64,000 bases of DNA from Sanghuangporus weigelae. Its lineage: Eukaryota; Basidiomycota; Agaricomycetes; Hymenochaetales; Hymenochaetaceae. The stretch spans positions 1,054,001 to 1,118,000 of the forward strand of contig CP137325.1 in assembly GCA_033182465.1 (NCBI GenBank). Reading direction: 5' to 3'. The notes beneath the pieces are model-generated. The model made no database searches. It worked only from the letters and a program-made list of their open reading frames with translations, and had not been told where the DNA came from. Below are positions 1 to 64,000 of the stretch, in pieces. Each line of letters begins with the position of its first letter. Within the stretch, counting starts at the first letter, position 1. A program made the position numbers and the translations under genes.

Positions 1-452
1 ACCTTGGGGAAGCCGTTTGACGGGCTTCGAGTATGTGGACTCGCGTATCAGAGCCCAGATGCCGATTGATGAGAGTCGAAGTGCGCTTATGGTGTTGGAT
101 TTAATACACGATCATTAATATTCCTGTGTTGGACTCACATTTGTACGAGCCATCAGCATTGCTGTCTGAGAACGATTCTTTGAGCTTCAAAGTCACACTT
201 GTACGCATAAAGTAAGGTTCTCCAAGCTGAGCTGCTCCTCGGCCTTTGCCCTCATCATGGCAAAGAGTAGTAGAAGTACCAATGAGGACAATTGCGTTCC
301 CCACGCACGTCAGTTTCGGTCACGTAGACGCGTCGCGTCACGTCACACTCGTTCCCTAGGCAGACTCAAGAACGAAACTTGCTTTCTGTCCACCACGACA
401 ATCGACTAGCGGTCGCTTAGTATCTGACTCGAGAAAGAAAAAAATCAAAATA
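1..452. other. Left edge, no firmly supported gene
   Basis: A minus-strand open frame at 101-304 (67 codons) has gene-like composition and donor-like GTGAGT after codon ~55. It could be the first exon of a gene running off the left edge, but I could not join it in frame to downstream sequence and recognise no family. The rest is probably the shared upstream region with RPA3. Confidence 0.25.
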
Positions 453-1023
453 ATGGACACGGAGATAAACTCCCAGCCTCGAGTGAACTCAGCTCGCCTC
501 GGTGATTTTGTCGGACGTATCGTGAGGCTCGTGTGCAAAGTCGAGAGGGTGCGCTTTCCTTCGTTCTTCTGCATCAGCACAATACTGAGTCTTAGTTCAT
601 GTCTACTTTTGCACGTCCCAGATAAAAGGCAACTCTGCCATTGTACGTGCATCGGACCATGGCCAGATTGAAGTTACTAGTACGATGCCTCTGGTACGTC
701 GGGCCCCCTCATAACCCCCCTTGACTGTTGGCTATTTTGCCCCTGTCCACGCCCCCAGCGCCTAACGTGCCTAATGTGAAATGTTCTTTTGTGAATTTTA
801 GGAAGAGCTCCTTTCGGGCACGTTCGTCGAGTTCATCGGTAGCGTTGAAGATTCAAGTACTGTGAAGATGCAAGCGTGCATCCCTCTTGGAACTGATCTA
901 GGTGAGTAATTCTTGCATCTTTGTGAGCTAACGCCTAATGCCTTTCATGAAAATGAAGATATGGATCTGGCCAACGATTGTATCAACATGACGCACGATT
1001 CGCGATTTCAAAATATCTTCTAA
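453..1023 (+). CDS. RPA3: Replication protein A 14-kDa subunit (RPA3)
   Basis: This is the small OB-fold subunit of the RPA heterotrimer, which coats single-stranded DNA in replication and repair. Four exons join in frame: 453-548, 622-693, 802-901 and 959-1023, separated by GT-AG introns of 73, 108 and 57 nt. The ~109-aa product has the family's start (PRVNSARLGDFVGRIVRLVC), the central segment GTFVEFIGSVED, and the ending MDLANDCINMTHDSRFQNIF before TAA. Length matches fungal RPA3 (~110-120 aa). Start chosen because the ATG at 453 lies just before the conserved PRVNS segment. What is seen: the frames and splice sites. Family assignment is by memory of conserved residues. Confidence 0.82.
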
Positions 1024-1383
1024 CTCATACTGCTCCTACCATCTCGCATGCCTGTATTTCTACTACATCCCGTCTAATGTACTCCCGATGTACGACTTGA
1101 CTTGATCACGTATATTTCTCGCTTCGTTATCCAGTGTCACAAAAGTATCGAGATTCGCAAATATATCTTCAATGACAAAGCATCTGTCCTATAGACCGTC
1201 TAATACACCTTTAGCCATCTAGTCATACAGCACAATGGTACGTGATGGCATTACTTCTAAAGCGGGCGCGGTATTTGCTGGAAATATCAGGGAAGCGCTC
1301 TCTAAAGGCCAAGGGCCTCAAGTAGCTCTTGTCATTGCTGGAATATGGGATGCTAGCGGAGAGTTTTGATACTTCGATCGCTC
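1024..1383. other. Convergent intergenic spacer
   Basis: Shared 3' region between RPA3 (+) and RLI1 (-). I see no coding sequence beyond short shadow frames and no repeat. Confidence 0.5.
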
Positions 1384-3535
1384 TCAGTCCTCCAGGAAGA
1401 AGTAGTTGCCCGATGCTAGACAAGCCAAGTCAGCAAAACGTAAAGAAGAGCGACACACAAAACAACACACCCTTCTGCTCCTTATCCTTGACACTATTCA
1501 GTTTGTTCACCCGCGGGCGGAAGTTCGTCGGGTCACGTCTGAAGGTAATCCGAAGAGACGCAAGGAATCTATTCATTCCCGTTAAAAGCGACTGCGGAGG
1601 CGTCGCCGTTGCTGATATGGCAGGCTTGCCCTCGAATACGATGACGCGGTCAGCGAGGTAGGTAGCCATGATGAAGTCGTGCTCGATGACGAATGCGGTC
1701 TTCTTTGAGTGGAGGACGAATCGCTTGATGACTTTACTTGCGATGATACGTTGTTCGGAGTCGAGGAAGCTGGGAGCGTCAAACACATGAATCACAAAAG
1801 AAAGGGAAAAAAGAAGCGGAAATGGGATGAACGTACGAGGAAGGTTCATCAATGAGATATACCTGAACGTTCGGTTTCCCGAGTGCAAGGACGATAGCGA
1901 CTCGCTGGAGTTCACCACCAGATAGAGTCTTAACTTCCTGGTCCATGATATTTTCCAGACTCATCGGCTTAAGTACGTCCGTCTGGAATTGCGGATGCAT
2001 GAACGCCTGTCTAATCTGCTTCAGCAGCAACATTCGGACTGTTCCAGGGAATCTGGGAGCGATAGCCTGGGGTTTGAGCGACACTGCGAAGCTCTGTTTG
2101 TCTGTCGCGACGTCGGGCGTATCACCTGCGAGCAGCCTTACGAACGTCGTTTTGCCAGTTCCGTTCTCACCCAACATGACGATGATCTCGGAGTCCGTGA
2201 AGGAGCCCTCCTCGACAGTAAGTTTGAACGACCCATTCGTCTTTGTCATGGCTGGGTAGGAATAATGTCGCGTCTTCTCTGCGATGAGTTCTTCGGCCGT
2301 TTCGACCATCTTGAATGAAAGCGATTCCTCTCGAAAGCGCAAGTTCTCCGTCGGGATGAAACCGTCTAAGAAAATATTGATACCTTCCCGAACCGAGTAC
2401 GGCATCGTCACAACACCATACATCGAGGGTTTGCCGTATAAGCAGCAGATGAAGTCGGATAGGTAGTCGAGTACGGAAAGATCGTGTTCTACCGCGATCA
2501 CGTAGTTGTCTGGTCGGAGTAGAGAACGGATCACCTCAGCGGCCCGCAGTCGCTGTCTGACATCCAGATAACTTGACGGTTCGTCAAACATGTATACATC
2601 CGCACGCTGGATGCACGACATAGCGATTGCGAATCGTTGAAGTTCTCCACCCGAAAGCTGACCAACCTGCCGATCAAGAACCTCGTTCAACTCTAGTACA
2701 TCGCACATTTCCTGCTTGTTGTCGAGCTCTAGTTTCGAGTCGAGCATTTGGGAGACCGTCAGCTCGCCCTTGATTGCTCGAGGAATGTGGTCTACATATT
2801 GTGGTTTGATGAGTGCCTTGAGGTTGTCCTCTAGGACTTTAGTGAAGTAATTTTGCAATTCCGAGCCTCGGAAGTACTTGAGGATTTCCTGCCAATCTGG
2901 AGGATCCTGGTCGCCACAGTCAGCTGGGTATGTAAACGTGCATAGAGTATGGACAGCTCACGTCATATCTCCCAAGATTAGGCTTGAGCTTTCCCGCAAG
3001 GATTTTAAGCGCTGTGCTCTTCCCAATACCATTCGTACCGACTAACCCTAATACCTGGCCTGGTCGTGGCGTAGGCAAACGATGCAGCTTGAAAGCGTTA
3101 GCGGTGTATCGATGGGTAACTTGCGACTCTAGATCTGTTGGCAAGTTGATGATGGCAATGGCTTCGAAGGGACATCTACAGAATGATTCGTCAGATGGGT
3201 TGAAAGTGGAAGTAGGGCATATGCACGCACTTTTTGACGCAGATACCGCATCCTATACATAAGAATTCTGAGATGAAAGCGATCTTGTCTGTTGGCTTCA
3301 CTTCAATGCAAAGCTTTCCTGGATTCTTGTCAGCATAAGCTCCTCAGACGAATTCCGCTCAACTAACCCATTTTCACAACGGGACATGACTACAAGGGCA
3401 TACAGTCAGGCTGACGAACCTACACCGCAAAAATCTGATCGATGCAATACCTACTTTTTTGCATTCTTGTGCGCATCGTTTTGGCTTGCATCTGTTTGCG
3501 TCGACGATGGCGATTCGAGTGATTTTGTCTGCCAT
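1384..3535 (-). CDS. RLI1: ABCE1/Rli1 ribosome-recycling ATPase
   Basis: Essential cytosolic Fe-S ABC protein that splits ribosomes after termination and helps initiation complexes assemble. The first exon begins at 3535 ([20 protein letters not shown]). Two ferredoxin-like cysteine clusters follow, split over short exons ([10 protein letters not shown] and [11 protein letters not shown]). NBD1 has Walker [10 protein letters not shown], signature [12 protein letters not shown] and Walker [10 protein letters not shown]. The hinge is followed by NBD2 with [20 protein letters not shown] and DEPSSFLD. The longest exon ends near 1842 with donor GTACGT and joins in phase 2 to the LDSEQR exon. The last exon encodes [10 protein letters not shown] and stops at 1384-1386. 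All joins keep frame, so the gene looks intact at about 600 aa, the normal family length. Six or seven exons, with the cysteine-rich N-terminus the most finely divided part. Confidence 0.93.
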
Positions 3536-4099
3536 GGTGGATTTGGAAAGAGGGTATGTATAAATGCGCGCATCATGATTTGACCATGGTGTGTGCGTGA
3601 CCAGTTCCGAAAGTTTTTTGTGACACATGCAAATATGACTTGGTGTAAGTACTATTTCTTGTAAAATTTACAGCCCTACATGATACCAGTAGCGGTCGCT
3701 TTCTCAAAAGCCTTCAGTGCCAGCTGACAGTCATTCAGTAGTCCATGCTTGTGAATAGATATCGATTTTTACTGGCTAAAAGCAAGCAACGTCAGGAGAA
3801 CGACTCGGACGTACCAATAATGGGTCTATTTATAGATACGCTGCATTTCAGATTTCTATGAAGATTTATGTACGTAGCTAAGATTGCAGGGTGCAAGTTG
3901 TTTTGATAGTTGATGAAGCTCGTCCGAGCCCTGTGTTTTGTGATTCCGCCGCGAGATATGGATAGAGTTATCGTTTTTGGGCTGCACCGCAAGGCTATGT
4001 TGGAGGCGCTTATGGTCAAAAGTTCCAGTTCTTTGTTGAAGCCAGTCTTCACGGACTTAAAACTGATCTATAAGACCAACTAATTTCATACGTGTAAGG
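3536..4099. other. Intergenic region upstream of RLI1
   Basis: Likely holds the RLI1 promoter. A minus-strand open frame at 3792-4052 contains stretches loosely reminiscent of mitochondrial ribosomal protein mL43 (TYINLHRNLKCSVSINR), but about 20 residues expected in the middle are missing, and a competing open frame covers the same DNA. I do not call a gene. Confidence 0.3.
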
Positions 4100-4814
4100 C
4101 TATCCCTTTCGCATGGCGCGGAGGGTAAGATAGAGAAATCCGATCAAGGATGCCGTTCCTGCCATAATAGTAATACAAACGATAAAATGAGCGAATCGAG
4201 AGGTAAAATGATAAGTGCCGTAGAGGAAGTGGTTTTAGCCCTCCTTTAATGTCTTCGACCACTCACGTAATCGACGAGTGAGCTCTCCTTCGCCTTTTGG
4301 TTTCGAGATGTTCCCTTGCGTTTCGGTACGCCGAGAAAACCCAAAGAAGGCTCGGATGTTCGCAACAAACGGGCGAACGAAGAGTTGCGCCACTCCCCTG
4401 TAATTGTCTGGTATGAACAAAAGGACGGTCCGACGTAGATAGAAAGATAGATACGCACCACAGGGAGCCTTGAAGTAATGGACTGATAAGCTGGTCGCGC
4501 GCCGTTATCCAAAACACTTTCTTCCATTCGACATCAACAACCTCACGTGCCTCCCCCCTACCATCCACAGTACCTGCTACGAGCCGGGTACGCACATACG
4601 GCGTGATGCTCTTCAGATAGCTGCGTTCAAAGCGAAGATCGGGTATTACAGCAACATGCTTTGCCGAGCCAGAGCCAGAGCCAGAATGAGGACGTGCCTG
4701 TGCCGTGGCAGGATTCCCGATATGCTTTTCCCTCGCAGCGAGCTGCGGGACGTGTGATGGGTCAAGACTGGTCATGACAATTGTAAGTGTTGGTTGGACG
4801 TCGGACGGAGGCAC
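4100..4814 (-). CDS. Small probable membrane protein, fungal unknown
   Basis: Function not recognised with certainty; it resembles short fungal proteins of the DUF1770 type (conserved DLRFERSYLKSI block), from memory only. The first exon runs from 4814 to about 4457 and encodes a low-complexity N-terminus (GSGSGS run), the DLRFERSYL block and VEWKKVFWITARDQLISPLLQGSLW. An intron starting GTGCGTATC leads to an exon encoding GVAQLFVRPFVANIRAFFG and a basic tail. After a further intron the last exon encodes a short hydrophobic segment (TASLIGFLYLTLRAM) ending RKG-stop at 4100. The last acceptor is ambiguous. A second ATG at 4775 (MTSLDPSHVPQ) could be the true start. The pattern suggests one C-terminal membrane anchor. 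Divergent from the transporter gene at 5485. Confidence 0.55.
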
Positions 4815-5484
4815 TTGACGAAGATTTCCCCATTGGGATCCGACCGCACATAATTGGAAATGTGACTTGTTATCATGTCACTCCGTTGCCATCTATCACA
4901 ATTCTTTTGTTTGTGCTCGTCGGCCTCCGATGTCCTGCTTATTGTGCGCCGCAACCATGATACGCATGCATACCCTGGTCCATATCTCACTGGCAATTTT
5001 TTTTTGGTTGCCACCAAGCGCTAAGATCCGTAGCAACTCTGGAATGCACAGCTAACATTGACGGCAATGATATTATTTCCTTGTGGCTCATACGCGCACT
5101 GTGGTACATGTTCATTTTGCTCAGCAGCAAGCACGGGAGCCCTCAAGCGCTGAAGAAACTTCTGTGCCTGTTTCAGCTCTGGCTTTTCTATTTGGCTTAA
5201 AATCTAGTGTGATTGTGACTCAGGGAACAGAAGCCTTTGATCGGAAACTTGACTGTTACTCGAGCCTTTTTGTTTCGAAGCTTGCTCACGCCGATTGTCA
5301 CAGCTTATTGTCTTTGTTCGCATCTCTGTCTAAATTTCTCTCTTTCACATCGCGTCTACTCGCGTGCACAATAAAAAGAGATGCTGAGCCTGTGTTGCGT
5401 ACAAAAGACTCTCTTAAAGGCCTGTGCCCTTTACCGCGTTGATACCTCCTTTCCTTCTCCTTCAGAGCTGCCAAAGTTCTACCC
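4815..5484. promoter_or_regulatory. Divergent intergenic region (putative bidirectional promoter)
   Basis: 670 bp between a minus-strand gene starting at 4814 and a plus-strand transporter starting at 5485. It has CT-rich stretches (5290-5350, 5440-5465) typical of fungal promoters close to the transporter start. Open frames here are short and uncharacteristic. Confidence 0.4.
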
Positions 5485-8291
5485 ATGCAGCCCGTTTCTT
5501 TTCAGACGATGACGCTTAGAGAACGACGCACCGATCCCGACGTGCCAAGGGATGTTGAGGAGGACATCAGGGAGCATCTCCTTCATCTTAATGACCCGAA
5601 CTGGGACTTTGGCCACTCGGATACGAGCACTCTTAGCGGCGAATCTGTCGAGCTCGAGCACAAGCATACTTTCCCAAATGATGTGCACATCGGTCCGTCC
5701 ATCGGTACAGCGCCTTCCGACTTTGATACCGAGTCGCGGGCCGACTCGACGTTGTACGGGAAGAGCGAAAGTCCATTGAACGCTCGTTCTGAGTTTGATG
5801 ATTATGAAGAGTAAGTTCTTTCGCACGACGGAATTAGCTATATCTCAATCACTTGGCTGTAGAAATTCTCCTTACGCTGAAGTACGGGCTGCTGTTCCGA
5901 ATACTGATGACCCGTCGATGCCTGTAAACACGTTCAGAATGTGGTTCATCGGCATTCTCTTTACGATTATTATTTCTGGTGTCAATCAGTTCTTTTCCAT
6001 GCGCTGTAAGTACTTTGAAACGCTTAAACACAATCATGCACGATACTCAAGTCTTCTCAGATCCTTCTGTATTTATTTCCGGTCTTGTCGCTCAGTTAGT
6101 TGCTATGCCTATTGGAAAGGCTTTCGAACGGTTCTTGCCCACGACTCGCTTCAACACCTTCGGCTTCGTCTGGTCCTTCAATCCCGGTCCTTTCAACATC
6201 AAGGAACACGTTGTCATCACCGTAATGGCCAGCGTCGTCTCTGGTGGTGCGTACGCGACGGAGATCATCGCGGCCCAACGTGTCTATTTCAACCAAACTT
6301 GGGGCGTCGGATATCAAATCCTCTTATGTCTTTCTTCACAACTCATCGGTTATGCCTTTGCGGGACTTGCGCGACAGTTCCTCGTATGGCCGAGCGCGAT
6401 GCTCTGGCCAGGTGCGCTAGTGAACTGCGCACTGTTCAACACACTGCATAAGAACTTCGGGCGCGTCGAGACGAAGCACATCAGTCGCGAGCGCTTCTTC
6501 TTGATCGCAATGGCATGCAGCTTTGTGTGGTACTGGTTCCCCGGATACCTTTTCACCGCGCTTAGCATCTTCAACTGGGTCTGCTGGATTGCGCCGAACA
6601 ATATTGTCGTTAACCAGTTGTTCGGTTACCAGACCGGTCTCGGCATGGGATTCCTTACGTTTGATTGGAGTATGGTTGCGTACTTTGCGAGTCCTCTCGT
6701 CGTTCCTTGGTGGGCACAAGTGAACATCTTCATTGCTTTTGTGATCATGTTCTGGTTCATCACGCCCATTCTCTACTGTAAGTTCCGCAATTAAAAGAGA
6801 ATTTAGGTCTTCTTACCTACGTTATCCTTTAGACAAGAATGTCTTCTTCGCGAAGTTCCTTCCCATGACTGCTACAATAACCTTTGACAACACTGGCCTT
6901 CCGTACGATGCCACGCTCATCATTCAGGATGGCACTTTCAGCGAAGAAGCATACCAGGCATATTCACTATCATTCCTTCCAATTACGTTGGCGATAGCTT
7001 ATGGAATCGCTTTCGCATCAACGACTGGTGTATTCGTCCACGCGTTTTGTACGTCAAATCATCACTCTTTTTTGATATGTATGCTTATGGATTTTCATTT
7101 GCACTAGTGTGGTACCGACACGATATTGTCCGGCACTTCCGCACATCCCTCAGAGATCGTAAAGACATCCACTCACGTCTGATGTCGATATATCCTGAAG
7201 TGCCTCATGTTTGGTATGCGGGAGTCTTCCTTGTGGCGTTCGTTCTAGCTATCATCACCATTGAGGTCTTCGACACGGATCTCCCCGTATGGGCTCTTGT
7301 CCTTGCACTTGCTGTTGGTGTCTTCTTCCTCCTGCCCGTCGGCTTGATCCAAGCTATTACGAACCAAACTGTCGGTCTGCAAGTACTCGCGGAGCTCATT
7401 GCCGGCTATGTTCTGCCCGGTCATCCGCTTGCGAACATGATTTTCAAAACGTTCTCCTTCATCTCGCTCACACAGGCTATTGCATTCCTCGGTGACCTCA
7501 AGCTTGGTCACTATATGAAAGTACCGCCGCGTACGATGTTCATCGCGCAGATAGTTGCGACGACCATCGCGGTCTTCGTGAACATTGGAGTTCAGGAATG
7601 GATGTTCTCGAATATCGTGGACTTCTGCTTGCCGACTCAGCCGAATAGCTTTACGTGCCCGACAACGAGCGTGTTTGCTACTGCCGCGTTGATCTGGGGT
7701 GGAATTGGCCCAGAGCGCATGTTTGGTCCTGGCTCACTGTAAGCCCAGTTTTCTTTGCATCTGCTTTTGTTGATTTCAAATCTCTGAACACAGATACCGT
7801 CCGTTGTTGTGGTTCTTCCTCATTGGCGCGATTCTTCCTGTTCCGTTCTACTTGCTCGCCCGTCGATTCCCATTGTCACCTTGGCGCTTCGTGAACATTC
7901 CCGTGCTCTTCGCAGGTATCAGCTTGCTCCCGCCTGCAACGGGCATTAACTTCTCCTCTTGGTTCGTCGTCGGTGCCATCTTCCAGTGGTTCATGCGCCG
8001 GTTCCACTTCCGCGTAAGTCTGACTCTCCTTTCTCAAAGTTACGAATTCGATAGCTCATTTAATCTTCTCCATAGTGGTGGATGCGCTACAACTACATCC
8101 TTAGTGCCGCTCTGGATTCGGGAGTCGCAATTTCATTAATTGTCATATTCTTCTCATTACAACTCCCGAAAGGAGGAGTGTTCCTCAATTGGTGGGGAAA
8201 TACTGTATGGATGAAGACTCTCGACGCGGTGGGCGTACCACTCATCACTCTTGGGGAAGGCGAGACTTTTGGGCCTGCCACATGGTCTTAG
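5485..8291 (+). CDS. OPT-family oligopeptide transporter
   Basis: Proton-coupled plasma-membrane transporter of tetra/pentapeptides or related substrates (OPT superfamily, peptide-transport branch). A hydrophilic acidic N-terminus of ~110 residues is followed by about 14-16 hydrophobic segments. Diagnostic OPT motifs are the SFNPGPFNIKEH block near 6177-6210 and KVPPRTMF at 7519. Exons join in phase through short introns at about 5813-5862, 6005-6060, 6780-6832, 7050-7108, 7740-7794, and 8014-8075. The ORF ends with GPATWS-stop at 8291. Estimated length is 750-800 aa, normal for the family, and no break was found. The start could also be the ATG at 5509, eight codons on. The exact substrate cannot be told from sequence. 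Confidence 0.9.
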
Positions 8292-9154
8292 ACTTGCTTC
8301 TTTCCGTTTCCTCGGACTTTCTTGAATTTTAGATTTCATGAGACGATTGCTCATGCTATTGTCCGCACTTTCATCCGGTTATTGTCCCCAGCCAGTTTGT
8401 GCCTGGGGATTTCTTTTTCCCGTCCTCTTGCCAACCGGAATTCTTGCAACGCATGGTCGTCGCCTATCAGCTTCACAATCAGTTTTATTGTTATTTTTTT
8501 TTTCTGACGCTGGCTTGCTCTCTCGCTCCTTTCCTTCCTTTTTTGATTCGTCTCCCGTTCTTTTTGTTCGAACCCGTTTATTTCTTTCAAGACTCTCACG
8601 CTTTCCACATATTTAGCTCAGCATTTATCGCCGGTATCAACTTCCTTGTCACGCTCCATTTTGTTGTTTGCTATTATTTCCATTATTCCATTCTACCACT
8701 TTTTTGGTATGATTCTGTATCACAAAACAAGACTCATGGCCTGTCATGGCAATATGCGAATTCGGATTTACGCCCTCATATCTGAACATGAATTAATTGT
8801 AAAAGGGATTTACTTGATTCACATTAGTATTGTTGGCTGGTAGTTTGCAAACGCAAAGTTTCTGTTGCGCTGCCACACACACGTTCTGGAGACTGCTACG
8901 ACACTTAAATAGAGATGATGGCGAAGTCCTTTTTCCAACATGTCTTATTTTATTGCGACACTCGACATACAGCGGTCTGAAACCAATAATCCTACAAGTC
9001 AAAAAAGCGCATACTACTATTTACAGGTCATAAAAAGCGCATACTAGTCTCAGGTCATAAAAGTCGCATACTACTAGTTTCAGAGGCGACGGCAGCAATG
9101 GAACCAAATAGAAGCCTTCGCCTCCGCTCTTTCCTGCCATTTATACCTGCCGTT
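8292..9154. other. Convergent intergenic region, T-rich
   Basis: 3' flanks of the transporter and of the next minus-strand gene. T-rich (for example 8490-8520). Near 9004-9070 a 20-odd bp motif (AAAGCGCATACTA) is repeated three times. No gene seen. Confidence 0.5.
9004..9075. repeat. Short tandem motif (x3) in a 3' flank
   Basis: Three imperfect copies of a motif containing GCATACTA and CAGGTCATAAAA occur head to tail just beyond the stop codon of the 9155-11082 gene. Function unknown. Confidence 0.6.
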
Positions 9155-11082
9155 CTACTTTGCCCTGCCCTTCCCCTTACCTTTGACATCAGCGTCCCTG
9201 CCCTCGTTACTGTCGGAATAATACTCGTCGTCGAGATAATGGTGATCATAGCGTCGTGAAGTCCGACCCGAGTCCCTATTGTCTCGACGGTCGCCTCTAC
9301 GGTCCTTCCACCCTTGACGGTGAGCGTTCTGATAGCCTCGTCGCCGAGGGGGAGGTGAACGCACATCATCGCGGTAGCCCTTTTGCGGTTTGTAATCAAC
9401 TTTGCGAGATTTGCTACTCGCCCGATCGATGTCTTCACTAGGACGCTTGAGACTACCTTTCCCCATGGGGCGCTGCATGATACCAGCAGTATTGCTTGCT
9501 CGTACACTGACGGGCGACTCGGGGTAACTGGATGGTGGATGCGATCCTCGAGTCGAGGATACCAGAGTTTCTGCGCTTTGTTGTCCTGTGCTTTGTTGTC
9601 GAGATTCGAGCCACCTGAGTGCACCAGTAACTGCACTTCTTGCCAACTCGTCATCCAATCTGCTGGAGAATCCTTCACTGCCGCCTTGAGCCAAGCGAGA
9701 TTCGGTTTTGTCTGGATCGAGAACCTCGAAGGTTTTCTCTACTTCTTTGTAACGGTCACGGTATTTGCCACTGAATCCTTCTGCATGCAGGCGTTCAGCG
9801 GCACGTGGAAGATACTTCGGGTTGATTGTCTGACCATGCATACTATGCAAGATGAACTTGATGAAGTCAGACGTATTGTCGAGGATGTAATGGAATATAT
9901 CCCGGTCGGTTATCATGAATATAGCTGACGCGAGTGTTATTTCGTCATTTCTCATGTTAACATAGTCATGGAGCAACCGAAGTGCATCCGTCTGCTCCTT
10001 CGTCGGTTGACCTCCAGCCTGCGGAGAGTCGCATACGGCTACCAAGGATGTAATGAGAGCCTCGGCAGCTGAAGTGGTCGTCACCGTGTATCCCAAGGCA
10101 CTAAGAGCCGATGCGAGTGATGCGACTTCGTTCTGGTGAACCTCAAATGCCGAGTACAGAATAGGTAGGAGGGCGGTCAAAGCATCCTCCATTTCAGCGT
10201 GGTCTTTAGGGAACGGACTGTGGAAAGGCCACGATTGGTAAAACATTGGAAAGTCCCATGTATGACTCGGGAGCCATTTCTGAAAGGAATCAAGCGCTTG
10301 CCTGAACTTGTGCCATGACGGGAAGTGAATAATCTGAATGGTTTCATCTGGCTGTATATACTTGTACTCGTCGACGCAATCGCTGAAGAACAGGTCTTCA
10401 TTATTGTCCTTTCTGAAGCGGAATACCTCCGCAGCGATTTTAAACGCTTCAACGATAGTTTGCCTTGCCCATTCATACACGCGACGAAGTGAAGCGGCAT
10501 CCAAGATATCCCTAGCCTACACACGGATACGTCAGTGTCAAATCGATACACAAAGGCGCATTTGCATACCTCTTCAACCGATGCTGCGGACATCTGAAAA
10601 TACATCTTAAGGTAAAAGAAGTATTCATCATGTTCATCCACAATGTCCGTCAATCCTTGAACATCGTCCTGTACGTCCACCATGTTCTCTTCGAGGCTGT
10701 TGACCCTGGTGTCCACTGCCCCGATGGTCTCCGTTACATCGTCCACCTTTTCTTCAACAGTATCAACACGGTCCACGATATTTTTCTGTCTTTCACGCAT
10801 CTCTTGCAGGTCTGCCTCCAGAGCGGCGATTCTGTCCCTCATGGCTGAGCCCTCAACCTCCAGTCTCGCATTTGCCTTGGCCCTTGAGGAATGCTCCAAG
10901 GACTTCCTGTACGACTCCCTCTGCTTACTGATTGCTCGTGCACGTTGTTCTACCAGGTCCCCCGAGAGAGCAAGAGCCTTGCCGGCGATCCCACCATTAT
11001 CTCTACCATCTTCTTGCACCATTTTCCAGAGGTCGCGATACCGCCTTCTTGTCCCATCACCGGAATGGCCTTTGTTCGACAT
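9155..11082 (-). CDS. Unassigned coiled-coil protein with arginine-rich tail
   Basis: I do not recognise a family. Two exons, 10570-11082 and 9155-10516, join in phase 0 across a 53-nt intron and give 624 aa. Residues ~45-165 form a strong heptad-rich coiled coil (repeats like RDRIAALEADLQEMRERQ), ending in an acidic stretch. The middle (~175-440) is a mixed, probably globular region with many aromatic residues (FPMFYQSWPFHSPFP). From ~470 the protein is disordered and very rich in R, D, S and Y, with KRPSED, PPPRRRG and RRGDRRDNRD runs, and ends KGKGKGRAK. That tail suggests RNA or chromatin binding, by inference. The start is the ATG at 11082 (MSNKGHSGDGTRRRYRD); an upstream in-frame ATG at 11139 would add 19 hydrophobic residues. 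It lies at the border of the repeat island, so an element origin is possible. Confidence 0.65.
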
Positions 11083-12138
11083 AGTCAATGCTATGGAAAA
11101 CAAAATCAGCCGATTTGCTTCAATGTAGACAACAAACATACCTTATCTCTGCGATTCACTGCAGTGTAACGACGCAACCAGGAGTAGAGTATGGTGAACG
11201 TCAAGAGCGATCCTTGTGGATCGATGTGTGGACCGGCAATCCCAGTGAAGATGGCCTTGCCGAGTCACGCCGATGATTGACGCGAGCTCGCTTAGAGCCT
11301 GTTCGGGTGCAGTAACTCACGCAATCTCTATCTTGCTCTATCTCTATCTGGCACTTTGCAAGATAGAGATAGAGGTAGAGGATCATGTATACCGAACAGT
11401 CTGCCTATTTCTGATGTGATGCACTGATGTGACATGATTGTTCCTGCCGAGACTTGTGTATTATATAATATACTTTATTACAAATCTCTTCACTGCAAAA
11501 TGCCCCCTCCCTCGATGTCGACACTGAAGAAGAACAATCCAATGCCTCGACGAACAGCTCAAAAGCAGTGTTCTTCAATCTGGACTCCGACTGCAGACCG
11601 GCTTCCCTTGCCTTCTTGAGCATGTTAAGGAGGATGGTCTCTTGGTGGCTGTTCCATGAACAGGGAGTGGACATTACGTAGTCACCGATCGTCAAGCGAG
11701 TCACTTCGGAGTCGTCGTTGGTCGTAGATCAGTCAATTGACAACAGCCGTTGATGGAGGGAGAGGGAGAGAGATAGTATGGAGAGGGGAAAGGCATTGCA
11801 GAGGCCATGCCAAGAGATTGAGATTGCACAAACGAGATACAGGTCAGACCTGTATCTCGGCCGTGACAAGTTTTGGCAGAGAGATAGAGGTTACAGATAG
11901 AGATAGTGAGTTGAGATAGAGGCAGCCGAACAACTCGTGATCTCTTTTTTTGGCACGCGCTGTAGACTATCAGACCCTCTTAAGCAGCGGCGAAGGCGAC
12001 GGCGTTCGACCACAGAGAGGCGTCGGCGGTGTCAAAGATCGGAGAGGTAAGAAGGGATCCAACTCGTGGCTAGACCTCCTGGACAGCTTGGTGCCGTGGC
12101 GGACAATTTGACCCGGAAGCACTGCTGCCGATCGGGAT
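11083..12138. repeat. AGATAG-rich region with short palindromes
   Basis: About 1 kb without a gene. AGATAGAGATAGAGG-type runs occur at 11315-11385 and 11870-11920; the first set is partly inverted around TTGCA. A 12-bp-arm palindrome with a 1-nt centre (GAGATACAGGTC) lies near 11832-11857. It forms the boundary between host gene space and the LTR-derived repeats. Confidence 0.6.
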
Positions 12139-12926
12139 TGTTAGGACCAGTGTTTTTAGACGAGGTGGTCAGTCTAAGCGTACCGGAACAAGTCCCTGCT
12201 TATTCCTTCTGATGATAATTGATTGGAGACGGAACGAAGGTTATAGATGTACTACTTTAGAAGCGAGCGATAGGCTCAAGCTTGACCTCAGTAGTGGAAC
12301 AGGGTTTCAATCAAAGGGTACAGTTTTCGATTGAGAGTACAAAATAATTTTGCTGAGGGACAATGCCCCGCTCAGCTGGCCCTTAAATAACCTATTTACT
12401 AAATAGTACCGACTACCTATTACTACCGACTACAGCCTTGCTATTGGTCTAGACAATATGTTTTCTCTGACACCAGTACTCTACTCTGGTGCCAACACCG
12501 ATACTTTCCTCTAGTGTTGAATCACAATACTTCTACCATATTAGGAGGGTTTGTTTGAGTCCTACTACCCCGATGCTTCGAGAAGCTTCTTCCGTGCTTC
12601 CTCCGATCTGCTATCGTTATCACATGTTAATCTCTCCTTATCTTTACCCCGCGATCCTTCTCCGTTCCCAGACGGGTTCCCATGATAGTTGCCAAGCTAT
12701 CGCTTCTCTGGCGCTCCGTTCCCGGGCCGAGCTTCTGCCGCTTAATCCTCGATCATGGGGGAGATAGTGATATCAGGGTTAGAGATCGGCAGAGCTTGCC
12801 GATCTTCTCCCGGCGCATGAGTGTACTCCGCTACACTCCTTCTGTGCCTCGCCGCGACTTCGATGTCCGATAGTTGTAGTCCTGGGCCCGTGGTTAGCCG
12901 TAGCCTCTGTCCAAAGTGCTCGCGGC
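12139..12926 (-). repeat. LTR-like repeat, copy 1 (TGTTAGGACC end)
   Basis: About 790 bp that recur in the same orientation at 36718-37500, with many substitutions. It begins TGTTAGGACCAG, contains the shared run GTACCGGAACAAGTCCCTGC and a TATA-like CTTAAATAA near 12384. The large gypsy LTR also starts TGTTAGG on this strand, so I infer a related minus-oriented LTR. Its right part overlaps the C-terminus of the ORF at 12742-13722. Confidence 0.6.
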
Positions 12927-13722
12927 CATTCCACTCATCAACTGTAATTACCCCTGGCTCTGACGCTCGCCAAGCCTGCATCAAGCGTTCTATCGCTTCT
13001 TCCGTAAGATGTTCAATGTCTGAAGGTGGCCGCTTGTAAACTGGCCAATCTACTTCCACTGCCGTGTGACTGCACAAGGTCTGGTGCCGATGCTGATTGA
13101 TCCAAGCTCGCACGCCGACCTTTAATGCATAGACATCCCTATCGCTAAGCCATATGGATACCTCATGGTCGTATGCACTCATTCCGTGGTTCGGTAATGG
13201 TTGGTCTTCTGTTCGTTCCGAGGGTCCGGGCTTATGCCGAATCTTGACATCGGCTGCTTCCCTTGACACTAACCGTTCCGTGAAGTTCTTCATGAGCCAT
13301 TCCGCAAGTACCCAGCTTCGTTGGTAGGCCAAGTAACAATTGGCGCACACCAAGCTCTCATGTACAAATCTTCTAGTTGCACCACGCCGATAATGTCTTC
13401 GTTGCAGGAGTTCCGTATACCTTGCGACATTTCTTTCTTCCATCGCCGCCAGACTGCGTTCCGGCGGTGGAGTATGTCCAATGTGCATATTAGTTAGTCC
13501 TAATTGCAAATCATTAGAGTCCTCCGTGTCTTCTCCAGACGATCCGTGGTTTGCTACTCTTGAGTCGCCACCACTGTTCTGCCGTAGTAGCCTTTCGAAA
13601 TAGTCTTGATTTGGCATCGCAACTCGGTGTGTAAAATTTAGCCCACGCCGTATTAGATAACCACAATTTTTGTAACAGTCGTAGATCTCATAATTTCGTT
13701 TGGCATCCAAAAATGTCAACAA
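12742..13722 (-). CDS. Repeat-borne ORF, 326 aa, unknown
   Basis: Long uninterrupted minus-strand frame with no recognised domain. An internal ATG near 13617 (MPNQDYFERLL) is also possible. It has a Cys pair (VCANCYLAYQ), hydrophilic acidic middle, and ends DITISPMIED. The last ~60 codons lie in the LTR-like repeat and are still readable in the other copy (37311-37500), so the coding region belongs to the repeat rather than to the host. It is positioned like the ORF in the LTRs of the 12.3-kb gypsy element: minus strand, inside a repeat beginning TGTTAGG. Confidence 0.5.
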   Translation of the reverse strand: MLTFLDAKRNYEIYDCYKNCGYLIRRGLNFTHRVAMPNQDYFERLLRQNSGGDSRVANHGSSGEDTEDSNDLQLGLTNMHIGHTPPPERSLAAMEERNVARYTELLQRRHYRRGATRRFVHESLVCANCYLAYQRSWVLAEWLMKNFTERLVSREAADVKIRHKPGPSERTEDQPLPNHGMSAYDHEVSIWLSDRDVYALKVGVRAWINQHRHQTLCSHTAVEVDWPVYKRPPSDIEHLTEEAIERLMQAWRASEPGVITVDEWNGREHFGQRLRLTTGPGLQLSDIEVAARHRRSVAEYTHAPGEDRQALPISNPDITISPMIED

Positions 13723-14446
13723 TCAATATGCGATAACCTTCCATTTGCCATCTTGTTTCTGAAGAAGTACACCGCTGTAGTGCGCCGCACTTGCCTGTAC
13801 CGGTACGTCGGTACAGGCCCCTCAGTACTCTGTACAGTATACCATCATGCGGCGACCGCTACACCTCCGCTGCTCCTTAAGACCTTCCAAACCGCCGCTC
13901 CTTGATTCGCGGCTCAACCAATACGTCCGCCGCCTCCCGTCCTTCGAAGACTTCCCAAACCAAGTATGCTTGGCCAGCCGCACTTTCTGATACGCGGGCG
14001 CCTGGAACGTTGCAGCGGATGTATCGGCTACGGCGGCGGAAGGATATCGAACCGTATAGCCGGTGGAATATTCGTCGGCTCCTGTTGATTGGCTTATCCG
14101 ACATCGGGTAGTGGTTTTACAAGGTCCCAGGTACCACGTTTCATGTTCATACTATGCTGCTTCGTGCGCCGAGTCCGATTGTCGGACGCGGCGGCCACTC
14201 GCGTATTCCCCTTTTAGTATTATTGCCTCCCCTGACGTTTCATATTCGTGTGGTGCGACCACTTAGCGATCCGAGCGCGCCCGATGATGTGATGCACCGC
14301 GCCAATCACCGCCAGCCCGATCAGCGCGCGCCCGTGTCTTGGCAGCTTCGCGGCGCACCCCGATCTTCGGGTCCGCACCGATTGCGCGCCTGTGACATGC
14401 CGTCACTGTCGCCGCCTCTGTGACGCTCTTCCCCAGCATTCCCCAG

Positions 14447-14497
14447 TATATATAGACCTCATGTATGTAGTGTTCAGAAGGAGTAGTTCAGAATAAA
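14447..14497 (+). promoter_or_regulatory. TATA box plus AATAAA in an LTR-like segment
   Basis: TATATATAG at 14447 and AATAAA at 14492, as expected for promoter and polyadenylation signal of an LTR. The element they served is no longer evident. Confidence 0.4.
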
Positions 14498-14701
14498 TCT
14501 CAGTGCACTCCTCTCGTCTCTGTTAGCCCCTTTTGCTCTCTATCGCCTTCGCCGAAGACCGTGTGCCGACACAAGACGCCGCCCCTGTTTAGGGAATAAC
14601 AGGGGCACGTGCTCACTCGCCACTGCGCAAGTGATCGGCAGAGCTATCCCCCGTCCTGGGAATCGGCAGCGCTATCGCCCTCTTGACAATCGGCGACACC
14701 A

Positions 14702-14706
14702 TCGCC
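14702..14706. repeat. Target-site duplication, left copy
   Basis: TCGCC directly before the LTR; matched by TCGCC directly after the other LTR at 26997-27001. Because the target is a minisatellite containing TCGCC in each unit, chance agreement is somewhat likelier than usual. Confidence 0.8.
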
Positions 14707-16218
14707 TGTTAGGGAGTAGGCCCGGGGTTACACCGGTTTGATCCTTTTGCCTAAGCAGCGGTGTGTTGTGCAGAGGTGATCTTATCTACCCACGTCTGGC
14801 TGTACCACGCGGTCCCTTACTAGCCTTCCTAGTCGCGGTCCGAGTTATGGATGCTTTCAGATACGAGGTAATAGTAAAGCAGATTGGGATTTCCAAGAGG
14901 CGTGATAGTACAAAGCACACAGTAATAGCTCGCTGTAGGGCAAGCTTTACACCAGTGTGTTAAGAGGATCGAAAGATGGGGAAATGAGGGCCTAATCCTA
15001 CAACTATTTATGCTCCCAGATATTCCATTTTCCGTCCTATTTCTTACTCATCCTGTCTCCACTTTACTCCACTTTCCTCCACCATTACATCTGTTCCTTT
15101 GTCATCCTGCTGCGCTTCGCTCCACTTTGCTCCAATCTTTGTAAGGTCGTCTCCACTATGACAGAATTCTTTGGAGTTGCTGACTGAGACAATAGAGGTG
15201 GTGCTCCGATATGGAATGCTCCACTGTCAGTACTCCATAACGATGTCATTGCCGTCATTGAGTGGCATCTTTGCTCTTGGAGCGATGTAGGCTGCTCGGT
15301 ATGTGATTCTTCGGAATTCATCTCGAGGTCCAGCGAGGGTAAGCATAACTCGCACGTCAGTGTTAAGATGTCGGGTCGGTGTAGAGTATGGTCCAAGGCA
15401 TATCATGAACTGCATAAGCTCTGCTGGTGGGTTCTGCTGGGTTCTGGTGACTAGCCATGCTTTGCCTTCGTATCGTATATCGCGAATGTAGCACCATATC
15501 CTTCGTTGTATAAGGAGTTGTAATTGCTTGGTTTCCAGGTTCGCATCTCTCGGTAAATAAAGGTTTGCCTGTATCGTAGATGCTGGACATGGTGTGTGCA
15601 ACTCCGGTCTATACCATCCAATCATTCTCCAAGTTATCGGGTTCGCAGTTCGAGGGGTCCGAGTTGTGATCGTGAGTTCCTCTCGTTTCTTGGGTACTAT
15701 TGGGCTTGGTGGATTGGAATGCATTGTATCCTGAAGGTGTCGCTCGGTTTCGATGTGACAGTCACGCGTACCAACCGTTGCCGTGCATACTAAGTAGTAT
15801 ACTTCATAAAGGACCATGTAAACTCGTGCACAGACTTGACAGTGCTGAAATGCCAGTGAGGTCTCCATAAACCTTATTAGCCTTTAGCCTTTTAGCGTTT
15901 AGGCTTTAGTAGTTGTGCTTCTGGACTTCTAAGAAGTTTGATCGCTTCTTTTGATCGAGGTCGCTCTGGTTGCTTGGTCGGCGGCGTTAGAGTGGTAGTC
16001 CGCGGTAATAGGCGGTCGGCGGTGTTAGCTGTTAGCGGGATTACGTATCCGCTTCGGTGCTTCTAGCGCTCGGGTGGTAACGGGTTACTGTTGCCTAGGC
16101 CGCTCGATTGCTTGGGCCTTTGATAGCTGGCTTGGTTACCGGTCGCGTTTGGAAAGCTGATCGTGTAGATCTGTTGATCGTGTCGATCCTGATGCGAGTT
16201 TTTGAGCGGATCCTTTCA
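14707..16218 (-). repeat. 3' LTR of the 12.3-kb gypsy element
   Basis: 1512 bp; begins TGTTAGGGAG and ends CGGATCCTTTCA on the plus strand. It reads as identical to 25485-26996 wherever I compared, and the embedded 213-aa translations agree exactly, pointing to a recent insertion. Confidence 0.95.
15227..15868 (-). CDS. ORF inside the 3' LTR, 213 aa, unknown
   Basis: In element sense. No recognised domain. Cys and His residues cluster near the start (QHCQVCARVY), then a basic/Thr-rich segment (ELTITTRTPRTANPITW), then a compact-looking region with RRIWCYIRDIRYEGKAWLV and a C-terminus ending GNDIVMEY. A second possible start is MVLYEVYY, 18 codons on. The diverged solo LTR keeps the frame open over 196 codons (44560-45150) with about 15 amino-acid changes and no stop. 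Confidence 0.5.
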   Translation of the reverse strand: METSLAFQHCQVCARVYMVLYEVYYLVCTATVGTRDCHIETERHLQDTMHSNPPSPIVPKKREELTITTRTPRTANPITWRMIGWYRPELHTPCPASTIQANLYLPRDANLETKQLQLLIQRRIWCYIRDIRYEGKAWLVTRTQQNPPAELMQFMICLGPYSTPTRHLNTDVRVMLTLAGPRDEFRRITYRAAYIAPRAKMPLNDGNDIVMEY

Positions 16219-16234
16219 CTACACCCCCCCTAAG
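16219..16234 (-). other. Polypurine tract
   Basis: On the minus strand a run of seven G followed by TGTAG abuts the 3' LTR, the expected place and composition for plus-strand DNA priming. Confidence 0.75.
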
Positions 16235-16342
16235 ATGAACTTTCGGAGAAATGTTCATCCTAATCCGTGAGAAAGCTCGGATAAAGGGTCGCCTAGTGAT
16301 GGTTGATTTTTGCTATCAAACCATCATCATCTCTGCTCCAAA

Positions 16343-16658
16343 ATGTCGAAAGTCGCCGCTGCTGTTACTGTTTTTGTCGCTATTGTCGCGATTTTCGGCA
16401 TAAATCATTGGATTTTGGAGCGTAAGAGGCGTGCTCAGGTAAGTGATGCATGCTCTGTGCCGTTTCGAGTTGTTAATCATCCTCTAGGAGGCTGACTTCG
16501 AAATGCAATCGTTCCAGCGCGATGTTACTACTGTCGCGCTTCGAGTTCACCTCGCGCTCGGTTATGACGTTGAGGTTATCGATCCAGTCGTCGAAAATGC
16601 AGGTATTGCTTCGCAGGAACGTCGTGAAAAGGGTGTCTGGGAAGACATTGACTTGTAA
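16343..16658 (+). CDS. Antisense spliced small membrane protein in gypsy element
   Basis: Opposite to the retrotransposon genes, between the PPT and ORF X. Exon 1 is 16343-16438 and exon 2 is 16488-16658, joined in phase 0 across a 49-nt intron with strong signals (CAG|GTAAGT and CTCTAG|GAG). The predicted 88-aa protein has one N-terminal transmembrane segment (AAAVTVFVAIVAIFGINHWI), then a basic RKRRAQ and a soluble acidic tail ending GVWEDIDL. No family recognised. Reading-frame continuity across a clean intron favours a real gene, possibly a captured host gene, but there is no homology evidence. Confidence 0.5.
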
Positions 16659-17197
16659 AGGGTGGTGGGAAGGGATATGAATATGAAATGTGCATCATGT
16701 AAAGAATATGACGCAATTGAAAGTGATAAGAAAGAAATCATAAAGTCGTTAATGAATAAGTTTTATACCAATTTGGGAGTGAAGTTCCAGGTGTTTACCT
16801 ACGGCTCTTCAACCCCCAAATGGAGTTTTTCGAAGAAAGAGTGTAATTGGAGTGCCTTTCAGCGTGAAGGCACATCCTAGCATGATGCAAGGGAGTGACT
16901 TCACGTAAACTTTTGGCTTCTCCGTTGCATAGAGGATAATAAAAGGTAGGCATAATCTGCTAATTCGGAGCCGGCACAATAAAACAATATACAAAATGTC
17001 TAGGCCCTTGTAGGTTCTTTGACACTTCTGCATAGTGCTTCATTTGTGCTGGTTGGCCGAATAAGCGTGAAATAAAGAGGTGCATAAAGCATAATTTGGT
17101 CGGATGTGACCATAAATATCATAAGGTAAGAATGAAATGCATAATTGACCATGTCGGGTCACGATATGGGAAAGGGGTTGCATAAAAGAAGAGTTGT
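16659..17197. other. Non-coding spacer in the gypsy element
   Basis: About 540 bp, A-rich on the plus strand (ATAAAG-like motifs repeated at 16735, 17070, 17085, 17180). No supported gene. Confidence 0.5.
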
Positions 17198-18274
17198 TTA
17201 CAAATCTTCGGATTCTTCAGCCTCAGGTGTAGTCTGGGCCGAGTTCGCTGGGGTATATAGTTCCCTGCTTTCACCTTCTTCACTTGACTCTGTATCGTCG
17301 GAGTGTACGTACATGTCCTCCTGTTCCGACATAGTAAGCATCTCGTCCGGCTGGTAGAGTTCGTTCGGGTACTGGTAGACTGAGATCATCAGATCTTCCA
17401 GCAAGGGGTGTCGTGTAGCCTGTAGTTTTTCTCTGGCTTCTTCCTCTCGGTTGTTGAGTTCCATAAGGTAATGAGGGTCGTAGTTAACCTCTTTGCCTTC
17501 GACTACGTGGTGCTCGATGTTGTCGAGTGGTACCTCGTCCGTAGTAGAGTTCCTCGCTTCAATAACCGTTCGGTATCTCGTTCCTTCGTAATACTTCGTC
17601 ATGTTGAGTACCGTCATGAACTGCATGGTGTGGGATGCATAGAAGCCCGTCTGGTCGGCTATGTATATAATGTACTTCATCGCATCGATGCTCATCGGAT
17701 GATAGTGACTCCATCGCATCATTCGGTTAAGAATTGCGGTAGTCATGTCTCGTCGGTAGGCGCAAATTTGAATTGCCGAATGATAGATGCCCATGATGTT
17801 CTTGTATGTCGTTTCGTGCCTAAAGTCGATCTTGCCTCGATGTAATGCTTGTGTTTCGAGTTCGATCGCGTAGGTTAGAAATGCATCATCATTGAGTCGG
17901 CGTAATGCTGCGTCTCGAGGGTTACTGAGTTTGAATAACCACTCGTCTGAGTGATTCGCCATCATAAGGTGGGGTATTTCGTCTCGGTTGTGGTGGATTG
18001 CGTTCCACTTGTCAAATAGATCATCGAAGTACTTCCCTGGGCATAGGGGTACAATCTCATCTTCGTAGTTCTCTTCGTTGAATCGGTTGCACAGCTGTGG
18101 CCATTGATAACGTTCGGTCGGTGGCCTGAGTGTAAATGTCCATTCTGGTGCATCTTCTGGTTGACAGAATGCATGTAGCTCGTCGAAAATAGGCATAGCT
18201 GAGTAGTGGTTCGTCTGCAGTGAAGTAGAGCTGTTGAGATTCGAGTTGTTGTTCCTTAGCTCGAAGTTCTCCAT
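17198..18274 (-). CDS. ORF X downstream of pol, 358 aa, unknown
   Basis: Uninterrupted frame about 175 bp after the pol stop and in another frame than pol. It occupies the place where env would be, but I see no signal peptide, transmembrane segment or cysteine pattern. N-terminus polar (Asn/Ser-rich), a second start at MPIFDELHAF, a central helical region rich in H, Y and M, and a strongly acidic C-terminal ~60 residues (DDTESSEEGE, EAEESEDL). An acidic-tailed soluble protein, perhaps nucleic-acid or chaperone-like, but this is guesswork. Confidence 0.55.
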   Translation of the reverse strand: MENFELRNNNSNLNSSTSLQTNHYSAMPIFDELHAFCQPEDAPEWTFTLRPPTERYQWPQLCNRFNEENYEDEIVPLCPGKYFDDLFDKWNAIHHNRDEIPHLMMANHSDEWLFKLSNPRDAALRRLNDDAFLTYAIELETQALHRGKIDFRHETTYKNIMGIYHSAIQICAYRRDMTTAILNRMMRWSHYHPMSIDAMKYIIYIADQTGFYASHTMQFMTVLNMTKYYEGTRYRTVIEARNSTTDEVPLDNIEHHVVEGKEVNYDPHYLMELNNREEEAREKLQATRHPLLEDLMISVYQYPNELYQPDEMLTMSEQEDMYVHSDDTESSEEGESRELYTPANSAQTTPEAEESEDL

Positions 18275-18449
18275 GTTTTATACCATCTTGTTGGTATGTC
18301 GGCGATGTCTTGCCTAATTCTTCTATCTCTGCTCTCGCTTTGGTGTGCCACATTGATGTCATCGCTTGGTAAGGTCATTGGGGACCTTACTCATCGTCTC
18401 TATTGTGGATCCATAAGCGGCTCCATCGGGTGGAGTGCATGTGATGCAA

Positions 18450-20855
18450 CTATTGCCTCATTCGTTTTCGTGCGGCGATCCATTGGTTAAGGTTCGGTGG
18501 CTGGATTGCCTGAGGATACTTTTTATGGAATGCTTCGATCATTTGATAGGAGTTCTTGAGGTTGTCAAGTGGCTCCCATGTTCGCTCCTGGTATCCTTTC
18601 CATTGGATAAGGTATTGGACCTTGCTCCGATGACGTCTTGTGTTATGAATCGTCTCCACTTCGTACTCTGCTTCTCCCTCCACTTCAATAGGTGGTGGTT
18701 CATCCAAAGTGGGTCTTCCAGGGTATTCCTTTCGTTTGTAAGGCCTGAGAAGACTCGCATGAAACACTGGGTGGATCGGAAGGGTTTCGGGTAAGCGTAA
18801 TCTGAATGACACTTGTCCGACTGCCTTCTCGACTTTATAAGGCCCTGCCCATTTCATTGCAAGTTTCTTCGTTGGTTCCAATCGACTGAGATTCCTCATG
18901 TCTAGTAACACTTCGTCTCCTGGCTTGTACTCTGGCAGTTTGCCTCGATGCAGGTCTGCATAAAGCTTCATTGCCTCATTCGCTTGCCTAATCGAATTAT
19001 AGGCTTCTTGCTGTACTTGTCGAAGCTCCTCTAGGTGATTTATTGCTTCTGGGACGTTTGAATCACCGGTCTCCGCAACGTCCAGGTGAGGATGCCATCC
19101 ATACAGTGTATAGAATGGTGACTGATGTGTAGTACTGTGCTTCCTGTTGTTGTAGGCGAATTCTGCTATATCGATGTACTCTGCCCAATCTGTTTGTCGG
19201 TAGGACACATAGCAGCGTAAGTACTGTTCAAGCTCTTGATTTAGTCGCTCGGTTTGACCATCGGTTTGTGGATGATACGCTGTACTAGTTTTCCAATCGA
19301 CATCGATGAGTCTGCAGAACTCCTTGAGGAATTGCGCGGTGAAGTTGCTACCTCGGTCGGAGATTACTCGTTTAGGGGCCCCGTAGTATTTGAAGACATG
19401 TTGGCGGAACAAACGTGCCAACTGCTTAGCATTGGGTATTCCTTGGCAAGGAATGAACTTCCCCATTTTAGTGAGTTTGTCCACTATAACGAGTATCGCG
19501 CTGTAGCCTTCATTGCTGACTGGTAAGTCGGTAATCAGGTCACAGGTTATGGTTTCCCATGGTTGATGTGGTGCCTCCAACGGTTGGAGCGGCGGATTTC
19601 GAAACTGTCGAATCGGTTTTGCACGCTGACATATGTCGCAGGTTGCGGTATATGCTCGGATCATTTCTTCCATCTTCGGCCAATAGTATGATCGCTTTAC
19701 AAGCTCTATGGTCTTTTCTGCTCCTGGGTGGCCTGCAAGTTTGTGATCATGGCGCCTTCGGATTAGCAACGCTCGTAGGTTGGCGGACGGCGGGATATAT
19801 AATGCATTGGTTACGTAGTGCAAGCCGTTCCTGTAACTGTAGCCGTTGCTCTGCTTGATCGCCTGAATCTCCTTCTTAGCCTCCTCGGTATTGTAGTTCC
19901 TCTTGATCGTTCGGATAATAGGATCAGAGATAGTGACCATTTCGGTTTCTAGCTTGTATAGACCGTTGATCTCCGTTCGTCGCAATGTTTGTTGCTTGAT
20001 CGTATCAGGAGGTAACAAGGTAACTCCTAAGTTGTCCTTGTCCTCTGGCATATAGTCGGATCGTCGTGATAGCTCGTCAGCTTGGTTCTTCTTGCCTGGC
20101 CAATGGAGAATCTTGAAGTTATATCGTGATAACTCTAGTGCCCATCTCGCTTGACGTCTCGATAGATTCTGAGCTGTCATGAAGTATCGGAGATTTGCAT
20201 GATCGCTTCGGATTGTTACTGGTTCTTTGGTTCCCTCCAATAGGTGTCTCCAATGCTTGAGTGCTTCCATGATTGCTAGCATCTCTTTGTCATGCGTCGG
20301 ATAGTTTCGTTGGGTGTTCGTTAGAGTTTTCGACATGAAACCTAAAGGTCTCAGTTCTCCTTGGTTGTCTTCTTGTTGTAAGACTGCACCAATCGCTACA
20401 TCGGATGCGTCGGTTTCCAATGTATATGGTTTGTCTGGCTTTGGCATTGCCAATGCGACTTCCGTTTCGAATGCCTTCTTGATACTTTCGAATGCCTTAT
20501 CTTGTGCCTCTGCCCATATGAACTTGCGATCCTTTTTGATAAGGTCGCCAATAGGTGCGAATGTATCGGCATAGTTCCTGATGAATCTTCGGTAGAAGTT
20601 ACAAAATCCTTGGAACTTTCGAACTTGTCGTTTCGTCTTTGGCACTGGCCATTCGTGAATAGCTTTGAGCTTATAAGGATCCATCTGGATGCCTTTCGTT
20701 CCTACTACAAATCCCAAGTAGTCGAGTTGGGTTTGGAGGAAGTGACATTTCTCGATTTTGAGGTAAATGTCGAGCTCTCGGCATTTCTGTAGAATTGCCC
20801 TGAGGAGTTTCCAATGTTCCTCTTCAGTTTGTGCTTGACCAATAAGGTCGTCCAA
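18450..20855 (-). pseudogene. pol: pol, downstream part (RT end, RNase H, integrase, chromodomain)
   Basis: About 800 codons continuing the pol frame after an in-frame TAG. Order: RT palm end (LDDLIGQAQ, then LDYLGFVV); RNase H with TLETDASDVAIGAVLQQ; integrase zinc finger (HKLAGHPG...CDICQRAK); catalytic core with CDLITD, ISDRGSNF and the Glu in TDGQTERLNQELEQ; GPY/F module (KWAGPYKVEK); and a chromodomain near the end (YEVETIHNTRRHR, then YLIQWKGY, TWEPLDNL). All three integrase acidic residues are present, so only the stop codon breaks the protein. Chromodomains direct integration to particular chromatin in this family. Confidence 0.9.
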
Positions 20856-20858
20856 CTA
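20856..20858 (-). other. In-frame TAG at the RT active-site tyrosine
   Basis: On the minus strand AAC TAG TTG GAC GAC: the codon before L-D-D of the YLDD motif is TAG instead of a Tyr codon. A single base substitution (TAC or TAT to TAG) explains it. Both flanking frames are fully open. Confidence 0.9.
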
Positions 20859-23032
20859 GTTGAGTGCTTCTTCTGTCCTGAGCCAATATTCGAAGTTGTC
20901 ATTCATGAATCGTTGGAATACTGCAGGTGAGTTCTTCATTCCAAACATCATGACCTTTGGCTTGTAGACTGCATTGCCAACTCGGAATGCTGCCTTCCAC
21001 TCGTCTCCTTCTCGGATTCGCAGGTTGTTGTAACCTGATCGCATGTCAAGTGTAAAGAAGAACTTTCCTTTCTCCAGTTTCTCTGGGAGAACACTCATGA
21101 TCGGTATCGGGTATGGATCTGATACTGTCGTGTCGTTGATGTCTCGGTAATCGGTTACTGCTCGTGCTCCTCCGTCTTTCTTTCCTACAAAGAAGACTGG
21201 TGCTGCTACCGGACATGGTTCATGTGGTTGCACCTTTTCAATCCATCCTTTGTCAAGTAACTCTTTGACATAAGCATCGAGTGCTGCCTGCTCTTCTCGT
21301 GTGAGCTTGATAATAGGCCTTGGTTTCGGTAATGGTACTCCTTCTTTGAGGTTAATCGCCATATCCCATTTCGTATGCTTGGGTAACCTTCTTGACTTGT
21401 CAGGATCAAAGACATCTGCGTAGTCTTCTATTTCCTTTGGTAGGAGTTTTCGCCAATCTCGTTTCTGTGTTCCTAGTAATCCTTCTGCAGCTGCCTTTTG
21501 TTGAGAATACTGCTGGGATACTGAACTCGCTTTGTTCAGAGGCTGTGAGACTTGGTTCTGCTGCCTTGGTGACCAATTTCGATTGATGTCTAGCTCTAGC
21601 TTTGCAGCGAGCTCTTCCTTTCTGGTAAGGGTAGCTGGTTGGTTGGTCGTCCTAAGACTTTCAATGTCTTCTGGCTCTATATCGTGCATAGGAGTGTCTT
21701 CTGTTGTCTCCTGCTCGTCTTGCATCTCGATATCGCTTTCGTTGTCTGCCCATCTTGTACGCTTCGGTGTGGGACTAGCTCCTCGCATTAACGATGCCGT
21801 TCTCGGTCGTATAATGCCTGCCACTGGCTTCTCTGGGTACCGTGTCTTTCGTGGTCGTATCCTATACTTCATGCCCGGGTTTTCTTCTGGTGATGGCCAG
21901 AGTTCTTCATCTTCCGGCATGTTTTGCCTCAGTGGGTGTATCTTCTGTGGTGGTTGTTTCTTCCAACGTTTCGGAGAGTCGTTTATTTCCTCCTGTTCGT
22001 CTAGGCTATGCTTGTCTGTTACATCTTGTGTTTCACCTTCGGATGTCTGGTACAGTTGCCGTGCTGGGATCGTCCGTCTCGGTATGTGCCTTGGTCGTCG
22101 TTGCACTATACTCGTTCCTTGTGGTGCCTGTTTCTTCCATCGCTTGGGAGTGTAGTTTATTTCCTCCTCATCTCGATGATGCTTGTTTGCCGTTTCCTGT
22201 TGTGGCTGTTTCGTTGCAGAGTCTGGTATATTTTCCGTGCTCGGACTCTTCACTTCTGGCGTCTGTTTTGCCTGTTCCAGTCTTGGTGTTGCTGGTCTGG
22301 TTTCCGGCTTCGCTTGTGGCTTCGTTTCGTGAGAGTGTCCGTTGTTGTCTCTCCTTGGCGCAAATATTATTCCTGGTGCTCCAGAGTGTCGATAGTTGTC
22401 TCTGTCCTGAGCCTGTTGCTTCGTGTTACGCCTAGGTCTTGTCTTGTCAGGTTTGCCTTTCGTTTGCCGTTTCCGTTTGCGCTTCCTGTGCCTTCGCTTC
22501 TTGGTAGCTCGTATGACGTTGAGCTCGAATGGTATCGAATTACCATTCCGATTCCATACTTGATTCTTCCAATCAATTTCGGGATTGACTTTGGCCAAAT
22601 AGTCAATTCCTAGGATCACTTGATCCTGTCCTGTGGTTGCTACTGCCAACGTTTGTGGCTGCGGTTTAGGTCCATCAAAAATTAATGTGTAGACCTCGTG
22701 CGTGATTGCTCCTCCTTGGTTGGGACTTCCATCCGCATTATTCAAAGGTCGAGGGTGATCAAGCCTCTTTTTGAATAGGCTGTAGTGTCGTACCAAGTTG
22801 GGGTGTATCGTGCTGCATGTAGCTCCGGAATCGATTAACGCTTTGACTGCTAGGGTCTTTGTTCCAACCTTCACTCGAATAGGTAATCGGGGATGCAATG
22901 CTTGTATTGGCAATCGCTTATTGTACATCGCTTCACTGGGGTTGAACCCAGGAGGTTTGAAACACTGGTTGTTGAAACCTTTCTCGTCACCCTTGTCACA
23001 CTCACATCGCGCAGTCTCGTTCGATGGAGGTC

Positions 23033-24121
23033 TTAATCTTTTCCCTGTTGCTCTTTACTTGCTAGGGATTTGCGAATGTTGTTTCGGTATTCTTCGTCAT
23101 GCTTGCAAGTCCATCCTGCTGATTCGTCGCCTTTAGCCCATGCTACATGATCGTAGTGGACTGGCCTTCGGCAGTGTGGATCGGGACATGTTTCCTTGAA
23201 ATCGATTGTTCGTGTTGTCATCGTCCTCCGTTTTACACCATTAGTCTTCTTCGGCCGCTTCGAGGAAGAACCCTTTTGCTTCCTTGGTGCCTTGCACTCC
23301 TTTGCGTAATGTCCTGACTTTTCACAGTTGTAGCATTTGCCTCCCTTCTTCGGCAAGCCTCGGAGTGCATCTACATCCATGGCGTCTGGATCTCGTTTCG
23401 TTGTTTGTACTGGTGGTCGGAAAGATGACTGTCCGTTCGATTTGAATCTCGGGGTGTATGTTTGACTGCCCATGAGCCTTTGCCTGGCGTCAGAGTTTGC
23501 TAGGTTGCTTGTCCATTCCATCCATGCATCGAGGTCGTTCTTCTCGAAAGCGTCGGGTTGTACAGATTCGACTCGTCGTTTGACCCACATGTCTAGTCCT
23601 TTGACATAGATGTACTTGAGCATCTGCTTATCCATCGTGTCTGGTGCTCGTGCTTTGAGTCGTCGGAATTCGTCGTTGTACGCCCTAATGCTTGCTCCTT
23701 TCTGCTGGATGCATAGTAGTTGGAATAGGGCTTCCTGTTCTCCAATGATCGGATGTCCTGCTCGGATCCTCATCCAGTTCAGCATGTCCTTGAGTGATGC
23801 GAACATTCCATTTGTCGCAGCGATAATCGCAGGTACTGGTTTCAGTTTCCCATTGGCATCGAATGATGTTAGGGTATTCTTCTCTGCAAACCAATCGTAG
23901 CTGTCGCCTTCTAGTGCCGCAAATAGGCTCTTTGCGATCTCCTCCTCATCCTTGACTCCATGCTGTGCCAGCTTCGAGATACATCGACTAATCCACAGAT
24001 CAATATCTTCGCTTCGCTTGCCATAGTACTTCGGAAGCTTGATGCTGTGTTTAGAGAGTTGTGTCTGAAGAGTCTGTAGTTGCTGCTCCAGTGCTTGCAC
24101 CTTCTGGTCGGTTGTCGACAT
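23033..24121 (-). CDS. gag: gag (capsid and nucleocapsid), 362 aa
   Basis: Structural protein of the virus-like particle. A short N-terminal coiled coil (QKVQALEQQLQTLQTQLS) precedes a gypsy capsid fold (IKLPKYYGKRSEDIDLWI ... FAALEGDSYDWFAE ... IRAYNDEFRRLKARAP). One CCHC knuckle CYNCEKSGHYAKEC lies near residue 265. A second C/H-rich cluster (CPDPHCRRPVHYDH ... WTCKHDEEY) at the C-terminus is unusual. The last codons contain the proposed slippery heptamer and the stop is TAA at 23033. The ATG lies inside the end of ORF B, overlapping 71 nt in another frame. Confidence 0.9.
   Translation of the reverse strand: MSTTDQKVQALEQQLQTLQTQLSKHSIKLPKYYGKRSEDIDLWISRCISKLAQHGVKDEEEIAKSLFAALEGDSYDWFAEKNTLTSFDANGKLKPVPAIIAATNGMFASLKDMLNWMRIRAGHPIIGEQEALFQLLCIQQKGASIRAYNDEFRRLKARAPDTMDKQMLKYIYVKGLDMWVKRRVESVQPDAFEKNDLDAWMEWTSNLANSDARQRLMGSQTYTPRFKSNGQSSFRPPVQTTKRDPDAMDVDALRGLPKKGGKCYNCEKSGHYAKECKAPRKQKGSSSKRPKKTNGVKRRTMTTRTIDFKETCPDPHCRRPVHYDHVAWAKGDESAGWTCKHDEEYRNNIRKSLASKEQQGKD
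23039..23045 (-). promoter_or_regulatory. Putative -1 ribosomal frameshift site GGGAAAA
   Basis: On the coding strand the gag frame reads CAG GGA AAA GAT TAA. G_GGA_AAA fits the X_XXY_YYZ rule, lies one codon before the gag stop, and the -1 frame is open from here through the whole pol region to the TAG at 20856. No other continuous way to join gag and pol is visible. Confidence 0.7.
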
Positions 24122-25085
24122 GATCGTAAGTGCTTATGGGCACTGCTGGTGGTGAATAGGATGGTGGTGGTGGATTCTCTGGCGCTTGGGTTGCTACTGA
24201 ACCACTTGCTGGTACTGCAGGTACTGTTGGTACTTGGATGATAACCGTTCGAGGTGGGGTTCTGAGTAAGAATGGCCTTCGTGATGCTTCTTCGTCTGAG
24301 GACACTGATTCGTCAGAACTCTGTTCCTGTTGGGCTCTCTCTCTTGGTAGAAAGTATTCCCAGCGTTGTGCTGCCTGAGCTACTTCTCGAATTCGTTGAG
24401 CGTGTTCGAGTATGTTCCTTGAGGTAGTTTCGGTTGTCTGTACCGATATGAGTATAGCTGCGTAGGTGCGTTGACTCGACTCGATTGTTTGTCCTAGTTG
24501 GAGTAGGGCTTCTCGCAGGTTATGGATGTCTTGAACAATCCTTGGTTGATCTAGAGCTGTCCTGTTAAGCTCTCCGACTCTCGTCTCGATCGTCTGTAGT
24601 TGTTGTTCCTGAGCAGTAATCCTGTTTCGGATAGCGTTGAGCTCTCGGTCAAGTACTCCGTTTCCGTCTATGACCCGTTGATTGAGTGCTCCTGCTGCTC
24701 GATCCAATTCCAGAGTATATCTCTCTAGAGCTGCTACCTGTGCTCCAATTCTTCGAGTAGTTGTTTCGAGTGCTTCGAATCGATCTCCTACTGCTGTCGC
24801 GTATGCTCCGGTTGGTAGACTGTTTGACTGCCCCGTGTTTGCAGTTCGTTCTTCCAGTCTTTCAACCCTTTCTTGTAGCCTTCTGATCACTGGTGGATAC
24901 AATATGCTGTGGTTCGTTGTCGCGTATAGTATGTCGTGATCGCTTTCCAGACTACGTAGCCTGTTGGTGATATGTTGAACTCGTTCGTCGAGGGATCTAG
25001 GTGTGAACCTCGTTTGATTATCGTTCGCCCGTTCGTTCGTTCGATGACCGTTACTTCTGTTGTTGGCGTTTCCTGATCGGTTCAT
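24051..25085 (-). CDS. ORF B, 344-aa coiled-coil protein upstream of gag
   Basis: Begins at an ATGA that overlaps the stop of ORF A and ends inside gag. Asn/Arg-rich N-terminus, then several heptad-repeat helices (RLQERVERLEER, ALETTTRRIGAQVAALERY, RITAQEQQLQTIETRV) over residues ~30-230, a basic/acidic Ser linker (SSDESVSSDEEASRR), and a Pro-rich tail with PPPPSYSPP, which resembles PPxY late-domain context. Perhaps an accessory or extended matrix-like Gag; this is inference. Confidence 0.65.
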   Translation of the reverse strand: MNRSGNANNRSNGHRTNERANDNQTRFTPRSLDERVQHITNRLRSLESDHDILYATTNHSILYPPVIRRLQERVERLEERTANTGQSNSLPTGAYATAVGDRFEALETTTRRIGAQVAALERYTLELDRAAGALNQRVIDGNGVLDRELNAIRNRITAQEQQLQTIETRVGELNRTALDQPRIVQDIHNLREALLQLGQTIESSQRTYAAILISVQTTETTSRNILEHAQRIREVAQAAQRWEYFLPRERAQQEQSSDESVSSDEEASRRPFLLRTPPRTVIIQVPTVPAVPASGSVATQAPENPPPPSYSPPAVPISTYDHVDNRPEGASTGAATTDSSDTTL

Positions 25086-25423
25086 GAACTTCGTTTCTCG
25101 CCTGATGCTTCAGGGTTATTGTTCCTTGGTGCTGTTAACCAAGTAGTTCCTTTCTCGTCGAATGTAGCAATAGTGGAAGGGACTGCTGCTACTTTCGTGG
25201 TTGTTGTTTGCGTGCTCCCAACTGCAGGGCTACCAGATGCCTTTGCTATTAGGTACACTTCGTCGTTGTAGGGGTTATGATAGTAGATATGTGATTTAAG
25301 TGAATCGGGTTTGTCGTTCTCCAGGATGTGCACTTGTCCTGAGGATTCGATATGGGTACTAGTCTCGAAACTAGTGACGTCGATAGGGACTTGAGGTCGA
25401 CGGTCCTCGCCTCGATAAAACAC
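25082..25423 (-). CDS. ORF A, 113 aa, first ORF of the gypsy element
   Basis: Lies ~60 bp after the 5' LTR. Polar, no recognised domain (MFYRGEDRRPQVPIDV ... EASGEKRSS). Its TGA overlaps the ATG of ORF B (ATGA), the arrangement used for termination-reinitiation. Confidence 0.5.
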   Translation of the reverse strand: MFYRGEDRRPQVPIDVTSFETSTHIESSGQVHILENDKPDSLKSHIYYHNPYNDEVYLIAKASGSPAVGSTQTTTTKVAAVPSTIATFDEKGTTWLTAPRNNNPEASGEKRSS

Positions 25424-25467
25424 TAGCCAAGAACCTTGCCCGTGAGAGGTGGTGATAAAACTAGCGA

Positions 25468-25484
25468 GTGATCTTTCGATCCAA
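25468..25484 (-). other. Primer-binding site
   Basis: Directly downstream of the 5' LTR, minus strand, TTGGATCGAAAGATCA. The TGG start fits pairing with the CCA end of a tRNA; the tRNA was not identified. Confidence 0.55.
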
Positions 25485-26996
25485 TGTTAGGGAGTAGGCC
25501 CGGGGTTACACCGGTTTGATCCTTTTGCCTAAGCAGCGGTGTGTTGTGCAGAGGTGATCTTATCTACCCACGTCTGGCTGTACCACGCGGTCCCTTACTA
25601 GCCTTCCTAGTCGCGGTCCGAGTTATGGATGCTTTCAGATACGAGGTAATAGTAAAGCAGATTGGGATTTCCAAGAGGCGTGATAGTACAAAGCACACAG
25701 TAATAGCTCGCTGTAGGGCAAGCTTTACACCAGTGTGTTAAGAGGATCGAAAGATGGGGAAATGAGGGCCTAATCCTACAACTATTTATGCTCCCAGATA
25801 TTCCATTTTCCGTCCTATTTCTTACTCATCCTGTCTCCACTTTACTCCACTTTCCTCCACCATTACATCTGTTCCTTTGTCATCCTGCTGCGCTTCGCTC
25901 CACTTTGCTCCAATCTTTGTAAGGTCGTCTCCACTATGACAGAATTCTTTGGAGTTGCTGACTGAGACAATAGAGGTGGTGCTCCGATATGGAATGCTCC
26001 ACTGTCAGTACTCCATAACGATGTCATTGCCGTCATTGAGTGGCATCTTTGCTCTTGGAGCGATGTAGGCTGCTCGGTATGTGATTCTTCGGAATTCATC
26101 TCGAGGTCCAGCGAGGGTAAGCATAACTCGCACGTCAGTGTTAAGATGTCGGGTCGGTGTAGAGTATGGTCCAAGGCATATCATGAACTGCATAAGCTCT
26201 GCTGGTGGGTTCTGCTGGGTTCTGGTGACTAGCCATGCTTTGCCTTCGTATCGTATATCGCGAATGTAGCACCATATCCTTCGTTGTATAAGGAGTTGTA
26301 ATTGCTTGGTTTCCAGGTTCGCATCTCTCGGTAAATAAAGGTTTGCCTGTATCGTAGATGCTGGACATGGTGTGTGCAACTCCGGTCTATACCATCCAAT
26401 CATTCTCCAAGTTATCGGGTTCGCAGTTCGAGGGGTCCGAGTTGTGATCGTGAGTTCCTCTCGTTTCTTGGGTACTATTGGGCTTGGTGGATTGGAATGC
26501 ATTGTATCCTGAAGGTGTCGCTCGGTTTCGATGTGACAGTCACGCGTACCAACCGTTGCCGTGCATACTAAGTAGTATACTTCATAAAGGACCATGTAAA
26601 CTCGTGCACAGACTTGACAGTGCTGAAATGCCAGTGAGGTCTCCATAAACCTTATTAGCCTTTAGCCTTTTAGCGTTTAGGCTTTAGTAGTTGTGCTTCT
26701 GGACTTCTAAGAAGTTTGATCGCTTCTTTTGATCGAGGTCGCTCTGGTTGCTTGGTCGGCGGCGTTAGAGTGGTAGTCCGCGGTAATAGGCGGTCGGCGG
26801 TGTTAGCTGTTAGCGGGATTACGTATCCGCTTCGGTGCTTCTAGCGCTCGGGTGGTAACGGGTTACTGTTGCCTAGGCCGCTCGATTGCTTGGGCCTTTG
26901 ATAGCTGGCTTGGTTACCGGTCGCGTTTGGAAAGCTGATCGTGTAGATCTGTTGATCGTGTCGATCCTGATGCGAGTTTTTGAGCGGATCCTTTCA
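25485..26996 (-). repeat. 5' LTR of the 12.3-kb gypsy element
   Basis: 1512 bp, same ends and length as 14707-16218, in element orientation the upstream LTR. Promoter signals were not pinned down. Confidence 0.95.
26005..26646 (-). CDS. ORF inside the 5' LTR, 213 aa (identical copy)
   Basis: Translation identical to the ORF at 15227-15868. In this copy it precedes gag in the sense direction, so a transcript starting in the upstream part of the LTR could express it. Confidence 0.5.
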   Translation of the reverse strand: METSLAFQHCQVCARVYMVLYEVYYLVCTATVGTRDCHIETERHLQDTMHSNPPSPIVPKKREELTITTRTPRTANPITWRMIGWYRPELHTPCPASTIQANLYLPRDANLETKQLQLLIQRRIWCYIRDIRYEGKAWLVTRTQQNPPAELMQFMICLGPYSTPTRHLNTDVRVMLTLAGPRDEFRRITYRAAYIAPRAKMPLNDGNDIVMEY

Positions 26997-27235
26997 TCGC
27001 CCTCTTGACAATCGGTGACACCGTCGCTCTCCTGGTAATCGGCGACACCGCCGCTCTCCTGGGAATCGACAGCACCATCGCCCTCTTGACAATCGGCGAC
27101 ACCGTCGCTCTCCTGGTAACCGGCGACACCGTCGCTCTCCTGGTAATCGGCGACACCGTCGCTCTCCTGGTAATCGGCGGCACCGTCGCTCTACTAGTAA
27201 TTGCCGCCGCTCGCAGGACTCGACAGCGCCGTCGC
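26997..27235. repeat. 27-bp minisatellite, about 8 units
   Basis: Head-to-tail units of consensus TCGCTCTCCTGGTAATCGGC plus GACACCG, with variants (CCCTCTTGACAATCGG). The unit is 27 bp, so no frame shifts between units: the plus strand reads a 9-residue repeat GDTVALLVI and the minus strand is also open (26914-27183). Partial units lie left of the gypsy element at 14640-14706, so the element split this array. Confidence 0.9.
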
Positions 27236-29159
27236 TCTACTACTTATTCGCGACGCCGACATCTTGACTCGTCGGCGGCTCTGTCTCGTACATTATCGGC
27301 GGCGCCCCCTCTATACGCGGATCATACCATAGCCCTTACGATTGAGCTCTCCCCACGACTGAGCGCGCATCCCGATCGGCAGCAGTGCTTCCGGTGTAGC
27401 GCACTGGCTCCTCCTGTGCCAGTACACTCATACTATGGCTCCCTCTTACTGCAGATACCATATCCCAGCACTGCCGACACCTGAGAGTGTGAGGGCACAC
27501 TCCTATTGCACTCGGGACATCATTTGAGCACGTATCCATTGATTCCAGCACACGTACTGTACTGCGGCGCCCTCCTATGACCCAAATCGATCCGCCGATG
27601 GCTCCCCGACACTCAGACAGGTCCACCGACAGCTCCTACCCAGCACCAGGCACTATAGGACACATCCCCCAGTGACTACATGCCACCGATCTTATGATTT
27701 ATCATACGTACAGCCTTGCGGCGACTCTGGATGCCTCCGAGTCGGCCCCCCTTGGCGCCGATCAATGCGGCGGACACTCAGACATCCTCAGGTACCCTCG
27801 CCGACGCCTCCTACAGCTTATCAAGCAGTCCCCCATTGTCTAGGGAGCTATATATTGTCATATGTGCTTACATGCCTCATTACGATGTATCTGCCACCAG
27901 TCCGGCAGTCCCCCACAGCACTGCCGCTCCGGCCACTCATATTAGTCACTAGGGATCGCCCACACTCTGTATTGAGTGCCGCCGATGCATCGGACACCTC
28001 AGGGACATCGGCTGATGCGCCCTTTGTCTCATATACGCAATATCAGCCTCCGATCATCGGTTCCGATGTTTCCCGACTTCCCCCCAACGCGGCGACCCCC
28101 ATTAGACCATGTATGGAAGGTAGGCATGTGGTACATCGGCGTGCCAAGCCACCGACTCGCGCCGCCAAGCCCAACTCCGCCGGCGCCCGTGTTATTGCAG
28201 ATACTTAATATTTCATGTGATTGGATGCCCCCCTCACGTTGCCGCTCTCAGATTTCACCTGGGCGCTCCGGCAGCGGCCCTTGGTGACCCAGATGACTCA
28301 GGAGATGTTGTCAGACAGTAGGATGTGTCGGCGACAGCAGTAGAGTATATATAGAGCTTATACTAGCTTGTAGACGAAAGGATTCCAAGCCTAGCAAGGA
28401 TTCCAAGAGCATGTACCAGACCGAGGGCCAGAGTTCGAGATATCCCTCACTCTGAGTCTCCCCTCATGTACTGAGCCTCCCCCTTGACTATATACTATCC
28501 TTGACATCTCCTCTTGTTTGACTCCACATTCTACTTGCCTTCGCCGCCTCCGGTACGCCTCTGCCGCTCTGACGTTCAGTGATCTGGCGCCCCTCTATTC
28601 GACGTCGGCGACCCTTCGGCGACCCAGGCTTCCTATCAGACTCCTCTGCGGCACCCTTTCCAGCCTTTCACTCCAGTTTATCCCATATATTGATCTTATA
28701 CGGTCGTTTCCTTTCATCTATCGCGTTTACGCTACTGCGGCGGATTCCTGCGGCCTCCCCCTCAGTCCGGCACCCCTCTATTCGACGTCGGCGGCCATCC
28801 GACGACCCAGGCATCCTATCAGACGACCCAGCGGCGCCTTCTCCAGCCACTCACTCCATTTTATCCTTTATATTCATCTTATACACTTCATACCTTCCTG
28901 TGGCCGAGTTTATACCACGTCGGCAGCCCCCTGTGATCCCCCCTCTCAAGCGGCGGTCCTGTTCTCCTATTCCCTTTATCCAGCGGCATCCCTAGACCCA
29001 TCCATTACGTCTCCGACGGTTCCTGGCACCTGCCGGGTAGTAGGTCTTTGAGAGTCTGATAGCGTCGGCATCCCATTTTTGGAGGTCCCTTCATACATTC
29101 AGCACCCTTAGTAGGACGGACATCTGTAGCACCTTCAGATACGACACCGCTGACCGACA
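27236..29159. repeat. Non-coding repeat modules (LTR/leader-like)
   Basis: Pro/Ser-coding low-complexity frames here are unlikely to be genes. 27260-28060 recurs inverted at 42670-43400, and 28130-29090 recurs inverted twice, at 37680-38760 and 40140-41170. A TATATATAG box at 28347 is followed by a transcript-start-like region. I interpret this as remains of non-autonomous LTR elements. Confidence 0.65.
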
Positions 29160-29799
29160 GCGTGTTCCGATCGGTTTCACTGGTTTCGCCCGTAACCCAG
29201 TTACTTAGCACGCCGCGTGCTTTCGGTCTCGTAACACCTTCCCCTCACCACTGTCGTCGGAAAAGGACACCATATTATCCCTTTCCATCACCGTAAAGTC
29301 CCTCCGTCTCCTGTATCATGTTAGGGTCGCTCAGTTACCATCCCCGTCCTTCATATCGCGTTTCGAATTGTTACGCCGCGTTCCGACACTTTAGACTTCG
29401 AGTGAGATCGGCTGCCGTCGCTTCCCAGTGAGTTAGCACGGCCGATTAGTCACGTTCGAGTTGGTGGTTCGACTAGCGTAGCCTTAGTTAGATTAGTTCT
29501 CGTGCCTTGTGAAAGTCGGCTTTAGTCCAGAGCTCGCAGTTGAGCCGGAGAGTCGATTTAGCCTTTGCACCGCCACCATCAATCTCGGGAGAAGCCCATC
29601 CTCGGGATCCATTCCTCGAGCGCTTCCCACGCGTTCCTCAGCCCTCATACAACCCTTCTCTCGTATATTCCATTATCCCTTCATTTCCACTTGCCTCTGG
29701 TCTAGGTGTATCTCTCTGCTAACTACTCAAAGGTATTCTAAGGCAGCCCCTCGAACTTTATACTCCCTGTCCGGTATCAGAACGCACAAAGGAGATTCA
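29160..29799 (-). repeat. Truncated 3' LTR of gypsy element 2
   Basis: 640 bp matching the last 639 bp of the LTR at 33119-34631, ending AGATTCA. The other 870 bp are missing on the left. RT sequence abuts the LTR directly, with no polypurine tract. Confidence 0.8.
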
Positions 29800-31522
29800 G
29801 TGTACTTCACCGTTACCAATGATGTGCCCGAGGTATTTGACTATACTAACCTCGAACTCACATTTCTGTGGCTTCAGGAAAAGTTTGTTCTGTCGGAGGA
29901 TCTCAAAGACTTGTCTAGTACGCTCGCGGTGTTCTTCCAACGTGTTTGAGAAGATGAGTATGTCGTCAAGGTAAATGATAACAACGCCTTCATGGATCAT
30001 TTCTCGAAAGATGTCGTTCATGAATCCTTGGAAAGTCGCGGGTGCATTACATAGTCCAAAGAACATTATCGTTGGTTCGAATAGTCCCAGGTTTGTTCTG
30101 AAAGCCGCTTTCCACTCATCGCTTCGTGGATCCGGATGTTGTAATATCCCCAGCGGACGTCGAGCTTGGTAATGTACTTAGCGTCCTTGACTTTATCGAT
30201 GAGCTCGTTGATCAAGGGCAAGGGGTACTTATTCTTGACTGTTCCTTCATTGAGCTTTCGATAGTCTTGGATTACTCATAAGCTCCCATCTTCCTTTTTG
30301 ATAAAGAAGAATGGCGACGCCATCGGAGATTTCGATTGTCTGATTCGTCCCGATGCAAGGTTTTCTTCAATGAATGTCTTCATCGCCTCTTGTTCCTTTA
30401 GCAACAATGGATATACCTTGCAATCGCTTGGCTTGAAATCCGGTTTCAGGTCTATAGTGTGGTCCCACATCCACTGAGCTGGTAACTGCTCGAACGATTC
30501 CTCGCTAAAGACATCCGCATACTCCTCTAAGTAAGGTGGCCACTTCGCCGCTTCTTCCATCCTCACATTCCTCACGTACCCGTCATCCACCTCTTCTTTT
30601 GATAACGAGGACTCACATTCGTCAGGGCAGCGAGTGAAGTTGATCTTGCCGATCTTCCAGTCAATCTCGGGATTATGTCTCTGTAACCAATCATGACCAA
30701 GGAAGATGTTGCTTGATGCTAGTGACGTCACAGCTAGATGAATCTCCTCTTCGTGCTTCCCAAAAATCATGCGTATGACCACATATTCCGTAATTAGTCC
30801 ACCTTCGTTGCTTTTACCGTCTGCATTGAAGACTGGTCTTGGGCGTATATACTTCTGAGTTGGGAAACCATACCGCTTGACGAACCCCTCGTCGATGCAG
30901 GAGCCTGTACACCCTGAGTCAATGAGGGCATGGGCATCGATGAGATTTTCTTCCTCTAAAAGAGGGTTTGAAATATCAACCTCATCGTCATTTGCTACCT
31001 TTGGGTGTACAATGCTAATGAAGGCATCGAGTTCCTTTCCACCACTTCGTCTGATGAACTGCCCTGAAGTCGCATCTTCTATACCCTCGCGCCATACCTC
31101 AGCCACGCGTCTGCCAATAACATCCCACACCACCTCAGTAATGTTCGCCTGGGCAACAACGTTCTCACGGTAAGGTTCTTCCGTCACAACCTCATTTTTT
31201 ATAGCGGTTTGAATCCGCTCATCCGCTCTTAACACGTTTGAGTCACCTCCTTGTGCACTCGTCTTTCTGATGAATAAGTCATTATAGACGTCGAAGTCAT
31301 CGTCGTCTTCTAACTCCTCTGGGTTTACGTCGGACAGGATCTTTCGAAGGTTAAAACCGCCTTGTATTCTTGCGTCTAGATAATGTACATCGGGGCGATT
31401 ATATTTTAGCGAACGCGACGAGAAGAGTCCTTTAGCCGTGTGACCAGTTGTTCCGACGTTTACGCCTGGTCGTCCTGAAAACCCTCACCATCGACCATCT
31501 CTTCCAGCTCAGCTGGTACTGT
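29800..31522 (-). pseudogene. pol remnant of gypsy element 2 (protease and partial RT)
   Basis: 30276-31235 is open and encodes an aspartic protease ([23 protein letters not shown]) and RT start ([17 protein letters not shown]), then hits TGA where the family normally has Arg (CGA to TGA, a C-to-T change). The next stretch continues ([34 protein letters not shown]) until a 1-nt deletion near 30115. The following part (29797-30066) again reads as RT with FGLCNAPATFQGFMND and an intact IIYLDDILIFS, and ends at the LTR. Confidence 0.85.
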
Positions 31523-32935
31523 TCACATGTCGACATTATTGAAGTCTGATTCCTTTGCATTGCCGAGTTCTTCGAGGAGTGCCAGTCTGTCTTCTGGTTC
31601 GAAGGCAGCAATGATGGACCTGATTGCCTCACGACCGCAGGGGCAATCTCTTATGAAGTGGCCAGTTTGGCCACACTTGTAGCATGCGCATCGAGCTCGC
31701 GCTTGGTTCATGGCAACATCCATTGGCTGACCCATTCCGCCGTACGTTACTCCTGTCGCATCTCGTCGATCTGCTTGATGGAAGGGTTGGGGATTTGGAA
31801 CGTAGGGTCTTGCGAACTGTTGTGGAATTGGACGTCGTGGTTGTGGTACGGGAGGTGCTTTCTGCATTGTCTGAATCAGATTCCGTCATCGTCGTTCAGC
31901 GAACAAGTCTCTAATCTGTTGTTCCGTTTGATCGACCTTGATCGCCCTTGCTCTCCAGTCTGCGTACTTTGTTGGTTCCGGTTCCGTTCGCATAACGCCT
32001 TCGACTACCCTTGGGTTCATGGCCTTCCTGAGACAACTGATTAACTAGCTATCATGGGCCTCTAGGGTCAGGCCTGCGTGTATCCGATAGATGTCGAACT
32101 CGTTGAAGAACTTGTCAGCGTCATCGTCACCTTGGTACAGCTCTTCGATCTTTTGGAAGGCTTTGTGATGACGGCTGGGGTCTGTGAATGACAGGTCAAG
32201 GTGTTTCAAGAAATCTACCCATGACTCCGTGATCTGTAGATTTCTGTCAACCTTGGGTGTTACCTTGAAGTAACTTTCCCTCCATGTCGCTGCCTTGCCA
32301 CCCTTTAGGTATGAGAGGGTGAAGATGATCCTGTTGCTGTCTGTTTTGAACTTCGATGGATACGACTGGATGTATAATTGGACTTCCGTTTTGAAGTCGG
32401 GATAGTCCTTTCCTCCGCTGTACTCTCGTGGCTTGGCTGTTCCGATCTTTTCTGACAGCTTCGACGTACTTCCGCTTCCTACTCCCTGCATTTGGAGTGT
32501 GAGGGCAATCGCGACACCTAAATCCTTCATCTGCTCTGGGCTTAACGACATCTCCTTCTTTTCTTCCTGTTCAGGTATTGTACTCCTGCTGATGATTGGT
32601 GGTTCCGGGTCTCTTAGTGTCATAAACGATGTTGACGGTTGGAGAGGGGGTGCTGGCGTAACAACTTCGGGTTTAGGAGCGATAGGTGGAGGTGCCCTTG
32701 ATGTCGACGCTTCTGTTGTTGAGCGTGCAGGTTGCGCAAATAACCCAGTGTTTGCTCCGGGGTTTGGTGACCAGGGAAACCAAACACCTTGTGAATCCTG
32801 TGACTTCCAAAACTTCCGTGCATCGTCCCACTCGAGGTTGTAGAGGGTGTTGTGTAGCTTTCCCTGGTAGCAGTGTCCTGTTGCGCTCCAATGGACTTGT
32901 GGGAGGGTGAGTCGTTGCTCGTCAGTTAGATCCAC
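31523..32935 (-). pseudogene. gag remnant of gypsy element 2
   Basis: 32045-32935 encodes an N-terminal polar region and capsid (KPREYSGGKDYPDFKTEVQL ... ESYFKVTP), then a TAG. The frame continues (LRKAMNPRVVEGVMRTE, DWRARAIKVDQTEQQIRDL), meets another stop near 31890, and ends with a CCHC knuckle CYKCGQTGHFIRDC (31523-31867). Confidence 0.85.
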
Positions 32936-33118
32936 CTTGATAGTGAGGGGGCGGGACGGGGATCGGTGTGTTCGAACGGGCCCGACCTTGGATGTTTGGC
33001 TTGTCTTGGAAGTTGATGACTAAACAACAAGCCTCTAGGTGAATGATGAAGGAGATATTTGTCGATGATTGAACTCTTCGTTTTACCCACGTGAACCTCA
33101 ACTGATTCCCCCACCAGA

Positions 33119-34631
33119 TGCTAATACGGTGAAGAGTAAGACTAAAGCATGGGAGCGTACGAAGTCGTTACGACCAGTTCCGCGGTGTTCCGACTGGTTT
33201 CGCCCGGTTCTGACTGGTTTCGCTGGAGCGAGTGGACTTAGCAAGAACGCCATAGTTCAAATGGCACGTGCACCGTTCCATGATCGGCCATCAGATCAGA
33301 CACGACGGAAGAATCACGCGACGATCCTACACGCGTCAATCACAAGTCTCCGGATCCCGGATCCGTACTCCTGACAAAGAGATTTGACCCTGCAGCGTCG
33401 TCCACAGTCTCTCTCCCATTCAAAACGTTGCAGATTTGCCCTGTAAGGCTAGCCGAAGTCTTTCCAAGTCTTTTCCCCTAGTTCCGACTCGTTCCGCTCA
33501 AAGACACCCGGTTCCGAAAGCTTTGCTTATGATCTCACTTTCTATATGCGTCCCTTTTATTTCTTTATGCTCTCGTTCCGACCATGCTTGGTATTGTTTC
33601 TTTCTGTTTTATGTGTCCCTTAACCATTCATATGCGCCCCATTCCTTTGTAGATAAGTGATATGCGTTCCCCTTTTTCTTATGACTTATGTTTTCTGACC
33701 GATGGGAGGCTCAGTTTGGACGTTTAGTATAAATTTAGCACGACTCTCGTAGTGGGAGGGGGAGCTTAGTGGGAGCTAAGGAGCTCTTAGATCGTCTCAA
33801 GTCCCCCAGCCTCGAGTTCTTCTTGTTCGTAGAAAACTCTCTCGTCTCTAAAGCCTAATATACGATATTTCGTGTTCTGTACAGTCGATCGGTGACATCT
33901 CTTCGCAGCAGAGCCGTTCGTACGTTCGTATAGTTCGCCTGGTTCGTATAAAGGACTCCTCCTGTCTCTGTCACCCGGATCGAAACCGCATTGCGTGTTC
34001 CGATTGGTTTCGCTGGTTTCGCTCGTAACCCAGTTACTTAGCGTGCCGCGTGCTTTCGGTCTCGTAACACCTTCCCCTCTCCACTGTCGTCGGAAAAGGG
34101 CACCATATTACCCCTTTCCATCGCCGTAAAGTCCCTCCGTCTCTTGTATCACATTTGGGTCACCCAGTTACCGTCCCCGTCCATCGTACCGCGTTCGAAT
34201 CATTACGCCGCGTTCCGACACTTTAGACTCCGAGTGAGATCGGCTGCCGTCGCTTCCCAGTGAGTTAGCACGGCCGATTAGTCACGTTCGAGTTGGTGGT
34301 TCGACTAGCGTAGCCTTAGTTAGATTAGTTCTCGTGCCTTGTGAAAGTCGGCTTTAGTCCAGAGCTCGCAGTTGAGCCGGAGAGTCGATTTAGCCTTTGC
34401 ACCGCCACCATCAATCTCGGGAGAAGCCCATCCTCGGGATCCATTCCTCGAGCGCTTCCCACGCGTTCCTCAGCCCTCATACTACCCTTCTCTCGTATAT
34501 TCCAGTATCCCTTCGTGTCCACTTGCCTTTGGTCTAGGTGTATCTCTCTGCTGACTATTCAAAGGTATTCTAGGGCAGCCCCTCGAACTTTATATTCCCT
34601 GTCCAGTTTCAGAACACCCACAGGAGTTTCA
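33119..34631 (-). repeat. 5' LTR of gypsy element 2
   Basis: About 1513 bp; ends CA at 34631. The left boundary (TGCTAATACGG) is inferred from the PBS-like TGGTGGGGGAATCAG that follows it on the minus strand. Contains short repeats of TGGTTTCGC. Confidence 0.6.
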
Positions 34632-35048
34632 ACGGAGCGCCACCGTGACTAGTCTTCTTCGATCTTAACCTCAGCCTCTTCAACCTTGAGTTCTGGTTGG
34701 ATGGGAGGTAGGTAGTGAGAGATAGCAATGGGGATACCAGCTGCGCAGATGATGTCGTTAGGATCGACTCATTCTAAGACTTCATCCCAGAGGATGATGT
34801 AACGAATGGGTTTCTGATAGGGTTGTCGACGAGGTTGGCGTTGGTAACGAGTCTGATAATGAGTGGGTGCCAGGGTGATTACTGGTTATTGGAATATCAA
34901 AACACGTTGGCGTTAAACACCAACAGGCTAGATAGGGGTTGCTCGGATGAATCTGAGATGGGCGTGATACGATGATCGTCGATATAACTCCTTGCGTGGA
35001 GTAGCAATAGCGAGTGTTTCCACAGGCTAGAGGGTAGGTCTTTCTATT
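34632..35048 (-). pseudogene. Retroelement coding remnant
   Basis: Minus-strand translation of 34640-34870 reads RQPYQKPIRYIILWDEVLE, stop, VDPNDIICAAGIPIAISHYL and an acidic tail, clearly once coding but with a stop. No family assigned. 34850-35115 recurs inverted at 43400-43660. Confidence 0.45.
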
Positions 35049-35300
35049 ATGTTAGGCGGCGAGACTAACAGACATCGATCTCGAGGCGGCCTACACAACA
35101 ACAAACAACAGGCTAAACGCGAGTTGCTGAGCTAGACGCAAGCTATGTTGAAGTGAAGGTAAGTAGAATTCAGCAAACTAGTAGTACAAGAGTAGGTACC
35201 TATGTCGAAGTGAAGGTAAGTAGAATAGAAAGACAAGGAGACAAAGGAGTCAATCTAGCTACTTATATACACTTTAAACGTATGAAAGGTCTACTCTAAT
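35049..35300. repeat. LTR-like segment starting TGTTAGGCGG
   Basis: Starts TGTTAGG like the other LTRs here; tandem AAGTGAAGGTAAGTAGAA motif (x2, near 35155 and 35210) and TATA-like CTTATATACAC at 35260. No other copy of the right part was seen. Confidence 0.4.
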
Positions 35301-35502
35301 AAGGAATCACATGATGAAGGAGTGGAGTGATTAGTGAGCGTCTTAGTTGGAAGGAACAGATTTAGTCATGGTGCATGAGTAAAGATGAATAAGCCATGAT
35401 GGAGCGAACGGGATTAGTAAAAACAGATGAGTAATGTAAAAAGAAGAATACTAAAATGAGTGATGATGTAATAAAAGAAAAGGAAAATGTTCAAGTCCTA
35501 AC
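35301..35502. other. A-rich spacer
   Basis: Nothing recognisable; A/G-rich on the plus strand. Confidence 0.4.
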
Positions 35503-35830
35503 AAAAACTCATCATTTCCCCGTAGCCTCCCAGGCTCCAGGAAAAATTCTTACAGGCCAGATTCATGCATGTAAATTCATTTTGGATATAATAGACTAGG
35601 TTTGTGTACTAGCTAAGGCCTCAGCATCCACTGGTGAGCTGGGCTGAACAAGTGATTCTGGTTGTATGCATCATTTTAGACAGCATCTTCCCAGCTCACC
35701 AGTGGATGCTGAGGCCTTAGCTAGTACACAAACCTAGTCTATTATATCCAAAATGAATTTACATGCATGAATCTGGCCTGTAAGAATTTTTCCTGGAGCC
35801 TGGGAGGCTAGGGGGAAATGATGAGTTTTG
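35503..35830. mobile_element. Foldback element with near-perfect 141-bp arms
   Basis: 35503-35643 and 35690-35830 are reverse complements with only one or two differences, around a ~46-bp loop. It encodes nothing. Such an intact hairpin implies a recent origin or gene conversion between arms. The sequence to its right (35831-36000) resembles the middle of the 760-bp MITEs at 51141 and 59863. Confidence 0.9.
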
Positions 35831-36395
35831 AGTGATTCAGGCATGCCTCAAAGCAGCACATTCTGGTACACAATTCAACTCAAACTCAGTCTGTAAATTC
35901 ATTTTATAATCATATTATCATTCTGGATAGCTTTGGGGAGGTTCTGGACCAGCAGGGATCACAGAAAAAATTGCACATGCAAGGAAGAGGCAAAAACCGA
36001 TATTTTCGCCATTTTAGGGTCATTTTTCGCTCTATTTTCTCTATAGTTTTTTTAAGCGAAAGCCCTTTCGAAAAGATGAATTTAGCAACTTAGATGATGT
36101 GAAACCATTGAGATTTGGGTGAGATATGATTTTATCTGTGTTTTGAGGCTCTCATGGCGAGAAAAGTGGTGAAATCACATGATTCTCAACAATTTTGCAA
36201 CTAGCTGTAATTTTGGTCAAAAAAGTTTTGATTTTCATCAAAAATTGGTCGAGCCGAGCAGGAGGTGAATTACTCGAGAATTTTAAAATATCTTAGGTTA
36301 TATGCAATCTCAAGTCAAATTTTTGACTTTTCTGAAGATTATTATATTATATGTCACTTGGAAACATAACATTATGAGTTGTGTAAAAAATAATT
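35831..36395. other. AT-rich MITE-like sequence
   Basis: Shares CTCAAACTCAGTCTGTAAAT and AAATTGCACATGCAA-type motifs with the core of the 760-bp MITEs. Probably a decayed relative. No coding sequence. Confidence 0.45.
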
Positions 36396-36720
36396 TTGCA
36401 TTACAGCATGTTCAGAAAACCTAGGGTGCAAAATCTTTGCTCTTGTCACCCTCAGAGCCTTTGTCCATTGACAATGATCACACCTACATATGTAGTTTCA
36501 AACATCAATGTATATATTAGGCCACCAGAAAATTCAGCTTACTATTGCCACTGTCTTGTTTGCTCCCAGATGTCCAGCCAATGTTGAGTCATGACATTCC
36601 CTCATCACTGCTTCTCTCATACTTGTTAGTATGAAAATGTTCCAAAGCTTCTTCGTGTTCATCCCTGACAGCTTGACTATCACCTCTTTCCTCCACAGAC
36701 CATCCTTGAACTCTAAGTGT
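36396..36720 (-). pseudogene. Gypsy integrase zinc-finger remnant
   Basis: Minus-strand translation shows the H-H-C-C module of gypsy integrase: RECHDSTLAGHLGANKTVAI, then FWWPN, then RCDHCQWTKA, with two stops between. It ends where the LTR-like copy at 36718 begins. Confidence 0.8.
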
Positions 36721-37500
36721 TAGGACCAGTATTTTCAGACGAGGTGGTCAGCCTGAGTGTACCGGAACAAGTCCCTGCTTCCTCCTTCTGACAGCAATGT
36801 ATTAGAGATAGAGTAAAGGCTAGAGATGTACTACTTTGGAAGTGAGCTATTGGCTCAAGCAGTAGTGCAGAGTTTCAATCAAAGGGGTACAGTTTTGATT
36901 GAGAGTACAAAATAATTTTGCTGAGGGACAATGCCCCACTCAGCTGGTGCTTAAATATCCTATCTACTGAATACTACCGACTACTAATAACTACTGACTA
37001 CAGCCTTGCTATTAGGCTAGACAATATGTTTCCTCTGACACCAACACTCTACTCTGGTGCTAACACCAATACTTTCCTCTGATGTTGAATTACAATATTT
37101 CTGCCATATTAGGAAGGTTTGTTTGAGCTTTACTACCCTGATGCTTCAAGAGGTTTCTTCGTGCTTTCTCCGATCAGCAATCGTTATCGCATGTTAATCT
37201 CTCTTTATCTTTACCTCGCAATCCTTCTCCGTTATCTAGGTCGGGTCCACCTGATAGTTGCCAAGTCATCGCTTCTCTGGCGCTCCATTCCTGGGCCGAG
37301 CTTCTGCTGCTTAATCCTCAATCATGGGGGAGATAGTGATATCTAGGTTTGGGATCGGCAGTGCCTGCCGATCCTCTCCTGGTAGATGGGTGTATTCTGC
37401 TACACTCCTTCTGTGCCTCGCTGTGACTTCAATGTTTGATAGTTGTAGTCCTGTGCCCATCATTAGCTGTAGCCTCTGTCCGAGATGCTCGCTGTATGAT
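36718..37500 (-). repeat. LTR-like repeat, copy 2
   Basis: Diverged copy of 12139-12926, same orientation. It retains the start TGTTAGGACC and GTACCGGAACAAGTCCCTGC. Confidence 0.75.
37311..37500 (-). pseudogene. C-terminal fragment of the repeat-borne ORF
   Basis: About 60 codons matching the end of the 12742-13722 ORF (LQLSNIEVTARHRRSVAEYT ... DITISPMIED-stop), open here but with no upstream part. Confidence 0.7.
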
Positions 37501-37680
37501 CAATAAGGTGGGTGGTTAATTGGATTAGGTCTGTAGGTGTGATCCTAGCAGGCTAGGGCGTTCGATCCTATAGGGAGCAAGCGAGAACAAATTGGGGTAA
37601 CCAAACAAAGAAGGGTGATCCGGAGGACTTCCCTGAGATAGACTGAGCTTCTGGCCTACTCTACAGTGTAGTGGGTGGTG
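37501..37680. repeat. Repeat module, inverted relative to two other copies
   Basis: Contains CCTAGCAGGCTAGGG. Inverted copies at about 42500-42680 and 45551-45776. Confidence 0.6.
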
Positions 37681-38760
37681 TGTGTCTCTGAAGGTGCTAC
37701 CAATGTCTGTCCTACTATAAGTGCTGAATGTATGAAGAAACCTCCAAAAATGAGATGCTGACGCTATCAGACTCTAAATCCCCACTACCCAGCAGATGCC
37801 AGGAACCATCGGAGACATGATGTACAGGTGTAGGGATGCCAAAGTATGAAAGGAATAGGCTAATAGGGCTGCCGCTTGAAAGGGGAGATCACAGGAGGCT
37901 GCCAACGTGGTGGAAACTTGGACACAGGGTCGGCAGGAGCATATGAGATGAATATAAGGGCTGAAATGGAGCAAGTGGGTGGAGAAGGCGCTGCTGGGTC
38001 ATCTGGTATGATGACTGTGTCGCTGGATAGCCGCCAACGTCAAATAGAGGGGTACAGGAAGGAGGGGGAGGCCACATGAGTCCGTCGAAGTAGCATAAAC
38101 ACAATAGGTGAAAGAAAAGGACTGTATAGGATAAGTATATGGACTAGGCTAGAGTGAAAGGCTGGAAAGGGTGCCGCAGAGGAGTCTGATAGGATGCCTG
38201 TATTGCTAAAGGGTCGCCGACATCAGATAGAGGGGCACCGACAAGGTACAAAGTGTGGGGAGGAGGCTCAGGGTTAAATCCTGAGCTTCTACACACTTGC
38301 TGAATGTCAGAGCGGCCAAGGCGTATCAGAGGTGGCGAAGGTAAGTAGAATGATGAGTCAAGCAAGAGGAGATGTCAAAGATAGTATATAGTCAAGGGGG
38401 GAGCTCAGTACAAGAGGGGAGACTCAGAGTGAGGGATATCTCAAACTCCGGCACTTGGTCTGATACATGCTCTCTTCCTCTAAGATGATCTCTTGTCTAC
38501 CAACCTAATATAAGCTCTATATATATTCTGCTGCTGTCACCAACATGTCCTACTGTCTGACAGCATCTCCTGAGTCATCTGGGTTGCCAAGGGCCACTGC
38601 CGGAGCGCCCAGATGAAATCTGCAAGCGGCAACGTGAGGGAGGCATCCAATGGCATAGAATATTGAGTATCTGCAATAATACAGGCGCCAGCAGAGTTGG
38701 GCTTGGCGGCGTGATGTAGCGCACATAGGTGCTTCTGTAGCATCAGCGGACTATCCCTCA
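37681..38760. repeat. 1-kb module, direct copy 1
   Basis: Direct repeat of 40137-41175 and inverted relative to 28130-29090. Shared landmarks include GTGTGTCTCTGAAGGTGCTA and a CTATATATATTC box near 38517. Confidence 0.7.
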
Positions 38761-40136
38761 GGTCACCCGAACGAGCCAGTATGCCCACAGCCCCCATCCG
38801 ACGACTAGATCACATTACTAGACTCCCAATGTCACAGGGTGACCATTGTACACTGCCCTTCCATGTGTTTCAGACTATTCAGCGCATTGTGACCTTTCTG
38901 ATGTATCACACCCCACAGGACCTTCCGAGCTGAGCACAGGACTGTCACCCGAAGCAGATATGACTCACCCGATGCCCTGACCATATGGCATACCCTAGGG
39001 TCGCATACCTGTCTTACATGGTGTCCCAGACAGAGAAACGTACTTTGATTCGTCCGGACTCTTGACCCTTTCATTCCTTGCAATATTCTGATGGCCGACA
39101 GACAGACCCTGAACACCCGATGCATCATCCGAGGTGGCTGTGCAGGTCCGGACTAGTTGGATGAAGGTCCGGGCTACACAGCCACTCCATCCAGGCATCC
39201 TGAAGCTTCAGATGTTTTATATTTTGACCTGTTTTACCTTCCGTTACACGTTTCACACCTTCGGACTCACCTCTTTGACTCGTCTGGTAGATTAGACCCC
39301 TCATTGAGTACCCTGACAGCCTCGGGCTCGAGTCTGAGACCATTGTGGCCCATTCCGACCCATTTCCGTTGACCCTTTCGTCCTATATGCTTGTTTTGTC
39401 GCATACATGACTTGGCTTGGTAGTACAGTATAAAAGGATGCATGTACTAGCTAGACCGACAGTAGTGGGTGGTAGACGACCACTGTAGACTCCCAGTATA
39501 CCTCAATGGAGTAGAGTTCACCCTCATTTACTCTCTTGCTTCGCCTCTCTCCATCTTTGCTCTTAGTTCTTGATTCCGACCACAGCCCGGCGCTGTATGC
39601 CCATTTTATGGCCCTTCCACTCGTTCCTCGACTTCCCCCTGCCTGGCCGAGCATCTGATGACGTCTCCGGACCCTTGTTAGTGTTCTGAACATCCACCCG
39701 AGTCCAGTCCGGACCTCCCGACGTTTCTACAACATCAGCTCTGGCACACATTTCTGACACTCCAGACCATCGATACACATTTCCTCCATCCTCCATGCAC
39801 TTCCCCCAGCTCGTTCAGGTTCGGACCTTTGTTTCCTGGTTCGGACTACTCCCCATTTGGTCCCCTCCATCATACGGTCATCCGGTTGAGCTTTGCAAGG
39901 CCTATTCAGCCTTTTGGATGATCCTGGGCATGCTCCTGTGTCATCTTCGCGACTTCCCTGTCATCTGTGATGCTCCCTCTCATCACTGAGACCTGATTGG
40001 CTCTCTTTGGGGTCGAACAGCCTACCAGCCATTGCCCTTCAGAATCCTGATCAGCCACACAGCGAGTCGGCAGCTTGGCATGCTGATGTACCACATGCCT
40101 ACCTTCCATACATGGTCTAATGGGGGCTGCCGCTGT
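38761..40136. repeat. LTR-like spacer between the direct modules
   Basis: No gene. TATAAAAGG at 39429 in a context like an LTR promoter. Short similarities to 41500-42200, but no full second copy recognised. Confidence 0.4.
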
Positions 40137-41175
40137 AGTGGGTGGTGTGTGTCTCTGAAGGTGCTACCAATGTCCGTCCTACTAAGGGTGCTGAATGTAT
40201 GAAGAAACCTCCGAAAATAAGATGCCGACACTATCAGACTCTAAATCCCCACTACCTGGCAGGTGCCAGGAACCGTCGGAGATGTAATGGATGGGCATAG
40301 GGATGCCGCAGTATGAAAGGAATGAGCTAATAGGGCCACCGCTCGAAAGGGGGGATCACAGGAGACTGCCGATGTGGTATAAACTTGGTCACAGGAAGAT
40401 ATGGATTGTATAAGACAAATATAAAGGATAAAATGGAGCAAGTAGGTGAAGAAGGCGCCGCTGGGTCGTCTGGTATGATGCCTGTGTCACTGGATAGCCG
40501 CCGACATCAAATAGAGGGCTGCAGGAATGAGGGGGAGGCCACATGAGTCTGCCAAAGTAGCGTAAATGCGATAGATGAAAGGGAAGGACTGTATAAGATG
40601 AGTATATAGACTAAGCTGGGGTGAAAGGCTGGAAAGGGTGCCGCAGAGGAGTCTGATAGGAGGCCTGTGTCACTGAAGGGCCGCCAACATCAGATAGAGG
40701 GGCGCCGACGAGATACAAGAGAGGTGGAGGAAGCTCAGGGTTAAATCTCAAGCTTCTACACACTTGCTGAATGTCAGAGTGGCCGAGGCGTATCAAAGGC
40801 GGCAAAGGCAAGTAGAATAATGAATCAAGCAAGAGGAGATGTCAAGGATGGTATATAGTCAAGGGGGAGGCTCAGTACAAGAGGGGAGACTCAGAGTGAG
40901 GGATATCTCGAACTCCGGCGCTTGGTCTGGTACATGCTCTCTCCGATGATTGTCTCTTTAAGATGAACTAAGCTCTATATATACTCTACTGCTGTTGCCA
41001 ACACGTCCTACTGTCTGACAACATCTCCTGAGTCATCTGGGTTGCCAAGGGCTGCTGCCGGAGTGCCCAGGTGAAATCTGAGAGCAGCAATGTGAGGGGG
41101 GCATCCAATAGCATAAAATATTGAGTATCTGCAATATTACAGGTGCCAGTGGAGTTGGGCTCGGCGGCACAAGTC
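40137..41175. repeat. 1-kb module, direct copy 2
   Basis: Direct repeat of 37672-38760; inverted relative to 28130-29090. Confidence 0.7.
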
Positions 41176-41236
41176 AGGGGCTTGGCACGCCAATGTACCA
41201 CATGCCTACCTTCTATACATGGTCTAATGGAGGCCG

Positions 41237-41512
41237 CTGCTGTAGCGCACACCGCTATTCTGGGTGTCAGCGGTCGAGTATTGTACATACTCACCAGTGT
41301 CCAACACACTGGTGTATCAGCTGCCCGAGTGACTCCAACAGTCACAAAGGGTGTATACGTCTCGATTCGATCCTTCCGAGTGCTCCGCCATACCTTAGGA
41401 CACACCTGAGACTTCGTACATATCTTGGCTCACCCCATTTCACCTTCCTTTGCACATATGTCACATTCCGAGACCCCGAAGACCCGCTAATACTGCGTGA
41501 TAGGCACCACAC
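41237..41512. repeat. Short module, direct copy of 43770-44040
   Basis: Shared runs such as GTCCAACACACTGGTGTATC and ACTTCGTACATATCTTGGCT. Copy 43770-44040 ends exactly where the solo LTR begins. Confidence 0.75.
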
Positions 41513-42669
41513 CATATTTCATTGCCTATACTTTGTCACACTACCACTTGCCGACCTCCGCCTCAGTCACCCGAGCGGATATCGGCACTCCGAAGCCTGG
41601 GCCCAGACTCCTGAAGGGACCCTAGGCCTTTTCATCAGCGTTTCACACTGCCAGGGACTGTTCCGACCTGTTTCGAGGTACCCAACAGTCACATACCTTC
41701 ATCCTAGATGTTCCACAAGGTGCGCTCCGTTGTTCGGACTTTGCCGAAGTGGCCTCCAAGGTTTGAACTTCTGATCGGAATTCACCGATTGGTACATCCG
41801 TTTGATCACTCCATCCGGTTTGTTCACCGACTTGGGTGCGCAGTTTGGAGGACCCTTCCTGGACAGTTTTCATGTTGTTTCACAGTTCCTTGCAGTCTGT
41901 CTGACCCTTATTGTGTCAGTTTCACACTCCTTGCTATGATTTCATCCTGTTTCACAGTTTCCTGTAGTCCACTAGACTTCTGTCTCATCGGTTTCACACT
42001 CCTTGTTGTGGTTTTATTACGTTTCACCTCACATCTTGTCACGATCCTACCCAAGTCCCAGATCAGTTGTTTTGTACTTGTTTTGGACCCCCATAGTCTA
42101 TAAAACCCATCCAGATGTTGTAGTTTTCAGATAGCAAATACCAGAGATCTGTTCAGCGCACGCATCTTCTGTTCCGAAGCCTCTCAGACCGTCCCGACCA
42201 ACTCTGTCATTCATAGAAAGCCGTAGTACCCACCTTGGGTGTCTCGTCTTCCTTGTCTAGACTAGTCCAGATGTCCTGGGAGTGACTCGGATACACTCAG
42301 CTTGTCTTCTTTCTCCGTCGACTCATCTCCGAGGTGATCAAGTTGCCAAAGTATTCACTCAGTTCACCGCAGCACATCTGGATTGGTCTCCCTAGATGAC
42401 CATTGAGTATCACATCTCGCCTATGTGTATTTGCTCCCCCCTTTTTCTGCCCTTTAGATAGTTCACACCGACCATTCCGGCCGGAGGTATTCCGACTATC
42501 CACGGTTCCCACAGAGTAGGCCAGAGTCTCGGTCTATCTCAGGGGAGTCTTCCGGATCACCCTTCTTTGTTTGGTTTCCCTGATTCATTCTCGCTCACTC
42601 CCTATAGGATCGAACACCCTAGCCTGCTAGGATCGCACCTACAGACCTAGTCCGATCGTCCACCCACCC
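41513..42669. repeat. LTR-like segment with TATA box
   Basis: Pyrimidine-rich with tandem TTTCACACTCCTTG motifs (41920-42010), TATAAAA at 42099 and, from ~42459, a module shared with 45551-45776. No gene. Confidence 0.5.
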
Positions 42670-43400
42670 TATCGATCATACACCGCATCAGGGGGAAGTC
42701 GGGAAACGTCAGAGCCGATGATCGGAGGCTAATATTGCATATATGAGACAAGGGGCACATCAGTCAGTGTTCCTGAGGTGTCCGATGCGTTGGCGGCACT
42801 CAATACAGAGTGTGGGCGATCTCTAGTGACTAATATGAGTGGCTGGAGTGGCAGTGCTGCAGGGGACTGCTGGATTGGCACCAGATACATTGTAATGAGG
42901 CATATAAGCACATATGACTATATGTAGCTCCCTAGGCAATGGGGGACTGCTTGGTAAGCTGTATGAGGCATCGGCAAAGGTACCTGAGGATGTCTGAGTG
43001 TCTGCCGCATTGATCGGTGCCATGGGGGGCTGACTCGGAGGCATCCAGAGTTGCTGCAAGGCTGTATGTACAGTAAATCGTAAGATCGGCAGCCTGTAGT
43101 CACTGAGGGATGTGTCCTATAGTGCCTGGTGCTGGGTAGGAGTTGTCAGCAGACCTGTCTGAGTGTAGGAGAGCCATCGGCGGATCGATCTGGGCCTTAG
43201 GAGGGCGCCGCAGTACAGTACATGTGCTGGAATTGGTGGAAATGTACTCAAATGGTGTCTCGAGTGCAGTAGGAGTATGCCCTCACACTCTGAGGTGTAG
43301 GTGGCACTGGGATATGGTATCTGCAGTGGGAGGGAGTCATAGTATGAGTGTACTGGCACAGGAGGGGCCAGTGCACTACAGCATCTAGCTCGGCAACTTG
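42670..43400. repeat. Inverted copy of 27260-28060
   Basis: Reverse-complement similarity over about 730 bp, seen from shared translations of the two strands. Confidence 0.65.
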
Positions 43401-43769
43401 CGTCTAGCCTGTTGTTTGTTGTTGTGTTGGCCACCTCGAGATCAACGTCTGTTAGTCTCAACACCTAACATAATAGAAAGACCTACTCTCTAGCCAGTGG
43501 AAACACTCGCTATCGCTGCTCCACGCAAGGAGTTACATTGACAATCATCGTATCGCGCCCATCCCAGATTCATCTGAGCAACCCCTATCTAGCCCGTCGG
43601 TGTTTAACACTGACATGTTTTGATATTTTTAATAAACAACAATCACCCTGGCCCCCATTCATTATCAGACTCATTACCAACCCCACAAACGTCAACGTGC
43701 ACGGATCAAGCACTTCATCACTTCCTTTTATGACGTAGAGAACCATCCCGATTTTGACCCTAACGACGA
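43401..43769. repeat. Inverted copy of 34850-35115 and unassigned tail
   Basis: Shared AATAGAAAGACCTAC and GGAAACACTCGCTAT runs in inverse orientation. The last ~100 bp are unassigned. Confidence 0.6.
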
Positions 43770-44040
43770 TGTAGCGCACACCGCTATTCTGGGCATCAGC
43801 GGTCGAGTATTGTACATACTTCACCAGTGTCCAACACACTGGTGTATCAGCTTCCCGAGCGACTCCAACAGTCACAAAGAGTATATACGACTCGATTTGA
43901 TTATTCCGGGCGCTCCACCATACCTTAGGACACGCCCGAGACTTCGTACATATCTTGGCTCGCCCCATTTCACCTTCCTTTGCACATATGTCACATTCCG
44001 AGACCCCTAAGACTTGCTAATACTGCGCCATAGGCACCAC
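43770..44040. repeat. Short module, copy 2, abutting the solo LTR
   Basis: Direct repeat of 41237-41512. Confidence 0.75.
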
Positions 44041-45550
44041 TGTTAGGGAGTAGGCCCGGGGTTACACCGGTTTGATCCTTTTACCTAAGCAACGGTGTGT
44101 TGTGCAGAGGTGATCTTATCTACCCACGTCTGGCTTTACCATGCGGTCCCTTACTAGCCTTCCTAGTCGCGGTCCGAGTTATGGATGCTTTCAGATACGA
44201 GATGATAGTAAAGCAGATTGGGATTTCCAAGAGGCGTGATAGTACAAAGCACACAGTAATAGCTCGCTGTAGGGCAAGCTTTACACCAGTGTGTTAAGAG
44301 GATCGAAAGATGGGGAAATGAGGGCCTAATCCTACAGCTATTTATGCTCCCAGATATTCCATTTTCTGTCGTATTTCTTACTCATCCTGTCTCCACTTTA
44401 CTCCACTTTTCTCCACCATTACTCTGTTCCTTTGTCATCCTTCTGCGCTTCGCTCCACTCTGCTCCGATCTTTGTAAGGTCGTCTCCACTATGATAGGTT
44501 TCTGTGGAGTTGCTGACTAAGACAATAGAGGTGGTGTTCTGATATGGAATGCTCCACTGTCAGTACTCCATAATGATGTCATTGCCATCATTGAGTGGCA
44601 TCTTTGCTCTTGGAGCGATGTAGGCTGCTCGGTATGTGATTCTTCGGAATTCATCTCGAGGTCCATTGAGTGTAAGCATAACTCGCACATTGGTGTTGAG
44701 ATGTCGGGTCAGTGTAGAGTATGGTCCAAGGCATATCATGAACTGCATAAGCTCTGCTGGCAGGTTCTGCTGGGTTCTGGTGACTAGCCATGCTTTGCCT
44801 TCATATCGTATGTCTCGAATGTAATGCCATATCCTTTGTTGTGTAAGGAGTTGTAACTGCTTGGTCTCCAGGTTCGCATCTCTCGGTAAATAAAGGTTTG
44901 CCTGTATTGTGGATGCTGGACATGGTATGTGCAACTCTGGTCTATACCATCCAATCATTCTCCAGGTTATCGGGTTCGCAGTTCGAGGGGTTCGAGTTGT
45001 GATCGTGAGTTCCTCTCGTTTCTTGGGTACTACTGGGTTTGGTAGATTGGAATACATTGTATCTTGAAGGTGTCGCTCGGTTTCCATGTGACAGTCACGT
45101 GTACCCACTGTTGCCGTGCATACTATGTAGTATACTTCATAAAGGACCATGTAAACTCATGCACAGACTTGACAGTGCTGAATGCCAGTAAGGTCTCCAT
45201 AAACCTTATTAGCCTTTAGCCTTTTAGTGTTTAGGCTTTAGTAGTTGTGCTTCTGGACTTCTAAGAAGTTTGATCGCTTCTTTTGATCAAGGTCGCTCTG
45301 GTTGCTTGGTCGGTGGCGTTAGAGTGGTAGTCTGTGGTAATAGGCAGTCGGCGGTGTTAGCTGTTAGCGGGATTACATATCTGCTTCAGTGCTTCTAGCG
45401 CTCGGGTGATAATGGGTTACTGTTGCCTAGGCCGCTCAATCGCTTGGGCCTGTGATAGCTGGCTTGGTTACTGGTCGTGTTTGGAAAGCTGATTGTGTAG
45501 ATCTGTTGATCGCATCAATCCTGATGCGAGATTTTGAGCGGATCCTTTCA
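44041..45550 (-). mobile_element. Solo LTR of the 12.3-kb gypsy family, diverged
   Basis: 1510 bp with the same termini (TGTTAGGGAG...CCTTTCA). Flanks differ (ACCAC left, GATAG right), so no target duplication. In the last ~350 bp I counted about 22 substitutions against the intact LTRs, roughly two thirds of them CpG to TpG or CpA. Confidence 0.9.
44560..45150 (-). CDS. LTR ORF, diverged copy, 196 aa
   Basis: Corresponds to codons 18-213 of the LTR ORF at 15227-15868. About 15 residues differ, with no stop or frameshift inside; upstream codons are lost by a 1-nt deletion before MVLYEVYY. Whether it is expressed is unknown. Confidence 0.45.
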   Translation of the reverse strand: MVLYEVYYIVCTATVGTRDCHMETERHLQDTMYSNLPNPVVPKKREELTITTRTPRTANPITWRMIGWYRPELHIPCPASTIQANLYLPRDANLETKQLQLLTQQRIWHYIRDIRYEGKAWLVTRTQQNLPAELMQFMICLGPYSTLTRHLNTNVRVMLTLNGPRDEFRRITYRAAYIAPRAKMPLNDGNDIIMEY

Positions 45551-45776
45551 GATAGTTCACCCCGACCGTTCCGGCCAGAGCTATTCCGACTGACCACAGT
45601 TCCCACAGAGTAGGCCAGAGTCTCAGTCAATCTCAGGGGAGTCTTCCGGATCACCCTTCCTTGTTTGGTTTCTCCGATTCGTTCTCACTTGCTCCCTATA
45701 GGATCAAACACCCTAGCCTGCTAGGATCGCACCTACAGACCTAGTCTGATCATCCACCCACAATATCGATCATACA
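45551..45776. repeat. Repeat module shared with 42459-42680
   Basis: Near-identical to 42459-42680 up to GATCATACACCG, where the TIR element begins. Confidence 0.7.
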
Positions 45777-46391
45777 CCGGAAAATTCAGCCAGAGGCCTG
45801 AGGTCATAGGCAGCGAGATTTATGTGGATTTTTTTGCGCCCTTCGGGTGCATTTTATGTGGATTTGCCTTAGGCCTTCTGAAATTTTGAAAATTATATGT
45901 GGATTTTGGCCTCAGGCCCCAAAAAGGCCCAAATTTTATGTGGATTTTGCTTTGCACCTCAAAAATCGCAAAAATTCTTCAAAAAACATGTATCTCCTGC
46001 TCCGAAGTGATGAACTAATATAATACATGTACAGAGAACTTGTATGAAAAAATGTGTGACAGAATCCAAATATAATCACAACAATACTGCATATTATTTA
46101 GTGAATTGTATTTGTCACGCAGATATTCTCCAAATATAGTATCATTCCTAAGCAATGCAATACAATCTCATATATACATAAGCATTTCTGATTTGTCATT
46201 ATACTCATATACTGACGAGCTAACTTCCGGCCGGTCGGATGACCTCAGGCCTCTGTGATCCGAGCTGTCAATATGTGGTGGCATCAGGCCTTCCGGCAAA
46301 AATTCCCTCAATTTATGCGGATTATCTCAGGCCTCCGTGCACAAACAGGGTAAATCTTATGCGGACTCAGGCCTCTGGCTGAATTTTCCGG
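45777..46391. mobile_element. 615-bp TIR element (MITE) upstream of ILS1
   Basis: Terminal inverted repeats of ~26 bp, starting CCGGAAAATTCAGCCAGAGG. Inside are several copies of TTATGTGGATTT on the left and ATGCGGA on the right, plus scattered CTCAGGCCT. No coding capacity. No clear target duplication. Confidence 0.8.
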
Positions 46392-46482
46392 GGTCCTAAC
46401 TTATTCCCACACTGTGAGTCAGATCAGATCGCGATTAGTTGTGCAGCTCGGAATCAATCTATTCTTTATCCCCCCGACCACG

Positions 46483-49400
46483 ATGGCCTTCCCTGTGCAT
46501 GACTGTAGGCAAAGTAAACCTAACGATGATCAGGACTGACTCTCTCCAATAGTAAATGCACCTTTTGATTTCGCGAAGGAAGAAGAGAAGGTTCTTGCCT
46601 ATTGGAGAGAAATCGATGCTTTCCAGACGAGCCTCAAGCTTTCAGAAGGCAGACCTGAGTTCTCTTTCTACGATGGACCACCTTTTGCAACGGGCCTACC
46701 TCACTATGGACATCTTCTAGCGGGAACTGTGAAAGTGAGCAAGAGCTCCCTGCTCATCGTGATTACGTGTTCTGATACCACCTTCGTAATAAAGGACATT
46801 GTAACCCGTCATGCTCATATGAGCGGGTATCACGTATCTCGCCGTTTTGGCTGGGATACCCACGGTCTGCCTGTAGAGTACGAAATCGACAAGAAACTAG
46901 GAATTACTACAAGAAACGACATCCTAAAGATGGGTATTGAGAAATATAACTCGGAATGCCGGAGCATTGTGATGCGATACTCCTCCGAATGGCGACATAC
47001 TGTTGAACGGATGGGTCGCTGGATTGACTTCGATGATGACTACAAAACTCTCAACCCGTCGTTTATGGAGTCTGTGTGGTGGGCATTCAGCCAACTGTTC
47101 GCAAAAGGGCTTGTGTATCGCGGGACAAAGGTTATGCATTACTCGACGGGATGTAAGACACCTCTATCAAATTTTGAGGCGGACTTGCTATACGAGGAGA
47201 TGAAGGATCTGTCTGGTACGCTTATATTGATTTTCGGACAACTATTAGATCACACTAAGTGTTGGTTGATTTCAGCCATAGTGACTTTTCCTCTTGTCAA
47301 TGATCCAGACACATCTCTTTTAGCTTGGACAACTACGCCTTACACGCTGCCATCAAATCTTACACTCTGCGTACACCCGGATTTAACTTATGTCAAAGTT
47401 CGCGATCTCGACCGGAATACAAACTTTATCATCTTGGACTCTGCGTTACACGTCTTATACGACAAGCCGAAAAAACAACGATTCGAGAAGGTTAGTAGTT
47501 TCCAAGGTAGAGAAATGGTAGGATGGAAGTATGTTCCGATATTCGACTACTACAAGGAAGAGGTGGGCGGTCCAACTCTCTGGCGAATAGTGTCACAGTC
47601 TTACATTCAGGTCCGTTAAGTATGAGAAAAGGGCGTTCAAAGTTGTCTCAGACAAATACGTAAAGGCGGACACTGGTACAGGAATCGTGCACAACGCACC
47701 TGGCTTTGGTGCTGAAGACCATCAAGTTGCGCTCGCTCATGATGTTCTTTCTCCTGGGGAATTACCTCCATGTCCTGTTGATGACGATGGTAGATTGACA
47801 GAAGAAGTGAAAGACTTCGAAGGGCTATATATCAAGGAAAGATGGATTCATTGTTCATTTATGCATAACGTAGCTGATTTGTTCGTAAACAATCCAGGAC
47901 GCGGACAAAGAAATCATGAAAGCGCTGAAGGTGAGAGGTAGAGTCGTTTCTCAAAAGACCATCAGCCACAGAGTAGCATTTTGCTGGAGGTATGAGTTCC
48001 GATTTCCTTCGTCTAATCTCGCCGCTGATGACATCTATAGATCCAAGACTCCACTCATGCTACGCTCCATACCGTCCTGGTTCGTCCGCGTAGAACCCAT
48101 TGTGAATGATTTGGTGAAAAATAATGCGGCTACACGATGGTGAGGCATACCAAGCTCGTTGCGTGAGGCATACCAAGCTCGTTGTGTTGGGCATACTCAA
48201 GCCTAGTTTGACAGGGTACCACAGAACGTAGGCGATCGACGCTTTGGTAACTGGTTGTCCGGTGCTCGTGACTGGAACGTATCGCGGAGTCGCTTCTGGG
48301 GTACACCTATCCCATTATGGGCCAGCAGTGATTTTCAAGAAGTAAGTTCCTTTGTGGGGATATCCAAAGTTCAGAAGTATTCATTTCTACGTCAAGATCG
48401 TGTGCGTTGGATCTGTTGAGGAACTCGAAGAACTCTCTGGCGTGAAGGGCATCGTGGACCTACATAGAGAGAGCATAGACCACATCACGATACCCTCAGA
48501 ACAAGGAAAAGACCCCTTAAAGCGCGTAGATGAGGTCTTTGATTGTTGGTTTGAGTCCGGGAGGTAACGGGTTCTTATTTCTCTGTTTGAACTCTACTGA
48601 GGAACAAGAATAGTATGCCCTTTGCCCAGCTGCACTACCCATTCGAGAATGCCGAGTTATTCCAGCGACGTTTTCCTGCAGACTTTGTCTCCGAAGGCAT
48701 TGACCAGACTCGCGGATGGTTTTATACCTTATTGATACTTTCCACGCACTTATTCGGACTCGCACCGTGGAAGAATCTGATCGTAACAGGACTGATACTC
48801 GCGGAGTAAGTAGCTGAACTAGAAGAATGGCCAGTCTACTAAGATCGACTATCAGAGATGGGAAGAAAATGAGTAAGAGTGCCAGAAATTACCCCGATCC
48901 GAACGTGATCTTGGCAAAGTATGGCGCTGATGCGACAAGGTACGCTAAACCACAGACACATTTGACAGGTCGGACTAATCACGTCCTACGTTATAGAATG
49001 TTCCTCGTCAATTCTCCTGTTGTTCGGGCCGATAACCTGCGTTTCCGCGAAGACGGTGTTCGCGAAATCGTCACGCGGGTGCTTCTTCCTTGGTTGAACT
49101 CGTTTAGATTTCTAATGGGACAGATCGCGCTTCTCAAAAAGAATAGCGGCATAGAATTCACCTATGATTCTGCGGCCCCAGTCCCCAACAACGTGATGGA
49201 TAGATGGATTTTGGCCCGATGCCAATCCCTCATCAAACTTGTCAAAGAAGAGATGGCAGCTTATAGGCTTTATACAGTCATCCCTCGCCTTTTGGATCTC
49301 ATCGAGGAGCTTACCAACTGGTACATCCGCCTCAATCGCAGACGGCTCAAGGGTGAAGACGGCCCTGGCGAAACTGCTGTAGCTTTGAACACGTTATTTG

Positions 49401-50462
49401 AAACACTACTCGTCCTTTGCTTAGTGATGGTCTGTGCATCTTTCATTACTTCCTTGCATTTCTATGATCGATTCAAACTTTATCTAGTCATCTTATACCC
49501 CATTCATCACTGAAAACATTTACCAAACGTTACGCAATTACATCCAGAATGAAGATGGCTCCAAAGACACGCGTTCCGTTCACTTCCTGCGTCTACCAGA
49601 TGTGAAGCAGGAATATTATGATCCGGACATCGAGCGTCAGGTTAAAGGGATGCAAACTGTCATCGAACTGGCACGCAATATCCGGGAGAGGCATAATATG
49701 TCTCTGAAAGTTCGTCGTCTTCTCTGTAAATGCACCTATCACGAATGGAAACTTACAACATTCAATCGTTAGACGCCTTTGAAGGAGCTCGTTATTTTCC
49801 ATAAGAATGAGCAATTTCTCAGGGACGTCATGACTTTGAAGCAATATATTCTCACCGAACTTAACGTACGCGAAGTGGTGTTTACCTTGGATGAAAACGA
49901 AGCCGGCGTTCGATACCGTGCCGTGGCTGATTGGTCCGTTCTCGGGAAAAAATTACGTGCAAGCGTTGGGAAAATCAAAGCGGCCTTACCCTCCATTTCG
50001 AGTGATGAAGTCAAAGTCTACATGACAACAGGAGCATTATCTGTTGATGGCGTTGTCCTCGAAGCAGGTGATCTCGCTGTCCAGCCCTATATTGAATTGC
50101 CGTCGCGGGGTCAGTACGGTTGCCATACTGACGGCAACGTCGCTATCAGGCTGGACGTCGAGGTCCACGAAGAGTTGATGGGCGAGTGGTTGGCGCGCGA
50201 GGTGATGAACCGCATTCAGAAGCTACGGAAGAAAGCTGGACTACAGGCTACGGACAATGTCGATGTCCGACTAGTGCTCAAGGATGACGTCGGACAAATT
50301 CAAGACGCTGTTTCGCGGTATGAAGCGCTGATTACGAAGACGACAGGAAGCGCGCCAACGATCATTAACTCTGAACCAACAGACAGTGAAACAGTGGCTA
50401 GTGAGGAAACGGAAGTAGCTGGCGAAACGTTCTCTATCTATCTTCAAAATTTGCGCCAGTAG
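46483..50462 (+). CDS. ILS1: Cytosolic isoleucyl-tRNA synthetase
   Basis: Class Ia synthetase charging tRNA-Ile. The first exon (46483-46504, MAFPVHD) joins in phase 1 to the exon encoding [21 protein letters not shown] motif [10 protein letters not shown] near 46700; [10 protein letters not shown] at 46850; editing domain ([30 protein letters not shown]) at 47280-47940; [13 protein letters not shown] at 48265; FDCWFESGS and [13 protein letters not shown] at 48540-48740; KMSKS loop ([15 protein letters not shown]) at 48852. The anticodon-binding region follows ([31 protein letters not shown]), and the C-terminal domain ends at 50462. Ten or more short introns; all joins I tested keep frame. 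One intron (48142-48212) holds two tandem 21-23 bp repeats. Length about 1070 aa, usual for the eukaryotic enzyme. Confidence 0.93.
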
Positions 50463-50881
50463 ATAGCTTCATGCCGTAGAATGAACAATAAGAACGCATT
50501 CTTGTAATAGATATTCAAAGGTCAGGTGTACACCAAACACGATTCATTCGTTATCTAAAGGCTAGCTAAAGCTTAGGTATTCAAAATCATAATTACTGCC
50601 TGAGAAGAATTCGTGGTTCCCACATCTCGTACAAGCAGCTTGCTACTAAGATTACAGGGGATACACAACTTTTCGTAGAATCTGATCCAATAGATGGCCA
50701 GAAACTGGTTGCCAATGAGATGGAAATCGCTAGCAATATTGGTTGTTGTACACCTCACGCGCGGATATATAGTAATAGATGTGTGTACTTTTGTAAAGGG
50801 ACACACTATCGATGGTAGCAAACTATCCTATGAAACTATATTCAAGTTCAAGCATTTACATATACTATGAGTGTCGTGATC
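50463..50881. other. Convergent intergenic region
   Basis: 3' flank of ILS1 and of the aldo/keto reductase pseudogene. Nothing recognisable. Confidence 0.5.
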
Positions 50882-51140
50882 TCATTCTTCGTCGTTCTTC
50901 ACCACCGAAATACGGACTACAGGCATACGTTGGTACGGATCTTCCAAGTGTTTCTTATCTTCCTTTGTAAGCTTGATCCACACCGCATCTATGATATCCG
51001 CCAGCATCCCTATCCATAGTAACTTCACGTTCACGTACCGATGAGATCCATAAGATTCTGAAGTCTCGTCATTTCAATGATTGGCGCTGCGAGCCATTGT
51101 ATTTCCTTTCTTCTTCGCGAGTTCTTCAACCCGGCAGTTA

Positions 51141-51900
51141 CTGCCTTTTTCATATGTATTGTCACTCGCGACTTCTGTGATTTTTGTCACACAGAACACC
51201 TCAAAATATAAAAATCCCCATATCTCACTCAATTCTTGACCGTCTTGCATGATCTAAGTTGTTAAATTCATAGTTTTAAGATTTATTTCAAACTACAACA
51301 AGGATGAAGAGAAATTAGCAAATAATGAGTGAGATATGTCATAAAAGGCCGATTTTAGACACTTTCTTCATGTGCAGTTTTTCCTGCCCTCAGACTGGGT
51401 GCTACAACAGCCTAGACTGTACCAGAGTGGTGCTATTGGCATAATATAAATTTACAGACATCAGTTTTCCTAAGAATAAATTTATTTTGAGGTCTAGGAG
51501 CCCTTGAGAAAAGGTAGGTTTGAGCTTAGCTCAGACATATATCAAACCAGCAGATACAACACAAAATAGAGCTCAAAGTCAGTCTGTAAATATAAAATAA
51601 AATAAGTATATCATTTTGGACTTGCTTGTAGGACTGTAGAAGCAGGGATGAGGGCAGGAAAAACTGCACATGCAATATATGTCTAAAATTGGTCTTTTAT
51701 GACATATCTCACTCATTCTTTGCTCATTTCTCTTTGTCCTTGTTGGAGTTTGAAATGGATCTTAAAACTATGGGTCTAGAAACTTAGATCATGCAAAACG
51801 GTCAAGAATTGAGTGAGATATGGGGATTTTTATATTTTGAGGTGTTCTGTGTGACAAAAATCACAGAAGTCGCGAGTGACAATACATATGAAAAAGGCAG
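51141..51900. mobile_element. 760-bp foldback MITE, copy A
   Basis: Arms of ~250 bp (starting CTGCCTTTTTCATATGTATT) are near reverse complements around a ~250-bp core; flanked by TA on both sides. No coding capacity. Copy B at 59863-60622 has the same length, with its core in the opposite orientation. TA flanks suggest Tc1/mariner-type mobilisation. Confidence 0.9.
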
Positions 51901-52325
51901 TAATTGCTACCTTCAAACTTGTCATAAACATTGATATATCTGATTCAAAACGCGGATCAGTATCAGACGACTGTGTTAAATGGAGACTTGAAAGGCTGGT
52001 CGCGCATCTGTCTCTGCTCTCTTGCTTTGTTCTTACAGAGTGACAGAGGTCGCGTAAGGAAATCTCGTACAAGCGGAGACCAGGGAATATAAGCAACGCC
52101 GAGGTGTTTCGATAGTGGCATCTTTTCATGCTCTTCTTCCCTGTAAGTCAGGGTGTAATAATTCTGCATCGAGATGAACGGAGTAAGGTTGTAATTGATC
52201 GCATAGGCTGAGAGCATAATCGGTGTCAGTGTCATTATTTGTAGGTCGTTAAAAATAGGAGTACTGACTCTGCATAGCATGAAGCTAGTCTCGACAAATG
52301 ATGTTAGTAAATATTGGACTGTATC

Positions 52326-52914
52326 TAGGGCTCCGACCGTATCCGTATACGGGTACGGTCGTATAAAAGAAGTTTCATACGGATACGGGCGTATATATAC
52401 GCCCGTATATATGGCACACCAGACCGTTATACGGATACGGACAGCTCGTATACGGGGAATACGCCGTATACGGCAGTTACAGAGCAGAAACTGTAGAATA
52501 GAAATAAAATGAGTTGAACATGATCATTTCGAGTTATCTTGACCTTACATAGCGCAAATACCGCACTTCAAGTAGTTCACCCCTGCCAAAAGAAGGGCGC
52601 AGCGGACAAATCCAGTGGACTGCGATAGAAAGGAGATGCGTGGGAACAGTACTGTATTGAAGACGGCCTTGGTAGCCTGGGAATATACTTTTCAAGTAAG
52701 TGATCTGCCAAATCACCAAAAATGGCATAAAATATACCTAATTCTATGCTACCGGGAGACACGGGGCCTTAGCTCCCGTATACGGCCGTAGTAAACGTCA
52801 AATTTTCAGACCTTTGAATACGGATACGGCCGCATATATACGGCTCGTATGTTTTGCTCTTATTGTGTCATACGGATACGGCCGTACCCGTATACGCATA
52901 CGGTTGGAGCCCTA
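52326..52914. mobile_element. 589-bp hAT-type MITE
   Basis: Terminal inverted repeats TAGGGCTCC(G/A)ACCGTAT extend ~33 bp. A perfect 8-bp target duplication ACTGTATC lies at 52318-52325 and 52915-52922, the hAT hallmark. Both ends are packed with CCGTATACGG-type palindromes and ATACGGATACGG units, which look like subterminal transposase-binding sites. Non-coding. Confidence 0.95.
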
Positions 52915-53701
52915 ACTGTATCAAGCCATAAATACGTACGAAAAGCAAGAGGATATGCCTAAATAGCGTACACGGCCCGACCTGACAACGCCATGAAGAG
53001 CTTGCATCTATGACTACATCCAGCTTAGAGGCTGTTGGAAGAGAAAGTAGTACTTACCGTCGCTTCAATCGGATCAAAGCGATAGCACTGTAGAACGTCA
53101 ATGTAGTATAATTGTAGGCGCTTGAGACTATGGTCGACAGCATCGAAGATGTGCTAAAGAGAGAAGGAATCAAGAGGCTCGATCTGGGGTATAACATTCG
53201 CTACAGAACCACCTTCCTGCTTAAACCCATCTGGTTCCCATATTTCGGCATTGATTTCCCCATGATACAACTCACCAAGTGTTCGTGTGACGATATGGTG
53301 CTGCTTGGTTCGAACGACGATCTCATTTCGAGGAAAGCTGAAATTATTGAATTAATTTGCCGAGAATAATTTCGGACAGTCCGTTAGAGTATACGTCTGC
53401 AGTGTCGAAACTCTGAATACCAGCGTCATATCTTGAAATGACGATGGAATTTAGCAAAGTGTCGGCAAGGGTACTGCCTCTTCATCTACACAGCTTTGAT
53501 ATGTTTTAGTCCCTCCAAAACCCAAGGCATCCGTTCTGAGGAGTCATTAGACATGCAACCGATTATGATTTTCGACACCTTTAATCCGGATTTGCTGAGA
53601 CGCACTAATGCACCATAAGGTCGGAGCAAAATTATCTGTGAGTGGGAGTGCATACCATATGGTATTTCTGTCCTTTTCTGTCCCAGTCTTGATGTGGCCA
53701 T

Positions 53702-54177
53702 GTAGAAATTAATTGAAGTCGAAATAACAAGTATCCTTCGAACAGCTCAATGCGTTCCCCTTCTACTTATACCTTTTGCGACTTCTCGCTCGTGCGCTCA
53801 TACCTTGGTCTATAGAATAATAAGATGATACCACTATTGCGTTTTCATGGCGCGTCTCGTTTCGCCAAAGCCTCTTTCGGACAACGGCCTAATGCGTGTC
53901 ATTCGAGTCTCCGCTGTTCGCTCAATGAGCGCGCCGTAGATGCTTTGTTTTGTAAGCGCACCTTATGAGCACGGTACCTCGGATTTAGCGTGTCCGTCTT
54001 TAACAACCGCGAAAGAGAAAAATAACCAGACGGAACTTAATAATTGCTCTTCATTTATCCATCCGCAAAGTGACCTCCGCAGCGAAGCTGGTTATGCGAC
54101 CTTCCCTGACTGAATGGAAAAATTGGCAGTTCTTTCTACCCCACAAAGTGCATGAATATGCATTGAGATTGTAACTA
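53702..54177. other. Intergenic region between the two reductase copies
   Basis: Presumably the ancestral promoter of the left copy. Nothing else seen. Confidence 0.4.
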
Positions 54178-55810
54178 TTAGTCTGCCACTGCCGCAAAAT
54201 GACGCATGATCAGACAAAAATCATGATCGTCTCCCGAAAAATCGTCGCATACATGCCTACAAGACCGAAATTTACACAATCTTACCGTCTTCATCCCCGA
54301 GATCCCATATACAGGTAGAGCCTGGTACGGCTTTTCCAAGTATTTCATCTGTTCCTTTGTCAGCTCGATATGCACCACGTCTACATTTTAGTTACTTTCT
54401 TTGTCCACAGAATCTTTATGTTCGGCTAAAATCACGTACCGATTAAATCCATGAGGTTCTGGAGGCTCGTCGTTCCGACAATAGGCGCCGCGACAGGATC
54501 CTTATTCATTACCCAAGCTAATGCAATTTGAGCCATCGTCTTTCCTTTCCTCGTCGCAAGTTCTTCAACCCGACGATTGACCTCACGGTTACCCTCGTAC
54601 TTGCCGTAGAAGTCGATCATACTGATAGAAAGATACTTAGCGTTGCTCTTTGCTCTTGGACTAGCTCGAGACACTTACTCGTCTGTCTCTCCTCGCCTAG
54701 ATTGTCCTCCGAGCGGACGCGTGAGGAAGCCTCGTGCAAGCGGAGACCAAGGAGTGGAGCCGACTCCAAGGTACTTCAGCAATGGCATCATCTCGCGTTC
54801 CTCCTCTCTATATGCCAAGCTGTAATGATTCTGCATCGAAATGAACGGGGTCAAGTTGTGTGAAATCGCATAATCTGATTTGGAGTTAGCAAATGAACTT
54901 CGTCCGTTCCATGAAGGGTTGTGAATACTGACTTTGCATAGCGTGGACTGAGTTCGACGGCAAGCTTTCAGTTCGTGAGGTGATAGATCAATGTAAGATA
55001 GGGCGTACACTGCCATGCATAAAACGACGACATGCCGATGTAACGAACACGACCTGACTTGACGATGTCGTGAAGAGCTTGCATCTTCAAACCAATTCAG
55101 CACACAAGCGACGGAGTGCGAGGAAAGCCACTGACCGTTTCCTCAATCGGTGTGAAGGGATCAAACCGATGACATTGCAAAACGTCGATATAATCTGACT
55201 GAAGGCGTTTGAGACTGCGTTCGACAGCATCGAAAATGTGCTAAAGACAGAACGAGAACCATAAATTCGGAGCTCAAAGCGAACACGAGATATAAAGTCA
55301 CCTTCCTGCTCAAGCCCATCTGATTCACATACCCGTAGTTTTCATAATTGACGTCCCCACGAAGCTGTTCGCTAGACTCGCGTCCAACGACACCAAACAG
55401 CTTCGTCATTATGACAATCTCATCTCGAGGGAAGTTGAATTTCTTGATAGCCTTGCCGAGGATTATCTCTGAAAGCCCATTCGAATATATGTTGGCAGTA
55501 TCGAACGTCTGGATTCCCACGTCATAGCTAGAGAAACAGAAATTTTAACGAATAACACGCTGAGTCATGACACGGTACTAATCTGCTTACGCGGCTTTGA
55601 TGTGCTTCAAGCCTTCTTCCTCTTCAAGAACCCAAGGTTTCCATTCCTTGGAGCCGTAATGACATGCAGCCCAGAATAATCTTCGATACTTTGAGCCCGG
55701 AGTTACCAAGACGCACTGGAATACCACAAGGTCAGGTAATAGTTATCTGCGAGCGGATAACCCATACCATAAGGCATCTCCGTCCGCTTTTGTTTTGATA
55801 ACTCAGCCAT
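54178..55810 (-). pseudogene. Aldo/keto reductase, second copy, probably inactive
   Basis: Start at 55810 (MAELSKQKRTEMPY), then VRLGNSGLKVSKIILGCMS. An extra T near 55655 then shifts the frame before YGSKEWKPWVLEEEEGLKHI. Later exons are good: [47 protein letters not shown] (catalytic Tyr, Lys and His positions present), [20 protein letters not shown], and [16 protein letters not shown]. After RRGETDE an in-frame TAA (54675) precedes VSRASPRAKSNAKYLS, and the last exon ends at 54178. One shift and one stop suggest a pseudogene; a sequencing error or odd splicing could explain either alone. Confidence 0.75.
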
Positions 55811-56266
55811 AGTGACAGTGAAATAGGTTGAATCACGGATAAGATCAACAAAACCCTCCCCTAGAGAGTGCTTATAACTCCGACTCAATGCTGCTGAATC
55901 ACGTTGCATTGCCGCTCCCATACAGCTTACGCGTCCTCTCGGCATGTCTTTTGGAATGAGTCACTTGAGAATTTAGGGACCTGACTGCAGCGTTTTGACC
56001 TTCTTATTCTTTATCTGGCCGTCGGCGTGTCATTTTCTGATCACCCGTGGATACAGAAGTCTGTCCCTGACCACCGAAGCATAATGCGAGCGGGATAAAA
56101 GGAACCGCAAATTTAAAAAACCCGATTTCCGCGAAGCACAGCAACCAGATCCGATTAACGCGTGTATTACTTTGTTGATGATTAGGATAGTAAGTACGCT
56201 TTTGAAACTTTCAGAGTAGATAATATAACATCGTGATTGTGACGTACTAGATGTCTAAAGCACGTA
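55811..56266. other. Intergenic region
   Basis: Promoter of the second reductase copy and 3' flank of GPI12. Nothing recognisable. Confidence 0.4.
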
Positions 56267-57357
56267 TCAGAGTGTCTCGATAATTATCTCCTCCCACTCA
56301 TTGACCCACATATAGCGCGAGAATAGCATATATAGCCACCGGAACCATATGAGCTGCGATTGATGCTCTTGCATGGCGAATAGTGCTGTCACATATTCGG
56401 GCCAGCTGGACAAGAATAATGCACGACCATTCGCTTCCTCTCCATCGAATTTGGAGCAATCTGCTGTTGACGATGTGCTGAGGAAAGGCATGGCAAGCGG
56501 TGTAGGGAGAGCTTGTAGTAAAGAGCTGTTCGGAAGCAAAACGCAGATAACCTCTTCATATTTTGCGAAGACACCGGCCGCTGCGCCGGTATACTTCGGA
56601 ATAAGGTCTGTGGTCTTGAGACTGAACGCTCTGAGATATCTTCTCGGAGACTCAGATAAGAATGCACGGACACCCCGCTCAAGGGAGATATGATTTGGAT
56701 GAGATGATATGCCAAGCTCATCAAAAGTTAGAATCTATCGTTGGCACGATCAAGTGAAGCCGCGCATGGCGTGAGTACATCAGTTGCTCGTTCTTATAAT
56801 GACAAGAAAAGTGACGCACGACATCAATTTTATTATCTTCGATGTACGGCTTTATTTGTTGAGCAATGAGCTTTGCATCCCAAGATTCGGTGATATTGTC
56901 ATGAAAGCTGTCAAAACTCGTTGTTCAGTGCGAGAAAAGTGTTAAGATTTCAGCTGATAATATCATACGGTTCGTCAAGTACCCAACGTCTTCCTTCTCG
57001 AATTCCTAGAACGTCAAGTGCAGCCTCCAACTCGCTCTTTCGCGTCTCGCCTAGCCCTTCCGCATCGCCGGAAGAAAGACAAAGAGAGTACACATCCACC
57101 AAAGGTCCGTAGTAAGAGCCTTGTTCACCGACGTGACGGGTTATGCGCGCAAGCCCGAGTAATGTGGGAGCAAAGAACATGCACTCGTCGTCCGGATGAG
57201 CCGTCAACAACAAAACGTTTAGCCGAGGATGTTCGTTATCATGTTCTCGGTCTTCCCACAGACGAAAAAAGGTATTATCATAATACTTTGGGGAGGACAA
57301 CACCAGAAACACAAGAGCAAAAAGTATGCTCAGTATCCCTAGTGCAATGTTCGCCAT
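56267..57357 (-). CDS. GPI12: GlcNAc-PI de-N-acetylase (GPI12/PIG-L)
   Basis: ER-membrane enzyme for the second step of GPI-anchor synthesis, removing acetate from GlcNAc-phosphatidylinositol. Three exons, 56969-57357, 56820-56907 and 56267-56734, sum to 945 nt (314 aa) and stay in frame. The N-terminus is one transmembrane anchor (ALGILSILFALVFLVLSS). The zinc-binding motif HPDDECMFF is at residue ~54 and the second metal-binding motif, SSHPNH, comes in exon 3 after ILTFDELGI. The C-terminus has the family pattern LIWFRWLYMLFSRYMWVNEW. No lesion seen; length normal for fungi. Confidence 0.92.
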
Positions 57358-58228
57358 GACTATCTCGATTGAAAAACAAAGATATTCTAATATTTCTGTG
57401 TAGTTGACGGATTCACGTGATGGAAGTTGTTGAGATTACGTATCACAAGTTACATAAAGCACATGTAAAAGAGAATCTTAATATTAATGGCATTTCTTCG
57501 TAATAATATACTGTTAACTCATATTATATTCTACGACTGCATACATAAAGTCACACTAGTAGCGCAGTACTACTGTAGTGCTGTTACTGCCTTACGTGTA
57601 AGCTCCTCTCTATATCAAAGGCGTATTACAAATCCTGTACATCATCTGCTCGCCCGAGTCAATGCCGCGCAGAGCCCTTAACCCAACCACATCAGCATCT
57701 CGTTTCTTGCAGGACCTTTTGTGCAATAGCATTGCAGATTTTATCGGTAACAAACGTCCTCGCCTTAAGTTGTTCACTCTTAACTTCTCTGCTCCTGCTG
57801 CTGGCAGACACAATCGCTAGGTCATCAGTATGCGACGATGATGGGCCGATAAAAGGTTCTCGGATGCTGTATGTCTATGTACCCACTGTCAATATCCGTC
57901 CCATCTGGTGAGAACGCGACTTGTTGTCTGCTTTTCACCGGATGGTACGCATTTTTTGGGTCATAGTCACAACTTGAAACTCTCTGGGACATGGAGAGCG
58001 GGCAGAATGTTCCTGTTTTTTTTCGGTAGGACACAAGCTCCTTTCGCTCAGTCATGCAAGCCTTGTAGAACGTGAGCCATGTTCTGCCGGCTTGGGCGGA
58101 TGGTTTGAGCTGGAAGACGCAAGATAGGCTTTTGACAACTTTGATGGCATACATATTTTGTCACGAACGCATGAACACGAATTTGTTTTCACTCTATTTA
58201 TCCCGTTATCTATTCAGCGTCATAATAA
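57358..58228. repeat. Left copy of a ~1-kb segmental duplication
   Basis: 57434-58490 matches 61440-62530. Landmark TCTATATCAAAGGCGTATTA occurs in both. It covers the 3' flank and last exon of a monooxygenase copy. No gene of its own recognised. Confidence 0.75.
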
Positions 58229-59840
58229 TCAGATCAAGATATTTATTGTGCCTCGGAAGAAGTTCCTGCCCTCATCATCTGCGATCGTCTCCCAAGCCCA
58301 TTTTTTGTTATTAAAAATTGCGTCTCCGAGAGCCATCAGCTTAATTGCATCTTCCCGATCTTCTGCACCATCTGAGATAACACGGCCGGCGAGAAACGAG
58401 GATCGGGGATCTGCAAACTCATACATCTTGCCCTGAAGTCTAAAGCGCCGCTGGACTTCATTTGCGTGCCGAAGACAGACCGATTCGTATACTTTGAGGG
58501 CGACCGGAAGTGTATAAAGTGTCGTCCGTGAATGTGCTAGGAGACTAGGAGTACGCCCAGAATGTATCCATCTTCGATCGTGACCCCTACACCCGCTCCT
58601 TGGTGAGGTGTCATCGCATATACATTCACAACGTCAGCCAGGACTACCTATGAGCTTACTGCATCGCCAATGATCGCAGCACGATTATGAGTAGAAATTG
58701 GGAGTTCCTTAATCGAGTGAATTTCCCAGCGCAAAGACTTGTCCGTGCACTGGTGGTCTACAATCGTAGGTAGATTCAGTATAAAGAAGAGTGCATCATT
58801 ATGAGACCTACCTGAACGAGCTGTTGTACCTCGGCTTCCCAGTCTTCATATGCGGCAATGACTTCAGCTCAGTCTGCGTTGCTTACCCAAGGATGATCGA
58901 ATGACGACCCTTCTTTTTCAGGCTGAGAAACAAACGCTACGACGTTTATGAATTTGCCTTTCATAATGGGGTAGCTTATGACATGCTAAAATGCGGAAGG
59001 TTGTGTCAGGAGATGATGTTCTGGGGATTTGATTTGTTATACCTTGTTCTTTCCTGTGTACTGAGAAAGTTTGGTGTAAATATTGAAAAGGTCGTGCGCA
59101 ATTCAACTTGACAGTGGCTTACGTTCATTGGCCTGTCCAAAGCTCTGTGAGACTGGTTCAGCGCCTCCAGCCGTTTGCGAGGAGCTCGATAAGCCACCGA
59201 TCCGGACCAAACGGGATCGAGCTTTCCAGGAGACTTCAGTAACTTGACTGGCCTCCTGTCCTCTTCTGTACCCTTGGTTTCTAGTTCTTGAGCGACCAAT
59301 CCCAGCACCATGTGCCTTACTGTCTTCCATCTGCTCCAATGAGCACGTCACACTGGGCTTCTATGCCATCTTTGAACATAAGTGTAATTGCGCCTGGCGT
59401 GCCTTGCTCTTTGGAAGGGGGCCTATACCCCATGAGACGTTTAGAAATGAGAACGGACCACGCTCGGGTCGAGATGGTTGGCAAGTCACTGTTGAAACTC
59501 AGCGCGATGAAAGGTGATTAAGCCGACTAGTGGTGATTAACTACTAACGTGTTCCACTATTGAACATTACAGGGAACCTACAAAGAATCTTTGGGCAATG
59601 GAATGTCACTCCCTCAGTTTGATCCGACTTTCGAGTTTCAAAGTTGATCACTGAGTACGATTTGGAGTCAGAATATTTGCCAGGCGGGCAAATGCAACAT
59701 ACCAAGCTCGTCGTCGGAAGCGGCTATTACCACTAGTTTTTCTTAGATCGCTCTCAAGCCCGAGTGCCTTCATAACTTTTCAAGGACGCCTGTACATTAC
59801 GATACCTGCTCCAATCTCGGTCAAAGTTGCGGCAAATCTC
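58229..59840 (-). pseudogene. FAD-dependent monooxygenase pseudogene, copy A
   Basis: Salicylate-hydroxylase-like class A flavoprotein. In coding order: ATLTEIGAGI (59815), KALGLESDLRKTSG, the RKSDQ segment, a damaged GADG motif near 59330, PGKLDPVWSGSVAYRAPRKR (59200), AAYEDWEAEVQQLVQ (58850), ELPISTHNRAAIIGDA (58680), AMTPHQGAGVGVTIEDGYIL (58610) and RRFRLQGKMYEFADPRSS (58440), ending at 58229. Lesions: a stop before AEVIAAYEDW, an 8-bp duplication at 58537-58552 that shifts frame, a damaged GADG region, and a MITE at the 5' end. Confidence 0.85.
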
Positions 59841-59862
59841 TGCATGTAAAGCTCTTCTATTA

Positions 59863-60622
59863 CTGCCTTTTTCATATGTATTGTCACTCGCGACTTCTGT
59901 GATTTTTGTCACACAGAACACCTCAAAATATAAAAATCACCATATCTCACTCAATTCTTGACTGTTCTGCATGATCTAAGTTTCGAAATTCATAGTTTTA
60001 AAATATGTTTCAAACTCTAACAAGGATGAAGAGAAATGAGCAAAGAATGAGTGAGATATGTCGTAAAAGGTCGATTTTAGACACATCTTTCATGTGCAGT
60101 TTTTCCTGCCCTCATCCCTGCTTCTACAGTCCTATAAGCAAGTCCAAAATGATATGATTATTTTATTTTAAGTTTACAGGCTGACTTTGAGCTCTATTCT
60201 GTGTTGTATCTGCTGGTTTGATGCATGTCTGGGCTGAGCTCAAACCTACCTTTTCTCAAGGACCCCCAGACCTCAAAATAAATTTATTCTTAGGAAATCT
60301 GATATCTTCAAATTCATATTATACCAATAGCATCACTTTGGTGCAGTCTAGGTTGTTGTAGCACCCAGTCTGAGGGCAGGAAAAACTGCACATGAAAGAT
60401 GTGTCTAAAATCGACCTTTTACGACATATCTCACTCATTCTTTGCTCATTTCTCTTCATCCTTGTTAGAGTTTGAAACATATTTTAAAACTATGAATTTC
60501 GAAACTTAGATCATGCAGAACAGTCAAGAATTGAGTGAGATATGGTGATTTTTATATTTTGAGGTGTTCTGTGTGACAAAAATCACAGAAGTCGTGAGTG
60601 ACAATACATATGAAAAAGGCAG
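59863..60622. mobile_element. 760-bp foldback MITE, copy B
   Basis: Same length and termini as copy A (51141-51900), flanked by TA. Its two arms are closer to each other than those of copy A. Inserted in the N-terminal coding part of monooxygenase copy A. Confidence 0.9.
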
Positions 60623-61300
60623 TAATGTCCGTGGGAGGCGTTCTTGACGGACATAAAAACGTCTTCGCACGGTCGAATCGGAGATACTCCTGATGATGGT
60701 CAATAAAGCACTGTTATTTCCGCTGGAGCTTGAAGCTTACCCGTGCGACGCTCCGACAAGCACTGATAAGAGTAAGATGACTCGGAATTGCGTACTGCGG
60801 CTGCATCGCTCCTAGCACAAAACCGTATATATTCAATTGCTGGAAATGGCTCACTTTAATCGAACTGCATGCATTCGCACCGCGAGGATCATGTTTATGA
60901 AGTGAGAATTCCAATTCTATATTTCCAGAGCCGTGGGCACTAAAACGAGTAAGGAGTTTCAGACCCACCGCTGATCCTTGAGAGGAAGGAGCGATCCTCC
61001 CTAAATCTGGGCTCAAAGGACAACAAACGATATTTGCAGGGACAGAATCTGGTCAATGAGGAACTCGCGAAAGGGTTGACTATATCAACTCTCCTGTTCT
61101 TTCACGTTTATAAGTGTTCTTGTTCTTCTGAACTCCTTCGGTCCAACCATCAGGCAACGCTAATATCCCTATAATTGACTGGTAATATCATTATTATCGA
61201 TCAAGAACCCGCAGAACAGATTTGTCGCATTCACCGAGTCAGAGAAGTTGCGCCGGCCTTCAACATTATTTCTAATGACTAACTTCATCAAAGTATTCGC
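60623..61300. repeat. 5' flank of monooxygenase copy A, duplicated at 62690-63260
   Basis: 60720-61075 and 62690-63120 are diverged copies (GACAGAATCTG, GCACTGATAAG motifs), consistent with tandem duplication of the whole gene unit. No intact N-terminal exon was identified. Confidence 0.5.
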
Positions 61301-61425
61301 TCTGCCTCGGAAGAGACGTCAGCCTCGGATATTGCAATCGCCCTTGTGAGGTTATCATGCGCATCTGTCTCTCAGTTCCATTTCCTGTTCGCTATAAAGC
61401 TCTCCAAGAGCTTTGATAGAAGTTA
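61301..61425 (-). pseudogene. Monooxygenase C-terminal fragment, copy B1
   Basis: Matches the last ~40 codons of the 63321-63722 copy (CAATCGCCCTTGTGAGGTTA region), then breaks off where the segmental duplicate begins. Confidence 0.6.
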
Positions 61426-61439
61426 CGATTCAAGGCTAT

Positions 61440-62530
61440 TACGTATTATAAGTTACATAAAACAGATGAAAAGAGGATATTAATATTAATGCTATTTCTT
61501 CTTAGATACTGCTACTTGTTTTAATTCCTGCGACTATATTTACAGTAGTATCACTAGCATCGGCGCTGGTAACAGTACTACTGTACTGTACTGTTACTGC
61601 AAGCGTGTGAGCTCCTCTCTATATCAAAGGCGTATTACAAATCCTGTACATGTCATCTGCTCGCCCGAGTCAGTGCCGCGCAGAGCCCTCCAACCACATC
61701 AGCATCTCGTTCTTGCAATGCCAGTTGGGTCTTCCAATGCAATAGTCATGCAGATTTTATCGCATGCAAACATCCTCACCTTGACTTGTTAACTCGTAAC
61801 TCTCCTGCTCCCGCCGCTGGCAGACACAATCGCTAGGTCATCAGTTTGTACTATGCGATGATGGGCAGATACGAGTTTCTCGGATGTCGTATGTCTATGT
61901 ACCCATTATCAATATCCGTCCCATCTGGTGAGAATGCGACCTATTGTCTGCTTTTCACCGGATGGTACGCATTTTTTCCTGGGTCATAATAGCCAACGCT
62001 GGGAGGGTCATAATGGTCCTGACCTTCCTGCACGACACAAATTTCTTTCGCTTGATCGTGCAAGCCTCTGTGGAACGTGGATCATGTTATGTTATTGCTC
62101 GCATGCGCGAACGGTGCGAGCTAGTAGTTGGGATAGGTGCAAGATAGCCCCTAGTGCTTGTCGTACGACGTATTCCATCATCCGTATATCTCTATCACAT
62201 GAACACATTTTATTTCTATTCTATTATTTATAATTATCCTGTTGACATTCTTATCAGAATCAGAATATTTGTTATGCCTCCGGAGGAGTTCCTGTATTCA
62301 GCAGCGAGACAGTCTCCGCAAGGCTTTCATCTGCAACCGTCTCCTCATCCATTATTTTCTAGTGTAATGTATCTCCAAGAGCGACAGCATCGTGCCCGCT
62401 ATCTGATATGGCTCGTCCGGCTAGAAATGAGAAACGGGGATCTGCAAGTTTATACATCTTGCCCTGAAGTCTGGAGCGCCGTTGGACTTCATTTGCGTGC
62501 CGAAGACAGACGGAATCGTATGCTTTAAGG
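61440..62530. repeat. Right copy of the ~1-kb segmental duplication
   Basis: Matches 57434-58490 with indels. Includes the 3' part of a monooxygenase copy. Confidence 0.75.
62345..62530 (-). pseudogene. Monooxygenase C-terminal fragment, copy B2
   Basis: Minus strand reads AYDSVCLRHANEVQRRSRL, KMYKLADPRFSFLAGRAISD, then DAVALGDTLH and a stop. It is closest to the end of copy A and was carried by the segmental duplication. Confidence 0.7.
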
Positions 62531-63320
62531 GCCTTGAGTTTCTTATCGGGTAGATGCCTTCAGGCTGAACCTCGCAGCTTCAAATAATCCTTTCAGGTCA
62601 TTAGTGATGTAAATTTCAGTAAAGTTTCTTGACCAAATCCGTGGGCCTTCGAGCGTGAAGCTCCTTCACTATCTCTCGTGAGTGAGAGGGAAACTTACTG
62701 TAACGGACACAATCGGTTTCGCGCACCGTCGAAGCGGAGAATTCAATAACATCTTGTACACAAAGCGTTATTCCGACCTCTCGGGCTTGAAACTTGCTCA
62801 TATGGCGCACTGATAAGCACGGACAAGAGTCAGTTGAATTGCGCACTTCGACTGCATCACTCTTAGCACTTCGACTGTATATGCTCCACGAGTCGATCTG
62901 GAAGTGGTTCGCTTTGATTGAAACCGCTACTCATTTTGCACAACGAGGCTCCAAGGGAATCTCGACTCTACATTTCGAGAACATTTAGAACTAAAGTGAG
63001 TTAACACTCTCAAAGTAACCACTTATTTTGAGAGAAGGATCATCAGCCTGGTAACTTTTGGACTCGGCTGAACAAAAATATTTGCATCGACAGAATCTGA
63101 TTGATGAGAAGCTTGAGAGAGGGCTGCGAGAGAGTTAAATTTGTCAACTCTCCTGTGCTCTCACGTTCATAATTGCTCTGATCGGGCATTGCTAATACCT
63201 CTGTAATTGACTAGCAATGTCATCCTTATCCATCAAAATAAAGAAAAAAAGCAGAATGATTCGTTGCATTCACCGAATTAGAAGTCGTGCGGTCCTCAAC
63301 ATTATTTCATATGACTAATT
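62531..63320. other. Duplicated 5' flank and spacer
   Basis: Diverged copy of 60720-61300, followed by the 3' flank of copy C. No gene. Confidence 0.45.
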
Positions 63321-64000
63321 TCATCGAGAGACTCGTTCCATCTCTGAAGGGACTTCAGCCTCGAGTATCGCAATCGCCTTTGTGAGGTTATCATGCGCAT
63401 CTGTCTCCCAGTTCCATTTCCTATTCGCTATTAACGCATCTCCAAGAGCTTTGAGCTCCTCCATGTCGTCTTGACACTCTTCAGTATCCGAGATGGTGCG
63501 ATCTGCCAGGCTTGAGAAGCGAGGATCTGCGTATTCATACATTTGACCTTGCAGTCTGGAACGTCGTTGTACATCATTTCCATGCTGAAGACAGACAGTC
63601 TCGTACGCCTTGAGAGCGACAGGAAGGGTAAAGAGAGTCGTGAGTGGATGTGCTAGCAGAGCTCCGAGGACATAGGCATCTTCAATTGCTACTCCAGCGC
63701 CAGATCCTTGATGAGGAGTCATCGCGTGAGCCTACAAGCAGTAAGAATGATTGTCTTGTAGTAACTTAAAAGACGAACTTACTGCGTCACCAATGATCAC
63801 GACGCGATTGTGAGCACAGATTGGCAGTTCCTTCATGGCGTGGATAGCCCAGCATGAAGGACTATCCATGCACTAGCAGACATCCCCACTGAGTGAGCAC
63901 AGTTTGGAGATTTAGCCATGCAGAACAGACCTGAACAAGCTGTTGAACCTCAGCCTCCCAACCTTCGTAAGCATCGATGACCTCAGATTTCTCTCTGCTA
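63321..64000 (-). CDS. FAD-dependent monooxygenase, copy C, C-terminal part
   Basis: Runs off the right edge, so only the C-terminal third is visible. In coding order: SEVIDAYEGWEAEVQQLVQ (63975), an intron, a short exon in which codons are less clear near 63860-63880, MKELPICAHNRVVIIGDA (63825), a second intron, AHAMTPHQGSGAGVAIEDAY (63728), LPVALKAYETVCLQHGNDVQ, YEYADPRFSSLADR and a stop at 63321. The GD-AAH-x-MTPHQGSGA motif binds FAD ribityl/pyrophosphate in this family. This is the best preserved copy and may be functional. Confidence 0.75.

What the first reader, a model, noticed from the sequence alone, without database searches (positions are those of the whole stretch)
14707..26996. 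A 12.3-kb fungal chromovirus with at least four extra genes
Seen: identical-looking 1.5-kb LTRs and target duplication around gag-pol plus ORF A, ORF B, ORF X, an LTR ORF and an antisense spliced gene. Known: chromodomain gypsy elements of fungi usually encode only gag-pol in 5-7 kb. Inference: this is a distinct lineage that has acquired accessory genes, comparable in logic to complex retroviruses. It is the best candidate here for an undescribed system.
Basis: partly seen in the sequence, partly recalled or inferred. Interest (0 to 1): 0.78.

Follow-up and report, generated by a model that had tools for sequence, protein, structure and literature searches.

The report
Mushroom retrotransposon with extra conserved genes
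A recently multiplied jumping gene in or near the medicinal mushroom genus Sanghuangporus carries at least three extra protein genes that natural selection keeps intact, one of them inside its terminal repeats, which is unusual for this kind of fungal element.

Summary
The element is real: two 1512-bp LTRs identical at every base, 5-bp target duplication TCGCC, and gag-pol with a chromodomain on the minus strand. The host genome holds about 105 near-full-length copies; protein relatives place it in or beside Sanghuangporus.

In 11 copies (10 colinear), ORF A, ORF X and the LTR ORF are under purifying selection: pN/pS 0.13, 0.03 and 0.09, against 0.03-0.12 for gag/pol and 1.5-7.7 out of frame. 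X and the LTR ORF recur in other Sanghuangporus species at 50-98% and 70-98% identity. The 88-codon antisense spliced gene is probable but unproven (p=0.055). The leader frame is not a gene. So: three firm extra genes plus one probable.

New here: a Tf1-type self-primer that places the LTR ORF in U3, and a nonsense codon in RT of this copy and three others.

Extra ORFs, self-priming and a fungal antisense ORF (Boty brtn) have precedents; this combination did not appear in my literature searches. Functions remain unknown.

The parts
25485..26996 (-). 5' LTR in element orientation, 1512 bp
   Evidence: 1512/1512 identical to the other LTR
14707..16218 (-). 3' LTR in element orientation, 1512 bp
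14702..14706 (.). target site duplication TCGCC, left copy
26997..27001 (.). target site duplication TCGCC, right copy
25782..25790 (-). TATA-like box CATAAATAG in the 5' LTR (LTR 1207-1215)
   Evidence: conserved in the three family-II LTRs aligned
25744..25755 (-). self-primer ATCTTTCGATCC (LTR 1242-1253), inferred 5' end of the RNA and U3/R boundary
   Evidence: exact 12-nt complement of the PBS; 10 of 20,000 shuffled LTRs have any such match; present in both LTRs of 10 of 10 fetched copies
25471..25482 (-). primer binding site GGATCGAAAGAT, starting 2 nt downstream of the end of the 5' LTR
   Evidence: present in 10 of 10 fetched copies
24051..25085 (-). ORF A, 344 aa, coiled-coil-like and proline-rich with a PPSY motif; overlaps the gag start by 71 nt
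   Evidence: pN/pS 0.13, 24 S:11 N; 107 near-full-length copies, 100 without a stop
23033..24121 (-). gag, 362 aa, CCHC zinc knuckle
23039..23045 (-). candidate -1 frameshift site GGGAAAA in the gag/pol overlap
   Evidence: present in 11 of 11 copies; downstream RNA fold not remarkable
20859..23054 (-). pol, first part: protease and N-terminal RT
20856..20858 (-). nonsense codon in RT just before LDD; shared with 3 other copies on contig C8
18450..20855 (-). pol, second part: rest of RT, RNase H, integrase, chromodomain
17198..18196 (-). ORF X, 332 aa from the start shared with its relatives; acidic, no membrane span
   Evidence: pN/pS 0.03, 23 S:2 N; relatives in 4 Sanghuangporus species
16343..16438 (+). 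antisense gene, exon 1 (32 codons, predicted membrane helix)
   Evidence: open in 11 of 11 copies; hydrophobic in family II too
16439..16487 (+). antisense gene, predicted intron GTAAGT...CTCTAG
   Evidence: GT and AG kept in 11 of 11 copies and in family II
16488..16658 (+). antisense gene, exon 2 (56 codons plus stop)
16224..16231 (-). polypurine tract AGGGGGGG, 5 nt before the 3' LTR
16231..16262 (-). stem-loop just 5' of the polypurine tract
   Evidence: z -2.81; the 125-column block is 93% identical to family II against 63-72% in the exons and intron beside it
15227..15868 (-). LTR ORF, 213 aa, 3' LTR copy, wholly in inferred U3
   Evidence: pN/pS 0.09; relatives 70-98% identical in 3 Sanghuangporus species
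26005..26646 (-). LTR ORF, 5' LTR copy
   Evidence: identical LTR
25082..25486 (-). leader frame, 134 aa, no ATG; considered and rejected as a gene
   Evidence: 4 S:8 N, pN/pS 0.57

Best explanation
This is one of about 105 near-full-length copies of a very young chromodomain Ty3/Gypsy LTR retrotransposon family that belongs, as far as the data reach, to the mushroom genus Sanghuangporus or a close neighbour. Besides gag and pol the family carries at least three real protein genes: ORF A in front of gag, ORF X between pol and the 3' LTR, and a 213-aa gene in U3 of the LTR. A fourth, a small spliced membrane-protein gene on the opposite strand beside the 3' LTR, is probable. Shown by sequence: the architecture, the recurrence, and purifying selection on the three genes at the level seen for gag and pol. 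Inferred: RNA starts near LTR position 1240, its 5' end pairs with the primer site two bases downstream of the 5' LTR and primes its own reverse transcription as in Tf1; Pol is made by a -1 frameshift at GGGAAAA; the chromodomain steers integration. Most likely, but not shown, the extra proteins serve the intracellular cycle: A acts with Gag in particle assembly, X and the U3 protein help expression, RNA export or escape from silencing. This particular copy has a nonsense codon in RT and could not move unaided.
For: Identical LTRs and TSD; domains. Copy numbers: X 106 of 111 matches near full length, 101 of those stop-free; A 107 of 114, 100 stop-free; gag 110 of 113 scored (141 candidates) are this family, 103 stop-free; LTR ORF: the 150 best of 430 candidates were scored, all open. 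Same gene order in 10 of 11 copies; TSD in 9 of 11, or 9 of 13 with two more flank pairs. pN/pS A 0.13, X 0.03, LTR ORF 0.09 beside gag 0.05, pol 0.12 and 0.03, with six out-of-frame controls at 1.5-7.7; binomial p 8e-8, 2e-14 and 6e-5. dN/dS against older copies and divergent family II: LTR ORF 0.12-0.25, X 0.09-0.17; A, older copies only, 0.15-0.34. Relatives found only in Sanghuangporus. Self-primer: 12-nt exact complement, identical in LTR II_a and in both LTRs of 10 of 10 fetched copies.
Against: No transcript or protein evidence at all. ORF A has no relative in the protein database and no strongly diverged version in this genome, so its constraint rests on copies of one family. A, X and the LTR ORF reach no curated Pfam cut-off and have no PDB match by sequence; PHROGs gives A only weak coiled-coil-like matches. 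The structure models are too poor to use (mean pLDDT 39.8 and 50.1), so every proposed function is a guess. The antisense gene is not significant (5 S:5 N, p=0.055) and its frame is not clearly better than control frames against family II. The binomial tests treat variants as independent. Older LTR ORFs with stops exist (two on C9).
Confidence: 0.85

Rival explanations
1. The ORFs are open only because the copies are young; they are by-products of a recent burst and not genes.
For: In the ten fetched copies A, X, gag, pol and the LTR ORF are 98-100% identical to the window's, and 8 of 10 equal-length LTR pairs, the window's included, have no difference.
Against: Variants among 11 copies are strongly synonymous in A, X and the LTR ORF but not in the leader frame. 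X and the LTR ORF stay in frame across species at 50-73% identity.
Confidence: 0.03
2. The extra ORFs are parts of other transposons or host genes nested in one ancestor and carried passively.
For: Fungal 'complex transposons' made by multiple insertions are described (PMC3248453, passages). X and the LTR of family II are more diverged from this family than its pol is (X dS about 2.2 and near saturation; LTR ORF 0.63-0.85; pol 0.34-0.52), so the modules may have different histories.
Against: Passive cargo would not show pN/pS of 0.03-0.13. A and X matches in this genome are close copies of the window's or family II; no host-gene source was seen, though the surroundings of the short partial matches were not checked.
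Confidence: 0.07
3. ORF A and X are further structural (gag- or env-like) proteins, and the element makes transmissible particles like a retrovirus.
For: A sits before gag, has coiled-coil-like stretches and a PPSY motif, which in retroviral Gag proteins is a budding motif (recalled); PPSY is kept in all 7 of the 9 fetched A pieces that cover it. X has the position of env.
Against: X has no hydrophobic segment (maximum 19-residue Kyte-Doolittle 0.42), so it is not env-like. X has no profile similarity to gag and A none by BLASTP. Only the antisense frame encodes a clear membrane helix.
Confidence: 0.08
4. The four RT-null copies on contig C8 show that broken copies are moved in trans by intact ones (a refinement of the main reading).
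For: Two RT-null copies have different, clean TSDs: TCGCC in the window and GACGG at C8:412-424k.
Against: The other two lack TSDs and all four are on one contig, which fits ectopic recombination or gene conversion between neighbours as well.
Confidence: 0.5

Closest known systems
Fungal chromoviruses (chromodomain Ty3/Gypsy; basidiomycete clades such as MarY1, Laccy1/2, Tcn1, Tcn2)
   Same: gag-pol order, integrase then chromodomain; length within the reported 4.4 to >13 kb; a figure legend names an 'additional ORF' of unknown function (PMC2864245, section 5; figure not seen, so which element carries it is not known to me)
   Different: three conserved extra genes plus a probable fourth, where most surveyed elements had one or two ORFs; clade not determined here
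Tf1/Sushi and Tcn1 self-priming elements
   Same: [quoted passage not shown] for one spikemoss Tcn1-like element PMC2864245 found no sign of it)
   Different: 1.5-kb LTRs with a gene; two frames with a -1 shift and accessory genes, against one gag-pol ORF in Tf1 (Tf1 layout recalled)
Boty / BcGypsy1 of Botrytis cinerea with antisense gene brtn
   Same: fungal Gypsy element with an antisense ORF between pol and 3' LTR (PMC7264820, part 1 of 3; PMC8365987, passages)
   Different: a spliced 88-aa predicted membrane protein here; sequences of brtn were not compared
Plant Retand/Grande (antisense ORFs) and Retrosat2/RIRE3/RIRE8 (ORF0 before gag-pol)
   Same: long pol-3'LTR region with antisense ORFs (PMC11963269, passages); ORF0 upstream of gag-pol that evolves faster than pol (PMC3485330, passages)
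   Different: different hosts; no known domain in the antisense protein here
Complex retroviruses and MMTV (recalled: sag in U3, HBZ antisense), and Cer1 CERV of C. elegans
   Same: layout: LTR gene, antisense gene, accessory ORFs; CERV shows that an accessory protein of an LTR retrotransposon can serve genomic RNA export (PMC10309623, abstract)
   Different: no env-like protein; no splicing or regulation shown; sequences of these viruses were not compared one by one

Membership tests
Ty3/Gypsy LTR retrotransposon (Metaviridae) | direct LTRs starting TG and ending CA, with short TSD | tested here: met
Ty3/Gypsy LTR retrotransposon (Metaviridae) | pol order PR-RT-RNH-INT, nearest solved relative Ty3 | tested here: met
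   (second pol piece: 7q5b, Ty3 Gag-Pol, E 1.7e-96; protease match just below its Pfam cut-off)
Chromovirus | chromodomain at the integrase C-terminus | tested here: met
   PF00385 at residues 731-779 of the 801-aa frame, E 6e-10
Chromovirus | position in an RT/INT tree among named fungal clades | not tested
   no reference clade sequences were fetched
Tf1/Sushi-type self-priming elements | PBS complementary to the inferred RNA 5' end within the LTR | tested here: met
   12 nt exact, about 33 nt after a TATA-like box, kept in LTR II_a; two older LTRs have one mismatch each
Tf1/Sushi-type self-priming elements | mapped transcript start and self-primed cDNA | not testable with these tools
   no RNA data
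Complex retrovirus | env gene for a membrane glycoprotein | tested here: not met
   X has no membrane span; no env-like Pfam match among the seven frames scanned
Complex retrovirus | accessory genes expressed from spliced mRNAs | not testable with these tools
   no RNA data
Antisense-ORF elements such as Boty | conserved ORF antisense to gag-pol between pol and 3' LTR | tested here: inconclusive
   open and spliceable in 11 of 11 copies, but 5 S:5 N, p=0.055

The most novel reading that the evidence does not exclude
A fungal retroelement lineage has independently evolved a retrovirus-like accessory set: a gene inside U3, an antisense spliced membrane-protein gene beside the 3' LTR, a pre-gag protein and a post-pol protein, all needed for its recent spread, with modules exchanged between subfamilies by recombination.
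Probability: 0.35. Interest if true: 0.75.

Novelty: new variant of a known kind. Interest (0 to 1): 0.55.

Why it matters
It gives a clear fungal case in which accessory genes of an LTR retrotransposon are maintained by selection about as strongly as gag and pol, with about 100 young copies and several related species to compare. That makes it testable why some retroelements need genes beyond gag and pol: assembly, RNA export or counter-defence. A protein gene inside U3 is rare (recalled), and because solo LTRs carry it too it is more numerous than the element (430 candidate matches against 111 for X). The self-priming signal adds a basidiomycete candidate for Tf1-type priming.

Tried and rejected
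Rejected: the leader frame 25082-25486 as a gene (no ATG, pN/pS 0.57). A shared origin of X with gag or with the LTR ORF, or of A with gag: no similarity in the three pairs compared. A strong frameshift-stimulating RNA fold after GGGAAAA: none (z 0.43). Structure-based naming of X and the LTR ORF: models of mean pLDDT 39.8 and 50.1; Foldseek on the LTR ORF model gave nothing at E<=0.001 in either library; X was not searched by fold because its model was worse. Relatives in IMG/VR contigs for X, A and the second pol piece: none. Family searches: Pfam for A, X, the LTR ORF and the antisense product, PDB for A, X and the LTR ORF, PHROGs for A, X and the LTR ORF: nothing above a curated cut-off or meaningful.

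Not done: a clade tree of RT; DNA-level dN/dS between species, since only proteins of other species were reachable; tRNA-primer alternatives were not searched; A and the antisense gene were not folded.

Papers: PMC2864245 section 5 and passages; PMC7264820 part 1 of 3 of the whole text; PMC3248453, PMC3485330, PMC11963269, PMC6317226, PMC8365987 passages only; PMC10309623 abstract and outline. Others were seen in search listings only. The statement that this combination did not appear in print rests on the listings, in a library that lacks most subscription papers.
Full report
WHAT IS THERE. The element occupies 14707-26996 on the minus strand. Its LTRs (14707-16218, 25485-26996) agree at 1512 of 1512 positions and are flanked by TCGCC on both sides. 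Pfam finds a zinc knuckle in gag, then RT, RNase H, integrase and a chromodomain above their curated cut-offs; Ty3-like capsid (E 1.1e-4) and protease (E 6.7e-6) matches fall below theirs. The nearest solved relative of the second pol piece is Ty3 Gag-Pol (7q5b, E 1.7e-96). Gag and pol overlap with a -1 relation, and a canonical slippery heptamer GGGAAAA lies at 23039-23045 in 11 of 11 copies examined. The RNA downstream folds no better than shuffles.

THIS COPY IS BROKEN. Pol is interrupted by TAG at 20856-20858, immediately before the LDD of the RT catalytic box. In the genome, 92 of the 150 scored chromodomain matches (171 candidates) lie in open pol frames of 1534-1535 aa, and four in the 801-aa frame, all on contig C8 (my count). 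Two of the four have different clean TSDs (window TCGCC; C8:412-424k GACGG). The other two also carry a stop there but have no TSD. Movement in trans and gene conversion both fit.

HOST AND COPY NUMBER. The window lies in a 33.87-Mb genome of 13 contigs whose name is withheld. The only protein relatives found for ORF X and the LTR ORF come from Sanghuangporus: X in S. weigelae (98%), S. sanghuang (69%), S. vaninii (64%) and S. baumii (54%, plus two shorter models at 72% over 40% of the query and 50%); the LTR ORF in S. weigelae (98%), S. baumii (72 and 73%) and S. vaninii (70%). So the host is in or beside that genus. In S. weigelae the LTR ORF (ACEPAI_3465) and X (ACEPAI_3467) bear neighbouring gene numbers and both clusters name a 164,453-base contig, which fits the same element layout. 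Of 111 X matches 106 are near full length and 101 of those stop-free. Of 114 A matches 107 are near full length and 100 stop-free. Of 113 gag matches scored (141 candidates) 110 belong to this family and 103 of those are stop-free; the other three are 28% identical. For the LTR ORF the best 150 of 430 candidates were scored and all 150 are open; a search with an S. baumii relative also showed two older ones with stops. About 105 copies of 12.3 kb would be near 1.3 Mb, 3.8% of the genome (inference).

Short pieces of older copies were fetched instead. Ten of 11 copies, the window included, are colinear LTR-leader-A-gag-pol-X-tail-LTR; the one at C5:601-614k is rearranged. TSDs are present in 9 of 11. 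Eight of the ten LTR pairs of equal length show no difference, two show one and two, and one pair of unequal length was left out. Pairwise pN/pS over the distinct alleles: LTR ORF 0.09, A 0.13, gag 0.05, pol 0.12 and 0.03, X 0.03, leader frame 0.57. A, X and the LTR ORF read in their two wrong frames give 1.5-7.7 (matches covering less than 90% of a gene were dropped). Distinct variants, synonymous to nonsynonymous: X 23:2, A 24:11, LTR ORF 10:3, gag 21:5, pol 37:17 and 37:4, leader 4:8; binomial p for the first three 2e-14, 8e-8 and 6e-5, and still 4e-9, 5e-5 and 0.0025 if only 65% of changes are expected to be nonsynonymous. Older copies agree: X 0.09-0.17 in 7 pieces, A 0.15-0.34 in 9 pieces. 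Gag and pol in the same copies serve as positive controls, the wrong frames as negative ones.

FAMILY II. A degraded element at C6:1285000-1304999 has 49-50% identical X, LTR ORFs 66-75% identical and pol 78-89% identical, all with stops; no A or gag was found in it, and pol follows the LTR directly. dN/dS against it is 0.17 for X, 0.17-0.23 for its three LTR ORFs and 0.08-0.30 for pol; two more such LTR ORFs on C9 give 0.24-0.25. Synonymous distance differs by module: pol 0.34-0.52, LTR ORF 0.63-0.85, X about 2.2 and near saturation. This suggests recombination between subfamilies; composition differences were not excluded.

SELF-PRIMING. The 12 nt GGATCGAAAGAT begin two bases downstream of the end of the 5' LTR. 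Their exact complement ATCTTTCGATCC lies at LTR 1242-1253, about 33 nt after a TATA-like CATAAATAG. Ten of 20,000 shuffled LTRs contain any 12-nt complement of the 24-nt region, and in the whole window the 12-mer occurs only at the PBS and in three LTRs. Both sites are present in 10 of 10 fetched copies, the primer in both LTRs. Family-II LTR II_a keeps it exactly, while II_b and II_c have one change each. LTR 1201-1512 is 88-92% identical between families, while upstream blocks are 41-85%. This is the arrangement reported for Tf1/Sushi and many Tcn1 elements. It places the U3/R boundary near 1240, so the LTR ORF (351-992) is wholly in U3.

THE ANTISENSE GENE. On the plus strand 16343-16438 and 16488-16658 encode 88 aa with a strongly hydrophobic N-terminus, separated by a 49-nt GT-AG intron. 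Frame and splice sites hold in 11 of 11 copies. Family II keeps donor, acceptor and a hydrophobic helix with different residues, and has one internal stop. Variants are 5:5 (p=0.055), and against family II the frame is not clearly better than control frames. I call it probable.

WHAT THE PROTEINS DO. A is coiled-coil-like and proline-rich, with PPSY kept in all 7 fetched pieces that cover it. X is acidic with no hydrophobic segment. The LTR protein keeps its length (212-213 aa) and an HCQxCAR motif in all five sequences aligned. None has a family match above a curated cut-off. My working mechanism, with A helping Gag assembly and X and the U3 protein helping expression, RNA export or counter-silencing, is inference by analogy; Cer1 CERV is a published case of an accessory protein needed for genomic RNA export (abstract).

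NOVELTY. Length, additional ORFs, antisense ORFs, pre-gag ORFs and self-priming are each known. The set of three selected accessory genes including one in U3 of a fungal chromovirus did not appear in the listings of my paper searches. I therefore file it as a new variant of a known kind.

Noticed in passing
G000 contig C8, ORF A at 340288, 356958, 371748, 392101, 421831, 1078054, 1139004: The seven copies that share the top ORF A score with the window's all lie on contig C8, 6.6% of the genome. Of five whose flanks were read, three have different TSDs and two have none. Local transposition, chromosome ancestry or gene conversion could explain it.
   Followed up: partly
window 16231-16262: A stable stem-loop directly 5' of the polypurine tract, in a block 93% identical to family II while the exons and intron beside it are 63-72%.
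   Followed up: partly
G000:C6:1183045, 1193824, 1204603: ORF A copies spaced exactly 10,779 bases, as expected for tandem elements sharing LTRs.
   Followed up: no
window 44041-45550: A solo LTR of the same family, 94.5% identical, without a matching 5-bp duplication.
   Followed up: no
window 14654-14705 and 26997-27219: The element sits in an array of 27-bp tandem repeats that is open in several frames.
   Followed up: no
window 51134-51907, 59859-60626, 35504-35829: Long inverted repeats, one with 256-bp arms 99.6% identical.
   Followed up: no
G000:C13:463678, C1:1727871, C1:3835758: Other gag frames, 28% identical, in the same genome, two of them some 6 kb before chromodomains of another family; whether that family has extra genes was not examined.
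   Followed up: no
L009-L010 (G000:C6:1285000-1304999): Family-II element in which pol follows the LTR directly with no A or gag found, suggesting a deletion or recombinant.
   Followed up: partly
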